This document shows positions 1 through 64,000 of a stretch of 64,000 nucleotides of DNA, in pieces. Location: positions 620,001 to 684,000 of the forward strand of contig NZ_CP031704.1 in assembly GCF_003428335.1 (NCBI RefSeq), in the 5' to 3' direction. The notes under the pieces are model-generated. The model made no database searches. It was not told the DNA's origin and worked only from the letters and a program-made list of their open reading frames with translations. The translations under genes and the position numbers were made by a program. How positions within the stretch are numbered: the stretch's first letter is position 1; each line of letters opens with the position of its first letter. Source of the DNA: Solimonas sp. K1W22B-7. Lineage in GTDB: Bacteria; Pseudomonadota; Gammaproteobacteria; Nevskiales; Nevskiaceae.

Positions 1-29
1 TGCAGGCGACGCAGATTCGCCCGCTCTAA
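1..29 (+). CDS. possible 3' end of an upstream gene
   Basis: The reading frame covering positions 3 to 29 ends in TAA (encoding ...QATQIRPL) and is followed within 20 bases by a strong terminator. This fits the last codons of a gene that starts outside the window. Nothing can be said about its function, and the fragment is too short to exclude chance. Confidence 0.3.
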
Positions 30-45
30 GCCTCACCGCTTAGTC

Positions 46-77
46 AAAAAACCGCGGCTTCGGCCGCGGTTTTTTTA
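46..77 (+). terminator. rho-independent terminator, possibly bidirectional
   Basis: A perfect 8-bp GC stem (ACCGCGGC / GCCGCGGT) closes a TTCG tetraloop. It is flanked by a run of A on the left and seven T on the right. It would end transcription of the gene entering from the left, just before the next gene at 102. Confidence 0.9.
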
Positions 78-101
78 TGCCCGTCGTATAACCTGATCGC
101 C

Positions 102-566
102 ATGAACATCTGGGTAGACGCCGACGCCTGTCCCAAGGTCATCAAAGAGATCCTCTTTCGTGCAGCCCTGCGCAAGCAGCTGGACCTGGTGCTGGTGGCC
201 AACCAGCCGCTGGCGGTGCCCAGCCAGCCCGGCGTGCGCTCGGTGACGGTGCCGCATGGCTTCGACGTGGCCGACAAGGCGATCGTCGAATGGCTGCAGC
301 CCGGCGACCTGGTGATCACCGCCGACATCCCGCTGGCGGCCAACGCGGTGGAGAAGGGCGCGCAGGCGATCAATCCGCGCGGCGAGCTGTACACCCGCGA
401 GAACGTGCGCCAGGCGCTGAGCGTGCGCAACTTCATGGACGAGCTGCGCGGCTCGGGCGTGCAGACCGGCGGACCGCCGGCGCTGGGACTGCGTGACCGG
501 CAGGCGTTTGCGGCGCAGCTGGATCGACTGCTGGCGAGGGTGCCGGCGCGGAAGATCGGCGCGTGA
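102..566 (+). CDS. YaiI/YqxD (DUF188, UPF0178) family protein
   Basis: This encodes 154 residues with the typical start [17 protein letters not shown] and the downstream motifs of the family ([11 protein letters not shown] near residues 68-78, NPRGELY, and FMDELR near the C terminus). The family is widespread, has a PIN-like or nuclease-like fold, and has no firmly established role. Length matches the family's usual 150 or so residues. It stands alone between a strong terminator and a 600-base non-coding stretch, so it is probably monocistronic. Family assignment is firm; function is not. Confidence 0.9.
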
Positions 567-697
567 AGCTGCTCGCTCTGCTCCTGCTGCTGCCCGCGAA
601 AAATACGGAGTTCCGTTAGGTCATTACCTCTGCCTGCGATAAGATATTCGTCAGGAGGATTGCGTCCGGATTTCGCTGTTGTCTCCGCCAGTCATGT

Positions 698-729
698 AGC
701 CCGGCCTCGCGTAGCGAAGCTGGGCTTTT
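698..729 (+). repeat. GTAGCCCGG-type palindromic repeat, terminator-like
   Basis: The sequence AGCCCGGCCTCGC, spacer GTA, GCGAAGCTGGGCT forms a 13-bp stem with two mismatches and is followed by TTTTT, so it could end transcription of the YaiI gene. It is the same repeat family as the much longer perfect inverted repeat at 44482-44567. Confidence 0.6.
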
Positions 730-869
730 TATTGAGAGAGCCACCACTGAACCGTTCATCCCGAGTGCCGCGTAGCGGCGTATCGAGGGACGCACAAAGC
801 CGGGGTGCCGGCGATTACGCCGGTCAGGAGCCGCGGGTCTTTGGTGGTTTATTTCGCCCAAGGGCGAGT

Positions 870-899
870 TACTTCTCTTTGTTATACGACAAAGAGAAG
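870..899. repeat. inverted repeat
   Basis: Perfect 11-bp arms ACTTCTCTTTG and CAAAGAGAAGT flank an 8-base AT-rich loop. The surrounding text (gagttacttctcttt... and gagaagtaaccaagag) resembles short dispersed repeats common in Xanthomonadales and relatives. No T-run follows, so it is not a classical terminator. Confidence 0.6.
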
Positions 900-950
900 T
901 AACCAAGAGAAAACGTACCCTTGTATCGGCGCCCCGCTCACGCGGGGTGC

Positions 951-1062
951 CCCGCACAGTGGTCGGTCGCTGAGGGGTCGGACACACAGGCCATCCATGG
1001 CCTGTGTGTCCTCGGCCGGACGTCCTGTCCGGCTCGACCCCTGCGCCCGACCCCTGTGCGGG
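951..1062. repeat. nested palindromic element with multi-stem folding potential
   Basis: An outer stem pairs CCCGCACAG (951-959) with CTGTGCGGG (1054-1062). Inside, GGACACACAGGCCAT (980-994) pairs perfectly with ATGGCCTGTGTGTCC (997-1011), and CCGGAC pairs with GTCCGG just after it. GGGGTCG near 975 can pair with either of two CGACCCC copies near 1036 and 1048. The arrangement suggests a multi-branched structure, either a mobile repeat or a structured RNA. Confidence 0.6.
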
Positions 1063-1171
1063 CGCCGCTACGAGGGAACCCGGAACATCAAAAGCATTCG
1101 CTCGTGCTCATCAAGACTGGGGCTACTTCTCTGGTGTAGGGTTCAAACCTTCGGACCAAGGAAACACAGCC

Positions 1172-2188
1172 ATGAAACAGGTCTACATCACCGGCCACGG
1201 TGGCCCGGAGAAGCTGCAGGTTCGTGAGTCGCCGGACCCCACGCCTGGTCCCGATGAACTGCGTGTGCGCGTACGCGCCACCGGCATCAACTTCGCCGAC
1301 ATCATGGCGCGCCAGGGGCTTTATCCGGATGCGCCGAAGACGCCCTGCGTGGTCGGCTACGAGGTCTCCGGCAGGGTCGATGCGGTGGGCTCCGGCGTCG
1401 AGGCTTCCTGGGTCGGCAAGGATGTGTTTGGCATGACGCGCTTCGGCGGCTACTCCGATACGGTGGTGGTGCCGCTGCGGCAGATGTTCGACAAGCCCGC
1501 GAGCCTCAGCTACGAGCAGGCGGCGGCGATTCCGGTGAACTACCTGACGGCCTGGCAGCTGCTGGTGGCGGCGGGTTCGCTGTCGGCGGACGAGACAGTG
1601 CTGATCCACAACGCCGGCGGCGGGGTGGGGCTGGCGGCGATCGACGTCGCGCGGCATATCGGTGCGACGATCTACGGCACGGCCAGCAAGGGCAAGCACG
1701 AGTTCCTCAAGAGCCGCGGCCTGCACCAGGCGATCGACTACCGCACGCAGGACTGGCCCAAGGAACTGCACCGGCTCACCGAAGGGCGCGGCGTGGAACT
1801 GATCACCGATCCCATCGGCGGCACCCATTGGAAGAAGAGCTACAAGGCCCTGCGCCACAGCGGCCGCCTGGGCATGTTCGGCATTTCGGTGGCCACCGAG
1901 TCGGGGTTGTTCGGGCCACTGAAGTTGCTCAAGGCGGTGGGCGGCATGCCGCTGTTCAATCCGGTGAGCCTGATGAACGACAACCGCGGCGTGTTCGGCG
2001 TGAACATGGGACACCTGTGGCACGAGACCGAGAAGATCCGCGGCTGGATGGAGCAGCTGATCCAGGGTGTGAGCGATGGCTGGGTGCGGCCGCATGTGGA
2101 CCGGACCTGGCCGCTGGCGCAGGCCGGCGAGGCGCAGGCCTATATCGAGTCCCGCGGTAACATCGGCAAGATCGTGCTCACCGCCTGA
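1172..2188 (+). CDS. zinc-independent medium-chain dehydrogenase/reductase, VAT1/quinone-oxidoreductase type
   Basis: The product is 338 residues from the ATG at 1172 (MKQVYITGHGGPEKL). It has the GroES-like N-terminal domain (GINFADIMARQGLYP near 42-56) and a Rossmann nucleotide site (HNAGGGVGLAAIDVARHIG near 146-164). No structural or catalytic zinc ligands of alcohol dehydrogenases are seen, which fits the NADPH:quinone reductase/VAT1 branch. The substrate is unknown; such enzymes reduce enones and quinones. The start was chosen because homology begins there; longer frames upstream run through repeats. It ends three bases before mtgA, so the two may share a transcript. Confidence 0.85.
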   Translation: MKQVYITGHGGPEKLQVRESPDPTPGPDELRVRVRATGINFADIMARQGLYPDAPKTPCVVGYEVSGRVDAVGSGVEASWVGKDVFGMTRFGGYSDTVVVPLRQMFDKPASLSYEQAAAIPVNYLTAWQLLVAAGSLSADETVLIHNAGGGVGLAAIDVARHIGATIYGTASKGKHEFLKSRGLHQAIDYRTQDWPKELHRLTEGRGVELITDPIGGTHWKKSYKALRHSGRLGMFGISVATESGLFGPLKLLKAVGGMPLFNPVSLMNDNRGVFGVNMGHLWHETEKIRGWMEQLIQGVSDGWVRPHVDRTWPLAQAGEAQAYIESRGNIGKIVLTA

Positions 2189-2191
2189 AGC

Positions 2192-3169
2192 ATGGAACGC
2201 AGGGAACCCAGTCTTGAAACCGAAGCAAACCCGCCGCTGCGCGCCGCGCGCAGCGAGCCTGTAGTGGCGCCCCGTCCGCGCCGGCGCAAGGGTGGCCTGC
2301 GCCGCTGGTTCTGGGGGCTGCTGCTGTTCGTCGTGCTATTCGTGCCGGTGACGGTGCTGCTGCTGCGCTGGCTGCCGCCGCCGGTCACCGCTTTCATGCT
2401 GCAGAGCCCGAAACACCCGGTGCAGTACGACTGGGTGCCTGCCTCGCAGATCGCCGAGGTGGCGCGCAAGGCGGTGGTCGCTTCGGAGGACCAGAAGTTC
2501 TGGGACCACAACGGTTTCGACCTGGAGGCGATCGAGAAGGCGCGGGCGCACAACAAGCGCTCCAAGAAGCGCCGCGGTGCGTCCACGATCAGCCAGCAGA
2601 CCGCCAAGAACCTCTATCTGTGGTCGGGCGGCGGTTACTTCCGCAAGGGCGTGGAGGCCGGCATCACGCTGCTGATGGAAGCGACGTGGCCGAAGCAGCG
2701 CATCCTGGAGGTGTATCTCAACATCGCCGAGTTCGGCCCGGGCATCTATGGCGTGGAGGCGGCCGCGCAGGCCTACTTCAACAAGCCGGCGTCCAGGCTC
2801 AACGCCAACGAGGCGGCGCGGCTGGCGGCGGTGCTGCCCAGCCCGCGGCGCTGGAGCGCCAAGGCGCCAGGCGCCTACGTGCAGAAGCGCGTGCGCTGGA
2901 TCATGGGCCAGATGGGCTACGGCGCCCGCGTCGCCGAGCCGGAACCGCCGCCACCGCTGCCGGGTGAGCCGGTGGAGCCGGAGGGCTTGTTCGGGGGCGA
3001 TGCGCCGGCGGGCGGGGAGACGCCTGCGACCGGTGAGCTGCCGGTGGATGCTCCGGTCGGTGAGGGCGAGGTGCCGCCGCCGGTCGATGCGCCGGTGCAG
3101 AGCGAGCCGGTGCCATCGGAGGCTCCGCCTGTGGCGGAGCCGGCGGTGGAGTCGGCGCCGGTGCCGTAG
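2192..3169 (+). CDS. mtgA: monofunctional biosynthetic peptidoglycan transglycosylase with Pro/Glu-rich tail
   Basis: The enzyme polymerises lipid II into glycan strands in the periplasm. The 325-residue product has a basic cytoplasmic leader (PRPRRRKGGLRR), one membrane segment near residues 37-57, then the GT51 domain: ASEDQKFWDHNGFD with the catalytic Glu (EDQKF), KKRRGASTISQQTAKNL, and EVYLNIAEFGPGIYGVEAA. MtgA proteins usually stop near 230-250 residues; here about 75 further residues rich in Pro, Glu, Ala and Val follow, ending at VESAPVP. The tail is low-complexity and probably disordered. The gene begins 3 bases after the oxidoreductase stop. Confidence 0.93.
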   Translation: MERREPSLETEANPPLRAARSEPVVAPRPRRRKGGLRRWFWGLLLFVVLFVPVTVLLLRWLPPPVTAFMLQSPKHPVQYDWVPASQIAEVARKAVVASEDQKFWDHNGFDLEAIEKARAHNKRSKKRRGASTISQQTAKNLYLWSGGGYFRKGVEAGITLLMEATWPKQRILEVYLNIAEFGPGIYGVEAAAQAYFNKPASRLNANEAARLAAVLPSPRRWSAKAPGAYVQKRVRWIMGQMGYGARVAEPEPPPPLPGEPVEPEGLFGGDAPAGGETPATGELPVDAPVGEGEVPPPVDAPVQSEPVPSEAPPVAEPAVESAPVP

Positions 3170-3189
3170 AAGCGGGCCGCCTGATTTCC

Positions 3190-3305
3190 CCCTCTCCCGC
3201 TGGCGGGAGAGGGTAGGGTGAGGGTGGTGCATCGGCGGTCACGCACTTCGCCTCCGGTTGAAGGCTCCACCCTCACCCCAGCCCTCTCCTGCCAGCGGGA
3301 GAGGG
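3190..3305. repeat. MITE-like palindromic element, copy 1
   Basis: The element has inverted ends of about 40 bp (CCCTCTCCCGCTGGCGGGAG... against ...CCAGCGGGAGAGGG), each end itself a small hairpin, around a 40-base interior. The same element, in opposite orientation and with the interior about 85% identical by eye, lies at 62960-63077. It sits between the convergent mtgA and MFS genes. Confidence 0.8.
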
Positions 3306-3330
3306 GGCTAAGACCTGAGCGGGATTTTTT

Positions 3331-4911
3331 CTACTCCGCCCCCGCCGGATTCTCCGTCAACCGATACCGCGACGTGAACAGCAGCATCGGCACCGCCAGG
3401 CAGCTGACCCAGGCGATCAGGATCAGGGCGTCGTTGTAGGTCAGCACGCTGACCTGGCGCTCGATGCGCATCGACAGTTCCACCAGCGGCATCGGCAGCT
3501 CGCGCGACCAGCCGCCGTGTTCCACCACGAAATCGCGCACCGGTGCGCGCGACAGGCTCAGCGACTCGGTGAGGTTCTGCTCGTGCACCGCGCGGCGCCA
3601 GAAGATGATGGTGTTGATCGAGGCCAGGCCCAGCGCGCCGCCGAGGTTGCGCATCAGGCTGTACATGGCGCTGGCGTTCTTCAGCTCGTTCATCGGCAGC
3701 GTGCACAGCGACAGCGTGGAGCAGCACACCAGCGCCAGCATGAAGCCGGCACCGCGCAGGAACTGCGGCAGCGCCAGTTCGGCGAAGCCGGTGTCGGCGG
3801 TGAGATCGGTCATCATCCAGCTGCCGATCGCGACCAGCAGCGCCCCGATCGCGAACAGCAGGCGCATGTCGTAGCGCCGCGTCAGCCGTGCCGCGAAGGG
3901 GGCCGCCATGAACATCGAGATGCCGCCGATCATCAGCGTGTTGCCGATCTGCTGCGAGGTGAAGTCGCGGATCTGGCCGAGGAACACCGGCACGATGTAG
4001 TTGGTGGCGAACAGCGCGATGCTCAGCAGCAGCGCGGCGATGTTGGCCCAGAGGAAGTGGCGGTCGCGGAACGGCCGCAGGCTGACGATCGGGTTGTCGT
4101 GCGTGGTCACGCGGTGGAAGAACAGCAGGCCCGACACGACGCAGACCGTGGCCCAGGTGGTGATCGTCCCGTCGTCCAGCCAGTTGTGCCCGGGTCCTTC
4201 CTCCAGCACCCATTGCATGGAGCCCAGGAACAGCGCCATGTAGCAGCTGCCGCGCAGGTCGATGCTGCGCCACAGCGCCCAGTCGGGCCGGTCGATGCGC
4301 ACCAGCTGCCACACCAGCAGCGCCACCAGCAGGCCCGGCAGGAGATTGATCAGGAACAGCCAGTGCCAGGAGGTGGCGTCGGTGATCCAGCCGCCGACGA
4401 TCGGGCCCAGCACCGGCGCCGTGCTCATGGTGATGCCGGCCACCACCTGCGGCACCAGGCGTTTCTTCGGCGAGGGGAACAGCGCGTACATCGCCGCGAA
4501 GGAGCAAGGGATCATGCCGCCGCCGAGGAAGCCCTGCAGCGCGCGGAACAGGATCATCGACTCGATGCTCCAGGCGGTGGCGCAGAGGGCGCTGGCCAGG
4601 GTGAAGCCGAGCACGCTGACGGTGTAGTAGATCCGTGTCGACATCAGCCGCGTGAGATAGCCCGACAGCGGAATCGCGATGACCTCGGCGATCAGGTAGG
4701 CGGACTGCACCCAGCCCAGCTCGGTGGCGGTGGCGGACAGGCCCGCCTGGATCTGGTTGAGCGAACTGGCGACGATCTGGATGTCGAGGAAGGCCATGAA
4801 CGCCCCGAAGCTCATGGCGATGAAGCCGAACCAGGCGCGGCGTTCCTCCGGCGTCAGCGCGCTGCGGGGCTCCTCCTGCGGGAGGCTCACCGACTCGGCG
4901 GGGGTGCTCAT
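3331..4911 (-). CDS. MFS drug exporter, DHA2 (14-TM, EmrB/QacA) family
   Basis: The 526-residue product has a soluble N terminus of about 30 residues and then about 14 hydrophobic segments. Family signatures are visible: FLDIQIVASSLNQIQAGL in TM1, LGWVQSAYLIAEVIAIPLSG, and APVLGPIVGGWITD (motif C of the antiporter group). It should export hydrophobic compounds using the proton gradient across the inner membrane. No periplasmic adaptor (EmrA-like) gene is adjacent, so it may act alone or with a distant partner. Substrate unknown. Confidence 0.92.
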   Translation of the reverse strand: MSTPAESVSLPQEEPRSALTPEERRAWFGFIAMSFGAFMAFLDIQIVASSLNQIQAGLSATATELGWVQSAYLIAEVIAIPLSGYLTRLMSTRIYYTVSVLGFTLASALCATAWSIESMILFRALQGFLGGGMIPCSFAAMYALFPSPKKRLVPQVVAGITMSTAPVLGPIVGGWITDATSWHWLFLINLLPGLLVALLVWQLVRIDRPDWALWRSIDLRGSCYMALFLGSMQWVLEEGPGHNWLDDGTITTWATVCVVSGLLFFHRVTTHDNPIVSLRPFRDRHFLWANIAALLLSIALFATNYIVPVFLGQIRDFTSQQIGNTLMIGGISMFMAAPFAARLTRRYDMRLLFAIGALLVAIGSWMMTDLTADTGFAELALPQFLRGAGFMLALVCCSTLSLCTLPMNELKNASAMYSLMRNLGGALGLASINTIIFWRRAVHEQNLTESLSLSRAPVRDFVVEHGGWSRELPMPLVELSMRIERQVSVLTYNDALILIAWVSCLAVPMLLFTSRYRLTENPAGAE

Positions 4912-5028
4912 GGGAGAGGCGGGATCATCGTGAAGGGAGTATTGCTGCCGGTTTCAGGCGGCGAATCCCCCGATGCGATGAGAAAACCCAGCATCCCTCT
5001 CCCGAGGGGAGAGGGGTGCTAAACGCAA

Positions 5029-5053
5029 AACACCCGGCGCGAGGCCGGGTGTT
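5029..5053 (-). terminator. terminator of the P450 gene
   Basis: A stem AACACCCGGC / GCCGGGTGTT with a short GCGAG loop lies just downstream of the P450 stop. Read on the minus strand it is followed by TTTTGCGTTT, a modest T-rich tail. Confidence 0.75.
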
Positions 5054-5071
5054 TGGGATGCGAAAGAACAA

Positions 5072-6439
5072 TCAGTTCCGATACCCCTTCACCTTGACCT
5101 TGAAGGTGGTGGCCGGCCCCGGAGTGGGCGCGGTCTTGGTCTTCAGCTCGTAGTTGGGCGGGTCCAGTTCCAGTTCCAGCTTGTGGAACAGGCGCGCCAT
5201 CGACAGGGCGATCTGCACCTCGGCCAGGCTCTTGCCCAGGCAGGTGTGCGGGCCGCGGCCGTAGGGCGAGTAGACGCCGGGCTGCATGTGCTCGGCGCGC
5301 GGCTTGGCGTAGCGGTCGATGTCGAACTTCTTGACGTTGGGCCAGTACTCTTCCATGAAGTGCGGCACGCTGGTGGCGATGTAGATCATCTCGCCGGCGC
5401 GGATCTGGTGGCCTTCGAACACGAAGTCCTTGGTCGCGGTGCGCATCTGCGCCACGGCGATCGGGTAGAGGCGCATGGTCTCCATGATCGCGCCGTTGAG
5501 CGAGGGCAGCTTCTTCAGCAGGCCTTCCTCGTCCACCGTGCCGGCGGCGAACAGTTCGTCCACTTCCTTGAGCACGCGCGCCTTCACGTCCGGGTTCTTC
5601 AGCACCGTGTAGGTGATGGCGGCGGTGGTGTTGGCGACGGTGTCGAGGCCGGCGACGTAGGGGCCGGTCAGCGTCACGATCAGATCGGAAGCCGGCATCA
5701 CGTCCGGCTGCGTCAGGTGCGCATGGTAGATGTCGTCGATCAGGTTGCGGTCTTCTTCCTTGATCGTCTTGGAGCGGGCCTTGGCCTGCTCGATCATCTT
5801 CTGGCCCAGCTCGAACACGCGCGACTTGGCCTTCTTGTACTGCGGGTTCTTCAGCAGGATCTTCGGGCGCTGGCGCGTCACCAGCACGTTGAGGATGTGC
5901 AGGATGGTGGTGCGGATGTCCTTGACGTACTCCAGCGGCGCGGCGCCGGTGAGGATCGTGCCGAGCTGGTCCACGACCAGGTACTGCATCGCGGGCAGCA
6001 CGTTCACCGACGTGCCCACCGGCCAGTCGCGCTTGAGCGCGCCGTCGGTGATGGCGACCAGCTCGTTGTAGCGGCCCTTGATCGATTCGCGCGAGTAGCC
6101 GCTGCGCATGATGTCGCGCAGCTGCTTGTGCGACTCGCCGTCCTCGCCGGTGAGCATGCGGGTGGCGCCGTACTCGGCGACCAGGCCCTCCCAGAATTCC
6201 TTGGAGCGCAGGCTTTCCTTGCCCTCGCGGGTGCCGAGGAAGTTGGCGGCTTCGACGCCGGCGATCACGCAGTACTGGTTGCCCAGGACGTTGACGCGGA
6301 ACACCGGGCCGTACTTGCGGTAGTTGTCGACGAAGAACTGCGCGGGGTCCTTGGCCATGCCAAGCACGCTGCCCAGCAGGGGCAGGCCGGGAACCTGCGG
6401 CGTGGGGCGCAGTTCTAGCGAGGGGGAGGCAGTGGACAC
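5072..6439 (-). CDS. cytochrome P450 (first of two)
   Basis: The product is a 455-residue heme monooxygenase. Visible motifs are the I-helix oxygen-activation site (VAGLDTVANTTA), ExxR in the K helix (ETMRLYP) and the heme-binding loop SPYGRGPHTCLGKSLAE with the axial Cys. There is no membrane anchor, so it is a soluble bacterial class that needs separate ferredoxin and reductase partners; none is nearby. The start is GTG at 6439, supported by GAGGAAA five bases upstream. The substrate cannot be read from sequence; lipid-like molecules are plausible given the window. Confidence 0.93.
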   Translation of the reverse strand: MSTASPSLELRPTPQVPGLPLLGSVLGMAKDPAQFFVDNYRKYGPVFRVNVLGNQYCVIAGVEAANFLGTREGKESLRSKEFWEGLVAEYGATRMLTGEDGESHKQLRDIMRSGYSRESIKGRYNELVAITDGALKRDWPVGTSVNVLPAMQYLVVDQLGTILTGAAPLEYVKDIRTTILHILNVLVTRQRPKILLKNPQYKKAKSRVFELGQKMIEQAKARSKTIKEEDRNLIDDIYHAHLTQPDVMPASDLIVTLTGPYVAGLDTVANTTAAITYTVLKNPDVKARVLKEVDELFAAGTVDEEGLLKKLPSLNGAIMETMRLYPIAVAQMRTATKDFVFEGHQIRAGEMIYIATSVPHFMEEYWPNVKKFDIDRYAKPRAEHMQPGVYSPYGRGPHTCLGKSLAEVQIALSMARLFHKLELELDPPNYELKTKTAPTPGPATTFKVKVKGYRN

Positions 6440-6635
6440 GGGGTTTCCTCGAATCTAATGGTCATGGGTGGACAGGGTTCCACCAGGGTGGCGTATTGGT
6501 ACCAAACCGGGACCGGGGCGAATTCATCCGCCCGGAGTAGGCGCTATGCGGATTCCAGGGCTGTATGCTGTAAAAAGCAGGGAAAGCCACGAAAGAATCG
6601 GCATTCAGACCGCATTGCGGCCCGGGGGGACGGGG

Positions 6636-7814
6636 ATGGAGCAGGTCGACGAGATCCACCAGGCCAGGCAGCACCGGCGGTTCTGGCAGCGACTGCCCGC
6701 CGCCCTGGAGGGGCAGTTCCGCGAGTCCCAGCGGGCGCGCTACCGCTACCCGCGCGCAATATTCTTCCTGGTGGCCGCCCTGGCCTTTGGCCTGGCGCCG
6801 GTCTACGAGGCCGACCTGCTGTCCCCTTCGGCGGGCTTCCGCCCGCTGTTCCACCTGATCCAGTTCGGCTTCATGGTGCCGCTGACCCTGGCGGCCAGCA
6901 TCCTGACCCTGGCGCCGGTGCCGCTGGCCCTGCGGCGCTGGGCCCAGGTGCTGGGTGTGCTGGCCTTCGTCGGCGGCGTGCTGCTGCTGCGCTACCACGC
7001 CTTGCGCGGCGAGCTGACCTATCCCAGCGAGATGCTCGGCATCGTCGTCATCGCGGTGTCGCTGTTCGGCGGCTTCTCCTCGCGCCGCGTGGTGCTGCTG
7101 GGCGGTGGGCTGATGGTGGCGGGCATCTGGGTGGAACTCAATGCGCCCAATGGCTACACGCCGGAGCTGGATGCACTGAGCCTGTTCTACATGGCGCTGA
7201 TCGCGGTGCTGGGCTCGCTGACGCAGGAGTGGCAGGCGCGCTCGGCCTGGATCAACCACCGCTATGTCACCGCGCTGGTGCGCACCGACCTGCTCACCGG
7301 CCTGTCCAGCCGCAGCGAGTTCAACCACCTGTTCCCGCGCCTGCTGGCGATGGGCCGCCGCGAGTTGAAGCCGCTGGCGGTGGTGTTCCTCGACATCGAT
7401 CACTTCAAACTCATCAACGATCGCTATGGGCACCTGTACGGCGACGAGGTGATCCGCCGCGTCGGCCGCTCGCTGGCGCTGCACTACGCGCGGCGTCCCT
7501 GGGACCTGTGCGCGCGCTTCGGCGGCGAGGAGTTCGTGCTGGCCTGCTACGACGCCGACCTGCGCAGCCTGCAGAGCCAGGTGGCGGAGCTGCTGCAGGC
7601 GGTGCGCGGCCTGCAGCTGCAGGCGCCGGAAGGCGGTGGACCGGTGTCGATCAGCGCCAGCGCCGGTGCGATCTGGATATTGCCGATCGAAGAGAGCGTG
7701 GAGCAGGTGCTGGGCCAGGCCGACGCGCTGCTGTACCGCGCCAAGGAGACGGGGCGCAACCGCGGCTGCATCGCCCGCGCCGGCGCGCTGGCAGACGTGA
7801 TCGAGATCGCCTGA
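6636..7814 (+). CDS. membrane diguanylate cyclase (GGDEF)
   Basis: The product is 392 residues from the ATG at 6636, with about six membrane segments in the first 200 residues followed by a C-terminal GGDEF domain. The active-site loop is RFGGEEF, so it should make cyclic di-GMP from two GTP. An RxxD inhibitory I-site (RPWD) lies exactly five residues before GGEEF, which implies product inhibition. FLDIDHFKLINDRYGHLYGDEV is the usual metal and nucleotide region. The membrane part matches no sensor family I can name, so the signal is unknown. Confidence 0.92.
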   Translation: MEQVDEIHQARQHRRFWQRLPAALEGQFRESQRARYRYPRAIFFLVAALAFGLAPVYEADLLSPSAGFRPLFHLIQFGFMVPLTLAASILTLAPVPLALRRWAQVLGVLAFVGGVLLLRYHALRGELTYPSEMLGIVVIAVSLFGGFSSRRVVLLGGGLMVAGIWVELNAPNGYTPELDALSLFYMALIAVLGSLTQEWQARSAWINHRYVTALVRTDLLTGLSSRSEFNHLFPRLLAMGRRELKPLAVVFLDIDHFKLINDRYGHLYGDEVIRRVGRSLALHYARRPWDLCARFGGEEFVLACYDADLRSLQSQVAELLQAVRGLQLQAPEGGGPVSISASAGAIWILPIEESVEQVLGQADALLYRAKETGRNRGCIARAGALADVIEIA

Positions 7815-7903
7815 CATGCAGGGCCGTCGCCGCAGGGATCGGAGCTGAGGCTTTTCCGCCGCGCCGGCCTCGGGCACCATGAGCCCGGGGAAGGGGGATC
7901 AGC

Positions 7904-8584
7904 GTGCCGGACATCAGCTACCAGTTCGTCTTTCGCGACGGCAGCAGTCACCGCATCGACGTGGACCTGGAGCGTGGCGCAACCGCTGCGCCAGCGCCGG
8001 AGTGGACGCGACTGGAGTTCCGCCGCTGTCCCAACTGCCCCTTGCCGGCCGAGGCCGGCGCGCGCTGTCCGCCGGCAGTGGACCTGGCTCCCGTGGTGGG
8101 CGCCTTCGCGAAAATGATCTCCCACGAGCAGGCCCAGGTGCTGGTGCACACGCCGCAGCGCGTGGTCGGCCGCGACTGCCAGGTGCAGGATGCGCTCAGC
8201 TCCGTGGTGGCGCTGATCATGGCGACGAGTCTGTGCCCGATCCTGGGCCGCATGCGCGGCCTGGCGCGCACGCACCTGCCGTTCTCGACCATGGAAGAGA
8301 GCCTGGTGCGCGTCGCCGGTGCCTACCTGCTGGGCCAGCTGCTGGTGCAGCGCGAGGGCGGCGAGCCCGACTGGACGCTGGAGGGCCTGAAGGCGCACTA
8401 CGCGCAGCTGGAGGTGCTCAACAAGGCCTTCAAGAAGCGCATCGATGCCGCCGCCGTGCAGGACGCGACGCTCAACGCAGTGAGTGCCCTGGGCGTGCTG
8501 TCGATGGGTGTCGGCCTGTCCGTGGACGACCAGCTGGCGGAGCTTGCAGCGTACACGGTGCCGGGCGAAAGGCCGTTCCGCTGA
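7904..8584 (+). CDS. conserved hypothetical protein, DUF6901-like
   Basis: The protein has 226 residues from a GTG start preceded by a GGGGAAGGGGGA purine tract. It opens with YQFVFRDGSSHRIDVDL, continues with a cysteine-rich segment FRRCPNCPLPAEAGARCP near residues 38-56, and is then mostly helical with a conserved-looking ALIMATSLCPILGRMR stretch. I recall the overall pattern as the family now called DUF6901, but cannot confirm the accession. It lies 89 bases after the cyclase and may be co-transcribed with it. Function unknown. Confidence 0.7.
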   Translation: MPDISYQFVFRDGSSHRIDVDLERGATAAPAPEWTRLEFRRCPNCPLPAEAGARCPPAVDLAPVVGAFAKMISHEQAQVLVHTPQRVVGRDCQVQDALSSVVALIMATSLCPILGRMRGLARTHLPFSTMEESLVRVAGAYLLGQLLVQREGGEPDWTLEGLKAHYAQLEVLNKAFKKRIDAAAVQDATLNAVSALGVLSMGVGLSVDDQLAELAAYTVPGERPFR

Positions 8585-8620
8585 GATTCAGTGCGGCGCG
8601 CGCAGCACCAGGCATCGCTC

Positions 8621-10345
8621 CTATCCGCTGGCCACAACCGCCGAACCAGGACGCGCGCGCAGGCGCTGCATCCAGTCGCCGAGCCGGGGCAGGGCCGTGG
8701 TATCGATGGCGATCCCCAGGCTCGGAAACAGGGTCACGCGGGTGAACAACGCCAGGTCCGCGAAGCTCAATTGTTCGCCGGCGATCCAGGGACGGGAGGC
8801 AAGCTCCTGATCGATTTTCTGCAGCCTGGCAGCCAGGATGCTGCGCGCATGTTCTGCGCTGCTGTCGAAGCGTGGTTGCCCCTGCAGCACACTGCGCAGC
8901 CAGTCCACATGGCTGATGCTTACGCCGGGGGGAATCCAGGTGTCGAGCGCATCGGGGGAAATCTTCTGGTCCAGCAGGGCTGGCCGCACGCAGTGCAGCC
9001 AGTACAGCGGCCGGAATTCCTTGTGCATCCCGGCATCGAAGGCCAGCCACATGCGTACGCGCGCCAGCGCCAGTGCTTCCCTCGGGAACCAGGGCGTATC
9101 GCCCGCCAGGCTTGCGAGATATTCGGCGATGGTTCCGGAGTCGTAGAGCACACGTTCACCATGCTCCAGGATCGGCAGTTCGCCGAAGGGATTGAGCCGG
9201 AGTGCATCAGGCGCCTTGTGCGCCAGCCGGCCGAGATCCACCTCCCGGCTTGAAAATGGCAGGCCCAGCTCGATCAGGAGCCATCGCAGGCGTGCGCACT
9301 CCGGTGCGCTGGCGTACTCATGCAGCACCAGGCCGTCGATCGCTGGCGCCCTTGCGATGCTTGGACGCGGCCGCGTCACGCCTGCCGCTGGCAGCACCAG
9401 GCCGTTGGCGGGCTTCTTCAGCGGCGGACGTGCTCGTTCGTCCCCGGCCCACCCCGTGCCGAGCCTCAGCAGCAGACGGAGCAAGGACAGGCCCAGCCGC
9501 GTGCCCATGCTGCGCTCAGCCGGTGCGCGGGCAACTTCACGCGCGATCCAGGGCAGCAGGCCGATGCGCGCCAGGCGCAGCACGGCGCGATCCTGGGGCG
9601 TCTGCGTGCGTGGAAAGCTCGGACGGCACTCCAGGCGCTGCATCCAGGCATGCGTGCGCGGATAGCGGTCGGCAGCGATCCGCAGGCCGATGTAGGGATA
9701 CATGGCCACGCGCGGATAAATGGAAATCTCCGCCTGGCTGAAGCCATTCCCCACCAGGAAGTCGCTCGCCTGCAGGGCCGTTTCCACCTTGTCCAGCCAG
9801 CCGTGAAGGCGGGCTTCGGCCTGCAACTGCTCAGTCGGGGTCAGCACTGCCAGGTTCCAGACGCGACGCTCCCAGTCGAGATCGGCGGGATTTTCGGTAG
9901 AGCGCGCGGCCACGGCCAGCGCCTCGTCCAGGCTGTACTTGAGCCGCAGCATGGGGCCGATCAGGCGCTGGTACATCAGCGGCCGATAGTCTTTCGCCAT
10001 GGCCTGTTCGGCGGCTTGCCACATGCGCACCTGCGCCAGCTGCCAGGGATCGTCCGGGTACAGCGGCTGCTCCGCAAAGAGATCGTCGAGATACTGGGTG
10101 ATGACGTTCGACTCCCAGATCACCCGCTCGCCATGCGCCAGTGTCGGCACCAGGCCGTTGGGGTTGATCGCCAGGTATTCGGGCGACCGCTGCTCCATGC
10201 GCGACAGGTCGATGGTCTGCGTATCCCAGTCCAGGCCCTTCTCCAGCAGCGAGATGCGCACGCGACGGGCGCAGGGCGAGCCGCCGAAATCGTAGAGCAG
10301 CAGGCCGTGGCGGTTGGACGGGTGCCGGGTGATTTCGCTCTGCAT
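8621..10345 (-). CDS. tandem (double) glutathione S-transferase fusion
   Basis: The 574-residue protein holds two complete GST units. Unit 1 has a thioredoxin-fold N domain at about 14-95 (LYDFGGSPCARRVRISLLEK, NPNGLVPTLAHGERVIWES) and a helical C domain to about 260. A 75-residue linker rich in Arg and Pro leads to unit 2, N domain at about 343-420 (LHEYASAPECARLRWLLIE, NPFGELPILEHGERVLYDS) and a second helical domain. Ordinary GSTs are about 210-260 residues, so this is a genuine fusion. It should conjugate or isomerise electrophilic intermediates with glutathione in the cytoplasm. Its promoter overlaps that of the divergent glutathione reductase gene. Confidence 0.9.
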   Translation of the reverse strand: MQSEITRHPSNRHGLLLYDFGGSPCARRVRISLLEKGLDWDTQTIDLSRMEQRSPEYLAINPNGLVPTLAHGERVIWESNVITQYLDDLFAEQPLYPDDPWQLAQVRMWQAAEQAMAKDYRPLMYQRLIGPMLRLKYSLDEALAVAARSTENPADLDWERRVWNLAVLTPTEQLQAEARLHGWLDKVETALQASDFLVGNGFSQAEISIYPRVAMYPYIGLRIAADRYPRTHAWMQRLECRPSFPRTQTPQDRAVLRLARIGLLPWIAREVARAPAERSMGTRLGLSLLRLLLRLGTGWAGDERARPPLKKPANGLVLPAAGVTRPRPSIARAPAIDGLVLHEYASAPECARLRWLLIELGLPFSSREVDLGRLAHKAPDALRLNPFGELPILEHGERVLYDSGTIAEYLASLAGDTPWFPREALALARVRMWLAFDAGMHKEFRPLYWLHCVRPALLDQKISPDALDTWIPPGVSISHVDWLRSVLQGQPRFDSSAEHARSILAARLQKIDQELASRPWIAGEQLSFADLALFTRVTLFPSLGIAIDTTALPRLGDWMQRLRARPGSAVVASG

Positions 10346-10397
10346 GTTGCTTTCTCCAGGGTGGCCGGAATCCGCAATGCCGGCTCTATCGGCGAGG

Positions 10398-10447
10398 ATT
10401 ATCTATTAACTGATAAAGTTGTCAATTACGATCAATGTATCTATATT
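10398..10447. promoter_or_regulatory. overlapping divergent promoters and 22-bp operator, copy 1
   Basis: A 22-bp sequence at 10407-10428, centred on CTGATAAAGTTGTCAA, recurs exactly at 17023-17044. It contains both -35 boxes. Rightward: TTGTCA at 10419-10424, 17-bp spacer, TATATT at 10442-10447, serving the reductase gene. Leftward: TTGACA (complement of 10420-10425), 16-bp spacer, GATAAT (complement of 10398-10403), serving the GST fusion. The core is an imperfect palindrome (TGATA/TGTCA), as expected of a TetR-type operator. Confidence 0.75.
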
Positions 10448-10474
10448 CAAGACGAAGCACCATGGAGTACCCGC

Positions 10475-11857
10475 ATGCCCCAGCCGTCTCCCGCTCCGGT
10501 AGCGCCGCCTCGCAGCGCGGCTGCGCCCTATGACCTCGTCGTGATCGGCGGCGGCAGCGGCGGCGTGGCCGCGGCACGGCGCGCGGCTGCGCACGGCGCG
10601 CGTGTCGCCCTGGTCGAACAGGGCCGCTTGGGGGGCACCTGCGTCAACGTGGGCTGCGTGCCGAAGAAACTGATGTGGTACGGCGCACAGATCGCGCGAA
10701 CGCTGCGGGAGGCCGCGGGTTACGGCTTCCGTCTCGATGGGGGCATGCACGACTGGGCCGCGCTGGTGGCGGCACGCGAGCGCGTGGTGGCGCGGCTCAA
10801 CGAGGTCTATGCGGGGATGCTGGAACGCTCCGGCGTCGAAGTGCTCAGCGGGCGGGCGACGCTGGCGGACGCCCGTCACGTGCGGATCGGTGAACGCAGT
10901 CTCGCGGCGGCCCAGGTGCTGATCGCCACCGGCGGCCAGCCCTGGCGTCCGGCGCTGCCGGGCAGCGAACGGGGCATCGATTCGGATGGCTTCTTCCGGC
11001 TGCAGGAGCGTCCGGAGCGCGTACTGCTCATCGGCAGCGGCTACATCGCGGTGGAACTGGCCGGCGTGCTCGCCGCCCTGGGGTCCGTGGTGACGCTGGT
11101 CTGCCGCGACCGGCGCCTGCTCGGCCGCTTCGACGAACTGCTGGGCGAGAGCGTGGAGGAGGCCCTGCGCGATCAGGGAGTGACGCTGGTGACGGGTGCC
11201 GGCATCACGGGCCTCGCCGGCGGGGCCGGAAGCTACGAACTGGCGCTGACGGACGGCCGCCAGCTGGGAAAATTCGATGAGGTCATCTGGGCCACCGGGC
11301 GCCGGCCGAACGTCGAAGACCTCGGGCTGGAAGCGCTGGGCCTGTCGCCGCGGGCCGGCATCGTCACCGATCATCGCGAGTTCACCGGCGTCGCCGGCCT
11401 TTACGCCGTCGGAGACTGCACCGGCGAACACCTGCTGACGCCGGTGGCCATTGCCCGCGGCCGGGCCTTGGCGGACCGGCTGTTCGGCGGTCATGCGGAG
11501 GCGCAGGTGGAGTTGGACCTGATCCCGTCCGTGATCTTTGCGCACCCTCCCCTGGCGACCGTCGGCCTCAGCGAGGCGCAGGCGCGCAGCCGCTACGGCG
11601 AAGCCGTGAAGGTCTACAGCTCCCGTTTCGCACCGCTCTACTACGGCCCGCTGGAGCACAAGGTACAGGCGCGCATGAAGCTGGTCTGCGAGGGAGCGGA
11701 GGAGCGCGTGGTGGGCCTGCACGTCGCGGGCGACGGTGCCGACGAGCTGTTGCAGGGCTTCGCCGTGGCGCTGCGCATGGGGGCCTGCAAACGCGATTTC
11801 GACCGCACGATCGCGATTCATCCGACGGTGGCGGAAGAGCTGGTGACCCTGCGCTGA
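10475..11857 (+). CDS. gor: glutathione-disulfide reductase
   Basis: The product is a 460-residue flavoprotein that regenerates GSH from GSSG with NADPH. It has the FAD motif VIGGGSGGVAAARRAA (about 19-34), the redox disulfide GGTCVNVGCVPKKLMW (about 49-64), an NADPH-binding GSGYIAVELAGVLAALG, the second FAD segment LYAVGDCTGEHLLTPVA and the C-terminal HPTVAEELVTLR carrying the catalytic His-Glu pair. These details favour Gor over mercuric reductase or lipoamide dehydrogenase. The start at 10475 follows GGAG by seven bases. It leads an operon with the GST gene 46 bases downstream, so the unit seems to supply and use glutathione for the catabolic island. Confidence 0.9.
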   Translation: MPQPSPAPVAPPRSAAAPYDLVVIGGGSGGVAAARRAAAHGARVALVEQGRLGGTCVNVGCVPKKLMWYGAQIARTLREAAGYGFRLDGGMHDWAALVAARERVVARLNEVYAGMLERSGVEVLSGRATLADARHVRIGERSLAAAQVLIATGGQPWRPALPGSERGIDSDGFFRLQERPERVLLIGSGYIAVELAGVLAALGSVVTLVCRDRRLLGRFDELLGESVEEALRDQGVTLVTGAGITGLAGGAGSYELALTDGRQLGKFDEVIWATGRRPNVEDLGLEALGLSPRAGIVTDHREFTGVAGLYAVGDCTGEHLLTPVAIARGRALADRLFGGHAEAQVELDLIPSVIFAHPPLATVGLSEAQARSRYGEAVKVYSSRFAPLYYGPLEHKVQARMKLVCEGAEERVVGLHVAGDGADELLQGFAVALRMGACKRDFDRTIAIHPTVAEELVTLR

Positions 11858-11903
11858 ATGCGCGCGGATTCAGCACTGCATCTTAGAGTCGGGAGACGAA
11901 TTC

Positions 11904-12722
11904 ATGGTTCAGTTGATCAGTAGCGATGCTGCCGTTGCCGGAATGCGGGGTCTGCACCTGTTCCACCACGGCATGTCGAGTTGTTCGCAGCGTGTCCGCA
12001 TCGTGCTGGAGGAAAAGCAGGCCGGATGGCACAGCCACATCGTGGACCTGGCGAAGGACGAGAACGTGACGCCGGAATACCTCGCCATCAATCCGAAGGG
12101 ATTGGTGCCGGCGCTGGTGCACGATGGCATCGTCCACATCGAGTCCATGGACATCATCGCGTACCTGAACCGCGAACTGCCCGGACCGGATCTCGGATCC
12201 GGCGATCCAGGATTGCAGGAATGGATCAGCCGCTGTGACTCGATCCAGCCGGCCATCAAGACGGCGTCCTTCGAGTTTCTCTTCAAGCCCAAGCAGAAGA
12301 AGTCGGAGAGGCAACTCGCCCACTACGAAAGACTGGCGGCCAGCAACCCTGGCCTGCTGGCCTTTCACCGGGCCTTCTCCACGGCCGAAGGCTTGCATCG
12401 TTCGAAAATTTCAGGCGCCGTTGAAGAACTGGTCACGGCGGTCAGCACTCTCGACGCGCATCTGAACGGCCGGGAGTGGATGGTCGGCGATCGTTTCGGG
12501 ATGGCCGATGTGGTGTGGATGGTGAACGCGCACCGGCTGGCATTGATGGGGTTTCCCGTGGAGTCATTTGCCAGTTATGCCGACTGGTCTCGCCGGGTAG
12601 CGCAACGCGATTCGTACCGCCAGGGCCTGGTGCGCTGGGAACCAGCCGTTCTCAGGTATTTCTGGCGTCTGTACACCCGCTATCGGCACAGCAGCGGCTC
12701 TGGTTTCCGCAGCTACATGTAG
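11904..12722 (+). CDS. glutathione S-transferase family protein
   Basis: The protein has 272 residues, with a thioredoxin-fold N domain (GLHLFHHGMSSCSQRVRIVL, NPKGLVPALVHDGIVHIES) and a helical C domain. SSCSQRVR places a Ser/Cys pair in the active-site position, as in zeta, beta or omega-like GSTs that isomerise or deglutathionylate substrates. It is 46 bases downstream of gor and likely co-transcribed. A role in isomerising or conjugating a ring-cleavage product is inference from context. Confidence 0.85.
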   Translation: MVQLISSDAAVAGMRGLHLFHHGMSSCSQRVRIVLEEKQAGWHSHIVDLAKDENVTPEYLAINPKGLVPALVHDGIVHIESMDIIAYLNRELPGPDLGSGDPGLQEWISRCDSIQPAIKTASFEFLFKPKQKKSERQLAHYERLAASNPGLLAFHRAFSTAEGLHRSKISGAVEELVTAVSTLDAHLNGREWMVGDRFGMADVVWMVNAHRLALMGFPVESFASYADWSRRVAQRDSYRQGLVRWEPAVLRYFWRLYTRYRHSSGSGFRSYM

Positions 12723-12740
12723 CTGATGCAATGGCCCCAA

Positions 12741-12809
12741 GGAGCAGCATCGCCCGGTATCGGTATCGGCCCTTTGATATCACGACCCGGACCGGCGCGA
12801 TGCTGCTCC
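12741..12809. repeat. long inverted repeat between convergent genes
   Basis: The arms GGAGCAGCATCGC (12741-12753) and GCGATGCTGCTCC (12797-12809) match perfectly and can extend by five further pairs (CCGGT/ACCGG) past a single bulged base. It lies between the convergent GST and acyl-CoA ligase genes. There is no T-run on either side, so it is a poor intrinsic terminator but may block or process both transcripts. Confidence 0.65.
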
Positions 12810-12828
12810 CCAGTGCTCTTCTTCCCCG

Positions 12829-14787
12829 TTAGCCGAGCGGCTTCCCGTCCAGGCTGAACGGGAACGGGAATCTGCCCAGCACCTGTCGGGCGGCATCGGC
12901 CGGGGTACCCACCGCCAGCTGGACGTCGACCACCAGGCCGCGGGACCTGTCGTCGGCGACGGCGACGTCCACGAAGCCCACCTGGGCTTCGCGCAGCGCG
13001 CACTCCAGCGCCTCCCGGGTCTCCCGATGTTTCAGGGACGGCTTGAAGATCTTGCCCACGGCGGTCAGCGGCATTTGCTCGATGATGCGCACCTGCCTGG
13101 GCAGTGCGGCGCGCTCGCTGATTTCGTGCTTCAGGAACTCCGCGAGCTCGGCCTCGGTGGCCTGGTGCCCGGCGCGAAGCTGCACGTAGGCCACGGGCAG
13201 TTCGCCGGCGTGCGCATCGGGCCGCCCCACGGCCGCGGCGATCTCCACGGCCGGATGGCGATGCAGGGGCTCCTCGATGGTCAGCGGATCGATGTTGTGG
13301 CCGCCGCGGATGATCAGTTCCTTCTTGCGGCCGGTCAGGTAGAAGTAGCCCTCGGCATCCTGGCGCGCCAGGTCGCCGGTATTGAGCCAGCGCTGCCCGT
13401 CGCCGCTGTCCACCCACAGGCCCTGGTTCTGGGAGGCTTCGCGGTAGCCGCTGAAGACATTGGGGCCGGACAGCAGCAGGACGCCGACCTCGTCCACCGC
13501 GCAGTCGCGCTCGTAGCGGCCTTCGGCGTCGAGGACGACGGCTTTCATCGCCTGGCCGGGGATGCGCAGGCCGATGGAGCCCAGGCGCCGCTCCCCGAGC
13601 GGCGGGTTGACGCTGCTCACGCAGGTGGCTTCCGTCAGGCCGTAGCCTTCGAGAATCCTGAGGCCGGTGCGCTCCTGGAATGTGCGAAATACCTCGACGG
13701 GCATCGGCGCCGCGCCACAGAGGCCGTACTCCAGCGAGGAGACGTCGTGGTCGCCGATCGGGACTTGCAGCAGGGCGGCGTAGAGCGTCGGTACGCCGCT
13801 GAAGAAATTGACGCGGTGCCGCTCGATGATCTCCCAGAAGCGCGGCACCAGCCCGGTGGCCCGATAACCCTGCGGGGAGCCGAGGATGACGTGGGCACCC
13901 CGCGAAAAGGGCAGCAGGCCGGTGACCAGTACGCCGTTGACGTGGAACAGCGGCAGGCCGCAGAAGGCGACCTTGCCCGGGCCGATGCCGCCGCCGAGGA
14001 ACTGGCCCGCGCTCCAGGCATTGGCGACCTCGTTGCGATGCTGCCTGACGGCGATCTTGGGCAGGCCGGTCGTGCCGCCGGTGCAGAAGTAGGAGGACGT
14101 GTCCTCCGGCCGGATCACGCGCGGGCTGACCAGGCAGGTGCCATCCTGACGAATGACATTGTTCCGGAAATCATGAACGCGAATGGCGGCGGGAACTGCC
14201 CGGCGCAGGCCGCGCAGGCCGTGCATCCGGATTTCCTCGCGCTTCTGCAGCACCCGGGCCAGCGGCCCCTTCAGGCCGCGAACCCGGTCGGCCAGGTTGA
14301 CCAGTACCAAATGCCGCAGCCGCGGCAGCTTCGGCAGGATGCCGCAGAGCTTGGGCCAGAGATCCGTGCCGGGGAAGGGCGCCAGCGTCACCAGGATGCT
14401 GGTGCCGGCGGCGTTCAGCAATTCGGCGATCGCCGGCGCTTCCAGCAGGGGATTGATGGCGAAGACGATGCCGGCCGCCTCTCCACCCCAGATCACGAAA
14501 TGGGTCTCCGGGAGGTTGGGCAGGACGAAGGCGATGACGCTGTCCTTGGTCGCCCCGAGCTCGTGGAAGAAATTCGCCGTCCGGTGAATGCCCATCATCA
14601 GGGAGCGGTAGGACAACACCTGCGGCTTGATGTGCTCGTCGGTCGTCAGGAAGAAGCTCAGCGCCGGCGCTGCGGGATCGAGCTGCGCACCGCGTCGTAT
14701 CATTTCGTAGGTGCTGCCCGGCAGGTCGGCGGGCAGTCCGCTCGCCTCGATCGCCTCGACGTCGGCCAGCGTTGCGATCCCTTGCAT
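12829..14787 (-). CDS. acyl-CoA synthetase (AMP-forming, ANL superfamily)
   Basis: The enzyme activates a carboxylic acid to its CoA ester through an acyl-AMP. The product has 652 residues, longer than the usual 500-560. It has the nucleotide loop CTGGTTGLPKIAVRQHR, the A5 motif YGLTEATC, A7 TGDLARQ, a hinge followed by GRKKELIIRGGHN, and the C-terminal lysine motif PLTAVGKIFKP. The extra length is mainly an N-terminal extension (residues 1-40) and a C-terminal tail. It starts three bases after the FAA hydrolase stop and is the last gene of the 16979-to-12829 operon. The substrate is unknown; an acid released by ring cleavage is plausible. Confidence 0.9.
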   Translation of the reverse strand: MQGIATLADVEAIEASGLPADLPGSTYEMIRRGAQLDPAAPALSFFLTTDEHIKPQVLSYRSLMMGIHRTANFFHELGATKDSVIAFVLPNLPETHFVIWGGEAAGIVFAINPLLEAPAIAELLNAAGTSILVTLAPFPGTDLWPKLCGILPKLPRLRHLVLVNLADRVRGLKGPLARVLQKREEIRMHGLRGLRRAVPAAIRVHDFRNNVIRQDGTCLVSPRVIRPEDTSSYFCTGGTTGLPKIAVRQHRNEVANAWSAGQFLGGGIGPGKVAFCGLPLFHVNGVLVTGLLPFSRGAHVILGSPQGYRATGLVPRFWEIIERHRVNFFSGVPTLYAALLQVPIGDHDVSSLEYGLCGAAPMPVEVFRTFQERTGLRILEGYGLTEATCVSSVNPPLGERRLGSIGLRIPGQAMKAVVLDAEGRYERDCAVDEVGVLLLSGPNVFSGYREASQNQGLWVDSGDGQRWLNTGDLARQDAEGYFYLTGRKKELIIRGGHNIDPLTIEEPLHRHPAVEIAAAVGRPDAHAGELPVAYVQLRAGHQATEAELAEFLKHEISERAALPRQVRIIEQMPLTAVGKIFKPSLKHRETREALECALREAQVGFVDVAVADDRSRGLVVDVQLAVGTPADAARQVLGRFPFPFSLDGKPLG

Positions 14788-14790
14788 GGC

Positions 14791-15744
14791 TCAGGCCTCG
14801 GCGACGATGCGGTTGCGCTGCATGCCCAGGTCGACTAGCCCATCCGCGCTGCGGATGGACGCTTCGACGACGTCGCCAGGCTTCAGGTACTGCGTGCGCT
14901 GCGACTGCAGCTTGAAGAAGATCTGCCACTTCTTCTTCTCCGGCAGCAAGGCGCCGAGCTTCTGTTTGGCCGGGGAGGGGATCGACAGCGCGCAGCCCGC
15001 CGGGGTGCCGGTCGCCAGCAGGTCGCCGGGCTCGAAGTCGTGTACGCCGGACAGCTCGGTCAGTGTCTCGGCCGGGCCGTAGACCAGGTTCGCCGTCGTG
15101 TCCTGCTGCCGCGCTTCGCCGTTGACGGTGAGCCTGAGTTGCAGGCTCTTCAGCGCAGAGATGCTGCTGGCGTCGAGCAGCGTCAGATGCGGCCCCACCG
15201 GGCCGAAGGTCCTGAAGCTCTTGCCCTTGTAGAACTGCATCTGCGGAATCTGGATGTCGCGCGCGGAGTAGTCGTTCACGATCACGGCACCGGCGACGTA
15301 CTCGTGCAGGTTGGCGTCGGTCACCTGCACCGGGCCGTGGATCGGCTTGCGCAGGATCAGGCCCAGCTCGATCTCGTAGTCGAGGAATTGCACGGACCGC
15401 GGCTTCAGCACTTCGCTGTTGGCCGGCACGATGCAGCTCGGCGCCTTGGTGAAGATCATGTTGTAGCTCTTCACGTCCGGGTCCATGCCCGACTCGATCA
15501 TGTGCTGGCGGTAGTTGGCGCCCTGGCAGACGAACTGCTGGTTGCCGGTCACCGGCGAGAGGACACGTACCTGGGACAGTGCCAGGTCGCCGCCGCCGAG
15601 GGACTTGAGCGAGGCCAGGCTGTGGCTGCGGATGAAGTCACCGGTGGTGGCGTACTCGCCGGTGATGGGGCTGACACGGCCTTCCCGCAGGACGCCCCAT
15701 TGCGTGCGGCCCTGGTAGTCGAAGCGGATGACGTTGATGGACAT
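14791..15744 (-). CDS. fumarylacetoacetate hydrolase family protein
   Basis: The protein has 317 residues if started at the ATG at 15744 (MSINVIRFDYQGRTQWG). The FAH core is clear: LDYEIELGLILRKPI with the acidic metal ligands, GAVIVNDYSARDIQIPQMQFYKGKS cut here to its key part VNDYSARDIQ, and DLLATGTPAGCALS. The family hydrolyses or decarboxylates 2-oxo-acid products of meta-cleavage. An in-frame ATG at 15888, two bases after the upstream stop, would add 48 residues containing a twin-arginine-like leader (LSRRKLLKALTGLAAGSYL). Which start is used is open. The gene lies between the dioxygenase and the CoA ligase in one operon. Confidence 0.88.
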   Translation of the reverse strand: MSINVIRFDYQGRTQWGVLREGRVSPITGEYATTGDFIRSHSLASLKSLGGGDLALSQVRVLSPVTGNQQFVCQGANYRQHMIESGMDPDVKSYNMIFTKAPSCIVPANSEVLKPRSVQFLDYEIELGLILRKPIHGPVQVTDANLHEYVAGAVIVNDYSARDIQIPQMQFYKGKSFRTFGPVGPHLTLLDASSISALKSLQLRLTVNGEARQQDTTANLVYGPAETLTELSGVHDFEPGDLLATGTPAGCALSIPSPAKQKLGALLPEKKKWQIFFKLQSQRTQYLKPGDVVEASIRSADGLVDLGMQRNRIVAEA

Positions 15745-15890
15745 GATCGGATCTCGGTGAAGAATCGGTGGGCGTGGGCCCGAGGATGGGTGGGCAGGCT
15801 TCGAGTGAACTGAAAGGTAGCTGCCTGCCGCCAGGCCCGTCAGCGCCTTGAGCAGCTTGCGTCGGCTGAGGCGGGGTGCGTCAGGCATCC

Positions 15891-16979
15891 CTAACCGAAC
15901 AGCCTCGCCAGCGTCAGCAGCTTGCGCAGCGACAGGTCGGGGCTGCGCCGGAGATTGCGGACCAGGGCAACGAGCTTGGCAAAGCTGAGCCTGGGCTTGG
16001 TGAAGCTCGCGGGCATCGGTGGTCCCCATTGGGCCATCGCATCGCGGCTGACCGGGTGGTGGCCGGTGGGGCGGCTGGCCGTGAACAGGTCGCCGTCGCA
16101 GTAGTGTTCGTGCTTGTCGCCCCAGGGATCCTGCCAGTAGTCGAAGATCTGGCTGCCGAGGATGTGGCGGCCGATGCCCCAGGCATGGCGCCAGCCGCGC
16201 TCGCGCAGCACACGCTGCCCCATGCCGACGGCGTCGGCATCGATCACTTCGAAGGCGCTGTGGCTGTACAGGGCGGCAAAGCCCTGGGCCAGCGCCAGCG
16301 TGTGATGGTCGGCCGGCGTCTCCCCCAGGTCCAGGCGCAAGAAGCTCACGGCGGGTGACCCATCGGGCAGCAGTTGCACGTCGCTCGGAATGAATCCGAA
16401 GTGCCGGGTGTACCAGGCGCTGGTGGCCTGGTAGTCCGCCACTTCGAGCACCACGTGCCCCAGCTTGAGGATCTCGGGCGGCAGCGGCGACGGCCGCTGC
16501 GTCTGGTTGATGCGGCGGCGATCCCCGGCGAGGTTGAAGTGGATCGGGCCCCGATGGGGCAGTTCATGGGCGGCGGTCTGACCCGCGATGGCCTCCACGC
16601 GAAAGCCGGAGGGGTCCGTCAGCTCCACCCGCTTGCCGCCGCCCGGCCAGGTCACCGGCCGGACCGGGCTTGCGCCGGGCAGGCCGGACAGCCGTTCCAG
16701 GTCCGCATGGCCATCGACGAGCAAGCCGAAGCCGCGGAAGCAGGCCCGTGGACCGCGGTGCACCCGGTAGCAGTAGGGCGCCGGCCCCGCCGCGCGCATG
16801 AACAGGACGTCCTCCGTGCGGCTGACCCGCTCCAGGCCGAAGTCCCTGAGGAAGCGCTCCGTCCGCTCCAGGTCCGGGCGCTCGAACACCAGGTAGGCCA
16901 GCGCCTGCGCCCTGACCGTCGGCGAGGGATGGCGGGCCGGCTGAGGGGTGGTCATGGGAGTCGTTCCCGGGGTGGACAT
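15891..16979 (-). CDS. extradiol ring-cleavage dioxygenase (type I, VOC superfamily)
   Basis: The 362-residue protein has two vicinal-oxygen-chelate repeats, at about 25-130 and 170-315. The second carries the metal site of type I extradiol dioxygenases: His in KLGHVVLEVADY, His in YSHSAFEV, and Glu in GDKHEHYCDGD. It should open a catechol-type ring with Fe(II) and O2. About 40 basic residues follow the core. First gene of the leftward operon, reading from the promoter at 17014-17041. An alternative start lies at 16955 (MTTPQPARH). The phenolic substrate is unknown; 2,3-dihydroxybiphenyl-like or steroid-derived catechols are typical of the fold. Confidence 0.87.
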   Translation of the reverse strand: MSTPGTTPMTTPQPARHPSPTVRAQALAYLVFERPDLERTERFLRDFGLERVSRTEDVLFMRAAGPAPYCYRVHRGPRACFRGFGLLVDGHADLERLSGLPGASPVRPVTWPGGGKRVELTDPSGFRVEAIAGQTAAHELPHRGPIHFNLAGDRRRINQTQRPSPLPPEILKLGHVVLEVADYQATSAWYTRHFGFIPSDVQLLPDGSPAVSFLRLDLGETPADHHTLALAQGFAALYSHSAFEVIDADAVGMGQRVLRERGWRHAWGIGRHILGSQIFDYWQDPWGDKHEHYCDGDLFTASRPTGHHPVSRDAMAQWGPPMPASFTKPRLSFAKLVALVRNLRRSPDLSLRKLLTLARLFG

Positions 16980-17013
16980 CGCCTTCTCCTGATCGGTACA
17001 TCAACACTGCGTA

Positions 17014-17063
17014 AAGTTACCATAACTGATAAAGTTGTCAATTATGGTGAATTGCTCTATTTT
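17014..17063. promoter_or_regulatory. overlapping divergent promoters and 22-bp operator, copy 2
   Basis: The 22-bp sequence of 10407-10428 recurs exactly at 17023-17044, again in a divergent gap. Rightward: TTGTCA (17035-17040), 17-bp spacer, TATTTT (17058-17063), serving the acyltransferase/hydroxylase/DUF1302 operon. Leftward: TTGACA (complement of 17036-17041) with a weaker TAACTT 16 bp away, serving the dioxygenase operon. The geometry of overlapping -35 boxes is the same as in copy 1. Confidence 0.75.
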
Positions 17064-17091
17064 GAAATGGCCCATTCGACCGGTGCCTGCC

Positions 17092-17946
17092 ATGCCCTCC
17101 CCTGAATCAGCCCTCCCGGCCTTCCAGCCCCTGTCACCCCGGCAGGTGCGGCGCAATTTCGCGCTGCCCCGGCGCTGGTTCGCTCCGGAGTTCCTGGGGC
17201 TGTGGGAACTGGACCTGCGGCGGCCCGCGCTGTTCGTCGGCAATCACACCCTGTTCGGCCTGACCGACGCACCGCTGATGATCGAGCACCTGTACACGCA
17301 GTACGGCGTGATGCTCCGTGGGCTGGGCGACCGCGGACATTTCCAGGTGCCGTTCTGGGGCGATTTCCTGGTGCGCAACGGCATGGTCCTGGGCACGCCG
17401 GAGAACTGTGCGGCGCTGATGCGCAGCGGCCAGCACGTGCTGGTGTTTCCCGGCGGTGGGCGCGAGGTGATGCGGCGCAAGGGCGAGGCCTATCGCCTGA
17501 TCTGGAAACAGCGCAGCGGCTTCGCGCGCCTGGCCATCGAGCATGGCTACGACATCATCCCGTTCGGATCCGTGGGGCCCGACGAGAGCTACCGCATCCT
17601 GCTGGATGCCAGCGACATCCAGGCTTCGGCGCCCTGGCGCTGGCTGTCCCGGCGTTTGCCGCTGACGGAATTCACCCGTGGCGGCGACATGATCCCGCCG
17701 CTGGCACGCGGCCTGGGCCCGACGCTGCTGCCACGCCCGCAGCGCTACTACTTCGGCTTCGGCCAGCGCATTGCCACAGCGCATCTGCAGGGCCGCGAAG
17801 GTGACAAGGAGGTCGTCTGGGAGCTGCGCGAACAGGTCGCGCGCGCCGTGGAGCAACAGATCGGCCGGCTGCTGCGCTATCGAGCCGAGGATCGCCTCCA
17901 GACCTGGAGTCTGCTGCGCCGCTGGCTGGCGCCGCTGCAGGTCTGA
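17092..17946 (+). CDS. PlsC-like lysophospholipid acyltransferase family protein
   Basis: The product has 284 residues from the ATG at 17092 (MPSPESALPAFQPL). It carries the HX4D-type acyltransferase signature as GNHTLFGLTDAP near residue 50 and the substrate motif VFPGGGREVMR. Family members transfer acyl groups to glycerolipids at the membrane; many, like this one, belong to a branch of unknown acceptor related to diacylglycerol acyltransferases. The start at 17044 was rejected because the predicted -10 box lies at 17058-17063. Being first in an operon with a hydroxylase and a porin-like protein is odd for a phospholipid enzyme and hints at a lipid or waxy substrate. Confidence 0.8.
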   Translation: MPSPESALPAFQPLSPRQVRRNFALPRRWFAPEFLGLWELDLRRPALFVGNHTLFGLTDAPLMIEHLYTQYGVMLRGLGDRGHFQVPFWGDFLVRNGMVLGTPENCAALMRSGQHVLVFPGGGREVMRRKGEAYRLIWKQRSGFARLAIEHGYDIIPFGSVGPDESYRILLDASDIQASAPWRWLSRRLPLTEFTRGGDMIPPLARGLGPTLLPRPQRYYFGFGQRIATAHLQGREGDKEVVWELREQVARAVEQQIGRLLRYRAEDRLQTWSLLRRWLAPLQV

Positions 17947-17983
17947 GCGCTCCACGTCTTCTCACTACTCAACGGGATTTTCG

Positions 17984-19630
17984 ATGAACGACAAGATTTC
18001 CATCGCCGAAACGGCCTTGCCCGAACAGGTTTCCGTCCTGGTGGTGGGTTACGGCCCGGTCGGCGCGGCCATCGGCTGCCTGCTCGGCCGCCAGGGCGTG
18101 CGAACGCTGATCGTCGACAAGGCCAGCGACATCCTGACGCAGCCGCGAGCGATCGCACTGGACAACGAGGCCCTGCGCATCCTGCAGATGGTGGGCCTGG
18201 ACGAGCAGGCGTTCGAGCGGGTGGCGATTCCCGAGGTGCGCATGCACTCGCCGCTGCTGGGTCAGTTTGGTCGCGTCAACAGCGCGGGAAGCATCGACGG
18301 CCACCCCAAGCTGGTGACCTTCTTCCAGCCGGAGCTGGAGGCGGCCCTGCGCCGCCAGGTCCGGGCGCTGGACTCCGTGCGAACGGCCTGCGGCGTGGAG
18401 TTCCTGGACTTCGTCGATGACGGCAAGGGCGTCACCGTCAGGCTGCGCGACGCTGACGGGGTCGATCACCGTGTGCGCGCCGATTTTCTCGTTGCCGCGG
18501 ACGGCGCGTCCTCGCTGGTGCGGCGCATGATCGGCCAGGATTTCGGTGGGGCGACCTATCCCGAAGACTGGCTGATCGTCGACGCCCTCAACGTGCCGAA
18601 GCCGATCGATCACATCGAGTTCATCTGCGATCCGAAGCGGCCGATCCCGCACATGCCTGCGCCGGGCCAGCGCGAGCGCTGGGAGTTCATGCTGGCCCCC
18701 GGCGAGACGCGCGAGCAGATGGAGACCGACGAGCGCATCGGCGAGCTGCTCAGGCCCTGGGGCGACCTGGGCCAGATGAAGATCGAGCGCCGCGCGGTGT
18801 ACCGCTTTCACGCACGCTGCTGCGACAGCTTCCGCAAGGGACTCGTATTCCTCGCCGGCGACGCGGCGCACATCACGCCGCCTTTCGTCGGGCAGGGCCT
18901 GGTCGCGGGCCTGCGCGACGCCGCCAACCTCTGCTGGAAACTCGCCGCCGTGGTGCAGGGCAAGGCCTCGCCCGCGATCCTCGACAGTTATGACCAGGAG
19001 CGCCGCCCGCATGCGCGGGCCATGATCGGGCTGGCCAAGCTGATGGGCAGCCTGGTGATGCCGCGCAACTCGCTGGTCGCGCTGCTGACCCATGGCAGTG
19101 TCCGCCTGCTGCGCCTGCTGCCGCCACTGCGTCGCTTCCTGGACGACCTGGGCATCAAGCCGAAGAACCGCTTTGCCAAGGGCCTGTTTGCCCGGGGGCA
19201 TCGCCAGCTGGAGCGAGGGGGCCAACTGCCCCAGGGCCTGGTGCGCAACTCCCGTGGCGACGTGGTGCTGAGCGACACGCTGCTTGACGGGGGGCCGACC
19301 CTGGTGGGCTTCGGTCTGCATCCGCGCAGCACGCTGAACAGTGCGCAGCGCCAGGCCTGGGAAGCCGCCGGTGGGCGTTTCGTCCAGATCTGCCATCGCA
19401 GCCAGGTCCTGCACAAGGGCGAGGGCGCTGCGGAAGACCTGCAGGGGGCCTTGCTGCCGGGCGCCGCGCCCTTCGGCTGGGTCGCAGTCGTGCGACCGGA
19501 TCGCGTGGTCCTGCATGACGGTCCGGCCGCGGAGGCGTCGCGCATCGTCCATGAGTCGCTGGTCTTGCTCGGCGCTCATTGCGGCAGCCATTCGATCACG
19601 AAGCAGACCCAGGGGAGATCTCACGCATGA
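17984..19630 (+). CDS. FAD-dependent aromatic hydroxylase, MhpA/PheA-like
   Basis: The product is a 548-residue class A flavin monooxygenase. The FAD site VVGYGPVGAAIGCLLG is near 23-38, DG motif VAADGASSLVRR near 166-177 and the GD motif FLAGDAAHITPPFVGQG near 288-304. A C-terminal thioredoxin-like region, typical of phenol and 3-(3-hydroxyphenyl)propanoate hydroxylases, runs from about 400. It should ortho-hydroxylate a phenol with NAD(P)H and O2, making the catechol that the divergent dioxygenase cleaves. It overlaps the next gene by four bases (ATGA), so the two are translationally coupled. Confidence 0.88.
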   Translation: MNDKISIAETALPEQVSVLVVGYGPVGAAIGCLLGRQGVRTLIVDKASDILTQPRAIALDNEALRILQMVGLDEQAFERVAIPEVRMHSPLLGQFGRVNSAGSIDGHPKLVTFFQPELEAALRRQVRALDSVRTACGVEFLDFVDDGKGVTVRLRDADGVDHRVRADFLVAADGASSLVRRMIGQDFGGATYPEDWLIVDALNVPKPIDHIEFICDPKRPIPHMPAPGQRERWEFMLAPGETREQMETDERIGELLRPWGDLGQMKIERRAVYRFHARCCDSFRKGLVFLAGDAAHITPPFVGQGLVAGLRDAANLCWKLAAVVQGKASPAILDSYDQERRPHARAMIGLAKLMGSLVMPRNSLVALLTHGSVRLLRLLPPLRRFLDDLGIKPKNRFAKGLFARGHRQLERGGQLPQGLVRNSRGDVVLSDTLLDGGPTLVGFGLHPRSTLNSAQRQAWEAAGGRFVQICHRSQVLHKGEGAAEDLQGALLPGAAPFGWVAVVRPDRVVLHDGPAAEASRIVHESLVLLGAHCGSHSITKQTQGRSHA

Positions 19631-22161
19631 ACCGCATTGTCGCAACGGCCGGGGCCGGTATTCTGCTCGCGGCCCTGGCATCGACGCCCGCGCGGGCACT
19701 GGATTTCGATCTGCCCGTCGGATCCGGGGACGGCATCAGCGCCGTGCTCAACACCAGCGTTACGGTAGGCGCCGGCCTGCGCATGCAGGATCCCGCGTCC
19801 GACCTGATCGGCAAATCCAATCTCGATCCGCAGGTCTGCACCGGCCCCAACGGTGCCTACCAGAGCTGCCAGAGCCTGTTCAGGACCCAGGTCTTCCCGG
19901 CCGAAAGGCTGGCCGCCGCTCCCGGCGCCGCGTCTCTCAACAATGATGACGGCAACCTCAACTATCGGCGCGGCGATCTGTTTGCCGCACCGGCCAAGGT
20001 CACCAGCGACCTGACGCTGAGCTACGGCAGGATTGGATTCTTCGCGCGGGCGCTGTATTTCTACGATTTCGTCAACAACGATTTCCGTGAGTACCATCCG
20101 AACCGCATTACCTCGGACAATTACCTGCAGGTGGGCCGGGAGGCCCCCTCGGCGCCGTTGCCGCCGACGGATATCGGAGCGCTGCTGAGGAACCCGGCCG
20201 CGCTGCTCACCGGCGTGATTGCGAGCCGACCCTGGGGCCAGCCCGGCGCCAACGGTGGCCGCCTGGTGTACGGGCCGGGCGCGGTCGTGCGCAACCGGCG
20301 CAGCGATGGCGAAACGCTGCGCCAGATCGGCACGGACCTGCAGCTGCTGGATGCCGTGCTGTTCACCAAGCTGCCGCTATGGAGCGACAAGGAGCTCACC
20401 GTCAAGCTCGGCCGCCAGACCGTGAACTGGGGCGAGAGCACCACGCTGGTGCTCAACAGCATCAACCAGGTCAACCCGGTCAATGCCAACAACTACACCC
20501 GCATCGGCCGCACCGTGGAGGAGGTGTTCACGCCGGTGGGGATGGTGTTCGCGAGTTTCGATCCCTTCGAGAACGCAACGCTGGAAGGCTTCTACCAGCT
20601 CGAGTGGCAGAACGTGGAAGGCCACGCCCCGGGCAGCTATTTCTCCGACCTGGACATCGGCACCGACAATGCCGGAAGCACGGTCAGCATCAGCCCCGGC
20701 AATCTGGCCGAAGACCCGGACCGTCGCGCCACGCCGCTCGATTCGACGCTGACCGGCCTGAGCAATACCACTTCGACGATCCGTCGCCTGCGGGACGAAG
20801 AGCCGTCGGCCTCGGGCCAGTTCGGCCTGGCGCTGAAGTACTACCTCGAATCGGTGGGCAGCGGGATCGAGCTGGGTGCGTACTTCATGAACTACCACTC
20901 GCGCTTGCCGGTTGCCAGCGTCTACGCGACCCAGGCGAGTTGCGCGCGCCGGGAGGGGAACCTGCTCGGCATCGATGCCCGCGACCTCGTCAGCTTCCTC
21001 GCGGTCTGCAGCGATGTCCCCTTCCTGCATGCGCTGACCCACCCGCAGCAGCCGGAGGCCCAGTACGCCACGGACAGTGGGGCCCCGCTGGATACGGCGC
21101 GCCTCCAGCTGGAATACCCGGAGAACATCCAGCTCTACGGCTTGAGCTTCAATACGACGATCGGTGATTTCTCGATCCAGGGCGAGGTGGCCTACCGTCC
21201 GAATCTGCCCTTGCAGGTCGATCTGCAGGACCTGGCTTTCGCCGCCCTCGGCCCCACGCTCACGCGCTGTCATGACCGCAGCGTCGGCTGCCTGGGTTCG
21301 GCGGAACTCGCCAACATCGGTATCGGCTACGCCGAGGACGGCATGGCAACCCTCTATGGTTCCAGCGACTTCGTCGACGCCAGCGGCGCAACGCCGTATC
21401 CGGATCTCATCAATGTCGGCATTGGCCACATCCCGGGCTCGGCGCGCGCCTTCCCCAGCTTCGTCACCGCCTACCGCGGTGGCCAGGTCGGTGAGAACAC
21501 GCCCTGCGCGGCCACGATGACGGATGCGGACTACCATCCCGGCATCGACTGCTACGTGCGCGGCTACGAGCGTTTCGATGTCTACCAGTTCAACTTCGGC
21601 ACCACGCGGGTCTATGGTCCGCAGGACAACCCGTTCGCCGCCGACCAGATCATCCTGGTAAGCGAGTGGGGCGCGACCTGGGTGCCGGGGATTCCGGCGC
21701 TGGACCAACTGCAGCTCGAAGCCCCGGGCACCTACTACCACGCCAGTGCCGGTGCTGACGGCTCCGGCGCAGACGGATCCCGCCAGGCCTGCTCGCTCAA
21801 TCCGGCCTGCAGCGTTGGAGCGGATGGCATCCGCTTCAACCCGCATCAGGAAGACCTGAAGGGCTTTGCCGACGAATGGTCGTGGGGCTATCGCGTGATC
21901 GGCCTGTTCACCTACGAAAACGTGCTGCCCTCGATCGGTCTGCGGCCGACGCTGATCTGGTCGCAGGACGTGGGCGGCACCTCGCCGGGGCCTGGTGGCA
22001 ACTTCGTGGAAGGCCGCAAGCAGGCCGACCTGATGCTGGAGACCCGCTACAAGGACGCGCTGTCCTTCACGGTCGGCTACACCTGGTTCACCGGCGGCGG
22101 GCGCTACAACCTGATGCGCGACCGTGACTACCTGCAGTTCTTTGCGCGCTATCAGTTCTGA
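19627..22161 (+). CDS. DUF1302 outer-membrane protein
   Basis: The protein has 844 residues with a signal peptide (LLAALASTPARALDF, cleavage near residue 24) and long beta-strand-like alternation ending in the aromatic C-terminal strand YLQFFARYQF expected of outer-membrane barrels. The conserved family block KLGRQTVNWGESTTLV is near residues 258-275. DUF1302 proteins recur in clusters for uptake and degradation of hydrophobic compounds, often with DUF1329 and RND genes; none of these partners is in the window. An uptake role for the pathway substrate is inferred. Confidence 0.88.
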   Translation: MNRIVATAGAGILLAALASTPARALDFDLPVGSGDGISAVLNTSVTVGAGLRMQDPASDLIGKSNLDPQVCTGPNGAYQSCQSLFRTQVFPAERLAAAPGAASLNNDDGNLNYRRGDLFAAPAKVTSDLTLSYGRIGFFARALYFYDFVNNDFREYHPNRITSDNYLQVGREAPSAPLPPTDIGALLRNPAALLTGVIASRPWGQPGANGGRLVYGPGAVVRNRRSDGETLRQIGTDLQLLDAVLFTKLPLWSDKELTVKLGRQTVNWGESTTLVLNSINQVNPVNANNYTRIGRTVEEVFTPVGMVFASFDPFENATLEGFYQLEWQNVEGHAPGSYFSDLDIGTDNAGSTVSISPGNLAEDPDRRATPLDSTLTGLSNTTSTIRRLRDEEPSASGQFGLALKYYLESVGSGIELGAYFMNYHSRLPVASVYATQASCARREGNLLGIDARDLVSFLAVCSDVPFLHALTHPQQPEAQYATDSGAPLDTARLQLEYPENIQLYGLSFNTTIGDFSIQGEVAYRPNLPLQVDLQDLAFAALGPTLTRCHDRSVGCLGSAELANIGIGYAEDGMATLYGSSDFVDASGATPYPDLINVGIGHIPGSARAFPSFVTAYRGGQVGENTPCAATMTDADYHPGIDCYVRGYERFDVYQFNFGTTRVYGPQDNPFAADQIILVSEWGATWVPGIPALDQLQLEAPGTYYHASAGADGSGADGSRQACSLNPACSVGADGIRFNPHQEDLKGFADEWSWGYRVIGLFTYENVLPSIGLRPTLIWSQDVGGTSPGPGGNFVEGRKQADLMLETRYKDALSFTVGYTWFTGGGRYNLMRDRDYLQFFARYQF

Positions 22162-22224
22162 TTCCCCGATTCTCCGGTCCCGGCGTCCCCCATTTCTCCT
22201 CATGGCAGAGCCGCCGGATGCTTT

Positions 22225-22259
22225 CCCGAGGGTGTCCACTCCCCCTCGGGAGCTTTTTA
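22225..22259 (+). terminator. terminator after the DUF1302 operon
   Basis: The stem CCCGAGGG (22225-22232) / CCCTCGGG (22243-22250) is followed by AGCTTTTTAT. It closes the operon that starts near 17063. Confidence 0.85.
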
Positions 22260-22270
22260 TACGGTCAGAT

Positions 22271-22290
22271 CTCTGATTAAATGATCAGAG
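22271..22290. promoter_or_regulatory. palindromic candidate operator upstream of the TetR gene
   Basis: CTCTGATTAAATGATCAGAG is an inverted repeat with perfect 7-bp arms. Aligned with the core of the two 22-bp sites (CTGATAAAGTTGTCA) it matches 11 of 15 positions. It lies 43 bases before the TetR start, a usual autoregulatory position. Confidence 0.65.
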
Positions 22291-22333
22291 TTGTTATGGA
22301 GTAACTCGAAATCAAAATTCACTGGAGCACCTG

Positions 22334-23122
22334 ATGGCCACCCCGTCTGCGCCTCGGAAACCCAAGCGCAATGCCGCCCCTGCCAAGGTCAAAGCCAAGG
22401 CCAAGGCAAGCAGCAGCGCTGATGCAGCGCCGACGGAACGCGAGCCTCGAGGGGCGCGCCGCAAGCGCGAAACCCGCGCGAAGCTGCTGGATGCCGCGTT
22501 CCGCCTCATGGCCGAACGGGGCATGGAAGGCGTGGCCATCAACGAGATCACGGAGGCGGCAGACGTTGGTTTCGGGTCCTTCTACAACCACTTCGAGTCG
22601 AAGGAGTCGATCTACGACGCCCTGATGAACCTCGTCTTCGAGGATTTCGCCAAGGCCCTTGGCGAACTGGTATCCGACGTGGATGACCCGGCAAAGGCAG
22701 TCGCCTTCAGCGTGAGGCATACCGTCATGCGCGCGCGACGCGAACCGGTCTGGGGTCAATTCCTGCTGCGAGAGGGCTACTCGGCCCGAGTGCTGACGCG
22801 CGGTCTCGGCCAGTTCATGATGCGTGACCTGGCCCGGGGTGTGGCGGCCGGGAGGTTCAAGGCTCCGGATCTGTTCCTTGCCTTCGTTGCTGTCGGGGGT
22901 ACGGTACTCGCCGCCATTTCGGCGGAGCAACAAGCCGGGACCGAGAAGAGCCCGCAGGCCGCCTTGCTGAAGCAAATGGGCATGAGCGTGGGGGATATCC
23001 CCGAACGGACCGCGACGATGATCATGGGAATCCTGGGGCTGCCGCCCAAGGAGGCTGCCAGCATCGCACGGCTTCCGCTCCCTGCAGTTTCAACGAAAAG
23101 CGGGATTTCGCCGGTACGATAG
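22334..23122 (+). CDS. TetR family transcriptional regulator
   Basis: The protein has 262 residues: a Lys/Ala-rich tail of about 40 residues, then the helix-turn-helix domain (RAKLLDAAFRLMAERG, INEITEAADVGFGSFYNHFESKESIYDAL), then a helical ligand-binding domain. GGAGCACCTG precedes the ATG. It sits at the end of the catabolic island behind a terminator with its own palindromic operator. I infer that it represses the two divergent promoter regions at 10.4 and 17.0 kb in the absence of an effector. The basic N-terminal tail is longer than usual for the family. Confidence 0.88.
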   Translation: MATPSAPRKPKRNAAPAKVKAKAKASSSADAAPTEREPRGARRKRETRAKLLDAAFRLMAERGMEGVAINEITEAADVGFGSFYNHFESKESIYDALMNLVFEDFAKALGELVSDVDDPAKAVAFSVRHTVMRARREPVWGQFLLREGYSARVLTRGLGQFMMRDLARGVAAGRFKAPDLFLAFVAVGGTVLAAISAEQQAGTEKSPQAALLKQMGMSVGDIPERTATMIMGILGLPPKEAASIARLPLPAVSTKSGISPVR

Positions 23123-23396
23123 AAGGCGCGAGATGGGGTCACGGACAGGGATTGCCCATCGCGGCAGCGATCGAGCTTTGCGATCAACGTGAGCTTCGCC
23201 TGGGCGGACTTGATTCGCTGAATCACATGTTGACGGGCGAACCGATATTCGCCTGAGACAACGCCGACAGTTGCTGTAGGAAAACGCCGCCATCCGTTCG
23301 GCGTAGAGGCAGGCCCTGCAAAATCCCCGATGATGTGGGGGCAGGGAGAGCGCTCCGGGGGAGCCCCTGCCATTACGACAGCGGGGGAGAAAGCTC

Positions 23397-25160
23397 TTGT
23401 CACAGGGTAGGGATGAGCCGGCGGGCAATGGCGGACGCGGCCTGTCGCGCCGCAAATTCGTCACGGGCATGGGTTCGGCTGCCGCGCTCGCGGCCTGGGC
23501 GCCGCTGTTCCGGCTGACGCCGGCGGATGCTGCCTCCGGTACGCCGCCTCCGGCCTTTCCCGCGGGCATCGACCTCTACCGCCAGGGCTTCGAGAACTGG
23601 GCCGGCGACATCCGCGTCGACGCGCTGTGGACCTGCGCGCCGGCGCGTGCGCAGGACGTCGTGGTGCTGGCCAACTGGGCCAAGGCCCAGGGCTGGCGCC
23701 TGCGCCCGCGCGGCTCCATGCACAACTGGTCGCCGCTGGCGCTGGAGCCGGGCACGGATTGCGATGCGCGCATCCTGATGGTGGACACTACCCAGCACCT
23801 CACCGCGATGGAAATGGTGGCGCCGCTGCCCGAGGCGGCGGTGCGCGTGCAGGCCGGTACGATGCTGGAAGACCTGCTGGGCTTCCTGGAACTCAACGGC
23901 TGCGGCCTTGCGGCTTCGCCGGCGCCGGGGGACGTCACCGTCGGCGGCATGCTGGCGATCGGCTGCCATGGCACCGGCGTGCCGGCGCCGGGCGAAACGC
24001 GCAAGCCGGGGCATACCTTCGGCACGCTGAGCAATCTCGTCGTCAGCATCACGGCGGTGGTCTGGGACGAGGGCAGCGACAGCTACAAGCTGCGCACGCT
24101 GCCGCGCTCGCATCCGCACTGCAAGGCGCTGATGACCCACCTGGGCCGCAGCTTCGTCACCGAGGTGGTGCTGCGTGCGGGCGCCAATGTCAACCTGCGC
24201 TGCCAGAGCTTCATGAACATCCCGGCCAGCGAGATGTTTGGCGCGCCGGGCAGCGGCGGGCGCACGCTGGCGAGCTTCGTCGAGCAGTCCGGCCGCGTCG
24301 AGGCGATCCTGTTCCCGTTCACGCAGAATCCCTGGCTCAAGGTCTGGACCGTGAGCCCGACCAAGCCCTTGCTGTCGCGCAAGGTCTCGAAGCCCTACAG
24401 CTACATCTTCGCCGACTCGATCCCGCGGCTGGTGTCCGACCTTGCCGACCAGGTGATGAGCGGCATCGGCGCGGCCACGCCAGTCTTCGCCAACGCGGAA
24501 TACCTGGTCAGCAGTGCGGGCCTGCTGGCGACGCTGTCGCAGGACATCTGGGGCCCGTCGAAGAACCTGATGCTGTACGTCAAGCCGACCACGCTGCGCG
24601 TGACCGCCAACGGCTACGCCATCCTGACCTCGCGCGCCAACATCCAGCGCGTGGTATCGGAGTTCAACACCAAGTACCAGGCGATGATGAAGGCCTGGCA
24701 GGCGCGCGGCCTCTACCCGGTCAACGGCCCGGTGGAGATCCGCGTCACCGGCCTGGATCATCCGGAGCATGTCGGCATCCCGGGCGCCGAGTCGCCGGCG
24801 CTGTCGGCGGTGCGTCCGCGCGCCGATCATCCCGAGTGGGACGTGGCGGTGTGGCTGGACCTGCTGACCTTCCCCGGCACGCCCAACGCCAACGAGTTCT
24901 TCCGCGAGTTCGAGCTGTGGGCCTTCGCGCACTTCAGCGGCAACTACGCCTCGATGCGCGTGGAATGGTCCAAGGGCTGGGGCTATGGCAGCGAGAAGGC
25001 CTGGACCGATCCGGTGGTGCTGGGCCAGCACATCCCGCAGGGCTTCCGCGCGGCGGCGGGCCCAGGCGAGAACTGGGACTGGGCGCTGCAGCGGCTCGAC
25101 AAGTTCGATCCGCACCGCATCTTCAGCAGTCCGATGCTGGATCGGCTGATGCCGGCCTGA
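23397..25160 (+). CDS. cholesterol oxidase-type FAD oxidoreductase, Tat-exported
   Basis: The 587-residue protein starts at TTG, the only start codon in frame ahead of a twin-arginine signal (GLSRRKFVTGMGSAAALAAW); GGGGGAGA lies upstream. After cleavage near TPADA the mature protein has a VAO-type FAD domain: RPRGSMHNWSPLA provides the His expected to bind FAD covalently as in class II (Brevibacterium-type) cholesterol oxidases, and GDVTVGGMLAIGCHGTG is the pyrophosphate-binding region. The central part matches the cholesterol oxidase substrate-binding domain. It should oxidise and isomerise 3-beta-hydroxysterols outside the cytoplasm, giving H2O2. The sterol specificity is inferred from family. 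Confidence 0.85.
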   Translation: MSQGRDEPAGNGGRGLSRRKFVTGMGSAAALAAWAPLFRLTPADAASGTPPPAFPAGIDLYRQGFENWAGDIRVDALWTCAPARAQDVVVLANWAKAQGWRLRPRGSMHNWSPLALEPGTDCDARILMVDTTQHLTAMEMVAPLPEAAVRVQAGTMLEDLLGFLELNGCGLAASPAPGDVTVGGMLAIGCHGTGVPAPGETRKPGHTFGTLSNLVVSITAVVWDEGSDSYKLRTLPRSHPHCKALMTHLGRSFVTEVVLRAGANVNLRCQSFMNIPASEMFGAPGSGGRTLASFVEQSGRVEAILFPFTQNPWLKVWTVSPTKPLLSRKVSKPYSYIFADSIPRLVSDLADQVMSGIGAATPVFANAEYLVSSAGLLATLSQDIWGPSKNLMLYVKPTTLRVTANGYAILTSRANIQRVVSEFNTKYQAMMKAWQARGLYPVNGPVEIRVTGLDHPEHVGIPGAESPALSAVRPRADHPEWDVAVWLDLLTFPGTPNANEFFREFELWAFAHFSGNYASMRVEWSKGWGYGSEKAWTDPVVLGQHIPQGFRAAAGPGENWDWALQRLDKFDPHRIFSSPMLDRLMPA

Positions 25161-25190
25161 CATCGCTTCAAGGTTCCATCGAGCGGTACG

Positions 25191-25221
25191 GGGAGGCGCC
25201 AAGGATGGCGCCTCCTTTTTG
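25191..25221 (+). terminator. terminator after the cholesterol oxidase gene
   Basis: The stem GGAGGCGCC (25192-25200) / GGCGCCTCC (25207-25215) is followed directly by five T. Confidence 0.88.
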
Positions 25222-25243
25222 TTTGAGAGGCCAAGCTTGATAT

Positions 25244-25281
25244 GCAGGAGCGAGCTTGCCCGCGAGCAAGCTCGCTCCTGC
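25244..25281. repeat. GCAGGAGCGAGC-type REP hairpin, copy 1
   Basis: Perfect 16-bp arms GCAGGAGCGAGCTTGC and GCAAGCTCGCTCCTGC flank a 6-base loop. A shorter member of the same family lies at 40157-40188. It sits between convergent genes. Confidence 0.8.
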
Positions 25282-25300
25282 ACCGCCAGGCCTGCTGCCC

Positions 25301-26587
25301 CTACGCCGCTTCCAGCAACACCACGCTGCCCTGCCCACCATCGGCACAGATGCTGACGATGGCCAGCGTGCCGCCGGGCATCGCGGCCAGTTCCTTCACC
25401 GCCTGGCTGAGGATGCGCGCGCCGGTGGCGCCGAAGGGGTGGCCGATGGCGACGCTGCCGCCGTTGGGGTTGACGCGCTCACGCGGGAAGCTGCCCAGGT
25501 CGGCGGTCACGCCGGCGCGGTCCTTGAGGAAGGCCTGGTCTTCCATCGCCTTGATGTGGAACAGCACCTGCGCGGAGAAGGCTTCGTGGATCTCCCAGAG
25601 GCCGACGTCGCTGTACTTCAGGCCGCGGCGTGCCAGCAGGCGCGGGATCGCGAAGGCCGGCGCCATCAGCAGGCCCTCGTGGCGGAAGTCGATGGCGGCG
25701 ATCTCCCAGTCCAGCAGCTTCACGCGCGGAGTGTTGGCCGGCAGCTTGCCCAGGCCCGCTTCGGTGCCGACCCAGATCGCGGCGGCGCCGTCGGTCAGCG
25801 GCGAGGAGTTGCCGGCGCTGAGCGTGCCCTGGCCGCTCTTGCGGTCGAAGGCCGGCGGCAGCTTGCCGAGTTTCTCCAGTGTGGTGTCCTTGCGCGGGAT
25901 GCCGTCACGCTTCATCTCGCCGACCGGGATCACCAGGTCGTCGAAGAAGCCGCGCTCCCAGGCGGCCACCGAGTTCTTGTGGCTGGCCAGGGCGCTTTCG
26001 TCCTGCGCGGCGCGCGGGATCTGCCATTCCTTGGCGGTGATCTCGGTGTGCTCGCCCATGCTCTTGCCGGTGGTGCGGTTGGTCACCGCCGGAATGTAGA
26101 GGCCGACGTCGGCCAGCTTGAGGCTGGCGATGTGCTGCAGCTTCTCGCCGGGGGTCTTGGTCTTCTGGAACTTGCGCAGCCAGTCCGACAGGGTCTGGCC
26201 CAGGCCGATCTGCACGCGGCTCATGCTCTCGACGCCGCCGACCAGGGCGAGCTGGCGGCTGCTGTCGTTGAGCATGCCGGCGGCCTCGATGGCGCCGATC
26301 ATGCTGGTGGAGCAGGCCATGATGGTGGAGAAGGCGGTGATCGTGGCCGGCGCGCCGGCTTCCATCAGCACCTCGCGGGCGAGATTGCTCCAGGTGAGGT
26401 TGGGCACCACGCTGCCCCAGACGGCGAAGTCGGGCGTGGCGCCGCCGAGGCGCTGCAGCATGGCCTGCACGACGGGTACGGACAGGCCGATGGCGTCGTG
26501 CGGCGCCAGGGCACCGTCGACCTTGGCGAAGGGCGTGCGGACACCGGAGGCGATCCAGGCTTGCGGATGGGAAGCGGACGGGCTCAT
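25301..26587 (-). CDS. thiolase (acetyl-CoA C-acyltransferase)
   Basis: The product has 428 residues and the thiolase pattern: the acylated Cys in IMACSTSMIGAIEAAG (about 90-105), IHEAFSAQVLFHIKA, NPNGGSVAIGHPFGATGARI with the catalytic His, and a C-terminal ICADGGQGSVVLLEAA with the deprotonating Cys. It cleaves 3-oxoacyl-CoA to acetyl-CoA and a shortened acyl-CoA in beta-oxidation. Sequence features (FadI-like length, IMACSTS rather than NRxCxSG) put it outside the classic FadA group. It stands next to the membrane and SDR genes on the same strand. Confidence 0.9.
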   Translation of the reverse strand: MSPSASHPQAWIASGVRTPFAKVDGALAPHDAIGLSVPVVQAMLQRLGGATPDFAVWGSVVPNLTWSNLAREVLMEAGAPATITAFSTIMACSTSMIGAIEAAGMLNDSSRQLALVGGVESMSRVQIGLGQTLSDWLRKFQKTKTPGEKLQHIASLKLADVGLYIPAVTNRTTGKSMGEHTEITAKEWQIPRAAQDESALASHKNSVAAWERGFFDDLVIPVGEMKRDGIPRKDTTLEKLGKLPPAFDRKSGQGTLSAGNSSPLTDGAAAIWVGTEAGLGKLPANTPRVKLLDWEIAAIDFRHEGLLMAPAFAIPRLLARRGLKYSDVGLWEIHEAFSAQVLFHIKAMEDQAFLKDRAGVTADLGSFPRERVNPNGGSVAIGHPFGATGARILSQAVKELAAMPGGTLAIVSICADGGQGSVVLLEAA

Positions 26588-26618
26588 GAGGTTCTTCCTT
26601 GTGGTTCGCGTGGGGGAA

Positions 26619-27098
26619 TCAGCGGCTGCCGCGCAGGCCGCGCAAGGCGGACCGGCCCAGCAGGACGAAGGCGACCAGCAGCAGGCCCTGGGCGATCATG
26701 AAGCCCGGCGACTTGTCCGTGGGCGCCAGCGCGTTCAGCGCCGGAATCTTCTGCAGAGCCTGCACCACGGCGACGAAGGCGTCCAGGTAGATGGCGATTG
26801 CCAGCGTGGCGCCATAGACCGTCAGCCAGCGGCCGGCCAGGCCCTTGCCCCAGCGGGCGATCACGGTCGCGGTCAGCAGGATCAGCGACAGGATGCCGAA
26901 GGCATGCGAGGGCAGGAACTTGACGAAGGGGAACATGAACCCGGTGATGCTGGTGGCCAGCAGCAGCACGATGGCGTGGGTGGCCAGCACGGGCACGTCG
27001 CGGCCCCGGGACCAGAGGATGAGCAAGGCAATGCCGTCGGCCAGCGCGATGAGGCTGATGACGACGTGGATGAGCGTGAAGGTCTGGAGATCGAACAT
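26619..27098 (-). CDS. small integral membrane protein, unknown function
   Basis: This encodes 159 residues with four or five hydrophobic segments (about 8-28, 37-60, 66-84, 93-112, 134-150) and a basic C terminus (GRSALRGLRGSR). I do not recognise a named family. It lies between the thiolase and the short-chain dehydrogenase, 31 bases before the former, and may be in the same operon. Confidence 0.75.
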   Translation of the reverse strand: MFDLQTFTLIHVVISLIALADGIALLILWSRGRDVPVLATHAIVLLLATSITGFMFPFVKFLPSHAFGILSLILLTATVIARWGKGLAGRWLTVYGATLAIAIYLDAFVAVVQALQKIPALNALAPTDKSPGFMIAQGLLLVAFVLLGRSALRGLRGSR

Positions 27099-27131
27099 GA
27101 CAGGCTCCCTGGTGAGTGGTGTAGGTGGCGA

Positions 27132-27941
27132 TCAGGACACTACCGCGTTGCGGTAGCGCGCGGCAGGTTGAGACAGCGACAGGTTCGGGCCCAGGGCCAG
27201 GCGCTGGGCGGTGTAGGCGTTCCAGTCGGCGGCGTCGGGCAGCGAGGGGATGGTGACGGTTTCGCCCAGGTCCAGGCCGGCCAGCGCTGCGTCGACCATG
27301 TCGCCCACGTCCATCACCATCTCCGGCGGCAGCGATTCGGCGGACATGCCGGAGTGCTCCCAGATCGGCGTGCGCGTCACGCCGGGCAGCACCGCCTGCA
27401 CGCGCACGCCGCGCGGCGCCAGCTCCTGGGCCAGCGCCTGGCTCAGGGTCAGCAGGTAGGCCTTGGTGGCGGCATAGACGCCGTTGAAGCGTTCCGGCAG
27501 CAAGGATGTGACCGAGCCGATGTTGACGATGGCGCCGTGGCCCTGCGCGGCGAAGGCTTCGGCCGCGGCCAGCGCCAGGCGTGTGGCGGCGACGCTGTTG
27601 AGCTGGATCATCGCCACGAGCTTGTCCGGATCCGACGCCAGCAGCGGGCCGTTGACGGCGACGCCGGCGTTGTTGACCAGCAGGGCGATGCGCTCGTCGC
27701 CGCGCAGCTGGGTTTCGACGGCGGCGAGGTCTTCGCCCTGCGTCAGGTCGGCGATCACGGTCTCGACGCGCACGCCGGTCTCCTGCCGCAGGCGCAGGGC
27801 CAGGGCTTCGAGGCGCGGACGGTCGCGGGCCACCAGCACCAGGTCGTGGCCGCGACGGGCGAGCCGCTCGGCATAGGTGGCGCCGATGCCGGAGGAGGCG
27901 CCGGTGATCAGGGCGGTGTTGGCTTGCTTGCTGCTGTTCAT
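27132..27941 (-). CDS. short-chain dehydrogenase/reductase
   Basis: The product has 269 residues. The cofactor motif TGASSGIG is near residues 14-21, NNAG near 91-94, the catalytic Ser region is NIGSVTSLL and the YxxxK pair is YAATK near 155-159. Basic residues after the first strand (ARD, R) suggest NADP. It oxidises or reduces an alcohol/ketone pair; substrate unknown. It is the third gene of a leftward group headed by the alpha/beta hydrolase at 29478. Confidence 0.88.
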   Translation of the reverse strand: MNSSKQANTALITGASSGIGATYAERLARRGHDLVLVARDRPRLEALALRLRQETGVRVETVIADLTQGEDLAAVETQLRGDERIALLVNNAGVAVNGPLLASDPDKLVAMIQLNSVAATRLALAAAEAFAAQGHGAIVNIGSVTSLLPERFNGVYAATKAYLLTLSQALAQELAPRGVRVQAVLPGVTRTPIWEHSGMSAESLPPEMVMDVGDMVDAALAGLDLGETVTIPSLPDAADWNAYTAQRLALGPNLSLSQPAARYRNAVVS

Positions 27942-27972
27942 GATGGATTCCTGGGAAGTGAGCTGAGGGGCT

Positions 27973-28602
27973 TCAACGCGGCAGCGCGGCCAGCAACTCG
28001 GCCGTGGTCAGCACCGCGTGGGCATAGGAAGGGGCGTTGATCTCGTGTGCGGCGTGCATCGCCTCGGCGCTGAAGGCGGCAGTGGCGTCGCGCACCAGGG
28101 TGACGTGGTAGCCCAGCTCGTTGGCGAAACGACCGGTGCATTCGATGCAGGTATTGGCGATCAGGCCCACCAGGATCACGTGGCTGATGCGGCGCTGCTT
28201 GAGCAGCATGTCCAGGTCGGTGTTGGCGAAGCCGCTGGCGCCCCAGTGCTCCTTCACCACGGTGTCACCGGGCTGCGGCGCGAAGTCCGGGTGCCAGTCC
28301 CCGCCCCAGCTGCCCTTGGCGAAGACCTGCACTTTCGACGCGCCGAGCTGGTAGGGCGTGGGGTGATCCCAGTTGGCGAAGTCGCCAGGCTCGGCGCGGT
28401 GATGCGGCACGATGAACACCGGGATGGCGGCGCCGCGGACCGCGGCGGTGACGGCGCGCAGCTTGTCGTGCAGGCCGACCGCGTTGGCCACCTCGGCGAC
28501 GCGCGGCCACAGCTTGCCGCCCTCGGAGAGGAAATCGTTGTAGGGATCGACGAACAGAAGGGCGGTGCGGCCGGCGTCGTAGGAGGCGTTGGTGGTGGTC
28601 AT
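27973..28602 (-). CDS. cysteine hydrolase, isochorismatase-like family
   Basis: The product has 209 residues with the catalytic triad pattern of the family: Asp in LLFVDPYNDFLS, Lys in VVKEHWGASGF and Cys in ANTCIECTGRFANELGY. Members hydrolyse amides, imides or vinyl ethers (nicotinamidase, isochorismatase and others). The specific substrate cannot be told from sequence. It lies between a hydrolase and a dehydrogenase, and the spacing of 31 and 15 bases implies an operon. Confidence 0.88.
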   Translation of the reverse strand: MTTTNASYDAGRTALLFVDPYNDFLSEGGKLWPRVAEVANAVGLHDKLRAVTAAVRGAAIPVFIVPHHRAEPGDFANWDHPTPYQLGASKVQVFAKGSWGGDWHPDFAPQPGDTVVKEHWGASGFANTDLDMLLKQRRISHVILVGLIANTCIECTGRFANELGYHVTLVRDATAAFSAEAMHAAHEINAPSYAHAVLTTAELLAALPR

Positions 28603-28617
28603 GGCGGCTTCCCCGGA

Positions 28618-29478
28618 TCAGGATTTGATGAAGTCCAGCAGGTCGGCGTTGAAGCGGTCCTGGTGGGTGACGGTCAGGCCGTGGTCTGCGCCCTTGTAGA
28701 CCTTGAGCGTGGAGTTCTTGACGATCTTGGCGGCCATCAGCGCGGAGGCGCCGATCGGCACGATCTGATCGTCGTCGCCGTGGATGAACAGGGTGGGTAC
28801 GTCGATCTTCTTCAGGTCGGGCGTGTAGTCGACCTCGGAGAATTCGTGGATGCAGTCGAGCTGGCCCTTGATGCCGCCCATCATGCCCTGCAGCCAGAAC
28901 GACTCACGCACGCCTTCGGAGACTTTGGCGCCCGGACGGTTGTAGCCGTAGAACGGCATCGTCAGGTCGCGGAAGAACTGCGAGCGGTCGTCGTAGGTGC
29001 CCTTGCGGATGCCGTCGAAGACTTCCAGCGGCAGGCCGCCCGGGTTGGCGGCGGTCTTGAGCATCAGCGGCGGTACGGCGCCAACCAGGACGACCTTGGC
29101 GACGCGCTTGGTGCCATGACGGCCCATGTAGTGGGTGATCTCGCCGCCGCCGGTGGAGTGGCCGACCAGGATCAGCTCCTTCAGGTCCAGGGTCTCGATG
29201 AGGGTGTTCAGGTCGTCGGCGTAGCAGTCCATGTGGTTGCCGTCCCAGGTCTGGTCGGAACGGCCGTGGCTGCGGCGGTCATGGGCGATCACGCGGTAGC
29301 CCTGCCGGCCGAGGAACACCATCTGGGCGTCCCAGGCGTCGGCCGTCAGCGGCCAGCCGTGGCTGAACAGCACCGGCTGGCCTTTGCCCCAGTCCTTGTA
29401 GAAGATGCGGGCGCCGTCCTGGGCGGTGACATAGCCGCTGCCCTGGGTGCCAGCCTTGGTCGAGGTGTTGTTGCTCAT
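28618..29478 (-). CDS. alpha/beta hydrolase, non-heme chloroperoxidase-like
   Basis: The product has 286 residues from the ATG at 29478, which follows GGGAGC. The nucleophile elbow is [18 protein letters not shown], the acid lies in [12 protein letters not shown] and the histidine in [24 protein letters not shown] and [11 protein letters not shown] are typical of the chloroperoxidase/esterase branch, in which halogenation is a side reaction of perhydrolysis. It heads the leftward group and is transcribed away from the LysR gene, which probably regulates it. Confidence 0.88.
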
Positions 29479-29682
29479 GTCGCTGCTCCCTGCGTTGGAT
29501 GGCGGGACGCGGTGTCCGGCCTGGGCACAGATTGCGCGGCGGGCGTCCGCGGCGGAATCGCCGTGGCTGCAAGCTGCCTTTGCAGAAATGCAAGGATGGG
29601 TGTCCGGGGAGCGCCGGAAAGCCCTAGACTGGGCTGTCGTCTTGCACAAAAGCAGGGACTTGGGACCGGGGAGGGGCACCGC

Positions 29683-30603
29683 ATGGGGACATCCGCACTG
29701 GACTGGAACGACATTCCGCTGCTGCTGGCGCTGGCCCGGGCTGGCAGCATGAGTGCCGCCGCACGCGAGTTGGGGGTGGACGTGTCCACCATCAGCCGCC
29801 GCGTCGCGGTGGTGGAGGCGGCGATGGGCACGCGCCTGTTCATCCGCAGCAATCGCGGCTATGAGCCGACCAGCGCCGGGGCAGTGTTCATCGAGCGTGC
29901 CGGGCGCGTGGCCGGAGAGGTGCAGGCCCTGCAGGCGGAAACCCGCGCCGAGAGCGAGGGGATCAGCGGCACGGTGCGGCTCACGGCCGTGGATGCGCTG
30001 TTCGATCATTGGCTGGTGGTGCGGTTGCCACAACTGCTGCGGCGCCATCCGGGCCTGGACCTGCAACTGGTCCCTGACGATCACAACCTGTCGTTCACGC
30101 GACGCGAGGCGGATTTTGCCTTGCGGGTGGCGCAGCCGACGCAGGACGCGGCGCTGCTGATGCGCAAGGTCGCCAATGCCGGCTTCGCGGTCTATGGCGT
30201 GCCGGCGCTGGCTGACAGCCCGCGCGACCAGTGGAGCGCGCAGCCCTGGCTCGGCTACGGCGACGAGCTGGCGGGACTGCCGGAGTCAAAATGGCTGGCG
30301 CAGTTGCAGCCGCCACCGAGGCGCGTGGTGGGGGTGAACAGCGTGTCGACGCTGATCACAGCCTGCGAGGCGGGCATGGGCTTGGCGCTGCTGCCCTGCG
30401 TTTTCGCCGACACGCGCACGGCCCTGCGGCGCGTCGGTACGGCGCCGGAGCTGCAGCGCGAGATCTGGCTGTTGAGCCATCGCGATGCCGCGCATATCCG
30501 GCGCTTCCGTGCCGTTGCCGACTGGCTGGCGGAACAGTTCGAGGAAGACGCGGCGCGTTTCGCGGGCCAGGGCCCGTCAACACTACGGCAATCGAGGCCC
30601 TGA
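29683..30603 (+). CDS. LysR family transcriptional regulator
   Basis: The protein has 306 residues: an N-terminal winged helix ([35 protein letters not shown]) and a periplasmic-binding-like effector domain. The start at 29683 follows GGGGAGGGG. It is divergent from the hydrolase/isochorismatase/SDR group across a 204-base gap, the classic LysR layout, so it probably controls that group in response to an unknown ligand. Confidence 0.92.
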
Positions 30604-30683
30604 GCGCGCGGGGCGGGGATTGGGTATGGTGGTGGGCGCCGAGCGTCGCCGAGCGCCAAACCAAGTGCCCTGCTGTCGCCGCC

Positions 30684-31388
30684 ATGCCCGCCCTATCTCC
30701 CGCCAGCTCCAATCACCTGCTCGCTGCCTTGCCGCCGGAGGTGCTGGCCCGCCTGCAGCCGCAGTTGAAGCAGGTGTCGCTGGCGCGGGGGCAGGTGCTG
30801 TACGAGTCCGGCGACAGCCTGGACTACGTCCACTTTCCGATCGACTGCATCGTGTCGCTGCTCTATACCCTGGAGAACGGCGGTGCGGCGGAGATCGCGG
30901 TGGTGGGCAACGAGGGCCTGGTCGGCGTGGCGCTGTTCATGGGCGGCGAGAGCACGCCCAGCCGCGCGCTGGTGCGTGGCGCCGGAACGGCCTGGCGCCT
31001 GGAAGGGCAGCGCCTCAAGGACGAGTTCAACCGCCACGGCGAAATGCTGTTGCTGATGCTGCGCTACACGCAGACGCTGATCATGCAGATGGCGCAGACG
31101 GCGGCCTGCAACCGCCATCACTCGGTGGACCAGCAGCTGTGCCGCTGGCTGCTGCTGACGCTGGACCGCCAGCCGGGCAACCAGCTCGCCGTCACCCAGG
31201 AAATGATCGCCAACATGCTCGGTGTGCGCCGCGAGGGCGTGACCGATGCGGCGGGAAAGCTGCAGAACCTTGGCGTGATCGAGTACCGCCGCGGCAAGAT
31301 CACGGTGCTGGACCGGCCGCGGCTGGAGCGGCATAGCTGCGAGTGCTATGCCGTGGTCAGGAAGGAGACCGAGCGCCTGCTCGCCTGA
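30684..31388 (+). CDS. Crp/Fnr family transcriptional regulator
   Basis: The protein has 234 residues with a cyclic-nucleotide-type beta-barrel (RGQVLYESGDSLDYVHFPID) and a C-terminal HTH (VTQEMIANMLGVRREGVTDAAGKL). No N-terminal Cys cluster of true Fnr is seen, so it is not an Fnr-type iron-sulfur oxygen sensor. The sequence type, with PIDCIVSLL and ACNRHHSVDQQLCRWLL, is the common branch found next to stress and light-response genes. It faces the two CsbD-like genes, ending nine bases from the nearer one. Confidence 0.9.
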   Translation: MPALSPASSNHLLAALPPEVLARLQPQLKQVSLARGQVLYESGDSLDYVHFPIDCIVSLLYTLENGGAAEIAVVGNEGLVGVALFMGGESTPSRALVRGAGTAWRLEGQRLKDEFNRHGEMLLLMLRYTQTLIMQMAQTAACNRHHSVDQQLCRWLLLTLDRQPGNQLAVTQEMIANMLGVRREGVTDAAGKLQNLGVIEYRRGKITVLDRPRLERHSCECYAVVRKETERLLA

Positions 31389-31397
31389 TCCGCGGGA

Positions 31398-31694
31398 TCA
31401 GGCGACCGGGTAGTGCCGGGCGAAGAATTCCTTCACCTGGCGGTCGGATTCCTCGCGGCTGTAGCGATGGCGCAGCTGCACCAGCCCGGCCAGGACGTGG
31501 AAGTTGCCGCCCACGGTCGCCAGTTCCTCGAGGTGCAGCTTCGGCCAGGTCGTGCGGGCTTCCACGATCAGCGTTTTCCACTTTTTCTTGACCGCCAGGG
31601 CTTCGGCCAGGGCGCTGGCCTTGAGCTGGCCGCGGCTCGGGAAGGCGGGGGTGATGCCGGCGGTCTTGGGGGTTTCTTCGGGATTCATCGTCAT
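31398..31694 (-). CDS. CsbD-like small protein (first)
   Basis: This encodes 98 residues. The central segment KKWKTLIVEARTTWPKLHLE, then GGNFHVLAGLVQLRHRYSREESDRQVKEFF, follows the CsbD pattern of W..K...KW..L...DL....G....L.G.iQ.rYg.s...a...v..f. CsbD proteins are abundant general-stress proteins without a known biochemical function. The gene start overlaps the stop of the upstream paralogue by four bases (ATGA), so the two are translationally coupled. Confidence 0.75.
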   Translation of the reverse strand: MTMNPEETPKTAGITPAFPSRGQLKASALAEALAVKKKWKTLIVEARTTWPKLHLEELATVGGNFHVLAGLVQLRHRYSREESDRQVKEFFARHYPVA

Positions 31695-31963
31695 TGTCCT
31701 GTGGTGCCGCCGGGGGATTCACCGCGCTTCCAGCGATCGAGAAAGCCCTGCACCTGCGTTTCGGCGGTGTAGCGGGAGAGTTCGTAGCGCTGCTGCACGA
31801 GTTGGGTCAGCTTCTGCAGATGGCCTTCGCAGCGCAGCAGTTCGTCTTCGCCGAGGCGGCGCCAGAGCTGGCGGGCGTCGCTGACCTGGTCCTTCCATGG
31901 ACCCTTGACCACCCTGGCGGGTCGGTCGGGCTGGGGCGCGTGCGGTGCGGCGGGATCGTTCAT
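31691..31963 (-). CDS. CsbD-like small protein (second)
   Basis: This encodes 90 residues from the ATG at 31963. GPWKDQVSDARQLWRRLGED, then EGHLQKLTQLVQQRYELSRYTAETQVQGFLDRW, shows the same CsbD-type pattern as the downstream neighbour. The two differ widely in sequence, so the duplication is old. Expected to be a stress-induced cytoplasmic protein; regulation by the facing Crp/Fnr gene is a guess from position. Confidence 0.75.
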   Translation of the reverse strand: MNDPAAPHAPQPDRPARVVKGPWKDQVSDARQLWRRLGEDELLRCEGHLQKLTQLVQQRYELSRYTAETQVQGFLDRWKRGESPGGTTGQ

Positions 31964-32085
31964 GCCGTCCTCTGTCGGCCGCGGCCCGCGATTCGCGGGT
32001 TGCGCAAGCTCGATGCAAGAGCGGAACAATAGCCCCGGGGCGTAGCGGCCGTCGGTGCGCTAGCGCACTTAGCCAGTGCTGCGGA

Positions 32086-32907
32086 TCAGTGACGGCTGGC
32101 GCTGGCGCGGGCGGTGCCGATGCCGCCCGGACCGCTGGGCAGGCTGCGCCAGATCTCCTGGCCGGCGCGGTCGAAGCGGCGCACGGTCTCGACGAAGGCG
32201 TGGCGCGCCTCGGCATCCACCAGCGGCGCCGGCAGCAACGGGTCGTAGACCACGTGGCGGATGGCGTTGCTGCCCAGCAGATAGGACTCGCGTGCGGCGG
32301 CTTCGGGTTCCAGCTTGTCGGCGCGCGTCAGCCACTCCTCGAGCTGCGTGCGCAGCTTGCGGTAGCCGGCATTGAGCGCCTTGCCGTCCCAGAGCTTGCG
32401 GATGGCGGCCTCGCGCGCGGCATCGAATTCTGCGGCGACGAATACCGGCGCCTGCTTTTCCAGGCCCAGGGTGTGCAGGCGGCGGCGCACGGCGTCGACG
32501 CTGTCCTCGATGTTGTCCGGGCGCAGGTACAGGCCGCCATCCAGTTCCTGGAACCCCAGCATCGCCAGCGCACGGGTGCGGCGGCGCAGGGCGACGCGGT
32601 CGCTGCGGCCCAGCCCGGCGCAGTGCACCGCCAGCCAGCCGCCATGCCAGGGCCGCATGCGCTGCTCGGCGCTGCGCCAGGTGGCGACGTCGTCGGCCAG
32701 CTCGTGGGCGCTGGCGCTGAGGCGGTAGCTGCCGCGCTCGGTGGCCTCGATCAGGCCGTCGGCGGACAGGCGCACCAGGGCCACGCGCACGCTGTTGGCG
32801 CTGATGCCGAACAGCGCGCAGGCGGCGATGGCCTCGCGTGCGGACAGCGGCTGGCCTTCGGCGGCGAGCAGCAGGCCCAGGATCAGGCGTCTTGGCTTGG
32901 GGATCAT
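32086..32907 (-). CDS. PaaX family transcriptional regulator
   Basis: The protein has 273 residues: an N-terminal winged helix (KPRRLILGLLLAAEGQPLSAREAIAACALFGISANSVRVAL), a middle domain with WHGGWLAV, and a helical C-terminal domain (LPAPLVDAEARHAFVETVRRFD). PaaX represses phenylacetate genes through CoA-ester effectors. Here it is divergent from a crotonase-crotonase-epoxide hydrolase-P450 operon, not from paa genes, so it probably senses another aryl- or acyl-CoA. The 80-base AT-rich gap (32908-32987) must hold both promoters. Confidence 0.88.
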   Translation of the reverse strand: MIPKPRRLILGLLLAAEGQPLSAREAIAACALFGISANSVRVALVRLSADGLIEATERGSYRLSASAHELADDVATWRSAEQRMRPWHGGWLAVHCAGLGRSDRVALRRRTRALAMLGFQELDGGLYLRPDNIEDSVDAVRRRLHTLGLEKQAPVFVAAEFDAAREAAIRKLWDGKALNAGYRKLRTQLEEWLTRADKLEPEAAARESYLLGSNAIRHVVYDPLLPAPLVDAEARHAFVETVRRFDRAGQEIWRSLPSGPGGIGTARASASRH

Positions 32908-32987
32908 GCGCGCATGGTAAGGCAGGATTTGCCAGCAGCAGTAACATTACATAGACTTTCATCAATTGTCATACAGAGTAATAAATC

Positions 32988-33761
32988 ATGAACGAAGTCC
33001 TGGTGGAGCGGCGCCCGCCGCTGCTGTGGGTGACGATCAACCGTCCGCAGGCGCGCAACGCCGTGGACGGCGTGACGGCGGCGCAGCTGGCGGAGGCCTT
33101 CCGCGCCTTCGACGCCGACCCGGAGCTGTCGGTGGCGATCCTGTCCGGCACCGGCGAGCACTTCTGCGCCGGCGCGGACCTGAAGGCCGTGGCCGGCGGC
33201 GATCCGGCGCGCGCCAACCGCATCGACACGCAGGGCGATGGCCCGATGGGTCCCTCGCGCATGCAGCTGGGAAAGCCGGTGATTGCGGCGGTGTCGGGCT
33301 ACTGCGTCGCCGGCGGCATCGAGCTGGCGCTGTGGTGCGACCTGCGCGTGGCCGACGAGACGGCGGTGTTCGGCGTGTTCTGCCGCCGCTTCGGCGTGCC
33401 GCTGATCGACGGCGGCACGGTGCGCCTGCCGCGCGCCATCGGCATGAGCCGCGCGCTGGACATGATCCTCACGGGCCGGCCGGTGGACGCGCAGGAAGCC
33501 TTGTCCTTCGGCCTGGCCAACCGCGTGGTGCCGGCGGGGCAGGCGCGGGCCGAGGCGGAGACGCTGGCGCTGCAGCTGGCAGCCTTCCCGCAGCAGTGCA
33601 TGCGCGGCGATCGCCGTAGCGCCCATGAGCAGTGGGGCATGGCCGAGGATGCGGCCATCGCCAACGAGTTTGCGCATGGGCTCAAGACATTGGGCAGTGG
33701 CGAGACGGTGGCGGGAGCGACGCGCTTCAGCGGTGGCGTGGGGCGCGGCGGGAAGTTCTGA
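32988..33761 (+). CDS. enoyl-CoA hydratase/isomerase family protein (crotonase)
   Basis: The product has 257 residues. The oxyanion-hole region is EHFCAGADLKAV and the second glycine block is VSGYCVAGGIELALWCD. Aligned by eye with mammalian enoyl-CoA hydratase, the first catalytic Glu is kept (GIELAL), but the position of the second, normally in FGQPE, reads FGVFC. It may therefore catalyse another crotonase reaction such as isomerisation or hydrolysis. First gene of a four-gene rightward operon facing the PaaX-type regulator. Confidence 0.88.
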   Translation: MNEVLVERRPPLLWVTINRPQARNAVDGVTAAQLAEAFRAFDADPELSVAILSGTGEHFCAGADLKAVAGGDPARANRIDTQGDGPMGPSRMQLGKPVIAAVSGYCVAGGIELALWCDLRVADETAVFGVFCRRFGVPLIDGGTVRLPRAIGMSRALDMILTGRPVDAQEALSFGLANRVVPAGQARAEAETLALQLAAFPQQCMRGDRRSAHEQWGMAEDAAIANEFAHGLKTLGSGETVAGATRFSGGVGRGGKF

Positions 33762-33780
33762 AAACCTTGTGGAGAGATCA

Positions 33781-34695
33781 ATGGACACGCTGAAAACGAT
33801 GACCTATGCCGTCACCGGCCGCATCGCGCGCATCACGCTCAACCGCCCGGCGCGCGGCAACGGCATCACCATGGACCTGCCGCGCGAGCTGGCGGAGTGC
33901 GTGGAGCGCGCCAACATCGATCCCGCCATTCACGTCATCGCGCTGTCGGGTAATGGCACCGGCTTCTGCGGCGGCTACGACCTGGTCGACAGCGCCGAGA
34001 GCATGGCGATCGGCGAGGAGAGTGCGCATCGCCCGAAGGGCTCGGTGCTGGACCCGCGCGTGCAGATGCAGAACCACGTGCCGGGCTCGCAGTGGGACCC
34101 GATGGTCGACTACGCCATGATGAGCCGCAACGTGAAAGGCTTCATGAGCCTGTTCCACAGCGAGAAGCCGGTGGTCTGCAAGGTTCATGGCTTCTGCGTC
34201 GCCGGCGGTACCGACATGGCCTTGTGCTCGGACCTGCTGGTGATCGCCGACGATGCCAAGATCGGCTACCCGCCGGCGCGCGTCTGGGGCTCGCCCACCA
34301 CTTCGATCTGGTTCCACCGCATCGGCCTGGAAAAGTCCAAGCGCCTGCTGTTCACCGGCGACTGCCTGTCGGGCAAGGAAGCGAAGGAATGGGGCCTGGC
34401 GATCGAGTCGGCACCGCCGGACAAACTGGACGAGCGCTTCGAGATCCTGCTGGAGCGCATCGCGCGCATGCCGGTGAACCAACTGGTGATGATGAAGCTG
34501 CTGCTCAACCAGAGCGTGGCCGCGCAGGGCCTGCATACCACCCAGATCCTCGGCACGGTGTTCGACGGCATCACCCGTCACACGAAGGAGGGCTATGCCT
34601 TCCAGCAGCGGGCGGCGGAGGCCGGGTTCCGGACGGCGGTCAGGGAACGGGATGAGCCGTTCGGGGACTTTGGGCTGTCCACGCACAAAGGCTGA
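33781..34695 (+). CDS. atypical crotonase-family protein
   Basis: The product has 304 residues from the ATG at 33781 behind GGAGAGATCA. The crotonase fold is shown by LNRPARGNGITMDLP, GNGTGFCGGYDLVDS and VHGFCVAGGTDMALCSD. Both catalytic glutamates of hydratases are changed: GIEL/CEL becomes TDM and the FGQPE position becomes IGYPP. It also has a 40-residue insertion after the first glycine block (about 78-118). The reaction is unknown. Nineteen bases separate it from the preceding crotonase. Confidence 0.85.
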   Translation: MDTLKTMTYAVTGRIARITLNRPARGNGITMDLPRELAECVERANIDPAIHVIALSGNGTGFCGGYDLVDSAESMAIGEESAHRPKGSVLDPRVQMQNHVPGSQWDPMVDYAMMSRNVKGFMSLFHSEKPVVCKVHGFCVAGGTDMALCSDLLVIADDAKIGYPPARVWGSPTTSIWFHRIGLEKSKRLLFTGDCLSGKEAKEWGLAIESAPPDKLDERFEILLERIARMPVNQLVMMKLLLNQSVAAQGLHTTQILGTVFDGITRHTKEGYAFQQRAAEAGFRTAVRERDEPFGDFGLSTHKG

Positions 34696-34759
34696 CCCCA
34701 GCCTCAAATCACCCGAATGTGGGGCGAATCCGGCATCGCCGGCCGGCTAACTTGAGGCA

Positions 34760-35920
34760 GTGAGCCAACCGCCTGTCCCATTCCGCTTCGAGTTCCCGCC
34801 CGCCGCGGTGGCGGAACTGCGCCAGCGCCTGGCCCGGACGCGCTGGCCGGACGAACTGGAGGGCGAGGACAGCGCCGCCGGCCTGCCGCTGGACCAGGCC
34901 CGCGCCCTGGTGGAGTACTGGCGCGAAGGCTTCGACTTCGCCGCCGCCGAGGCGCGGCTCAACCGCTATCCGCAGTACCGCATCGACATCGACGGCCTGG
35001 ACCTGCATTACGTCCACATCCGTTCGCCGCATGCCCATGCACGGCCGCTGCTGATGACCCATGGCTGGCCCGGCTCGGTGCTGGAGTTCTTCGAGGCCGC
35101 TCCGCGGCTGACCGAACCGGAGCGTTACGGCGGCGATGCCGCCGACGCCTTCCATCTCGTGCTGCCGTCGCTGCAGGGCTACGGTGGCTCACCGCCGGCG
35201 CGCAAGCCCGGCATGAGCCCGCGCCAGATCGGGCGGCGCCAAGCGCGGCTGATGCAGGAGCTGGGCTACGAGCGCTATGTGCTGCAGGGCGGCGACTGGG
35301 GCTCGGTGGTCTCGCATTACATCGCCGTGGACGATGCCCGGCATGTCGACGGCCTGCACCTGAACATGGTCACTTTCGCACCGCCGCGCGACCTGGCGGC
35401 GGCGATGAAGCAGGTGCGCCCGCAGGAGCTGGCCTGGCTGGCAGCGGCCGAAGCGCACCGCCGCGACGGCATGGGCTACTACCGCCAGCAGAGCACGCGC
35501 CCGCAGACCCTGGCCTATGCGCTGACCGATTCGCCCGCCGGCTGGTGTGCCTGGATCGGCGAGAAGTACGGCGGCTGGAGCGACGGCGCCACGGTGGACC
35601 GCGACACGCTGCTGACGCAGGTCTCGCTGTACTGGTTCACCGACAGCATCGCTTCCGGAATCCGCCTCTACCGCGAGTTCGCCCAGAGCCTGCAGCGCAA
35701 GGAGCCGCCGGGCAAGGTGACGGTGCCGACCGGCTTCGCCTGCTACCCCAACGAGATCGTGCGCATGCCGCGCGCCTGGTGCGAAGCCGCCTACCCGCTG
35801 ATCCACTGGAGCGAGCCGCCGCGCGGCGGTCACTTTGCCGCGCTGGAACAGCCGCGACTGTTTGCCGAAGACCTGTGGGCCTATGCGCGGAAGCTGCGCG
35901 CCCACGAACAAGAACGATGA
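34760..35920 (+). CDS. epoxide hydrolase, microsomal-like (EHN domain plus alpha/beta hydrolase)
   Basis: The product has 386 residues from a GTG start. The N-terminal EHN segment is FEFPPAAVAELRQRLARTRW; the alpha/beta hydrolase core has the oxyanion motif HGWPGSVLEF and the nucleophile Asp in LQGGDWGSVVSHYIA, with the charge-relay His near RGGHFAALEQP. It opens epoxides to diols. The next gene is a P450, which can make epoxides, so the two plausibly act in sequence on one substrate. Confidence 0.9.
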   Translation: MSQPPVPFRFEFPPAAVAELRQRLARTRWPDELEGEDSAAGLPLDQARALVEYWREGFDFAAAEARLNRYPQYRIDIDGLDLHYVHIRSPHAHARPLLMTHGWPGSVLEFFEAAPRLTEPERYGGDAADAFHLVLPSLQGYGGSPPARKPGMSPRQIGRRQARLMQELGYERYVLQGGDWGSVVSHYIAVDDARHVDGLHLNMVTFAPPRDLAAAMKQVRPQELAWLAAAEAHRRDGMGYYRQQSTRPQTLAYALTDSPAGWCAWIGEKYGGWSDGATVDRDTLLTQVSLYWFTDSIASGIRLYREFAQSLQRKEPPGKVTVPTGFACYPNEIVRMPRAWCEAAYPLIHWSEPPRGGHFAALEQPRLFAEDLWAYARKLRAHEQER

Positions 35921-35934
35921 TGGAGGAGTCACCC

Positions 35935-37116
35935 ATGTCCAGCCTGCAACTCGACCCCTACGACCACCAGTTCCACTGGGACCCGTATCCCACCTACAAG
36001 GCCCTGCGCGAGCAGGACCCGGTGCACTACAACGAGAAGCTGGACCTGTGGTTCCTGACCAAGTGGGATGACGTGTTCGGCGCCTTCCGCGACTTCAAGA
36101 GCTTCATCAACACCGGCGCCACCTCGCTGGAGAAGGGCTCGACCGAGGCGCTGCCCTACCCGATGTTCATCTTCAGCGATCCGCCCGAGCACACGCGCGT
36201 GCGCAACCTGTTCATGCCGCTGATGACGCCCACCGCGGTGCAGGCGCTGGAGCAGTACATCCGCGACAAGACCGTGCGCCTGCTGGAGCCGAAGCTGAAA
36301 GCCGGGAAGCTCGACTTCGTCGACGACCTAGGCTGCTTCCTGCCGATGGACGTCATCTCCGCGCTCACCAGCGTGCCGGCCGAGGACCAGGACAAGGTGC
36401 GCGGCTGGGCCGACGACCTGATCGCGCGCGAGGACAAGCAGCACTCGCTGTCGGAGCGCAACATCAGCGGCTTCATCAACATGGCCACCTACTTCGAGAC
36501 GCACTCGGCCAGGTACGAGGCCGCCGGCAACGCCGAGGGCATGGTCGAGATCATGCTGCGCGCCGAGAAGGCCGGCAGCATGAACCGCAAGCAGACCGTG
36601 GGCACGCTGATCCTGCTGGCCATCGCCGGCAACGAGACCACCACCAAGCTGATCGGCAACATGGCCTACCGCCTGTGGCAGCACAAGGACCAGCGCGAGC
36701 TGCTGCGGCGCGATCCCTCGCTGGTGGTCAACGCGGTGGAGGAGACGCTGCGCTTCGACGGCTCCTCGCAGATCATCGTGCGCCGCGCCGGCAAGGACGT
36801 GACGCTGCGCGGCAAGACCATCCCGGAGGGTGCGCGCGTCGGCCTGTGCATCATCTCGGCCAACCGCGACGCCGACAAGTACAAGGATCCGGACCGCTAC
36901 GACATCACCCGCGGCGCCCGTGATCACATGGCCTTCGGCATGGGCATCCACGCCTGCCTGGGCTCGGCCCTGGCGCGGCTGGAGGCCAAGGTGGTGTTCG
37001 AGGAGATCATCAAGCGCATCCCGGATTACGAAATCGACGAATCGGGACTCAGGCGCGCCCACAACCCCAATGTCCGCGGCTTCACCCACGTGCCGGCAAG
37101 CTTCCCGGTGCGCTAA
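35935..37116 (+). CDS. cytochrome P450 (second)
   Basis: This encodes 393 residues, the usual size for soluble bacterial P450s. It has the I-helix AIAGNETTTKLIGN, the K-helix ExxR in EETLRFDG and the heme loop AFGMGIHACLGSALARLE. The start at 35935 follows an ideal GGAGGAG. The pattern (GxxTTT, FGxGxHxCLG) is typical of bacterial P450s of steroid, terpene and fatty-acid pathways; subfamily cannot be assigned by eye. It is last in the operon with the epoxide hydrolase and crotonases. No ferredoxin is adjacent. Confidence 0.93.
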   Translation: MSSLQLDPYDHQFHWDPYPTYKALREQDPVHYNEKLDLWFLTKWDDVFGAFRDFKSFINTGATSLEKGSTEALPYPMFIFSDPPEHTRVRNLFMPLMTPTAVQALEQYIRDKTVRLLEPKLKAGKLDFVDDLGCFLPMDVISALTSVPAEDQDKVRGWADDLIAREDKQHSLSERNISGFINMATYFETHSARYEAAGNAEGMVEIMLRAEKAGSMNRKQTVGTLILLAIAGNETTTKLIGNMAYRLWQHKDQRELLRRDPSLVVNAVEETLRFDGSSQIIVRRAGKDVTLRGKTIPEGARVGLCIISANRDADKYKDPDRYDITRGARDHMAFGMGIHACLGSALARLEAKVVFEEIIKRIPDYEIDESGLRRAHNPNVRGFTHVPASFPVR

Positions 37117-37161
37117 GCTTTGCCTGCGGGCCTTGGGACCCGCGGCAAATCTGGGGAACAC

Positions 37162-37383
37162 ATGCGTCACATCCTGCTCGGGGCCATCCTCGCCGCCATG
37201 GCGACGCCCGCGCTGTCGACCAAGGCCTGCGAGGAGCTCGGCGCCGAGATTTCGGCCAAGATCGAGTCCAAGGGGATCCGCAGCTACTCGCTCAAGCTGG
37301 TGCCGGCCGCGCAGGTCGGCGAGCAGACCGTGGTGGGCAGCTGCGAAAGCGGCGCCATGAAACTGGTGTACCGTCGGCGCTGA
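37162..37383 (+). CDS. small secreted DUF1161 protein (first)
   Basis: This encodes 73 residues: a signal peptide (MRHILLGAILAAMATPALS) and a mature part of about 54 residues with the family pattern CEELGAEISAKIESKGIRSY ... VVGSCESGAMKLVYRRR. The two Cys residues probably form a disulfide in the periplasm. Function of the family is unknown. Confidence 0.85.
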   Translation: MRHILLGAILAAMATPALSTKACEELGAEISAKIESKGIRSYSLKLVPAAQVGEQTVVGSCESGAMKLVYRRR

Positions 37384-37434
37384 GCCGCCGCACGGCGATT
37401 CGCGGCGGTATGCGGTGATAAGGGGAGTGTCGAC

Positions 37435-37662
37435 ATGAAGCGCATCATCCTGGCGGGCCTGCTGGTCCTGCCCGCCCTGGCCGCGGCGGCCAAGCCCTGC
37501 GACGAGCTCAAGGGCGAGATCGCGGCGCAGCTCGACGGCAAGGGCGTCAAGGCCTACGCCCTGGAAGTGGTCCCCGCCGCACAGGCCGGGAGCGGCAAGG
37601 TCATCGGCAGCTGCGACGCCGGCGCCAGCCGCATCGTCTACAAGCGCACGCAAAGCCTCTGA
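37435..37662 (+). CDS. small secreted DUF1161 protein (second)
   Basis: This encodes 75 residues and is a tandem paralogue of the gene 51 bases upstream: signal peptide to about residue 19, then CDELKGEIAAQLDGKGVKAY and VIGSCDAGASRIVYKR. About half of the mature residues match its twin. The preceding region has GGGGAGTGTCGAC before the ATG. Confidence 0.85.
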   Translation: MKRIILAGLLVLPALAAAAKPCDELKGEIAAQLDGKGVKAYALEVVPAAQAGSGKVIGSCDAGASRIVYKRTQSL

Positions 37663-37707
37663 GTTTGACGCGGGGCGCAGGCCCGGCCGCGCCGCTATGC
37701 TGGGCGC

Positions 37708-38480
<773 letters not shown>

Positions 38481-38484
<4 letters not shown>

Positions 38485-39284
38485 AATGGCGTGCCGTGGC
38501 CGGTGTGGTACTGCGCCAGGTGTACCTGATGCGCAGCAGCCCCACGCGCGTGCTGCCGATGTTCGCCTGGGTGGCGATCGACATCGTGCTCTGGGGTTTC
38601 ATCACGCGCTATCTCAACAGCGTCAGCGCCGCCGGCATCGATTTCGTGCCGCAGCTGCTGGGTGCGGTGCTGCTCTGGGATTTCTTCGGCCGCGTGATGC
38701 AGGGTGTGACCACCGCGTTCTTCGAGGACCTGTGGTCGCGCAACTTCCTCAACGTCTTCGCCACGCCGCTGACGATCTCGGAGTATGTCACCGGCCTGGT
38801 GCTGACCAGCACCGCCGCCAGCCTGATCGGCCTGCTGGTGATGCTGACGCTGGCCAGCGCCGGCTTCGGCCTGTCGTTCTTCGCCTACGGCATCCTGCTG
38901 CTGCCCTTCCTGCTGGTGCTGTTCCTGTTCGGCATCGCCCTGGGCATCGTCGCCAGCGCCATCGTGCTGCGCTACGGCCCCGCCTCGGAATGGCTGGTAT
39001 GGCCGATGCCGGCGCTGCTGTCACCCTTCGCCGGTGTGTTCTACCCGCTGGCGACGCTGCCGGAATGGATGCAGGCGATCGGCCGCCTGATGCCGCCGTC
39101 CTATGTCTTCGAGGGCATGCGGGCGGTGGTGGCGGGGCAGGGCGTGTCCTGGCCGCTGCTGCTGGGCGGGCTGGCACTGGCCATGGCGCAGGTGCTGGCC
39201 GCGGGCTGGGTGTTCGCGCGGGTGCACCGGCATGCGGTGCGCAGCGGGCTGCTGGCGCGCTACAGCGCGGAGAGCGTCAGTTGA
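38481..39284 (+). CDS. ABC-2 type transporter permease
   Basis: The protein has 267 residues from the ATG at 38481 and six predicted membrane segments, including WVAIDIVLWGFITRYL, the LLVMLTLASAGFGLSFFAYGIL pair of helices and LLSPFAGVFYPLATLPEWMQ, the conserved loop-helix of the family. It forms the pore of the exporter with the preceding ATPase. Confidence 0.92.
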
Positions 39285-39287
39285 AAC

Positions 39288-39307
39288 ATGCAACCAAAAA
39301 GTTGCAT
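39288..39307. promoter_or_regulatory. inverted-repeat operator 1 for the ArsR gene pair
   Basis: ATGCAAC, six bases (CAAAAA), GTTGCAT: perfect 7-bp arms. A second copy with the same 6-base spacing lies 44 bases downstream at 39332-39351. Proposed binding site of the ArsR-type protein encoded at 39803. Confidence 0.7.
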
Positions 39308-39331
39308 TTATAGTTCTGTTGTGGCTGAATC

Positions 39332-39351
39332 ATGCAACAAGGAGGTTGCAC
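39332..39351. promoter_or_regulatory. inverted-repeat operator 2, containing the ribosome-binding site
   Basis: ATGCAAC, AAGGAG, GTTGCA ends one base before the start codon at 39352. The spacer AAGGAG plus the next G is the Shine-Dalgarno sequence, so a hairpin formed by the same arms in mRNA would place the ribosome site in its loop. Confidence 0.7.
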
Positions 39352-39816
39352 ATGACTGAATCCACCGATCGTATCGAGAAGCAGGTCCTGCTCAAGGCCA
39401 CGCGCGAGCGGGTCTGGCGTGCGGTAAGCCATGCGCCGGAATTCGGCCAGTGGTTCGGCGTGGATTTCAGCGCCGTGAGCTTCGCGGTGGGCGCCCAGGC
39501 CAGCGGCCATATCACCCATCCCGGCTACGAGCACCTGCTGATGACCGTGACGGTGGAGAGCATCGAGCCGCAGCGGCGCATCGCCTGGCGCTGGCATCCC
39601 AACGCCATCGAGCCGGGTCGAGACTACAGCGCCGAGCCGACCACGCTGATCGAGTTCGTGCTGGAGGATGCGCCGGGCGGCATCCTGCTGAAGGTCACGG
39701 AGTCGGGCTTCGACCGTATCCCCCTGCCGCGCCGCCGCGAGGCTTATCGCGGCAACGAGGAAGGCTGGACCGAGCAGATGAACCGCATCGACGCCTGGCT
39801 CGATGGCCGCCTCTAG
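39352..39816 (+). CDS. SRPBCC/AHSA1 domain protein
   Basis: This encodes 154 residues with the START/Bet v1-like pattern: EKQVLLKATRERVWRAVSHAPEFGQWFG at the start and the long C-terminal helix ending EEGWTEQMNRIDAWLDGRL. Such proteins often pair with ArsR regulators in two-gene units, as here; the next gene overlaps by 14 bases. Ligand and role unknown. A strong AAGGAGG precedes the ATG. Confidence 0.9.
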   Translation: MTESTDRIEKQVLLKATRERVWRAVSHAPEFGQWFGVDFSAVSFAVGAQASGHITHPGYEHLLMTVTVESIEPQRRIAWRWHPNAIEPGRDYSAEPTTLIEFVLEDAPGGILLKVTESGFDRIPLPRRREAYRGNEEGWTEQMNRIDAWLDGRL

Positions 39817-40144
39817 ACGCAGTGTCGCCGTGGCTGCTGCCGCGCCGCTGTTCGCGGCGCTGGGCGATCCCACGCGCCTGCGGCTGGTGCAGCGGCTCAG
39901 CGAAGGCGAGGCGGTGTCGATCGCGGGGCTGACCGGGGGCAGCGGCATGACGCGGCAGGCGGTGACCAGGCATTTGCGCGTGCTGTCCGAAGCGGGGCTG
40001 GTGAACAGCCTGCGGGTCGGGCGCGAGCATGTCTGGGAACTGGATCGCTACCGGATCGAGGCGGCAAGGGCTTGCCTGGACGATCTGTCGGCGCAGTGGG
40101 ATCGGTCGCTGGCGCGGCTGAAGGGCCTTGTCGAAGGCGAGTAG
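39803..40144 (+). CDS. ArsR-type transcriptional regulator
   Basis: This encodes 113 residues of winged helix: LFAALGDPTRLRLVQRLSEG, GMTRQAVTRHLRVLSEAGLV as the recognition helix, and the wing RVGREHVWELD. No Cys-rich metal-binding motif (such as CxC) is seen, so it is unlikely to sense arsenite or heavy metals. It probably represses its own two-gene operon through the inverted repeats at 39288 and 39332. Confidence 0.9.
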   Translation: MAASRRSVAVAAAAPLFAALGDPTRLRLVQRLSEGEAVSIAGLTGGSGMTRQAVTRHLRVLSEAGLVNSLRVGREHVWELDRYRIEAARACLDDLSAQWDRSLARLKGLVEGE

Positions 40145-40156
40145 CCGCAGCATGCC

Positions 40157-40188
40157 CATGCAGGAGCGAGCAAGCTCGCTCCTGCATG
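40157..40188. repeat. GCAGGAGCGAGC-type REP hairpin, copy 2
   Basis: Arms CATGCAGGAGCGAG and CTCGCTCCTGCATG (14 bp, perfect) with a CAAG loop. Same family as 25244-25281 but with a shorter stem. Confidence 0.8.
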
Positions 40189-40214
40189 AAAGGCTTCCGG
40201 GTCTCTGGTCCCCG

Positions 40215-40736
40215 CTACATCTTCCTCTGCAACATCCCGATCAGCCGCTGCTTCGTCGGAATCACCCACTGCTGCTTGAGCTGCGCCGACAGCAGGCCGG
40301 CGTCTTCGAGTTCGTCGCAGAGGTGCATCTGGTGCGCCAGGTCGAAGAGGTCGAGCTGGTAGGTGAACAGGCCGTCGTCGCCCACGGTGATGAAGGACAC
40401 GCCCGGCGTCTGGTAGTGGCTGCCGTCGGCGCGTTGTCCGGGGCCGCGGTTCCACCAGTGGGTGATGATCTGGTTGCCATGCGTGGTATAGCGCTCGATC
40501 GGGAAGCTCCAGCCCTCCCAGCCCACCATCATGTCGCGGCCGTAGTGCGTCGCGCGGATCTCGTCGCGGTTCCTGGCGTAGACGCGCATGGTGCCGGCGT
40601 ATTCGCAGAGGTACTCGCAGTGCGGCGCGTAGAACTCGTCGGCGATCCAGGCCCATTCGTTGCGTCGCGCGGCCTCGACGAAGGCGTCCTGCATCGCGCG
40701 GGCACGCGCTTCCACCTGCTGCGGGCTGATGGCCAT
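40215..40736 (-). CDS. SnoaL/NTF2-like polyketide-cyclase-fold protein
   Basis: This encodes 173 residues. ARAMQDAFVEAARRNEWAWI, then FYAPHCEYLCEYAGTMRVY and WNRGPGQRADGSHYQTPGVS with later FDLAHQMHLCDELEDAG, fits the alpha+beta barrel of SnoaL-like proteins. Members can be isomerases, hydrolases or dehydratases for small hydrophobic molecules, including steroid intermediates; no specific function can be read. It is monocistronic and faces the ArsR pair. Confidence 0.75.
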   Translation of the reverse strand: MAISPQQVEARARAMQDAFVEAARRNEWAWIADEFYAPHCEYLCEYAGTMRVYARNRDEIRATHYGRDMMVGWEGWSFPIERYTTHGNQIITHWWNRGPGQRADGSHYQTPGVSFITVGDDGLFTYQLDLFDLAHQMHLCDELEDAGLLSAQLKQQWVIPTKQRLIGMLQRKM

Positions 40737-40850
40737 GGGCTCTCTCCTCGAATGGTTGTGGGCGCATCCTGCGCCGGTCGGGGAGGGTGGGCCTCACCCG
40801 ATCGGGCGAGCGGCTGGCCGGGGTCGCGGGCAAGGGTTAAAGTCCGGCGC

Positions 40851-41258
40851 ATGCCCATGCAGAAGATCACCGCTGCGGCGAACCCCGACGCCTATGTCGC
40901 CGCCCTCGACGGCTGGCGGCGTGACCTGGTCGTGAAGCTGCGCAAGGCCGTGCTCGGGGCGGCGGAGCTGGAAGAGGTCGTGAAGTGGGGCCACCTGGTG
41001 TACTTCTCGAACGGTCCGGTGCTGCTGATCCGGGCAGAGGCCGGGCGCGTGCTGTTCGGTTTCTGGCGCGGCAAGCGGCTCACCGCCCTCGAGCCGCGGC
41101 TCAAGCCGGGCGGCAAGTACGAGCTGGCGACCATGGACCTTCGCGAGGGCATGACCGTGATGGCGACGGTGGCGCGGCGCCTCACGGAAGAGGCGGTGTC
41201 GCTGAACCAGTCGCTGGGCAACCCGGCCGTCCCGGCCCAGAAAACCAGAAAGACATGA
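40851..41258 (+). CDS. DUF1801 domain protein
   Basis: This encodes 135 residues. LRKAVLGAAELEEVVKWGHLVYFSNGPVLLIRAEAGRV is split here only for clarity; the key part EEVVKWGHLVYFSN is the conserved DUF1801 core, and the C-terminal half has LKPGGKYELATMDLRE. The family (YdhG/YjhX-like) is of unknown function, found near DNA-modification or resistance genes in other bacteria. It overlaps the start of the HIT gene by four bases (ATGA). Confidence 0.8.
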   Translation: MPMQKITAAANPDAYVAALDGWRRDLVVKLRKAVLGAAELEEVVKWGHLVYFSNGPVLLIRAEAGRVLFGFWRGKRLTALEPRLKPGGKYELATMDLREGMTVMATVARRLTEEAVSLNQSLGNPAVPAQKTRKT

Positions 41259-41710
41259 CCACCATTTTCGAACGCATCATCGCCGGCGAACTGCCCGCCA
41301 GCTTCGTGCACCAGGACGAGCGCTGCGTCGCCTTCATGGACATCAACCCGATCACCCGCGGCCACGTGCTGGTGGTGCCGCGCCGCCCGGTGCCCACGCT
41401 GGACCTGCTCGATGCCCTGAGCCGCGTGCATCTGTGGGAGACGGTGCAGCGCATCGGCCGCGCGCAGCGCGAGGGCCTGGGCAGCCGGGCGCAGCACCTG
41501 CTGGTGAATGACGGCAAGGCGGCCAGCCAGACGGTGCCGCACGTGCACATCCACGTGATCCCGCGCTATGGCGGCGACACGCTGCACACGCTGGCACGGC
41601 TGACCTGGCACATCACCACGATCACCCTGCCGCGGCGCGAAACGCCGCAGCGGCGCGGGCAGCTGGAGGCCGCGGCCGCGGCGATCCGCGACGCGCTGCA
41701 GGCGCGTTAG
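41255..41710 (+). CDS. HIT family protein
   Basis: This encodes 151 residues of nucleotide hydrolase/transferase. The histidine triad is VPHVHIHVIPR (HxHxH) near residues 94-104; FMDINPITRGHVLVVPRR is the usual N-terminal block. HIT proteins hydrolyse nucleotide phosphoramidates or dinucleoside polyphosphates. Translationally coupled to the DUF1801 gene. Confidence 0.92.
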   Translation: MTTIFERIIAGELPASFVHQDERCVAFMDINPITRGHVLVVPRRPVPTLDLLDALSRVHLWETVQRIGRAQREGLGSRAQHLLVNDGKAASQTVPHVHIHVIPRYGGDTLHTLARLTWHITTITLPRRETPQRRGQLEAAAAAIRDALQAR

Positions 41711-41720
41711 GGCCTCGGGG

Positions 41721-41930
41721 CTACTCGCCCTTGATCGACAGCGCCAGCTGGTGGCGCAGGGCGCTGGCGAGGCTGGCGGCGCCGGGGTCGCCGTCCAGCA
41801 CCTTGAGGACGTCGGCGACATGCTCGCGCGCCACCGCATTGATGAGGTCCGGTTCGCGGCTCTGCGCGAGCAGGCCCATCACGAGGCCCTCAAGGACGGT
41901 CAGGCGGGCGTGGAGCTGGTCGGCAATCAT
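41721..41930 (-). CDS. short hypothetical protein
   Basis: This encodes 69 residues predicted to form two or three amphipathic helices (DQLHARLTVLEGLVMGLLAQ, VAREHVADVLKVLDG, LASALRHQLALSIKG). I recognise no family. Its composition is protein-like and there is no competing gene, but it could be spurious. Confidence 0.5.
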   Translation of the reverse strand: MIADQLHARLTVLEGLVMGLLAQSREPDLINAVAREHVADVLKVLDGDPGAASLASALRHQLALSIKGE

Positions 41931-42011
41931 CGATATCTCGTTGTAGTTAAGAGGCGCGAGGCCCTCGGACCCCGTTGGGCACCCGGGGTTCCCTGGCGGG
42001 GCCGGCCCCAG

Positions 42012-42209
42012 CTAGCGCCCCGGGTCTTCCGGCGGCGGATCGCGGCGCAGCTGGTCCATGCGACGCTGCGCTTCCTCGGCACGCGCCTCGTCCAGCAGGC
42101 GCTGCTCGCGCGTGCGGCCGAAGCGCGCGCGGTTTTCCGCCGCCTGCTGGTCGGCGGCTTCGCGCGCCTTCTGCTTGCGCACCTTGTTGAGGTTCACGAC
42201 CTTGGCCAT
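42012..42209 (-). CDS. DUF4169 family small basic protein
   Basis: This encodes 65 residues from the ATG at 42209: VVNLNKVRKQKAREAADQQ and ENRARFGRTREQR are the hallmark of DUF4169. It is very rich in Arg, Lys, Glu and Gln and likely forms one long helix. Function unknown. Confidence 0.85.
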   Translation of the reverse strand: MAKVVNLNKVRKQKAREAADQQAAENRARFGRTREQRLLDEARAEEAQRRMDQLRRDPPPEDPGR

Positions 42210-42369
42210 GGGCCGATCATACCCGCGATCCGATAGGCAATCTGCCCGGTCGCGCGCGGCCCCTACGCCGGGTGTCGGCGGCGTCTGACAAGGGCTATGG
42301 CGATGTCCCGGCTGTTGTTGCAGGGGTGAGGGGCCAAAATCGTCACAGGTCTGAAATATTACGAACGCC

Positions 42370-42651
42370 ATGTCCGATCTCTCGCCGGTACTGATTCCGA
42401 CTCGCCCCTCCAGCCAGTGGCCGGTGGGCGCGCGCCTGCGCTTCCTGCCCGATGCGGAACTGAACCCGCGCCACGACCAGCTGCGCGGCAAGCCGGTGCT
42501 GGTGCTGGGCGAGATGCAGCTGATCGGCCCCTCGGAAGGGCGCTATTCGTGGCGGCAGCAGATCCTGTCGCTGAGCACCTGCAGGGTTGGTTGGGCGCGG
42601 CCGGACCAATTGGGTCTGCCGCTGGATGGGGAGGACGCCGAGACCTACTAG
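42370..42651 (+). CDS. hypothetical protein, small beta-rich
   Basis: This encodes 93 residues. The middle (VGARLRFLPDAELNPRHDQ, RGKPVLVLGEMQLIG) alternates like a small SH3-like barrel. No family recognised. It is followed within 20 bases by a strong terminator, which supports it as a real transcribed gene. Confidence 0.6.
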   Translation: MSDLSPVLIPTRPSSQWPVGARLRFLPDAELNPRHDQLRGKPVLVLGEMQLIGPSEGRYSWRQQILSLSTCRVGWARPDQLGLPLDGEDAETY

Positions 42652-42663
42652 GCTCGGCGGGCG

Positions 42664-42700
42664 TCAAAAAAGGGGCCACTTGGGTGGCCCCTTTTCTTTT
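42664..42700. terminator. bidirectional terminator
   Basis: The stem GGGGCCAC (42672-42679) / GTGGCCCC (42684-42691) has a TTGG loop, six A before it and TTTTCTTTT after it. It serves the converging genes at 42651 and 42753. Confidence 0.9.
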
Positions 42701-42752
42701 GCTGCAGGCCCGGCGCCGTCACGCCGGACCCGGTCTGCGGGACGCGGCGGGA

Positions 42753-43613
42753 TCAGGGGAGCGCTTCGACCTGGGCGGCGAAGCCTTCGATGCCCTTCAG
42801 GAAGTGGCGGTTGTCCTCGTCCCAGGGATGGAAGCCCGGGCGGAAGTAATCGAACCAGGCGCCGATGCGCTTGCGCAGGAAGCCGACGCGGCCGAAGCCG
42901 TGATCGAGGAACTGGCCCCAGCCGCGGGCATCGGCCAGGCGGCCTTCGCTGCGCAGCACCGCGAGGTAGGCCGGGAAGATCAGCGCCCAGAACACCGCCG
43001 TGGCCACGACCAGGCCGCCGGCGCGTTCGACATAGGCACGCGGGCCACGGCCCATCACGCTTTCCCAGACGTCGAAGGCCACCGACTTGTGCTCGGTCTC
43101 CTCCAGCGCATGCCAGTACCACAGCGCGCCGAAGCGCGGGTCGGCCTTGGCCAGCACTTCCGGCTGCTTGAGCAGGCCGTCGGCCAGGATCGCGGTGAAA
43201 TGCTCCAGCGCGATGGTGGCGGACAGCTGCGCCGATTTTGGCGTGTAGCGCTGCACGCCGCCGAGGATCGCGGCGATCAGGCGCTCGAAGCGCGCGGCCG
43301 CGGGAACGCGGGCGAACAGCGCCTCGTTGTATTCCTCGTGCTCGCGGCCATGCATGGCTTCCTGGCCGATGAAGGCGGTGACGGCCTTCTTCAGCTCCGG
43401 ATCGGTGATGCGGTCGCGGTAGTTGCGCACGCTCTGGATGAAGAAGCGCTCGCCCACCGGGAACACGATCGACAGCGTGTTCATGAACTGCGAGATGTGG
43501 ACGCTGCCGTCGTTCCAGTCGGAAATCTTCTCGGCCGGCAGCTTGAAGTGGAGATCGCGCCGGATCGGCAGGATCGGCGACTTCTGGCGGCTGGCGGTCT
43601 TCTGCTTGCTCAT
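42753..43613 (-). CDS. metal-dependent hydrolase family protein (PF10118 type)
   Basis: This encodes 286 residues, mostly helical. Carboxylate/His motifs resembling a ferritin-like diiron site are visible: FIGQEAMHGREHEEYN (about 84-99), ALEHFTAILAD and WHALEETEHKSVAFDVWE. The family is annotated as metal-dependent hydrolase but an oxygenase-like diiron role is equally possible. It is divergent from a TetR gene with an operator between them. Confidence 0.85.
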   Translation of the reverse strand: MSKQKTASRQKSPILPIRRDLHFKLPAEKISDWNDGSVHISQFMNTLSIVFPVGERFFIQSVRNYRDRITDPELKKAVTAFIGQEAMHGREHEEYNEALFARVPAAARFERLIAAILGGVQRYTPKSAQLSATIALEHFTAILADGLLKQPEVLAKADPRFGALWYWHALEETEHKSVAFDVWESVMGRGPRAYVERAGGLVVATAVFWALIFPAYLAVLRSEGRLADARGWGQFLDHGFGRVGFLRKRIGAWFDYFRPGFHPWDEDNRHFLKGIEGFAAQVEALP

Positions 43614-43657
43614 CGTTATGCTCCATCGGGGCGACGAACCCCGGAAGAGGTATACAA

Positions 43658-43680
43658 TCGTCTACGTCAAAGGTAGACGA
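43658..43680. promoter_or_regulatory. inverted-repeat operator between the hydrolase and TetR genes
   Basis: TCGTCTAC, seven bases, GTAGACGA: perfect 8-bp arms; a further GTAGAC half-site follows at about 43684. Position between divergent genes makes it the likely binding site of the TetR protein encoded at 43746. Confidence 0.7.
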
Positions 43681-43745
43681 CTGTAGACATCGATGTCAAC
43701 GCGCGATGTAACAGTTTTTATTGGTTCAGCGGATAAACGTCTGAC

Positions 43746-44471
43746 ATGAAAAAGGATTCCGGCAGGGAAAGCTCGCGGGCGAAAGCGCCGCCGCCGCTCG
43801 TCAGCGGCCGCCAGCGCCTGATGGAAGCGGCCCTGCAGCTGGCCGCCACCACCCGCAGCCTGGCCTCGCTGGGCCTGCGCGAGGTGGCGCGCCAGGCCGG
43901 CCTGAATCCCAACACCTTCTACCGCCATTTCAATGACTTCGACGAGCTGGGGCTGGCGGTGATCGACCAGCTCAGCGGGCTGCTGCGCGAGGGCCTGCGG
44001 GAGCGGCGGCGCAAGCCGGCCGAGGCGGGCCTGAAGCTGGCCGACGCGAAGAACCCGGGCGAGGCCCTGGCCAAGGCCCAGGACGTGGTGCGGCAATCGG
44101 TGGCCCTGGTGCTGGATTTCGTCACCGAGCACCGCACCGCCTACGTGGTGGGCATCCGCGAGATGCACGGCAGTTCGCCGGTGCTGCGCAAGGCCCTGCG
44201 CAAGGTGCTGGACGACATCGGCGAGGACATGACCGAGGACGTGCTCGGGGCCCTCAAGCTGCCGCTGCTGACGCGGGACGACGTGGCCGAGATCTCGCAG
44301 CTGGTGGTCCGGCAGATGACCTTCTTCTCGCTCGACTACCTCGAGCATCCCGAGCAACGCGAGCAGATCCGCCGCCAGGCGGAGCGCTTCATCCTGCTGC
44401 TGTTCTGGGGCGCCATCGCCGCCAAGGCGCCCCAGGAACTGGGGGCTTCGGGGCTACGCTTCCCGGCCTGA
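43746..44471 (+). CDS. TetR family regulator, FabR-like
   Basis: The protein has 241 residues: a 20-residue basic lead, HTH (SGRQRLMEAALQLAATTRS, LREVARQAGLNPNTFYRHF) and a long helical effector domain (VLDFVTEHRTAYVVGIREMHG, VVRQMTFFSLDYLE). NPNTFYRHFNDFDELGLAV resembles FabR, which senses unsaturated acyl-CoA or acyl-ACP. That makes lipid sensing plausible for control of the divergent diiron-like gene. Confidence 0.88.
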   Translation: MKKDSGRESSRAKAPPPLVSGRQRLMEAALQLAATTRSLASLGLREVARQAGLNPNTFYRHFNDFDELGLAVIDQLSGLLREGLRERRRKPAEAGLKLADAKNPGEALAKAQDVVRQSVALVLDFVTEHRTAYVVGIREMHGSSPVLRKALRKVLDDIGEDMTEDVLGALKLPLLTRDDVAEISQLVVRQMTFFSLDYLEHPEQREQIRRQAERFILLLFWGAIAAKAPQELGASGLRFPA

Positions 44472-44481
44472 GCTGGGATCG

Positions 44482-44567
44482 CCCTGTAGCCCGGTTTCGC
44501 GTAGCGAAGCCGGGGGCGGACCCGGGCGGCGCTTCCCGGCTTCGCTACGCGAAACCGGGCTACAGGG
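44482..44567. repeat. GTAGCCCGG-type palindrome with 33-bp perfect arms
   Basis: Positions 44482-44514 are exactly the reverse complement of 44535-44567; the arms begin CCCTGTAGCCCGGTTTCG and end in GCCGGG, around a 20-base GC-rich spacer. A single, degenerate unit of the family is at 698-729. It lies between convergent genes. Confidence 0.9.
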
Positions 44568-44606
44568 ATTCGGGCTTCTGCCCATCGCCGGGAGGCGCAG
44601 GAATCT

Positions 44607-44867
44607 TCAGAGCAGCAGCGAGAACACCGCGTCCAGCAGGGTGCGGTGATGCACCGCGACGATGCCCAGCATGGTGACCACCATGCCGGTGGACACGAAG
44701 CCGTCCGGCAGGCCGTAGTGCATCGCGGGGTTCTCCACCGGCTCCTGGCCCTTGCGGCGGGCGGCGCTGCGGCGGTGGCGGCTGTCGACCGTCACCACGG
44801 CCTCGGCGGAGATGCGGCCGCGGCGGCGGGCGGGGGTCTGGGTTGCTGCAGTGGCTGCGAGGCTCAT
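44607..44867 (-). CDS. small protein divergent from lexA, possible SOS gene
   Basis: This encodes 86 residues from the ATG at 44867: a basic, Arg-rich N-terminal half (PARRRGRISAEA, RHRRSAARRKGQE) and a hydrophobic C-terminal stretch (FVSTGMVVTMLGIVAVHH, then TLLDAVFSLLL) suggesting one membrane segment. No family recognised. Its start is four bases from a LexA-box-like sequence, so it should be SOS-regulated if expressed. No ribosome site is visible at this ATG; a shorter form beginning at MHYGLPDG is possible. Confidence 0.55.
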   Translation of the reverse strand: MSLAATAATQTPARRRGRISAEAVVTVDSRHRRSAARRKGQEPVENPAMHYGLPDGFVSTGMVVTMLGIVAVHHRTLLDAVFSLLL

Positions 44868-44870
44868 ATA

Positions 44871-44906
44871 CTGTTTACCTGACAAGTACTGTTCAAGTGA
44901 ACAGTA
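44871..44906. promoter_or_regulatory. two adjacent LexA (SOS) boxes
   Basis: Box 1, TACTGTTCAAGTGAACAGTA at 44887-44906, is a palindrome with 9-bp arms and the CTGT-N8-ACAG core of gammaproteobacterial LexA sites. Box 2 at 44871-44886, CTGTTTACCTGACAAG, keeps the CTGT half and has CAAG instead of ACAG. Together they occupy the gap between lexA and the divergent small gene. Confidence 0.88.
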
Positions 44907-44923
44907 GTCGTTCCGAGCCGAGG

Positions 44924-45583
44924 ATGCAAGCCCCGATGGCCAATTTGACGCCACGCCAGACCGAAATCCTGCGTTTCATCGAACAGCGCCTGCGTGACGA
45001 GGGGTATCCCCCGTCCCAGCGCGACATCGCCGAGCACTTCGGCTTTGCCCAGAACGCGGCGCGCGACCACCTGCAGGCGCTGGTGCGCAAGGGCGAGATC
45101 GAGATCGCCCCCAACGACGCCCGTGCCATCCGCCTGCTGCGCGAGGCCACGCCGGCCGGCCTGCCGCTGCTGGGGCGCATCGCCGCCGGCGCGCCGATCA
45201 CCGCGCCGTCCAACGCCGAGCACTGGATGGAGATCGACCCCGGCCTGTTCCAGCCGCGTGCCGACTTCCTGCACCGCGTGGACGGCGACTCGATGATCGA
45301 CGCCGGCATCCTGCCGGGCGACCTGGTGGGCATCCACGCCCAGGGCGAGGCCGAGAACGGCCAGATCGTGGCCGCCTGCCTCTACGAGCCGCGCGGTGGC
45401 TACGAACGCATCACCCTGAAGCGCTATCGCCGCAAGGGCAGCGTGGTGACGCTGCACGCCGAGAACCCGCGCTACGAGCCGATCGTGATCGACCTGGCGC
45501 AGCCGGCGGAAGACCAGGAGGCGGCACCGTTCCGTATCGCCGGGATCATGGGCGGCCTGCTGCGCACCGGCGCGCCGCGCTGA
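44924..45583 (+). CDS. lexA: LexA repressor
   Basis: This is the SOS-response repressor, 219 residues from 44924 (or 215 from the ATG at 44936, MANLTPRQTEIL, which matches the usual LexA start). The winged helix spans about 5-70 (YPPSQRDIAEHFGFAQNAARDHL). The self-cleavage site is Ala-Gly in GRIAAGAPI, the catalytic Ser is in DGDSMIDAGILPGD and the Lys in ITLKRYRR. RecA filaments trigger cleavage after DNA damage. The LexA boxes upstream indicate autoregulation. Confidence 0.95.
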   Translation: MQAPMANLTPRQTEILRFIEQRLRDEGYPPSQRDIAEHFGFAQNAARDHLQALVRKGEIEIAPNDARAIRLLREATPAGLPLLGRIAAGAPITAPSNAEHWMEIDPGLFQPRADFLHRVDGDSMIDAGILPGDLVGIHAQGEAENGQIVAACLYEPRGGYERITLKRYRRKGSVVTLHAENPRYEPIVIDLAQPAEDQEAAPFRIAGIMGGLLRTGAPR

Positions 45584-45587
45584 GCCC

Positions 45588-46874
45588 TCAGTACGCCTGG
45601 TACAGCCGCGCCTGCAGGCCTTCCAGGGCGAACCAGATCACCACGACGTTGCCGTAGCTGTCCATCGCGACGGAGGGCGGGGCCGTGATACGCACCTCAT
45701 CGCTGCCGGAAGGGGTGACGGAGGTCTTGCCGCCCTGCGCCGCGCCGGCGGCGGAATAGCGCTGCAGGTCGATCTCCGAGGGCACGCAGCAGGAGTTGCC
45801 GGGTGAGCCGGCCCAGGCGACCACGGCGTCGCCGTCCGGATCCAGCGCCACGTCGAGCGCCTCGTGGATGCTGACGCCGCCGCCGGGCCCCGCATTGACC
45901 TGGAAGGCGGCGCCCTGGCCCAGGCCCGCGGCGGAGTAGCGCCGCGCCCAGACGTCGTAGCCGCTGCTGTAGTTGCTGCTGATGCGGTGCAGGACATGCC
46001 AGCCGATCAGGTAGTTGCCGGCGTGGTCCATCGCCACCACCGGCTGATAGGCCACCAGCGGCAGGGTCGGGTTGATGCGCGTCTTCAGCCCTGCGGGCAG
46101 GCCGCTGGCCTTGTAGCGCTGCGCGTAGATCACATTGTTGGTCAGCGCGGTCTTGTCCTCCCAGACCACCACGAAGTTGCCCTGCGCATCCATCGCCGCC
46201 TGCGGGGCATAGGCGTTGTAGGTGCCGAGCAGCGGCGTCGGGTTGGTGAGGCTGGAGGTGACCAGGATGTTGCCGGCGCCGCCGCTGCCGTCGAGCGCGT
46301 AGCGTCTGGCGTGCACGGTGCTGTAACCGAGCGCGAAGGTCCCCTCCGAAACACCGGGGATCGGGCCGTAGATCTGCACGAAGTCGTTCCACACCACCAC
46401 GAAGCGGCCGTCCGGGGCCATCGCCACGGAGTGGTAGCCGGCGCCCTGCGTCAGCCGCGCCACCTGCAGCAGGGCGCTGCGCGGCGCGCCGCCGGCGTCG
46501 AAGCTGCGCGCGTAGATCAGGGTGGCGCTGTCGACCGGATCGAAGGCGCGCCAGGCCACGACGTAGTCGCCCGCCGCGCTCATCGCCAGGGCCGGTGCAT
46601 GCGCGCTGGGCTGGCTCGCCGGCGTGACCTGGAACTGCGGGCCCTGCGGCGTGCCGTCGGCGTAGTAGCGCCGCGCGCTGATGTAGGGCTCCTGCCAGAC
46701 CGCCAGGAAATTGCCGGCGGCGTCGCGCGCGACCTGTGGCGCGGAGCCTCCCTGGGTGGTGATGGTGAACTGCGGCCCCAGCGGATCGCCCGGCGCGGCC
46801 TGGGCCTGGGCCTGTCCCGCTCCCAGCATCGTGGCGGCGACGGCGACACCCGCGATCCAGCGCTGCATCAGCAT
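45588..46874 (-). CDS. secreted protein with seven repeats, probable beta-propeller
   Basis: This encodes 428 residues with a signal peptide cleaved after AQAQA near residue 26. Seven repeats begin near residues 46, 94, 149, 224, 279, 341 and 401, each with a core like APQVARDAAGNFLAVW or PSVAMDSYGNVVVIW, and most followed about 10-15 residues later by a short ARRY-like strand. Seven such units suggest a seven-bladed propeller. A CC pair (SCCVPSE, about 361) could form a disulfide. Start at 46874 follows GGGGAGAAGG. Role unknown; ligand binding or surface attachment are possible. Confidence 0.8.
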   Translation of the reverse strand: MLMQRWIAGVAVAATMLGAGQAQAQAAPGDPLGPQFTITTQGGSAPQVARDAAGNFLAVWQEPYISARRYYADGTPQGPQFQVTPASQPSAHAPALAMSAAGDYVVAWRAFDPVDSATLIYARSFDAGGAPRSALLQVARLTQGAGYHSVAMAPDGRFVVVWNDFVQIYGPIPGVSEGTFALGYSTVHARRYALDGSGGAGNILVTSSLTNPTPLLGTYNAYAPQAAMDAQGNFVVVWEDKTALTNNVIYAQRYKASGLPAGLKTRINPTLPLVAYQPVVAMDHAGNYLIGWHVLHRISSNYSSGYDVWARRYSAAGLGQGAAFQVNAGPGGGVSIHEALDVALDPDGDAVVAWAGSPGNSCCVPSEIDLQRYSAAGAAQGGKTSVTPSGSDEVRITAPPSVAMDSYGNVVVIWFALEGLQARLYQAY

Positions 46875-46967
46875 GGCCTTCTCCCCTGGGCGATCCTGGC
46901 CGCGCCAATATAGGCTCTCGGCCTGCACTATGCTTGGCGCAGCCGTTTGCCACGAAAGGTTCCACCG

Positions 46968-47882
46968 ATGAAATCCTCCCGCGCCCTGTTCGGCGCGCTG
47001 CTGCTGGCCCTGCTGGCGCTGCCCGCGCAGGCCGAGCCCACCCAGGCCCCGCCCTGGTCGCTGAAGACGCCCGAGGGCAAGACGGTGAACTATCCGGCCG
47101 ATGCCAGGGGCCAGCCCACGGTGCTGCTGTTCTGGCCGTCCTGGTGCCCCTTCAGCCGCGCGCTGCAGCCCTACGTGCAGGCGATCTGGGAGGACTACCG
47201 CGGCGCCGGCGTGAACGTCTGGACCATCAACATCAAGGAAGACCGCGGCGGCGATCCGGTGCAGGCGATGAAGGACCGCGGCCTGAGCTTTCCGCTGCTG
47301 CTCAACGGCGATCCGCTGGTCGCCAGCTACGGCATCGTGCGCACGCCCTGGTTCGTGGTGATCGACGGCAAGGGCCGCATCGCCTACACGCGTCCCGACA
47401 ACGTGCCTTCGCCGATCGACGTGGCGAAGAAGGCGCGCGAAACGCTCAACGGCCTGCTCGGCGATCGCGCCGTGCCGCTGCCCGGGAGCTATCCGCCGCC
47501 CTATGACCTGCACCTGCGCAAGCCCGGCGGGCCGCAGTCCTCGCGGCTGGAGTCGGCGGCAGCACCCGACAGCGACTGGCGTCCCTGGGCCGAGCGCTAC
47601 CTCGCCGCCGTGCCGGCGGACGAGGCGGTGGCCGGCATGGCGCCGCGCGGGCCGGTGGCCGACGGCAAGGCGGCGATCGGCATCGCGCGCGAGCTGTGGA
47701 CGCAGGCCTGGGGCGCGGAGCAGACCGCGATCCAGGCACCCTACCGCTCCTATCGCAAGAACAACCGCTGGCTGGTGCTGGGCAATGCCAAGTCCGGCCG
47801 GCTGGGCCAGGGCTGGGTGCTGGTGATCGAGGCCGACAGCGGCAAGCTGGTCCGCCTGTCGCAAGGCGCCAAGGCGCCTTGA
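46968..47882 (+). CDS. secreted thioredoxin-fold protein fused to an NTF2-like domain
   Basis: This encodes 304 residues: signal peptide (LFGALLLALLALPAQA), a TlpA/AhpC-type thioredoxin fold at about 26-160 (VLLFWPSWCPFSRAL, VRTPWFVVIDGKGRI), a linker, and a C-terminal domain of about 75 residues (AIGIARELWTQAWGAEQ, WVLVIEADSGKLVRLSQG) that resembles the NTF2-fold immunity-protein family. The active-site motif is CPFS, not CxxC, so it is a monothiol form unable to make an internal disulfide. Fusion of these two parts in a periplasmic protein is unusual. Function unknown. Confidence 0.75.
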   Translation: MKSSRALFGALLLALLALPAQAEPTQAPPWSLKTPEGKTVNYPADARGQPTVLLFWPSWCPFSRALQPYVQAIWEDYRGAGVNVWTINIKEDRGGDPVQAMKDRGLSFPLLLNGDPLVASYGIVRTPWFVVIDGKGRIAYTRPDNVPSPIDVAKKARETLNGLLGDRAVPLPGSYPPPYDLHLRKPGGPQSSRLESAAAPDSDWRPWAERYLAAVPADEAVAGMAPRGPVADGKAAIGIARELWTQAWGAEQTAIQAPYRSYRKNNRWLVLGNAKSGRLGQGWVLVIEADSGKLVRLSQGAKAP

Positions 47883-48484
47883 GGCGAGCCGCCGCGCCGC
47901 CGCAGGCGCTGTTGCCGCCGCCGCCGGGGCCGCTGCGCAAGCTGGAGCGCGCGTTCTACGACCGCGACGCGCAGCTGGTCGCACGCGAGCTGCTCGGGCG
48001 CTATCTCGTGCATCGCGTCGATGGCGTCGAGCGCATCGGACGCATCGTCGAAACCGAGGCCTACCTGGGGCCGCATGACCTGGCGGCGCATTCCTCGCGC
48101 GGGCTCACGCCGCGCACGCGCGTGATGTTCGGGCCGCCCGGACATGCCTACGTGTATCTCATCTACGGCATGCACCATTGCGTCAACGTCGTCACCGAGC
48201 CCGAGGGGACGGCCTCCGCCGTACTGCTGCGGGCGCTGGAGCCGGTGAAAAACCTGGAAGGGCGCACGCAGGGGCCGGGGCTGCTGTGCAAGGCCATGGG
48301 CCTGGACCTGCGGCACAACGGCGCCGACCTGCTGGGCGACGAGCTGTACGTGGCGGAGTCGCAGCCGCTGCCGGCGATCCGCATCGTGCGCCGGCCGCGC
48401 GTCGGCGTGGACTACGCCGGGCACTGGGCGCGGCGCCTGCTGCGCTTCTACATCAAGGACAACCGCTGGGTGTCGAAACCCTAG
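47879..48484 (+). CDS. 3-methyladenine DNA glycosylase (AAG/MPG family)
   Basis: The enzyme excises alkylated purines such as 3-methyladenine. The product has 201 residues from a TTG that overlaps the previous stop; no ATG is available before the homology. Recognisable parts are LGRYLVHRVDGVERIGRIVETEAYLGPHD in pieces (key: VETEAYLGPHD, with the catalytic Glu), FGPPGHAYVYLIYGMHHCVNV and GPGLLCKAMGL. The start is uncertain. Its stop codon overlaps that of the convergent GIY-YIG gene in the bases CTAG. Confidence 0.9.
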   Translation: MRRAAAPPQALLPPPPGPLRKLERAFYDRDAQLVARELLGRYLVHRVDGVERIGRIVETEAYLGPHDLAAHSSRGLTPRTRVMFGPPGHAYVYLIYGMHHCVNVVTEPEGTASAVLLRALEPVKNLEGRTQGPGLLCKAMGLDLRHNGADLLGDELYVAESQPLPAIRIVRRPRVGVDYAGHWARRLLRFYIKDNRWVSKP

Positions 48485-48759
48485 GTCGGCCAGGGGTTCT
48501 CACGCACCCAGGCCAGTTTTGCGGGCCGTCGCCGCTTCTTCAGGGCCGCCTCGGCCTTGAGCGCCGCGCTGCGGTTCTCGCAGGCCAGGGCCGCCAGCAC
48601 GCGCAGCGGCGGATTGATGCGGGTGAAGGCCGCGCCGCGGCCGCTGCGGTGCTTCTCGAAGCGCTGCGCCACGTCCGGCGTGACACCGGTGTAGAGGAGG
48701 TCGCCGGTGCACTCCAGCATGTAGACGTACCAAGGCGCGGGGGCGGGGGAATCGGGCAT
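48481..48759 (-). CDS. GIY-YIG nuclease domain protein (UPF0213/YhbQ-like)
   Basis: This encodes 92 residues from the ATG at 48759. WYVYMLECTGDLLYTGVTPDVAQR is the GIY-YIG module (here VYM...YTG), with the conserved Arg in QRFEKHRSG and Glu in KAEAALKK. Members are small single-domain nucleases of unknown cellular role. It shares the CTAG at 48481-48484 with the stop of the convergent glycosylase gene. Confidence 0.88.
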   Translation of the reverse strand: MPDSPAPAPWYVYMLECTGDLLYTGVTPDVAQRFEKHRSGRGAAFTRINPPLRVLAALACENRSAALKAEAALKKRRRPAKLAWVRENPWPT

Positions 48760-48878
48760 GGCGCCATGGTAAGACACCTGAACGCGGGCTGAAGCGCCCG
48801 ATCAGCCTTCGTTCAGCACGATTCGCCTAGCTTGGTGTCACCGGGCGCCGATGCGCCTCTCAAGAAGGACAGGACGTC

Positions 48879-49271
48879 ATGAACAATGTAACTGCGGGTA
48901 TCGTCGGCGTCGCTGCCGCCGCGGTGGTCGGCATGTCGGCGATGGTGTTCGCCACCCGCTCCGGCGAGGGCGACGCCGCCGGCAAGGCGGACAAGGACAA
49001 GAAGGAAGTGGTGGCGACCCGCGAGGAATGCCACACCGAGCGCGTGGTCACCAACAAGGAATGGGGCGCCAAGCGCGTGACCGGCACGATCCTGGGCGGT
49101 GCCGCCGGCGGTGCCATCGGCCACCAGATCGGTGGTGGCAGCGGCAAGGACGTGGCGACCGTCGCCGGCGCGCTGGGCGGTGCCTATGCCGGCGGCAAGG
49201 TCGCCCAGAAGCACTATCCCGACCAGGAAGTGAGCTACCGCGAGAAGTGCCGCCAGGTGCCGGTGCGTTAA
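48879..49271 (+). CDS. glycine-zipper 2TM domain protein
   Basis: This encodes 130 residues: an N-terminal membrane segment (AGIVGVAAAAVVGMSAMVFA), a charged linker, then a glycine-zipper repeat (GTILGGAAGGAIGHQIGGG and VAGALGGAYAGGKVA) as in SlyB/PcP-type envelope proteins, ending in a Cys-containing tail. It probably sits in the envelope and supports its integrity. Monocistronic; a strong terminator follows. Confidence 0.88.
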   Translation: MNNVTAGIVGVAAAAVVGMSAMVFATRSGEGDAAGKADKDKKEVVATREECHTERVVTNKEWGAKRVTGTILGGAAGGAIGHQIGGGSGKDVATVAGALGGAYAGGKVAQKHYPDQEVSYREKCRQVPVR

Positions 49272-49287
49272 GCACGCAAGGGCTGGT

Positions 49288-49323
49288 TAAAAAACAGCAG
49301 GCCTTCGGGCCTGCTGTTTTTTT
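49288..49323 (+). terminator. terminator after the glycine-zipper gene
   Basis: The stem ACAGCAGGCC / GGCCTGCTGT has a TTCG loop, with A-run before and seven T after. Confidence 0.93.
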
Positions 49324-49488
49324 CTGTTGCCGGGCGGCAACAGGGCTTCATCGCGGGCCAGAAAAAGCTGGACGCATGCCGGTTGGCGGGGCAGAGTTAC
49401 CACTCGTGCGGAGCGGTAGGATTTCTCTACTTACTCTGTATAGGTTCGCGCCTACGGTGTCTCCATGGCACCCCGAGACCCCCCGCTC

Positions 49489-50049
49489 ATGCGCTCAACT
49501 TTTCATCGCAGCCTGTCGGCTGCAGGCCTGTTGCTTTCGATTCTTGCCGCCACGGCGAGTCCTTCCGCCGCTGCCCTGGACCTGAGCGACAAGCTGGGCA
49601 TGGCCACCCGCGGCAACGAGTTGGTGGACGACAGCGTGCAGACCCCGCTGGCGCTGGAAGCCTCGCCCAAGCTCGACGACGAGTTCGTCGTGGACCTGGT
49701 GATCAGCGACGCCTTGTCGCTGCTGGGCACCAGCTACCAGTTCGGTGCGCGCGAAGACGCCAAGAACGTGGACTGTTCCTCGCTGGTGCAGCGCATCTTC
49801 CGCGCCATCGGCCTGGACGTGCCGCGCACCACGCGCGAGCAGGTCGGCTACGGTGAGCCGGTGGCCCTGTCGGCACTGCGCAAGGGCGACCTGCTGTTCT
49901 ACCGCTGGCAGCGCCAGGGCCTGCACGTGGCGGTCTACATGGACGACGGCTACATCCTGCACGCTTCGCCCGGCCAGGGCCGCGTGGTGGTCACGCGGCT
50001 GACGCCGAGCTGGGACAGCCGGCTGGTGGCGGCGCGGCGCGTCATCTAG
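49489..50049 (+). CDS. NlpC/P60 family endopeptidase, secreted
   Basis: This encodes 186 residues from the ATG at 49489 (an ATG eight codons earlier is possible). A signal peptide ends near ASPSAAALD. The peptidase domain fills the C-terminal two thirds: catalytic Cys in NVDCSSLVQRIF, His in GLHVAVYMDDG and a second His in YILHASPGQGRV. It should cut peptidoglycan stem peptides in the periplasm, as MepS and related enzymes do. Confidence 0.9.
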   Translation: MRSTFHRSLSAAGLLLSILAATASPSAAALDLSDKLGMATRGNELVDDSVQTPLALEASPKLDDEFVVDLVISDALSLLGTSYQFGAREDAKNVDCSSLVQRIFRAIGLDVPRTTREQVGYGEPVALSALRKGDLLFYRWQRQGLHVAVYMDDGYILHASPGQGRVVVTRLTPSWDSRLVAARRVI

Positions 50050-50057
50050 GCTTCACG

Positions 50058-50109
50058 GTGCGCATTGCGCACCCTACGCCGGCGTTTCGGTAGGGTGCGC
50101 AATGCGCAC
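50058..50109. repeat. GTGCGCATTGCGCAC palindromic repeat
   Basis: Perfect 20-bp arms (50058-50077 and 50090-50109) beginning GTGCGCATTGCGCACCCTAC flank a 12-base spacer; each arm contains its own smaller palindrome. It sits between convergent genes. It is a type widely seen in proteobacterial intergenic regions. Confidence 0.88.
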
Positions 50110-50120
50110 GCGGTACGATC

Positions 50121-51356
50121 TCAGAGACTCACCAGCTCGTAGTTGTTGCGCCCCGATTCCTTGACCCGGTACAGCGCCTCGTCGGCGGCGCGGTAGGCGT
50201 CCGACAGGCGCGTGTCCGGCGGTGCCGCGGCCGCACCGATGCTCACGGTGATGATGCCCAGGGTGGCGCCCTTGTTCTCGATCTGCAGCCCCGAGATGGT
50301 TTCCAGCAGGGCCGAGAGCCGCTGCCGGCCGGATTCCTCGTCGCAGTCGTGCAGCAGCAGCGCGAACTCTTCTCCCCCCATGCGCGCCACCATGTCCAGC
50401 GGCCGGCGCGCGAAGCCCGACAGCGCCACCGCGATCTCGATCAGCACGCCGTCGCCATACTCGTGGCCGTGCAGGTCGTTGACCTTCTTGAAGTGGTCCA
50501 GGTCGATCACCGCCAGCACCATGCGGCCGCTGCGGCTGCCGCGCGACAGGGCGCGGCTCATCGCCTCGTAGTGCTTCTCCAGCGCGCGGCGGTTGGGCAG
50601 GCCGGTGAGCGGATCGCGGTGTGCCATCACGCGCAGCAGCAGCGCGGCCGCCCATTGCCGGCGCAGCGCCAGCTTGTTGGACACCGAGGCCAGCACCACC
50701 AGCGCCGGCAGCAGCCACTTGATGATCCAGGAGCTGGCGGCGTGCGGGTTCGGCGCCTCGCCCCAGAGCCAGGCCTGGCTGAGGCTCACGCCGATGTAGG
50801 CCGCCAGCAACAGCATCGTGCGGCTGAACCGCAGCCGCGCCATCAGGATCACCGCGATCGGCACCAGCACGCCGATCGAGGGGTCTATCGGAAAGCCCGA
50901 GCGGTCGCTGTGGTGGCGCATGGTCTCCACCACCAGCATCTCGATCACGTAGGCGCCCATCATCACCCACTCGGTGCTGTCGGCATCGGGGCGACGCAAC
51001 AGCAGCCATAGCACCAGGCCGAACAGCGGCGTGATCACCGCCAGCTCCAGCATCAGCACGAAACCGCTGTTGGACGGTGCGGAGCCGATCAGGGCCGGCG
51101 CCCAGAACGCGGCGGACGCGAAGGACAGCAGTGTGATCACTGCCAGGATGATGCGGGCATTGCGGCTGGAGGCGCGGTTGAAAGTCTGGAAGTCGTCTTC
51201 CAGCCGCTTGGGGAAGCGGAACTGCCGGGTCTTTGCGGCAACGATGTCCGCGACCTCGTGGGCCTCCTGCGGTGTCAGGTCGTATTCCGGCAGGTCGCGC
51301 AGGGCCGCGATGGCCTTGCGTGGTGCCAACCCCTCCTCGGCACTGTGATCGCTCAT
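50121..51356 (-). CDS. membrane diguanylate cyclase (GGDEF), second
   Basis: This encodes 411 residues: a soluble N terminus of about 70 residues, about six membrane segments (70-235) and a C-terminal GGDEF domain with the active loop RMGGEEF. The RxxD inhibitory site (RPLD) is five residues before it, as in the cyclase at 6.6 kb. The N-terminal soluble part (PEYDLTPQEAHEVADIVAAKT) is of no known family. It should make cyclic di-GMP in response to an unknown signal. Confidence 0.92.
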   Translation of the reverse strand: MSDHSAEEGLAPRKAIAALRDLPEYDLTPQEAHEVADIVAAKTRQFRFPKRLEDDFQTFNRASSRNARIILAVITLLSFASAAFWAPALIGSAPSNSGFVLMLELAVITPLFGLVLWLLLRRPDADSTEWVMMGAYVIEMLVVETMRHHSDRSGFPIDPSIGVLVPIAVILMARLRFSRTMLLLAAYIGVSLSQAWLWGEAPNPHAASSWIIKWLLPALVVLASVSNKLALRRQWAAALLLRVMAHRDPLTGLPNRRALEKHYEAMSRALSRGSRSGRMVLAVIDLDHFKKVNDLHGHEYGDGVLIEIAVALSGFARRPLDMVARMGGEEFALLLHDCDEESGRQRLSALLETISGLQIENKGATLGIITVSIGAAAAPPDTRLSDAYRAADEALYRVKESGRNNYELVSL

Positions 51357-51440
51357 GCGGTCTCTATTGGCGGGCTTCCAACCCTTGTTATGCCCGCAGC
51401 CTAACAGGCTGCGGGCCGGGTGCCGACCCCTGAAAAAAGC

Positions 51441-51853
51441 CTAGTCCTCCCGGAAACCCTCGCCGAGGAAGCGACGCAGCGGCCTGCCGCGCTCCAGTTC
51501 ATGGTGCAGTTGCCGGCGCCCGGCGCGCAGCGATTGCCGGCCCAGCTCCTCCTGCTGCGCCAGCCGGCGGCCGAGCAGCAGCAGCGCCAGGCGGCGATAT
51601 CGGTCTGCCACAGCGCCATGCCGCAGCCGATGTCGTTGCCGACCAGCGCGGGGTAGAAGCGGCCCACCGAGAAGAACGCCGCGCCCACCGGATAGCCGCG
51701 GCCGGCGTGCAGGTCGGGCATGCCGGCGACGCGGCGCATGCCCGACAGGCGCGCGCTGGTCTGCAGCTGCTGGATCGCGTTGCCTTCGATCCAGGTGTCG
51801 TCCGCGGCGACGAGTACGACGCTCGCGGACAGGTGTTGTATGGGATTGCCCAT
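51441..51853 (-). pseudogene. rtcB-prfH deletion remnant
   Basis: From the ATG at 51853 the frame encodes a normal RtcB-type start (DDTWIEGNAIQQLQTSARL, MPDLHAGRGYPVGAAFF, LVGNDIGCGMALWQTD, with the conserved DIGCGM metal/GMP region). Right after that, near 51605, homology stops. In another frame the next 55 residues (YRRLALLLLGRRLAQQEE, RRQLHHELERGRPLRRFLGE) look like the C-terminal end of peptide-release factor PrfH. RtcB ligase and PrfH form a two-gene ribosome-repair unit elsewhere. The simplest reading is one deletion that removed the rest of rtcB and the front of prfH; neither can work. Confidence 0.75.
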
Positions 51854-52136
51854 GGTTCCATTTCCAGAATGGTGAAAAGAAAAGTCTGGTGATGGCAGGC
51901 CGGGCGGGCCTGGGCAAAGCGGCTGCCGTCAGGCGGCAGCGGGAGCGCTCAGGCGAGGCTCGACCTGCAAAGGCGATTTGACGGTGTCATGAAGCGTCTC
52001 CTTTGCGGTGGCGGTGATTGAGAGGGCGCGCATCCTATTCCTGGGTTGCGGCCAATGCAACGCGCACTAGGCCCGGCACGATGCGTGCTATATCCATGGC
52101 GAAGGGGAAGCCTGTTTTTTTGGCCACAACAGAACT

Positions 52137-52988
52137 ATGGGGTGTGCTGCCGTGCTGTCAAAGACTCCTGCATGCGTCCCAAGCGGTTCGCAGGGCCGCG
52201 CCTGCCCCAGACCCGGCCTGGCTGTGGTCACCGCCTTGACGGTGGCAGGCGCGGCTGCTGCACCAAGCGTGCACGCGGCTGAAGGAGTCCCCGCCTTGTC
52301 TGCGGGCATGGGCTGGTGGCTGGCGCTGTTGCTGGCAGTGCTGGCGGCCCTGGTGCGCGCCCTGCGCCGGCGCGGCGTGAAGCAGGTGCCGGCTGTGGCC
52401 GAAGCTCCCGGGGCATCCTCGTCGCGCCTGACAGCGGAGCCGCACATGTCTTGGTCCCTGGACCTGCTGCGGCAGCTGGAGTGGGCGCGCGTGGAGGAGC
52501 TTTGCGAGGGCCTGTGGAAGGCACGGGGCCACGCCGCTGTGCGCCAGCCACCGGGGCCGGCGCGGGGCGCTGCGGACATCGTGGTCGGCGAGCCCGGCAA
52601 TGCCGACCGTGTGCATGCACTGCTGCGCTGCGAACCCTTCATCAACGGCGTGGCAGGCCCGGACCAGCTGGAGGCCCTGCATCGCGCTGCCGGCGAGCAG
52701 GCAGCGCCGCTGGCGGTGTTCTACGCCCTGGCGGGCTTCACCGAGGAGGCCGTGCAATACGCCGTCGGCACCCCGCTGCAGCTGCGCTCCGCGGCGGAGC
52801 TGTTCGCCGAGCTTTGTGCCCTGCCGGAAGAACCGCAACTGGAGCTGCTGGACGAGATCACCTACGGCGACTACATGACGCCGTCCTGCCCTCGCTGCGG
52901 CGAGAAGCTCTTGCGCCAGCACGGCATCGAAGGGCGCCCGGCCTGGTGGGGTTGCCCGCGCTTCCCGGCCTGCCGCGGGCGGATCTGA
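52137..52988 (+). CDS. membrane-anchored Mrr-like endonuclease-fold protein with zinc ribbon
   Basis: This encodes 283 residues. One or two hydrophobic segments lie in the first 85 residues (GWWLALLLAVLAALVRALRR). Residues 105-215 follow the Mrr restriction-endonuclease fold (EWARVEELCEGLWKARGHAA, then RGAADIVVGE and ALAGFTEEAVQYAVGTPLQL). The catalytic Asp is kept (ADIVV) but the usual QxK strand reads ALLRC, so the Lys is missing. The end (CPRCGEKLLRQHG, then GCPRFPACRGRI) is a topoisomerase-type zinc ribbon. The start codon is uncertain. DNA binding is likely; cleavage is doubtful. Confidence 0.75.
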   Translation: MGCAAVLSKTPACVPSGSQGRACPRPGLAVVTALTVAGAAAAPSVHAAEGVPALSAGMGWWLALLLAVLAALVRALRRRGVKQVPAVAEAPGASSSRLTAEPHMSWSLDLLRQLEWARVEELCEGLWKARGHAAVRQPPGPARGAADIVVGEPGNADRVHALLRCEPFINGVAGPDQLEALHRAAGEQAAPLAVFYALAGFTEEAVQYAVGTPLQLRSAAELFAELCALPEEPQLELLDEITYGDYMTPSCPRCGEKLLRQHGIEGRPAWWGCPRFPACRGRI

Positions 52989-53126
52989 CCTCGGCACAAA
53001 TCTCGTCGGCTTGAGGCCGTAGGTCGCCCGATCTCCGCCACTTATCCACAGGCTGGCCGAAATCCTGTCCACTACTGCCGTGCAGCATGGCCCCGGAAAA
53101 TGCACTTCATCGAATCCGGGGACGGC

Positions 53127-53570
53127 ATGAAGACTTTCACCACGACGATGTTGCTGGCAACGGCGTTGCTGATGGCGCCGGCGGCACAGGCCGCGCCCGG
53201 CAAGGCGCACAAGGCCCGCGCGGCCCGGGCCTCCGTCGTGCGTCACATCGTCTACAGCCCTGCCGGCGGCAGGCTGCAGCCGCCGGCGCCGCGTCCGGCG
53301 ATTGCCGGCCTGGCGCCGCAGCCGCCGGCTCCCCCGGCGGCCGAACCGGGCCAGATCACTGCCCTGATGAACCAATGCCAGGCGGCGATGCCGGCCGCAC
53401 ATCCCTATCGCGCGGCGCAGGCCAGCCGCGAAATGTTCCAGCTCGAGCTGGCCATGTCCTACCGCGCCGCCGCTGCCCAGCTGAGCCCGCAGGAAGTGGC
53501 CGGCGCGATGGCCATCGAGGCCCGTGCCTACGGCAACCTCGCCGCCACCTGCGCGCCCCTGCTGGTCTGA
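53127..53570 (+). CDS. secreted hypothetical protein, Ala/Pro-rich
   Basis: This encodes 147 residues from the ATG at 53127: a signal peptide (MLLATALLMAPAAQA), a Lys/Arg then Pro-rich region (about 30-75) and a C-terminal helical part with two Cys (MNQCQAAMPAAHPYRAAQ and NLAATCAPLLV). No family recognised. A terminator follows, which supports a real gene. Confidence 0.65.
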   Translation: MKTFTTTMLLATALLMAPAAQAAPGKAHKARAARASVVRHIVYSPAGGRLQPPAPRPAIAGLAPQPPAPPAAEPGQITALMNQCQAAMPAAHPYRAAQASREMFQLELAMSYRAAAAQLSPQEVAGAMAIEARAYGNLAATCAPLLV

Positions 53571-53597
53571 CCCCCTGTCCCGGAACGGGACCCATTC

Positions 53598-53623
53598 AGC
53601 CCCGCCTTGCGGGGCTATTTTTT
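53598..53623 (+). terminator. terminator after the secreted hypothetical gene
   Basis: The stem AGCCCCGC / GCGGGGCT with a CTT loop is followed by ATTTTTT. Confidence 0.9.
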
Positions 53624-53626
53624 GGC

Positions 53627-54799
53627 TCAGCCCAGCCGCTGCAGGAACCAGCACGTCCCCAGCGCCAGCAGCGCGGCCGCCACCAGCCGATGACGCAGCG
53701 GTGGCCAGCGCGCCGCCAGCCACCACACCGGGATCACGAACAGCAGCTGGCCCAGTTCCACGCCGGCATTGAAGCCCAGCAGCGGCAGCAGCGGCACCGT
53801 GCTGGCGCGGTTGAGTTCGCCCAGCACGGCGGCGAAGCCCAATCCGTGGAACAGGCCGAACAGCGCGGTGCGCGTCGCGTCCAGGCGCGGGTCTTCGCTG
53901 CTGGCGGTGCCGGCGGTGATCAGCACCGCCGCCAGCGCCAGGGCCAGCGGCAGCACGCCGGCGAGCCAGCCCAGCAGGCCCAGCGACAAAGCGATGAGCC
54001 CGGCCTGGCGTGCGGCGCCAGCGCTGCCGCGCAGCAGGCGCTCGGCGGCGGCGCAGACGATGGTCAGCGCGATGAAGGCCTCCACCATCGAGGATTCCGG
54101 CCGCACCCAGCCGCGGCTGGCGAGCAGCAGCGTGACGCTGTGGCCCAGCGTGAATCCGGTGATGCGCCAGGCCAGTGGGCCGATGCTGCCGGCGCCCAGC
54201 AGCACGATCATCAGGAAGGCGAGGTGGTCCCAGCCGATCAGGATGTGCTCCGCCCCCAGCAGCAGGTAGCGCCCGAATTCCGGCGGTGCGGCGGCAGCCG
54301 CCGGCGACAGGTCCAGCGCCTGCTTGCCGGAGCCCATCGCCCAGGGACCGGAGAGCTGCCCGCCGTTGCTGAGCTGCAGCAGGTGCAGGTGGCCGGGCAC
54401 GCGGTCGAGCAGGAAGGCGGCGTGCAGCGTCTGCGGCTGCTGCTGGCAATGCCACGTGGCCTGCAGCAGCATCTCGCTGTCGCCGCGATGGCCTTCGCTG
54501 CGTGCGAGCGTGCAGGGCTGGCCGCCGGCGTCGAGCTGGAAGTAGCGGCCCGTCAGTGCCGCGATTTGCGCCGGCGCCTGCGTGTCGCGTGGGTCCCAGC
54601 CGGCGGGGTTGAGTACCGACATCGGCAGCCGCAGCTGCATGCTCACGTCCTCGCCGCTGATGGTCCAGCTGGAATAGGACACCGAGCGGCTGTGCGCGGA
54701 CGCGCTGCCGGAGCAGAGCAGCAACAGCAGGGCCAGCAGAGCGGCGAGCCCACCAGAATCCGTTCGTGCTGAGCTTGTCGAAGCACGGGCGGATTCCAT
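53627..54799 (-). CDS. HupE/UreJ-like membrane protein (first copy)
   Basis: This encodes about 390 residues from the ATG at 54799; an upstream in-frame ATG at 54886 would run through a repeat and is less likely. Signal peptide (ALLALLLLLCSGSASA), a soluble extracytoplasmic domain to about 180, then about seven membrane helices with the HupE pattern LLGAEHILIGWDHLAFLM and LFGLFHGLGFAAVLGELN. HupE/UreJ proteins are nickel/cobalt permeases; the His and Asp in GAEHILIGWDH are the expected metal ligands. It is cotranscribed with the PpiC-like gene just upstream. Confidence 0.85.
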   Translation of the reverse strand: MESARASTSSARTDSGGLAALLALLLLLCSGSASAHSRSVSYSSWTISGEDVSMQLRLPMSVLNPAGWDPRDTQAPAQIAALTGRYFQLDAGGQPCTLARSEGHRGDSEMLLQATWHCQQQPQTLHAAFLLDRVPGHLHLLQLSNGGQLSGPWAMGSGKQALDLSPAAAAAPPEFGRYLLLGAEHILIGWDHLAFLMIVLLGAGSIGPLAWRITGFTLGHSVTLLLASRGWVRPESSMVEAFIALTIVCAAAERLLRGSAGAARQAGLIALSLGLLGWLAGVLPLALALAAVLITAGTASSEDPRLDATRTALFGLFHGLGFAAVLGELNRASTVPLLPLLGFNAGVELGQLLFVIPVWWLAARWPPLRHRLVAAALLALGTCWFLQRLG

Positions 54800-54853
54800 C
54801 ACCGTACGGTCAATGGGTTGCCGCCCGCACTTCGACAGGCTCAGTGCGAACGG
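54760..54853. repeat. palindromic repeat at the hupE-like gene start
   Basis: Arms of 33 bp (54760-54792, beginning CCGTTCGTGCTGAGC, and 54821-54853, ending GTGCGAACGG) match at 28 of 33 positions. It is the common CTTCGACAGGCTCAG family of intergenic repeats. The predicted start codon of the HupE-like gene (54799) lies in the loop and its first 13 residues are encoded by one arm. Confidence 0.8.
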
Positions 54854-54872
54854 AAACCTGAACCTGGCCTTC

Positions 54873-55709
54873 TCAGGGCTGCGCATCGGGCGCGATCTTC
54901 ACCGGGATGTCGCGGCGCAGTTGCTCGAGCAGCCGCGCCAGCGCGGCGTCGGCCTGCTGCCGCGCCAGGTCGCTGCGCACAGCCTCGGCCACGTCCTCGT
55001 AGTGCGGGCTGTCCTGCTGGCGTTCGCGCAGCAGCAGGTACAGCTGTGCGTCACCGGCAGGCAGGGGGCCGAGCAGCTGGCCGGGCTGTGCCGACTGCAG
55101 GGCCGCCACCGCGCCGCCGCCGAGGTACTGCGCCAGCCGTGAAACCGGCAGGGCGGTATCCGGCAGCGTCACGGGCAGCAGCGGCGCGGTTGCCTGGCCC
55201 TGTTCCAGCGCGCTGCGCAGCAGGGCCGCGTCAGGAGCCTGCGCGCCGGCCGGCAGCAGCAGCGCCGCCACGCGCAGGCGCGGCTGCGGGGCGTAGCGCT
55301 GCGGCTGGCGGTCGAACAGCGCGCGGGTGGCGGCCTCGTCGGTGGTGCCGCCCGCGGTGGCGCCGTCCACCAGGGCGGCGATCACGGTCTTGCGCAGGCC
55401 GGGCTCGTCACGCACCAGGCCGCTGGCCAGGGCGTGCTGGAACAGCAGTTCCTCGTCCACCAGGCGCTGCAGGATGCGGGCGCGGGCAGCCGCGTCGAGC
55501 GCGCGGCCGCTGTCGCCCTGCACGGACTGCAGCGCACGCAACCATTCCTCGCGGCTGATCGTGTGCTCGCCCACCAGGGCGACGCTGCCGGCCGGCAGGC
55601 CGGGGCCGCGCCAGCTGTCCCAGAGCAGGGCGGCGCCGGCCAGCAGGCCGCCGGCCAGTACCGAAAGCCAGGCCAGGCGGGCGGAGGAAAGATTGGTGAC
55701 TTTCAACAT
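54873..55709 (-). CDS. PpiC-like (parvulin-type) peptidyl-prolyl isomerase, first copy
   Basis: This encodes 278 residues from the ATG at 55709. One N-terminal membrane segment (LAWLSVLAGGLLAGAALLW) anchors a periplasmic part. Residues 60-130 resemble the SurA-type N domain (RILQRLVDEELLFQHALASG), then a degraded parvulin region (RLRVAALLLPAGAQAPDAAL, GQLLGPLPAGDAQLYLLLRE). Few residues of a parvulin active site are clear, so it may be a chaperone rather than an isomerase. It heads a leftward two-gene unit with the HupE-like gene. Confidence 0.8.
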   Translation of the reverse strand: MLKVTNLSSARLAWLSVLAGGLLAGAALLWDSWRGPGLPAGSVALVGEHTISREEWLRALQSVQGDSGRALDAAARARILQRLVDEELLFQHALASGLVRDEPGLRKTVIAALVDGATAGGTTDEAATRALFDRQPQRYAPQPRLRVAALLLPAGAQAPDAALLRSALEQGQATAPLLPVTLPDTALPVSRLAQYLGGGAVAALQSAQPGQLLGPLPAGDAQLYLLLRERQQDSPHYEDVAEAVRSDLARQQADAALARLLEQLRRDIPVKIAPDAQP

Positions 55710-55710
55710 A

Positions 55711-55740
55711 TTGACATAGTGTAAACAAAGCGCCTCTAAT
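55711..55740 (+). promoter_or_regulatory. sigma70-type promoter for the DUF3604 operon
   Basis: TTGACA at 55711-55716 and TCTAAT at 55735-55740 are separated by 18 bp. It points toward the DUF3604 gene at 55778, leaving a leader of about 30 bases with GGGGGAGAC. It almost touches the start codon of the divergent PpiC-like gene. Confidence 0.7.
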
Positions 55741-55777
55741 GTGAAGCAGGCCGCCCCATGGAGGCGGTGGGGGAGAC

Positions 55778-58006
55778 GTGTTGAAGACCATCCTGAAGAT
55801 CGCCGCGGTGACGGCGGTGGTGATCGCCCTGCTGGCCGCTTTCGGCTGGTGGGATCGGCAGCAGGCACCGAAGGAAGTGGCCGGCACGATCGCGCCGGCG
55901 CGCGTGGATGCGGCCAGCCTGCAGGCGCGGGCCCGGGGCAACGCGGGCGAGGACGACCAGATCCTGTTCGGCGACCTGCACGTGCATACCACCTTCTCCA
56001 TGGACGCCTTCGTCTGGGCGCTGCCGCTGATGCATGGTCCGGGCTCGCGGCCGCCGGCGGATGCCTGCGACTACGCGCGCTTCTGCTCTTCGCTGGACTT
56101 CTATGCGCATACCGATCATGCCGAAAGCCTGACGCCGCGGCACTGGTCGATGATCAAGGACACGGTGCGCGCCTGCAATCAGGCCGCCGGCCCGGCCGGT
56201 AATCCGGACATCGTCGCCTTCCTCGGCTGGGAATGGACCCAGATGGGCAATTCGCCCGAGACGCACTACGGCCACAAGAACGTGATCCTGCGCGAGACCG
56301 CGGACGACAGGGTGCCGGCGCGGCCCATCGTGGCCGGCGGCGTGTCCTTCAATGCCATGCGCCACGACCCGCTGCCGGTGCCGGAGCGCATCGTCGGGCC
56401 CTACGCGGCGGACTTCCCCAACCGCCGCCTGCAGTTCCAGCAGCAGAACAAGCGCCAGGAGCTGATCGAGATCGCGCCCTGCCCGGTGGGCGTCAGTTCG
56501 CGCGAGCTGCCGGCCAACTGCATCGAGACGGCCGACACGCCGGGCGACCTGTTCCGCAAGCTCGACGAGTGGGGCGGCGAGGCGCTGGTGATTCCGCATG
56601 GCACGACCTGGGGCTACTACACGCCGCCGGGCTCCGACTGGACCAAGCAACTCACGCTCAAGCAGCATGACCCCAAGCGCCAGAAGCTGATCGAGATCTT
56701 TTCCGGTCACGGCAACGCCGAGCCCTACCGCGACTGGAAGGCGATCGCCTGGGACGCGCAGGGCAACGCGGTCTGTCCCGAGGCCAGCGACGACTACCTG
56801 CCCTGCTGCAAGCGCGCCGGCCAGATCATCCGCTCGCGCTGCGACGACCCCCGGTCGCCGGACTGCGAGGCGCGCGTGCAGCAGGTGGAGAAGAACTACC
56901 TCAAGGCCGGCCGCGCCGGGCACCTGACGGTGGCGGACGCCAGGCCGGAAGACTGGCTGGCCTGCGGCCAGTGCACCGACTGCTTCATGCCGCCGCTGAA
57001 TCACCGCGCCGGCAGCTCGGTGCAGGCGATCATGGCGCTGAGCAATCCGGCAGAGCGCGATGCCGACGGCGGCCCGCTGCGCTTCCACTTCGGCTTCATC
57101 GGCTCCAGCGACAACCACGCCGCCGAGGCCGGCACCGGCTTCAAGCAGGTCAACCGCCACTCCTCCACCGAAACGCGTGGCGCGCTCAACGCGCTGGTGC
57201 AACGCAATTTCATCGAGGCCGCCAAGCCCAAGGGCGATCCGCAGCAGCCGCGCGAGTTCACGCTGGGCTCCGGACCCTACAACTTCCTGCAGACCGCCGA
57301 GACCGAGCGCCAGGCCTCGTTCTTCTATACCGGCGGCCTGGTCGCGGTGCATGCCCCGGGCCGCGGGCGTGACCAGATCTGGGATGCCCTGCAGCGCAAG
57401 GAGGTCTACGGCACGTCGGGCCCGCGCATGCTGCTGTGGTTCGACCTGATCGGCGCCGACGGCCAGCGTCATCCCATGGGCTCCGAGCTGCAGGGCAGGG
57501 ACGTGCCGCGCTTCCGCGTCAAGGCGCAGGGCGCGTTCGTGCAGAAGCCGGGTTGCCCCGCCTGGACCGAGGCGGCCATCGGCCCGCAGCGCATCCAGCA
57601 GCTCTGCGGCGGCGAGTGCTACAACCCCGGCGATGCGCGCACGCCGATCGATCGCATCGAGATCGTGCGCATCCGCCGCCAGGAAAATCTCCACGATCCG
57701 CTCAAGCCGCTGATCGAGGATCCCTGGAAGGTGCTGCGCTGCGCCGACAGCGGCCAGGGCTGCACCGCCGAGTTCATCGATCCGGAGTACCCGTCGATGA
57801 ATCGCGAGCTGCTGTACTACGCCCGTGCGGTCCAGCGCGCCGAGCCCACCATCAACGGCGCTCAGCTGCGCTGCGAGCGGGACGCCAAGGGCCAGTGCAT
57901 CAAGGTCACGCCCTGTCATGGCGATGAGCGCACGCCGATCGACGATCTCTGCCTGGCCGAGGCGCAGCACCGCGCCTGGTCCAGCCCGATCTTTGTCCGG
58001 CCATAG
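55778..58006 (+). CDS. DUF3604 protein with PHP-type metal site, first copy
   Basis: This encodes 742 residues from GTG behind GGGGGAGAC. An N-terminal membrane anchor or signal (AAVTAVVIALLAAFGWW) exports it. The metal-binding motifs of the PHP phosphoesterase superfamily are present: FGDLHVHTTFS (His 68 and 70), HTDHAES (about 111-117), IPHGTTWG, IFSGHGN and GSSDNHAAEAG (about 441-451). DUF3604 enzymes are uncharacterised; a metal-dependent hydrolase or phosphoesterase is likely. Ten or more Cys in the middle suggest disulfides. First gene of a five-gene operon. Confidence 0.88.
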   Translation: MLKTILKIAAVTAVVIALLAAFGWWDRQQAPKEVAGTIAPARVDAASLQARARGNAGEDDQILFGDLHVHTTFSMDAFVWALPLMHGPGSRPPADACDYARFCSSLDFYAHTDHAESLTPRHWSMIKDTVRACNQAAGPAGNPDIVAFLGWEWTQMGNSPETHYGHKNVILRETADDRVPARPIVAGGVSFNAMRHDPLPVPERIVGPYAADFPNRRLQFQQQNKRQELIEIAPCPVGVSSRELPANCIETADTPGDLFRKLDEWGGEALVIPHGTTWGYYTPPGSDWTKQLTLKQHDPKRQKLIEIFSGHGNAEPYRDWKAIAWDAQGNAVCPEASDDYLPCCKRAGQIIRSRCDDPRSPDCEARVQQVEKNYLKAGRAGHLTVADARPEDWLACGQCTDCFMPPLNHRAGSSVQAIMALSNPAERDADGGPLRFHFGFIGSSDNHAAEAGTGFKQVNRHSSTETRGALNALVQRNFIEAAKPKGDPQQPREFTLGSGPYNFLQTAETERQASFFYTGGLVAVHAPGRGRDQIWDALQRKEVYGTSGPRMLLWFDLIGADGQRHPMGSELQGRDVPRFRVKAQGAFVQKPGCPAWTEAAIGPQRIQQLCGGECYNPGDARTPIDRIEIVRIRRQENLHDPLKPLIEDPWKVLRCADSGQGCTAEFIDPEYPSMNRELLYYARAVQRAEPTINGAQLRCERDAKGQCIKVTPCHGDERTPIDDLCLAEAQHRAWSSPIFVRP

Positions 58007-58018
58007 CGGAGCCCGATC

Positions 58019-58801
58019 ATGCAGCGCTTCCTCGACGCCCTCAGCCGCCTGCAGCAACGCCACGCGCTGCTGCTGTTCCTCGGCCTGGGCGCGCTGCTGT
58101 TCGCGGTGGATGGCCTGCGCCAGCGCGGCGAGTCGCTGACGCCGCCCACGGCCAGCGCCGAAGGGCAGACCGCGGAGCAGTGGCTGGAAGACGAAGTGCT
58201 GTACCGCGAGGCCATCGCGCGCGGGCTGGGCGAGGGTGACCTGATCGTGCGCCGCCGCCTGGTGCAGAAGATGCGCCTGCTGCTGGAGACCGGTGTCGAC
58301 GTGGCCGAGCCCAGCGACCGGCAACTGCGCGATTGGGTCGGCGTGCATGCCGGCCGCTATGGCGGACTGGAGCGCCTGAGCTTCGAGCACGTGTTCCTGT
58401 CGCGCGGCCTGCGCGACGCACACCTGGCCAGCGATGCCGCGGCGCTGGGCGCAGTGCTGCAGGCGGATCCGGGCGACCTGGACAAGCTCAGCGATCCGCA
58501 TCCGGGTGGCACGCATCCGGCGGCGCTGAGCCAGCGCGATGTCGAGCGCATGTTCGGTACGCCGTTCTCGATGCTGCTCGCGGAACTGCCGCAGGGCCAG
58601 TGGCAGGGCCCGCTGCCTTCGGCGATGGGCCTGCACTTCGTGCGCATCCGGGATCGCCGTCTGGCGCAGCCCGACTACGCCGCCGTGCGCGAGCGTGCGC
58701 AGCGCGACTACCTGCTGGAGCGCCGCGCCGAAGAGACGCGCCTCGCCGTGCAGCAGCTCAAGACCCGCTACGGCCTCGACACCGGGCGCGGAACGCCCTG
58801 A
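58019..58801 (+). CDS. PpiC-like (parvulin-type) protein, second copy
   Basis: This encodes 260 residues with an N-terminal membrane segment (RHALLLFLGLGALLFAVDGL is the core), a SurA-like region (LEDEVLYREAIARGLGEGDL, LVQKMRLLLETG) and a parvulin-like half (LSFEHVFLSRGLRD, LPQGQWQGPLPSAMGLHFVR). Homologous to the protein at 54873. It lies 12 bases after the DUF3604 stop and overlaps the HupE-like start (TGATG), so folding of neighbouring exported proteins is a reasonable guess. Confidence 0.85.
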   Translation: MQRFLDALSRLQQRHALLLFLGLGALLFAVDGLRQRGESLTPPTASAEGQTAEQWLEDEVLYREAIARGLGEGDLIVRRRLVQKMRLLLETGVDVAEPSDRQLRDWVGVHAGRYGGLERLSFEHVFLSRGLRDAHLASDAAALGAVLQADPGDLDKLSDPHPGGTHPAALSQRDVERMFGTPFSMLLAELPQGQWQGPLPSAMGLHFVRIRDRRLAQPDYAAVRERAQRDYLLERRAEETRLAVQQLKTRYGLDTGRGTP

Positions 58802-59772
58802 TGCATCGCCTGCTCGTCCTGCTGGTCGTACTGCTGTCGGCGCCCGCTGCCTGGGCGCATTCCATGAGCAGCGCGCAATGGCGCCTGAGCCAGGTGGACG
58901 CGCAGACCTGGGACAGCCGCCTGCGCCTGCCGGAAGATTTCGAAGGCCGCCTGATGTCGCTCAAGACGCTCGGCCCCGTTGGCTGCGAGCGCCTGGGCGA
59001 GACCCACACGCAGCCGGCTGAAGAAGGCCTGGTGATGCATTGGCGCCTGCGCTGCCCGCAGGGCCTGCAGGGTCCGCTGGGCCTGGAGGGCTTCACCATC
59101 CAGCTGTCCGACGCGGTGCTGCTGCTGCAGCCGCTGCAGGGCGCGCCGCAGTACGCGGTGCTGTCGGCGGTGAACCCGCAGTGGACGCCGCAGCAGAAGG
59201 CCGCAGCGCCGCCCGTGCCGCAGTACCTGGTGCTGGGCGTGGAGCACATCCTGCTGGGCGTCGATCACCTGCTGTTCGTGCTCGGCCTGTTCCTGCTGTG
59301 GCGCCGCAGCGGTGCCGGTGTCGGCAGGCTGGTGGGCACGCTCACCGCGTTTACGGTGGCGCATTCGGTCACCCTGGCCGGCGCCATGCTGCGCGGCTGG
59401 ACGCTGCCGGGTGGTGCGGTGGAGGCCTGCATCGCGGCGTCCATCCTGCTGCTGGCGGTGGAACTGGCGACCGGTGCCAGGGGCCTGGCGCAGCGCCGGC
59501 CCGCGGGCATCGCCTTTGCCTTCGGCCTGCTGCATGGCTTCGGCTTTGCCGGTGCGCTGGCCGAGACCGGCCTGCCCGAGCAGGCGCGCGGCTGGGCGCT
59601 GGCGGCTTTCAACCTGGGCGTGGAAGCGGGGCAGTTGCTGTTCGTGCTGGGCCTGCTGGCGGCGCTGCGCCTGCTGCGGCCGCAGCCGCGCTGGGCGCCG
59701 CTGGCGCTCTGCGCCTATGGCGCGGTGGCGGCGTACTGGCTGATCGAACGCAGCGCGGCGGTGTTGTTGTGA
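58801..59772 (+). CDS. HupE/UreJ-like membrane protein, second copy
   Basis: This encodes 323 residues: signal peptide (MHRLLVLLVVLLSAPAAWA), a soluble domain of about 115 residues, then about seven helices with VLGVEHILLGVDHLLFVLGL and GLLHGFGFAGALAETGLP. Homologous to the copy at 53627. The GVEHILLGVDH block holds the expected metal ligands. Translationally coupled to the PpiC-like gene before it and overlapping the region before the second DUF3604 gene. Confidence 0.87.
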   Translation: MHRLLVLLVVLLSAPAAWAHSMSSAQWRLSQVDAQTWDSRLRLPEDFEGRLMSLKTLGPVGCERLGETHTQPAEEGLVMHWRLRCPQGLQGPLGLEGFTIQLSDAVLLLQPLQGAPQYAVLSAVNPQWTPQQKAAAPPVPQYLVLGVEHILLGVDHLLFVLGLFLLWRRSGAGVGRLVGTLTAFTVAHSVTLAGAMLRGWTLPGGAVEACIAASILLLAVELATGARGLAQRRPAGIAFAFGLLHGFGFAGALAETGLPEQARGWALAAFNLGVEAGQLLFVLGLLAALRLLRPQPRWAPLALCAYGAVAAYWLIERSAAVLL

Positions 59773-59786
59773 AGACGGAGAGCGGC

Positions 59787-62096
59787 ATGCAGGTCATTTC
59801 GGCGAACATGATGCACGTGACGCTGCGCGCACTGGCGCTGGCGGCAGCGACACTCCTGGCCGCCTGCGGCCGCTCCGAAGCGCCGTCGGGCACGGATACA
59901 CCGCCCACGGAGAATCCCCCGGGCACCGTGCAAGGCGAATGCGGCCCCGTGGTGCCCGGGCGCAAGCAGGCGCTGTACGGCGACCTGCATGTGCACACCA
60001 GCTATTCCTTCGACACCTACTTCTTCAACTCCATCAACGGCCCGCGCGAGGCGATCCGTTTCGCCAAGGGCGAGCCGGCGGGCTACCCCGCGGGTGACAC
60101 CGACCCCGACACGCCGGTGACGCACGAGACGCTGGACCGTCCGCTGGATTTCGTGGCGCTCACCGACCACGCCGAGTTCCTGGGGGCCTTCAAGCTGATC
60201 TGCGAAGCCGGCGGCGCGGTGCCGCCGGGGACCAACCCGGTGTGCAACATCATCGGCAACAACATCCGCGGCAACATCCGCGCCTTCGTCGAAGGCACGA
60301 CCACGCCGTTCCAGATTCTCATCCAGACGCTGCTGGCCGAGAGTCCCACGGACCGCAGCGCCTGGGCGCAGGAGCGCGCGATCACCGACGAAGAGTACGT
60401 GCCCTGCAGCTTCTCCACGCTGCACGGCTACGAGTTCAGTTCCAACAAGCGCGGCCAGATGCTGCACCGGAACATCATCTTCCGCGGCCCCGCCGACGAG
60501 GTGCCGGACACGGTGTTCGCCTCGGTGACGCTGACCAGCGGCATCGACGATCGCAACGTCAACGACGAGTGGATGCTGTTCGACCACCTGCAGACCGAGT
60601 GCGGCGGCGTTCCCGACTGCAAGGCGCTGACCATTCCGCACAGCGCCAACCTGTCGGACGGCCGCTTCTTCATGCCGCGCGACTTCGCCACCGGCCTGCC
60701 GCCGGGCCGAGACGGCGTGGCGCTGACGCGCGGCGACGCCGAGCTGCGGCGCAATTACGACCGCGTGTTCGAGATCTACCAGCACAAGGGCGGCTCGGAA
60801 TGCGCCGTGGGCCTGGAGGGCAACTACCTGGAAGGCGAAGAGGGCAGCTGCGACTTCGAGCTGACCAAGAACGTCTGCGCCGGCCTGCCGGACGATCCGC
60901 CGGCCTGCGCCAGGTACTGCACGGGCGATCCTTCGCGTGACCCCAGCTTCTGCTCGCTGCGCCAGGAGCCCACCTATCTCACGCGCGTCTGCGACACCGC
61001 CGGGCCCAACGGTGCCTCCGGCCCCGCCGCCAACTGCAGCACGCCGCTGGACTACTTCCGCAACATCATGGCCGAGGGCCTGAGCCTGCGCAGCGTGCTG
61101 GGGATCAACCCCTATCGCCAGGGCATCATCGCCAGCACCGACACGCACAACGGTACGCCGGGCATGACGCGCGAGCGCATGTACCCCGGCCACGGCGGCG
61201 TGCTGGAAGACGAGCCCAAGGACCACCTGGGCCTGTGGGCCTGCGACAACAAGAACCAGGACCCCAACGACCCGGCCAACTGCACCAACCGCGTCTTCAC
61301 CGACCGCGCGCGCGGCTTCGGCACCGGCGGCATGGCCGGCGTGTGGTCGGCCGAGAACACGCGCGGCCAAGTCTGGGACGCATTGCACCGCGGCGAGACT
61401 TTCGGTACCTCGGGCCCGCGCCTGCGCATCCGCATGCAGGCCAGCTGGACACCGCCGCCGGCCGACATCTGCGCGAAGCTGGCGCAGGGCGGCGAGAGCG
61501 TCACCCCTGCCACCGGCGCGGTGATGGGCGGCAACCTGCCGCCGAAGCCTGCCGGCGCCACGGCGCCCTACATCACCGTCTGGGCGATGCAGGACCCCGG
61601 CGGCTCGGAGCCGACGCTGCCGCTGCAGGCGATCGACATCGTCAAGGGCACGCTCGACGCCAGCGGTGCTCCGAAGGTGCGCGCCTACGACAACGTGGTG
61701 AAGACCACGCACCCGGTGCAGCGCCCGGCGCCGGACTGCTCGGTGGCCGTCGGCGGCCATCCCGACCAGCTCTGCGTCACCTGGCAGGACCCGGATTTCC
61801 ACGGCGACCGCGATGCCTACTGGTACGCCCGCACCCGCGAGATTCCCAGCTGCCGCTGGAGCACGCAGCTCTGCGTGTCCAAGGCCGTGAACTGCGCCGC
61901 GCTGGACCCTGCCAACGGCGTCTTCCCGGCCGAGAGCGGCTGGCAGGGCTACGAAGGCTGCTGCCGCATGGAAGGCGCGCCCGGCACGTTCCAAGGCCGC
62001 AACATTTTCGCAACGCTCGAGGAGCGCGCCTGGGCCTCGCCCGTCTGGTACGAAACCCCGGCACCCTCTCTGCTCAAGGCCAGGAAGCAACCATGA
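59787..62096 (+). CDS. DUF3604 lipoprotein with PHP-type metal site, second copy
   Basis: This encodes 769 residues from the ATG at 59787, which follows GGAG by six bases. ALAAATLLAACGRSE is a lipobox with Cys 27, so the protein is probably membrane-tethered. The motifs YGDLHVHTSYS (His 68 and 70), ALTDHAEFLG and ASTDTHNGTPG (about 448-458) match the first copy. Sequence divergence from that copy is large and the insert pattern differs, so the two probably have different substrates. It overlaps the SDR gene by four bases. Confidence 0.88.
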   Translation: MQVISANMMHVTLRALALAAATLLAACGRSEAPSGTDTPPTENPPGTVQGECGPVVPGRKQALYGDLHVHTSYSFDTYFFNSINGPREAIRFAKGEPAGYPAGDTDPDTPVTHETLDRPLDFVALTDHAEFLGAFKLICEAGGAVPPGTNPVCNIIGNNIRGNIRAFVEGTTTPFQILIQTLLAESPTDRSAWAQERAITDEEYVPCSFSTLHGYEFSSNKRGQMLHRNIIFRGPADEVPDTVFASVTLTSGIDDRNVNDEWMLFDHLQTECGGVPDCKALTIPHSANLSDGRFFMPRDFATGLPPGRDGVALTRGDAELRRNYDRVFEIYQHKGGSECAVGLEGNYLEGEEGSCDFELTKNVCAGLPDDPPACARYCTGDPSRDPSFCSLRQEPTYLTRVCDTAGPNGASGPAANCSTPLDYFRNIMAEGLSLRSVLGINPYRQGIIASTDTHNGTPGMTRERMYPGHGGVLEDEPKDHLGLWACDNKNQDPNDPANCTNRVFTDRARGFGTGGMAGVWSAENTRGQVWDALHRGETFGTSGPRLRIRMQASWTPPPADICAKLAQGGESVTPATGAVMGGNLPPKPAGATAPYITVWAMQDPGGSEPTLPLQAIDIVKGTLDASGAPKVRAYDNVVKTTHPVQRPAPDCSVAVGGHPDQLCVTWQDPDFHGDRDAYWYARTREIPSCRWSTQLCVSKAVNCAALDPANGVFPAESGWQGYEGCCRMEGAPGTFQGRNIFATLEERAWASPVWYETPAPSLLKARKQP

Positions 62097-62953
62097 TCAA
62101 GGATTTCAGGAACAAGCTCTGCGTCATCACCGGCGGCTCCAGCGGCATCGGGCTGGCGGTGGCCGAGGCGCTGGCACGCGAGGGCGCACGCCTGCTGCTG
62201 CTGGCGCGCGACCCCGCGCAGCTGGAGCGAGCCGCGCAGCAGCTGCGCGAGATGGGCGCGGCCGACGTCGCCACCATCAGCGCCGATGTGAGCCGCGACG
62301 AAGACATCGCGCGCCTGCCTGCCGCGATCCACGCCATGGGCCCGGCGGCAGACCTGGTGGTGAACAGCGCCGGCATCGTCAGCGGTGGCCTGATGCACGA
62401 GGTGCCGATGGCGGAATGGCGGCGCCTGCACGAGATCAACGTGCTGGGCGTGGTGCGCGTGATCAACGCCGTGGTACCCGACATGCTGGCGCGCTCCGCG
62501 CGCGGCGAGGGCGGCGGACACATCGTCAACATCGCCTCCGGCGCCGGCCTGGTCGGCTTCACCGGCCTGGGCAGCTACGTCGCCACCAAGGCCGCGGTGG
62601 TGGGTTTCAGCGAAAGCCTGCGCAGCGAACTGGCCGCCGCCGGCATCGGCGTCACCGCCGTGTGCCCGGGCTTCGTGCAGACCCCCATCGCCTCCAAGGT
62701 GCAGCTGTTCGGACGCATGGACACACCGCGCACGCAGGCCTTCATCCAGAACTGGTTCGTGCGCAACAACCTCAAGGCCGAAACCGTGGCCGCGCGCACG
62801 CTGTCCGCGGTGCGGGCCAACCGCGCGGTGATGGTGGTGGGCCGCGACGCCGTGTCGGGCTACTGGACCAAGCGCCTCGCACCCTGGCTGCTCGACCGCG
62901 TGATGAAGCGCTCCGCGCGACCGCTGACGGCCGCGCGCAAGAAAGCGGCGTAG
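62093..62953 (+). CDS. short-chain dehydrogenase/reductase
   Basis: This encodes 286 residues: TGGSSGIGLAVAEALAREGA (about 14-33), NSAG (about 91-94), the Ser in NIASGAGLVGF and the YVATK pair (about 161-165). The C-terminal extension RNNLKAETVAARTLSAVRAN is typical of classical SDRs near membranes. Its start overlaps the DUF3604 stop (ATGA), so it is the last gene of this operon. Substrate unknown. Confidence 0.9.
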   Translation: MIKDFRNKLCVITGGSSGIGLAVAEALAREGARLLLLARDPAQLERAAQQLREMGAADVATISADVSRDEDIARLPAAIHAMGPAADLVVNSAGIVSGGLMHEVPMAEWRRLHEINVLGVVRVINAVVPDMLARSARGEGGGHIVNIASGAGLVGFTGLGSYVATKAAVVGFSESLRSELAAAGIGVTAVCPGFVQTPIASKVQLFGRMDTPRTQAFIQNWFVRNNLKAETVAARTLSAVRANRAVMVVGRDAVSGYWTKRLAPWLLDRVMKRSARPLTAARKKAA

Positions 62954-62959
62954 TTTTCT

Positions 62960-63077
62960 CCCTCTCCCGCTGGCGGGAGAGGGCTGGGGTGAGGGTGGAG
63001 CCTTCAAACGGAGGCGCTGTGCGTAACCGCCACTGCACCACCCTCACCCCAACCCCTCTCCCGCCAGCGGGAGAGGG
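62960..63077. repeat. MITE-like palindromic element, copy 2
   Basis: This is the same element as 3190-3305 but in the other orientation: terminal hairpins CCCTCTCCCGCTGGCGGGAG and ...CCGCCAGCGGGAGAGGG with a conserved interior (GCCTTCAAACGGAGGCG, GTGCGTAACCGCC). In a 48-base stretch centred on the interior I count 42 matches to the reverse complement of copy 1. Confidence 0.82.
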
Positions 63078-63099
63078 CCCACCTGATTGAGAGTGCCCA

Positions 63100-64000
63100 T
63101 TGAAGAAGCTCCTGCTTGCCCTTGTCGCCTTGATCGCCATCAGCCTCGCCGCCTTCCAGCTGCCCGCCGTGCAGGACCGCCTGGTGGACCAGGCGATCCG
63201 CCGCAACATGGACAACGCCGACCGCGGCGCGCTGTTCAACGACGACGCGCTGCGCCTGCTGGTCTGCGGCAGCTCCTCGCCGTTCCCTTCCGAGGACCGC
63301 GCGCGGCCCTGCCTGGCCGTGATCGCCGGCGGCAAATTCTACGTGGTGGACACCGGCCCCGGCTCCTGGAACCGCATGGCGCTGCTGCGCATCCCCGGCG
63401 AGCGCATCGGTGGCGTGCTGCTGACGCATTTCCATTCCGACCATATCGGCGACCTCGGCGAGTTCAACATGCAGACCTGGGTCGCCGGCCGCCCCGGCCC
63501 GCTGCCGGTCTACGGCCCGCCGGGCGTGGAGCGCGTGGTCGCCGGCTATACCGAGGCCTATGCACTGGACAACGGCTACCGCGTCGCCCATCACAGCGCC
63601 GAGTTCCTGCCGCCCGGGAAGGGCCTGATGGAAGCGCATGCGGTGGACGCGCACGATGGCGCCAGGCCGCTGTTCACCGACGGCGAATTGCGCGTGACGA
63701 TCTTTCCCGTACACCACAACCCGATCGAGCCCGCCGTGGGCTACCGTTTCGACTACAAGGGGCGCTCGCTGGTGATCAGCGGCGACACCACCAAGGACCC
63801 GCGCCTCACCGCCGTGGCCAGGGGCGCAGACCTGCTGGCGCACGAGGCACAGAACCAGGAACTGGTCGCGCGCATGGCCAGCCTCGCCGGCGAACTGGAC
63901 CGCCCGCGCCTGAAGAAGGTGCTGGGCGACATCCCCAGCTACCACACCAGCCCGGTGGAAGCCGCCGGGGTGGCCAACGAGGCCGGCGTGAAGCTGCTGC
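63100..64000 (+). CDS. secreted metallo-beta-lactamase-fold hydrolase, truncated by window end
   Basis: At least 300 residues are encoded from a TTG start (MKKLLLALVALIAISLAAF, a signal peptide or anchor); no ATG precedes the homology. The metal site LTHFHSDHIGDLGEFN (HxHxDH, residues about 108-123) is intact, and VISGDTTKDP and LAHEAQNQELV supply later ligands. The layout resembles the ribonuclease Z/arylsulfatase-like branch with unknown substrate. The reading frame is still open at the last base of the window. Confidence 0.85.
   Translation, partial: MKKLLLALVALIAISLAAFQLPAVQDRLVDQAIRRNMDNADRGALFNDDALRLLVCGSSSPFPSEDRARPCLAVIAGGKFYVVDTGPGSWNRMALLRIPGERIGGVLLTHFHSDHIGDLGEFNMQTWVAGRPGPLPVYGPPGVERVVAGYTEAYALDNGYRVAHHSAEFLPPGKGLMEAHAVDAHDGARPLFTDGELRVTIFPVHHNPIEPAVGYRFDYKGRSLVISGDTTKDPRLTAVARGADLLAHEAQNQELVARMASLAGELDRPRLKKVLGDIPSYHTSPVEAAGVANEAGVKLL

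Follow-up and report, generated by a model that had tools for sequence, protein, structure and literature searches.

How metalloenzymes exported by the Sec pathway receive the correct metal outside the cytoplasm is, to our knowledge, largely open. The question is raised by a locus in the window analysed here, a 64,000-nucleotide stretch of the Solimonas sp. K1W22B-7 genome, in which two cassettes each encode a DUF3604 protein, a PpiC/SurA-like foldase (PPI) and a HupE/UreJ-2 protein. A third cassette, called canonical, is found at 1.33 Mb in the same genome. Pfam matches and gene layout confirm the initial annotation, which had described two divergent units containing the same three protein types, all exported or membrane-bound; reading the sequences by eye supports this location.

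The left arm of the locus consists of the unit B genes HupE1 (53627..54886) and PPI1 (54873..55709), both on the minus strand, and diverges across about 70 bp (55709/55778) from the plus-strand genes DUF3604-B (55778..58006), PPI2 (58019..58801), HupE2 (58798..59772), DUF3604-A (59769..62096) and SDR (62096..62953). PPI2 and HupE2 belong to unit A. The overlapping gene ends reported for the right-hand unit measure 1–4 nt and occur at three junctions, PPI2/HupE2, HupE2/DUF3604-A and DUF3604-A/SDR. The start of HupE1 may be the ATG at either 54886 or 54799, and is uncertain because a repeat pair spans the 5' end. Two accessory genes lie downstream. The SDR oxidoreductase (adh_short, 170 bits; cluster c1), directly 3' of DUF3604-A, also adjoins DUF3604-A in several relatives. 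An MBL-fold metallohydrolase (Lactamase_B_2, 64.5 bits) starts on the plus strand at 63100..63999 and extends beyond the window; it features an N-terminal membrane segment (by eye), and 15 places in one clustered locus set, the window copy counted, have a member of its cluster, c8.

DUF3604-A, an exported, lipoprotein-like protein (..TLLAAC), and the divergent DUF3604-B, which is exported and carries an N-terminal membrane anchor (by eye), match PF12228 with 366.3 and 86.7 bits, respectively (Pfam cut-off 20.4). Their predicted ligand positions are H74, H76, D133-H134, E222, H233, H291, D458 and H460 in DUF3604-A, and H68, H70, D113-H114, E152, H166, H274, D445 and H447 in DUF3604-B. We take HxH, DH, E, H, H and DxH to be the ligand set of the PHP superfamily. 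The eight His/Glu/Asp PHP ligand positions are kept in 156 of the 159 DUF3604 rows of at least 550 residues (168 rows in total); two of the exceptions are cut by contig ends, and the third has R in place of the last H. A fold search with the DUF3604-A model (pTM 0.82), the C-terminal part of which is beta-rich, retrieved 3e38 (Z 15.4 over 234 residues, 3.7 A) and 2anu (Z 14.4). Plain Foldseek of the same model against the PDB gave no match at E 0.001, the best being 3e38 at 3e-3, and PDB sequence searches with single DUF3604 proteins and with the DUF3604 alignment gave no credible relative. Conserved ligand positions and modelled fold together support the PHP metal site proposed earlier: DUF3604 is a predicted PHP-fold protein with a conserved predicted metal site, and probably an exported, metal-dependent hydrolase family. 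The CehA/McbA metallohydrolases (carbaryl/oxamyl hydrolase) are likewise PHP-type hydrolases, but DUF3604 falls far under the 80-bit cut-off of the CehA/McbA family NF038032, with 12.5 bits for DUF3604-A, 22.9 for the canonical protein and no match for DUF3604-B. There is no CehA chain among the listed fold-search matches, which is uninformative. The literature searched does not mention PF12228 or its InterPro number, and DUF3604 appears, in the parts of that literature available, only in a transposon table; the family now stands among PHP-fold proteins, with two named helper genes.

As far as is known, characterised HupE proteins are importers into the cytoplasm. The HupE/UreJ nickel permeases found with hydrogenase or urease also place an HX5DH-type membrane domain beside a metalloenzyme; in the window, in contrast, the enzyme is an exported PHP-type protein and the unit includes a foldase gene. 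HupE1 and HupE2 match HupE_UreJ_2 (PF13795; cut-off 24.5) with 127.3 and 134.6 bits. As read by eye, the leader of HupE1 ends at ..SASA/HSRS (cut at the slash), and that of HupE2 ends before a His that is residue 20 from ATG 58801. In both, a periplasmic domain, ZrgA/anglerase-like in HupE2, precedes a membrane domain with HX5DH, which we take to be the motif of HupE/UreJ metal permeases. Of 77 cassette HupE rows, 76 retain HX5DH, both window copies among them, and so do 12/12 class-B rows. In HupE alignment A3, the presumed mature N-terminal residue (by eye) is H in 30 of 35 rows and D in the other five.

Searched by fold, the periplasmic domain of the HupE2 model (pLDDT 88) came closest to the periplasmic zinc-binding proteins ZrgA (Z 10.6) and PA4063 (Z 9.9); HupE2 differs from them in carrying a permease-like membrane domain on the same chain. 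The PDB sequence search with the HupE alignment matched no chain, and that with a DUF4331-linked HupE returned weak calcium-binding proteins only. Ang-1 (9gce) aligns with the HupE2 model just under the safe level (Z 7.7, 2.7 A, 100 residues), and the alignment range opens with model residue 20 (His) opposite chain residue 1. Anglerase (Ang-1) HupE/UreJ-2 (PMC12537917) belongs to the same Pfam family as the window proteins and shares with them a leader cut before His (by eye in the window), a membrane HupE domain and, probably, a periplasmic beta-sandwich, although the window domain is shorter; Ang-1 binds Cu with a Kd of 74 nM and Ni with one of 220 nM. Nickel and cobalt, the metals to be limited in the growth tests of the initial annotation, are not favoured by the fold evidence: the structures closest to the periplasmic domain are those of zinc proteins, and Cu comes before Ni in the preference of the published HupE/UreJ-2 domain. 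Anglerase has a single description in the literature searched, and the main text of that paper mentions neither DUF3604 nor a peptidyl-prolyl isomerase.

Both window PPIs are membrane-anchored and score below the Pfam cut-offs of about 27 bits (PPI1, SurA_N_3 24.4 and Rotamase_2 22.2; PPI2, Rotamase_2 22.2). "PpiC-like" is therefore correct as a likeness, while family membership is sub-threshold. PPI2 keeps both of two His that we take to be parvulin-type. The second is found in 18/18 class A, 12/12 canonical, 37/41 wide and 3/12 class B sequences; the first is often Q. In class B, to which PPI1 belongs, these positions are mostly lost, which speaks against the model favoured below.

The initial annotation had made its proposal depend on the three families being associated beyond the genus, and the association held in three phyla. 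A PPI gene lies within 5 kb of 44 of the 45 DUF3604 pieces in 39 fetched stretches, and PPI and HupE together accompany 42. In 298 genomes of the same phylum, the centre genome left out, 20 carry both DUF3604 and PPI, one DUF3604 only, two PPI only and 275 neither, so that 20 of 21 carriers of long DUF3604 have the cassette PPI subfamily (Fisher 7e-28, kinship uncorrected). The corresponding counts are 2, 0, 0 and 145 in Bacteroidota, and 5, 4, 2 and 107 in Acidobacteriota. Long DUF3604 genes occur without a strong PPI in G181, G362 and four Acidobacteriota genomes; of the latter, two have DUF3604 at a contig start and two are partial matches. The PPI profile favours cassette PPIs because it was built from them, and only some candidates per genome were scored (8 in one run). 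In the reverse test, which used this profile alone, at strong PPI loci HupE is adjacent in 25/25 and DUF3604 in 21/25. Two lower-scoring loci (L252 and L253) have HupE and lack DUF3604. The cassette recurs in at least three phyla, far beyond the genus, and the three-gene association exceeds chance. HupE also occurs elsewhere: 41 HupE genes away from DUF3604 (L075-L114) include four with a PPI (L093, L097, L099 and L107). The other 37 lack a PPI. Many of the 41 neighbour clusters c9/c10 (by eye only, an RND-type pump and its adaptor), TPR plus DUF4331, amidohydrolase or PGA_cap genes. From this picture HupE is read as a multi-purpose part, and the PPI as the mark of the cassette type.

The model that we favour, and to which we give an even chance, is that each cassette encodes an exported metallohydrolase together with a dedicated inner-membrane maturation pair, PPI and HupE, that folds and metallates the PHP hydrolase. 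DUF3604 would be an exported PHP-fold hydrolase with about three metals and a beta-rich C-terminal part. The PPI, a membrane-anchored periplasmic foldase, would keep the secreted hydrolase open while HupE, whose anglerase-type periplasmic domain with its mature N-terminal His would bind a transition metal near the HX5DH membrane domain, delivers metal to the PHP site. What is known of HupE proteins as importers speaks against this model, as import into the cytoplasm would not feed a Sec-exported DUF3604, in which no obvious Tat signal is seen by eye. Outside the cytoplasm, the hydrolase would probably cleave ester-type bonds in organic molecules from the environment. What the analysis itself shows is the association, the order of the genes, the conserved ligands and the predicted folds; metal transfer, folding role, client range and substrate class are what we infer. 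The division of labour in the initial annotation, with HupE handling metal, PpiC folding and DUF3604 as the enzyme, remains the best-supported model, except that HupE is not strictly required, because the genomes of two relatives (G014 and G032) yielded no HupE but retain PPI and DUF3604.

The conserved cassette suggests an undescribed maturation system. No description of it was found in the literature searched, which also held nothing on PHP, periplasmic and hydrolase jointly; the parts available held nothing relevant-looking on HupE together with PpiC or peptidyl-prolyl. The three-gene unit, kept over three phyla and as plasmid cargo, offers a concrete test system for metal supply, and points to a likely client for the anglerase domain, itself only recently described.

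A single PPI-HupE pair might serve many DUF3604 paralogues per genome. For instance, the Acidobacteriota genomes G652, G384 and G643 have 10, 9 and 8 DUF3604 matches above 450 bits, and one strong PPI each. The pair might sometimes serve other exported hydrolases as well: a CehA/McbA-like PHP protein (37.3 bits, also under the NF038032 cut-off of 80) adjoins PPI-HupE or lies one gene away at three loci, and an alkylsulphatase lies beside the pair at L253. We tentatively suggest, as a possibility short of probable, that PPI and HupE/UreJ-2 form a general, so far undescribed periplasmic metallation unit, in which HupE, bound to the membrane, would donate metal to exported apo-enzymes rather than act only as an importer, one pair activating about 10 DUF3604 paralogues at most, along with further hydrolases that are exported (CehA/McbA-like, alkylsulphatase, and perhaps sulphatase and MBL enzymes). 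Among 107 clustered loci, 14 distinct places have a sulphatase cluster less than 1 kb from a core gene (a raw count, uncorrected for background; L117 and L236 taken as one place, L194 and the L171 fragment excluded, Pfam check for L166 only). DUF1254/DUF1214 genes occur in 9 of the 107 (L237 Pfam-checked; likewise a raw count, uncorrected for background).

Metal scavenging is a different, and in our view unlikely, explanation. A periplasmic DUF3604 would hydrolyse a metal-binding ester or another metal-holding molecule, the anglerase domain would catch the freed metal and HupE would import it, the PPI folding either the HupE domain or the hydrolase. The conservation of HX5DH and a TonB-receptor cluster in 13 of the 107 clustered loci (one member Pfam-checked) fit this scheme, as does the proposal in PMC12537917 that the mouth of the permease is fed by anglerase domains. 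However, the genes around the cassette in relatives mostly have catabolic or hydrolytic products (GST, sulphatase, alkylsulphatase, MBL, alpha/beta hydrolase) rather than a part in metal uptake, and in some genomes one pair stands against eight to ten DUF3604 paralogues.

It is less plausible still that what HupE carries or detects is not a metal but the product formed by the hydrolase, with the PPI serving as the HupE foldase. PPI-HupE is the most constant pair, and the foldase might serve HupE because this pairing is steadier than that of PPI with DUF3604; general transporter bundles, too, can be aligned with the AF2 membrane half of HupE, although the Z values are middling and reach 8.3 at most. 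Yet the conserved HX5DH and N-terminal His fit metal binding, and the PPI stays beside DUF3604 in the two genomes where HupE was not found.

The arrangement of the genes bears on whether they are functionally tied at all. The best 80 DUF3604 loci, from several phyla, include 37 with both helpers, three with one, all on contigs of 3.4-5.7 kb, and 40 with none. For 31 of these 40, which represent 30 genomes, a strong PPI (at least 165 bits) is found elsewhere in 29/30 genomes, and 28 of 30 PPI loci of this kind show HupE within the stretch viewed. Gene orders vary over several classes and phyla (DUF-PPI-HupE, PPI-HupE-DUF, HupE-PPI-DUF and divergent). On a conjugative S. meliloti plasmid, DUF3604-DUF3604-PPI-HupE lies amid transfer genes and has gene ends that overlap at PPI and HupE, and the cassette is cargo on both rhizobial plasmids opened. 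Co-travel on mobile DNA or common ancestry with no functional tie would suit this cargo and the counts inflated by kinship, but is very improbable, as gene order has been rebuilt in several classes and phyla and genomes with a lone sampled DUF3604 still carry the PPI-HupE pair.

The cassettes of the window had been called duplicated, and they are indeed paralogous, but not freshly so. DUF3604-A and DUF3604-B are only 23% identical, and the HupE proteins of units A and B are far apart in a quick tree, as are the PPIs. A recent duplication of the unit is thereby ruled out; units A and B are old paralogues. In the HupE quick tree, the rooting of which is unsure, class-B HupE groups with non-cassette HupE at a 100% split, and class B may stem from two independent assemblies. 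The PPI quick tree is compatible with a single origin.

Six core genes lie within 53.6-62.1 kb of the window and encode two copies of each of three protein families: HupE/UreJ-2 proteins (HupE, PF13795), PpiC/SurA-like membrane-anchored foldases (PPI) and DUF3604 proteins (PF12228). The three together are referred to as a cassette, and PPI and HupE as helpers. HupE1 and PPI1 are on the minus strand; DUF3604-B, PPI2, HupE2 and DUF3604-A follow in that order on the plus strand, and an SDR gene and then an MBL-fold enzyme gene come after DUF3604-A. As the initial annotation stated, gene ends in the right-hand unit overlap, by 1-4 nt at PPI2/HupE2, HupE2/DUF3604-A and DUF3604-A/SDR. Both HupE and both DUF3604 proteins score above Pfam cut-offs, and PPI1 and PPI2 slightly below. 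Reading the sequences by eye agrees with the earlier view that all six core proteins are exported or membrane proteins. For instance, the DUF3604-A leader ends in LLAAC and is lipoprotein-like, DUF3604-B has a membrane segment at the N-terminus, and the HupE2 leader stops just before a His. A third DUF3604 gene is found at 1.33 Mb in the same genome, with PPI and then HupE behind it.

Among 61 near-relative genomes, the window's own included, 29 carry DUF3604. The surrounding 39 stretches, scored with profiles made from that same set, contain 45 DUF3604 pieces, which include one gene split across two contigs and leave out the window's two genes. PPI lies within 5 kb of 44/45 pieces and HupE within 5 kb of 42/45, and those same 42 have both helpers. 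One of the three exceptions (L047) is cut by a contig end; the others (L044 in genome G014 and L050 in G032) have PPI immediately upstream of DUF3604 and no HupE in the stretch, and a search for HupE across these two genomes did not find it. This count omits six canonical genes (G001, G003, G009, G015, G022 and G040), five of which have a HupE match at 2 kb or less, judged by match positions; in G022, DUF3604 and the HupE match are on different contigs. Near-relative cassettes fall into three classes (A, B and canonical), and gene orders vary (PPI-HupE-DUF, DUF-PPI-HupE or divergent). Most canonical members adjoin genes resembling a meta-cleavage pathway, read by eye as an aldolase, a dehydrogenase and a hydratase, plus an alpha/beta hydrolase assigned by Pfam. 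An RNase Z-related MBL-fold hydrolase (window 63100-63999; L035-L052) occurs in 15 places including the window, all of them stretches with class A or B DUF3604; a 16th cluster member (L074) is the window's own gene again.

The co-occurrence and adjacency survey proposed in the initial annotation revealed that the three families associate beyond the genus. In 299 genomes of Pseudomonadota, the window's phylum, PPIs were sought with a profile derived from cassette PPIs, scoring eight candidates per genome. Besides the window's genome, 22 have a PPI of at least 231 bits, and all other matches outside that genome reach at most 87 bits. HupE adjoins 25/25 of these strong loci, and DUF3604 is found at 21/25; the remaining four comprise two in genomes with DUF3604 elsewhere, one with a broken remnant alongside and one with none. 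Two of five weaker PPI loci (L252 and L253, 85-87 bits) have HupE and no DUF3604, and three have neither. Leaving out the window's genome, 20 Pseudomonadota genomes have both DUF3604 and PPI, 1 DUF3604 only, 2 PPI only and 275 neither (Fisher 7e-28, kinship ignored). Weak DUF3604 matches in G091, G187 and G262 were scored absent; if the G091 fragment is included, the value becomes 8e-27, kinship again ignored. The sole DUF3604-only genome (G181) has three pieces in one frame, and one of the two PPI-only genomes holds the DUF3604 remnant. In Bacteroidota, excluding the centre genome, 2 genomes have both, adjacent by position in each, none has either alone and 145 have neither; the centre (G362), chosen through a DUF3604 locus of the PPI-less kind, has DUF3604 and no strong PPI. 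The Acidobacteriota counts without the centre are 5, 4, 2 and 107 in the same order (Fisher 1e-5, kinship ignored), where DUF3604 means a match above 450 bits and absences include seven genomes with weaker PHP-like matches only and one lower PPI match. The sets share some loci (L117 and L236 denote one place).

A pattern scan over 84,980 species genomes yielded at least 474 candidates encoding DUF3604 relatives. The best 80 of these loci belong to Bacteroidota, Acidobacteriota, several Pseudomonadota classes and others. Both helpers are in the fetched stretch at 37, one at 3 (contigs of 3.4-5.7 kb) and none at 40; both are present at 20/41 of the best-80 loci having more than 5 kb on each side. 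In 35/37 two-helper loci, the distance between PPI and HupE is below 300 bp. When 31 of the 40 helper-free loci were traced to their genomes (n=30), a PPI of at least 165 bits was found elsewhere in 29/30, and HupE lies within the short fetched flank at 28/30 of those PPI loci. Relatives are also carried by 78 plasmid records, two of which were examined in detail. On a conjugative S. meliloti plasmid, DUF3604-DUF3604-PPI-HupE is flanked by type IV secretion genes on one side and TraA/MobC genes on the other, and gene ends overlap at PPI and HupE. The second plasmid, from R. leguminosarum, carries two DUF1254 genes, then DUF3604, a hypothetical gene, PPI and HupE. DUF1254/DUF1214-type proteins (one Pfam-checked) recur several kb or less from DUF3604 at L120, L135, L136, L146, L149, L227, L228, L230 and L237, as on the Rhizobium plasmid. 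A degenerate HupE without the membrane-domain motif HX5DH, on a very long branch, is present in Robertkochia (L132, 2943-3935).

The PHP metal site that the initial annotation assigned to DUF3604 is supported at the level of ligands and fold, the metal itself being a prediction. Of 159 rows with at least 550 residues, spanning the A, B, canonical and wide (multi-phylum) sets, 156 retain the ligand positions (HxH, DH, E, H, H and DxH), and two of the three exceptions are contig-cut. The AF2 model of DUF3604-A (pLDDT 75, pTM 0.82), re-aligned to PHP metal-dependent phosphoesterases, matches 3e38 (Z 15.4) and 2anu (Z 14.4); 3e38 tops the plain Foldseek search too, but only at E 3e-3. The beta-rich C-terminal part gives weak Ig/FN3-like rows (Z <4). 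Among curated hydrolase models, only CehA/McbA (NCBIfam) gives a response, well under cut-off. Ligand conservation, fold match and this response therefore make DUF3604 very likely a PHP-type metallohydrolase.

In the HupE2 model (pLDDT 88), the periplasmic domain is rich in beta structure and the membrane half is helical. The model's top Foldseek match is ZrgA (E 9e-4), and ZrgA (Z 10.6) and PA4063 (Z 9.9) lead when the periplasmic domain is re-aligned. According to the main text of PMC12537917, Ang-1 (anglerase), the periplasmic metal-binding domain of a HupE/UreJ-2 protein, binds Cu at 74 nM and Ni at 220 nM; in its crystal the N-terminal His holds Cu, and its closest fold is that of a zinc protein of V. 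cholerae, ZrgA (8F1B). Against the HupE2 model Ang-1 scores Z 7.7, marginally under the safe level, and the alignment starts by pairing its chain residue 1 with the post-leader His, model residue 20. The HupE2 periplasmic domain resembles Ang-1 (PMC12537917) in belonging to a HupE/UreJ-2 protein and, by eye, in a predicted mature N-terminal His. By eye, this position is His in 30/35 rows and Asp in 5/35, and HX5DH is found in 76/77 cassette HupE proteins. Within the parvulin core, the C-terminal His is present in class A (18/18), canonical (12/12) and wide (37/41) PPIs, and class B mostly lacks it (present in 3/12), so class-B PPI may act solely as a holdase.

HupE has other contexts as well. 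In one, represented by L088, L091, L092, L098, L100, L101 and others, a ~375-aa HupE occurs with a TPR protein (17 loci) and with DUF4331 (17 loci, largely the same), and 7 loci also have a small, weakly DUF4198-like protein. HupE proteins at L084, L089, L090, L095 and L096 lack HX5DH; four adjoin an amidohydrolase with an adenine-deaminase C-terminal domain (one Pfam-checked), and the fifth is near such genes.

Other hydrolases accompany the helpers. DUF3604-free PPI-HupE pairs in three relatives have a CehA/McbA-like PHP protein (37 bits versus a cut-off of 80) adjacent or one gene off, and an alkylsulphatase adjoins the pair at L253. In Acidobacteriota, with ten candidates scored per genome, G652, G384 and G643 have at least 10, 9 and 8 DUF3604 matches above 450 bits, respectively, and one strong PPI each. 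Because many DUF3604 proteins correspond to a single PPI, a maturation service fits better than a one-to-one channel. In the reading we favour, at about even probability, PPI would hold the secreted hydrolase, HupE would supply it with metal, and the loaded DUF3604 would then split esters outside the cytoplasm. Metal scavenging with import, the strongest rival to this maturation route, seems rather improbable.

Each of the three families is known. No description of their union was found in the searchable open-licence PMC literature, and neither DUF3604 nor peptidyl-prolyl isomerases turned up in a text search of the main text of PMC12537917. Databases do show the adjacency, since the NCBI annotation of the S. 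meliloti and R. leguminosarum plasmids names all three as neighbours.

A 21-base repeat occurs as two copies facing inward (window 54762-54851; 2-3 mismatches to the typed pattern, 2 window matches versus 0.01 expected) that span the 5' end of HupE1, making the start of this gene uncertain. The SDR-MBL gap features a 30-nt inverted repeat (62960-63077; 93% complementary, 58 nt spacing, a second pair nested), which may be a dispersed palindromic element. An RtcB-like frame of 150 aa at 51401-51853 matches its 426-position profile over positions 1-61 only and is probably a truncated remnant.
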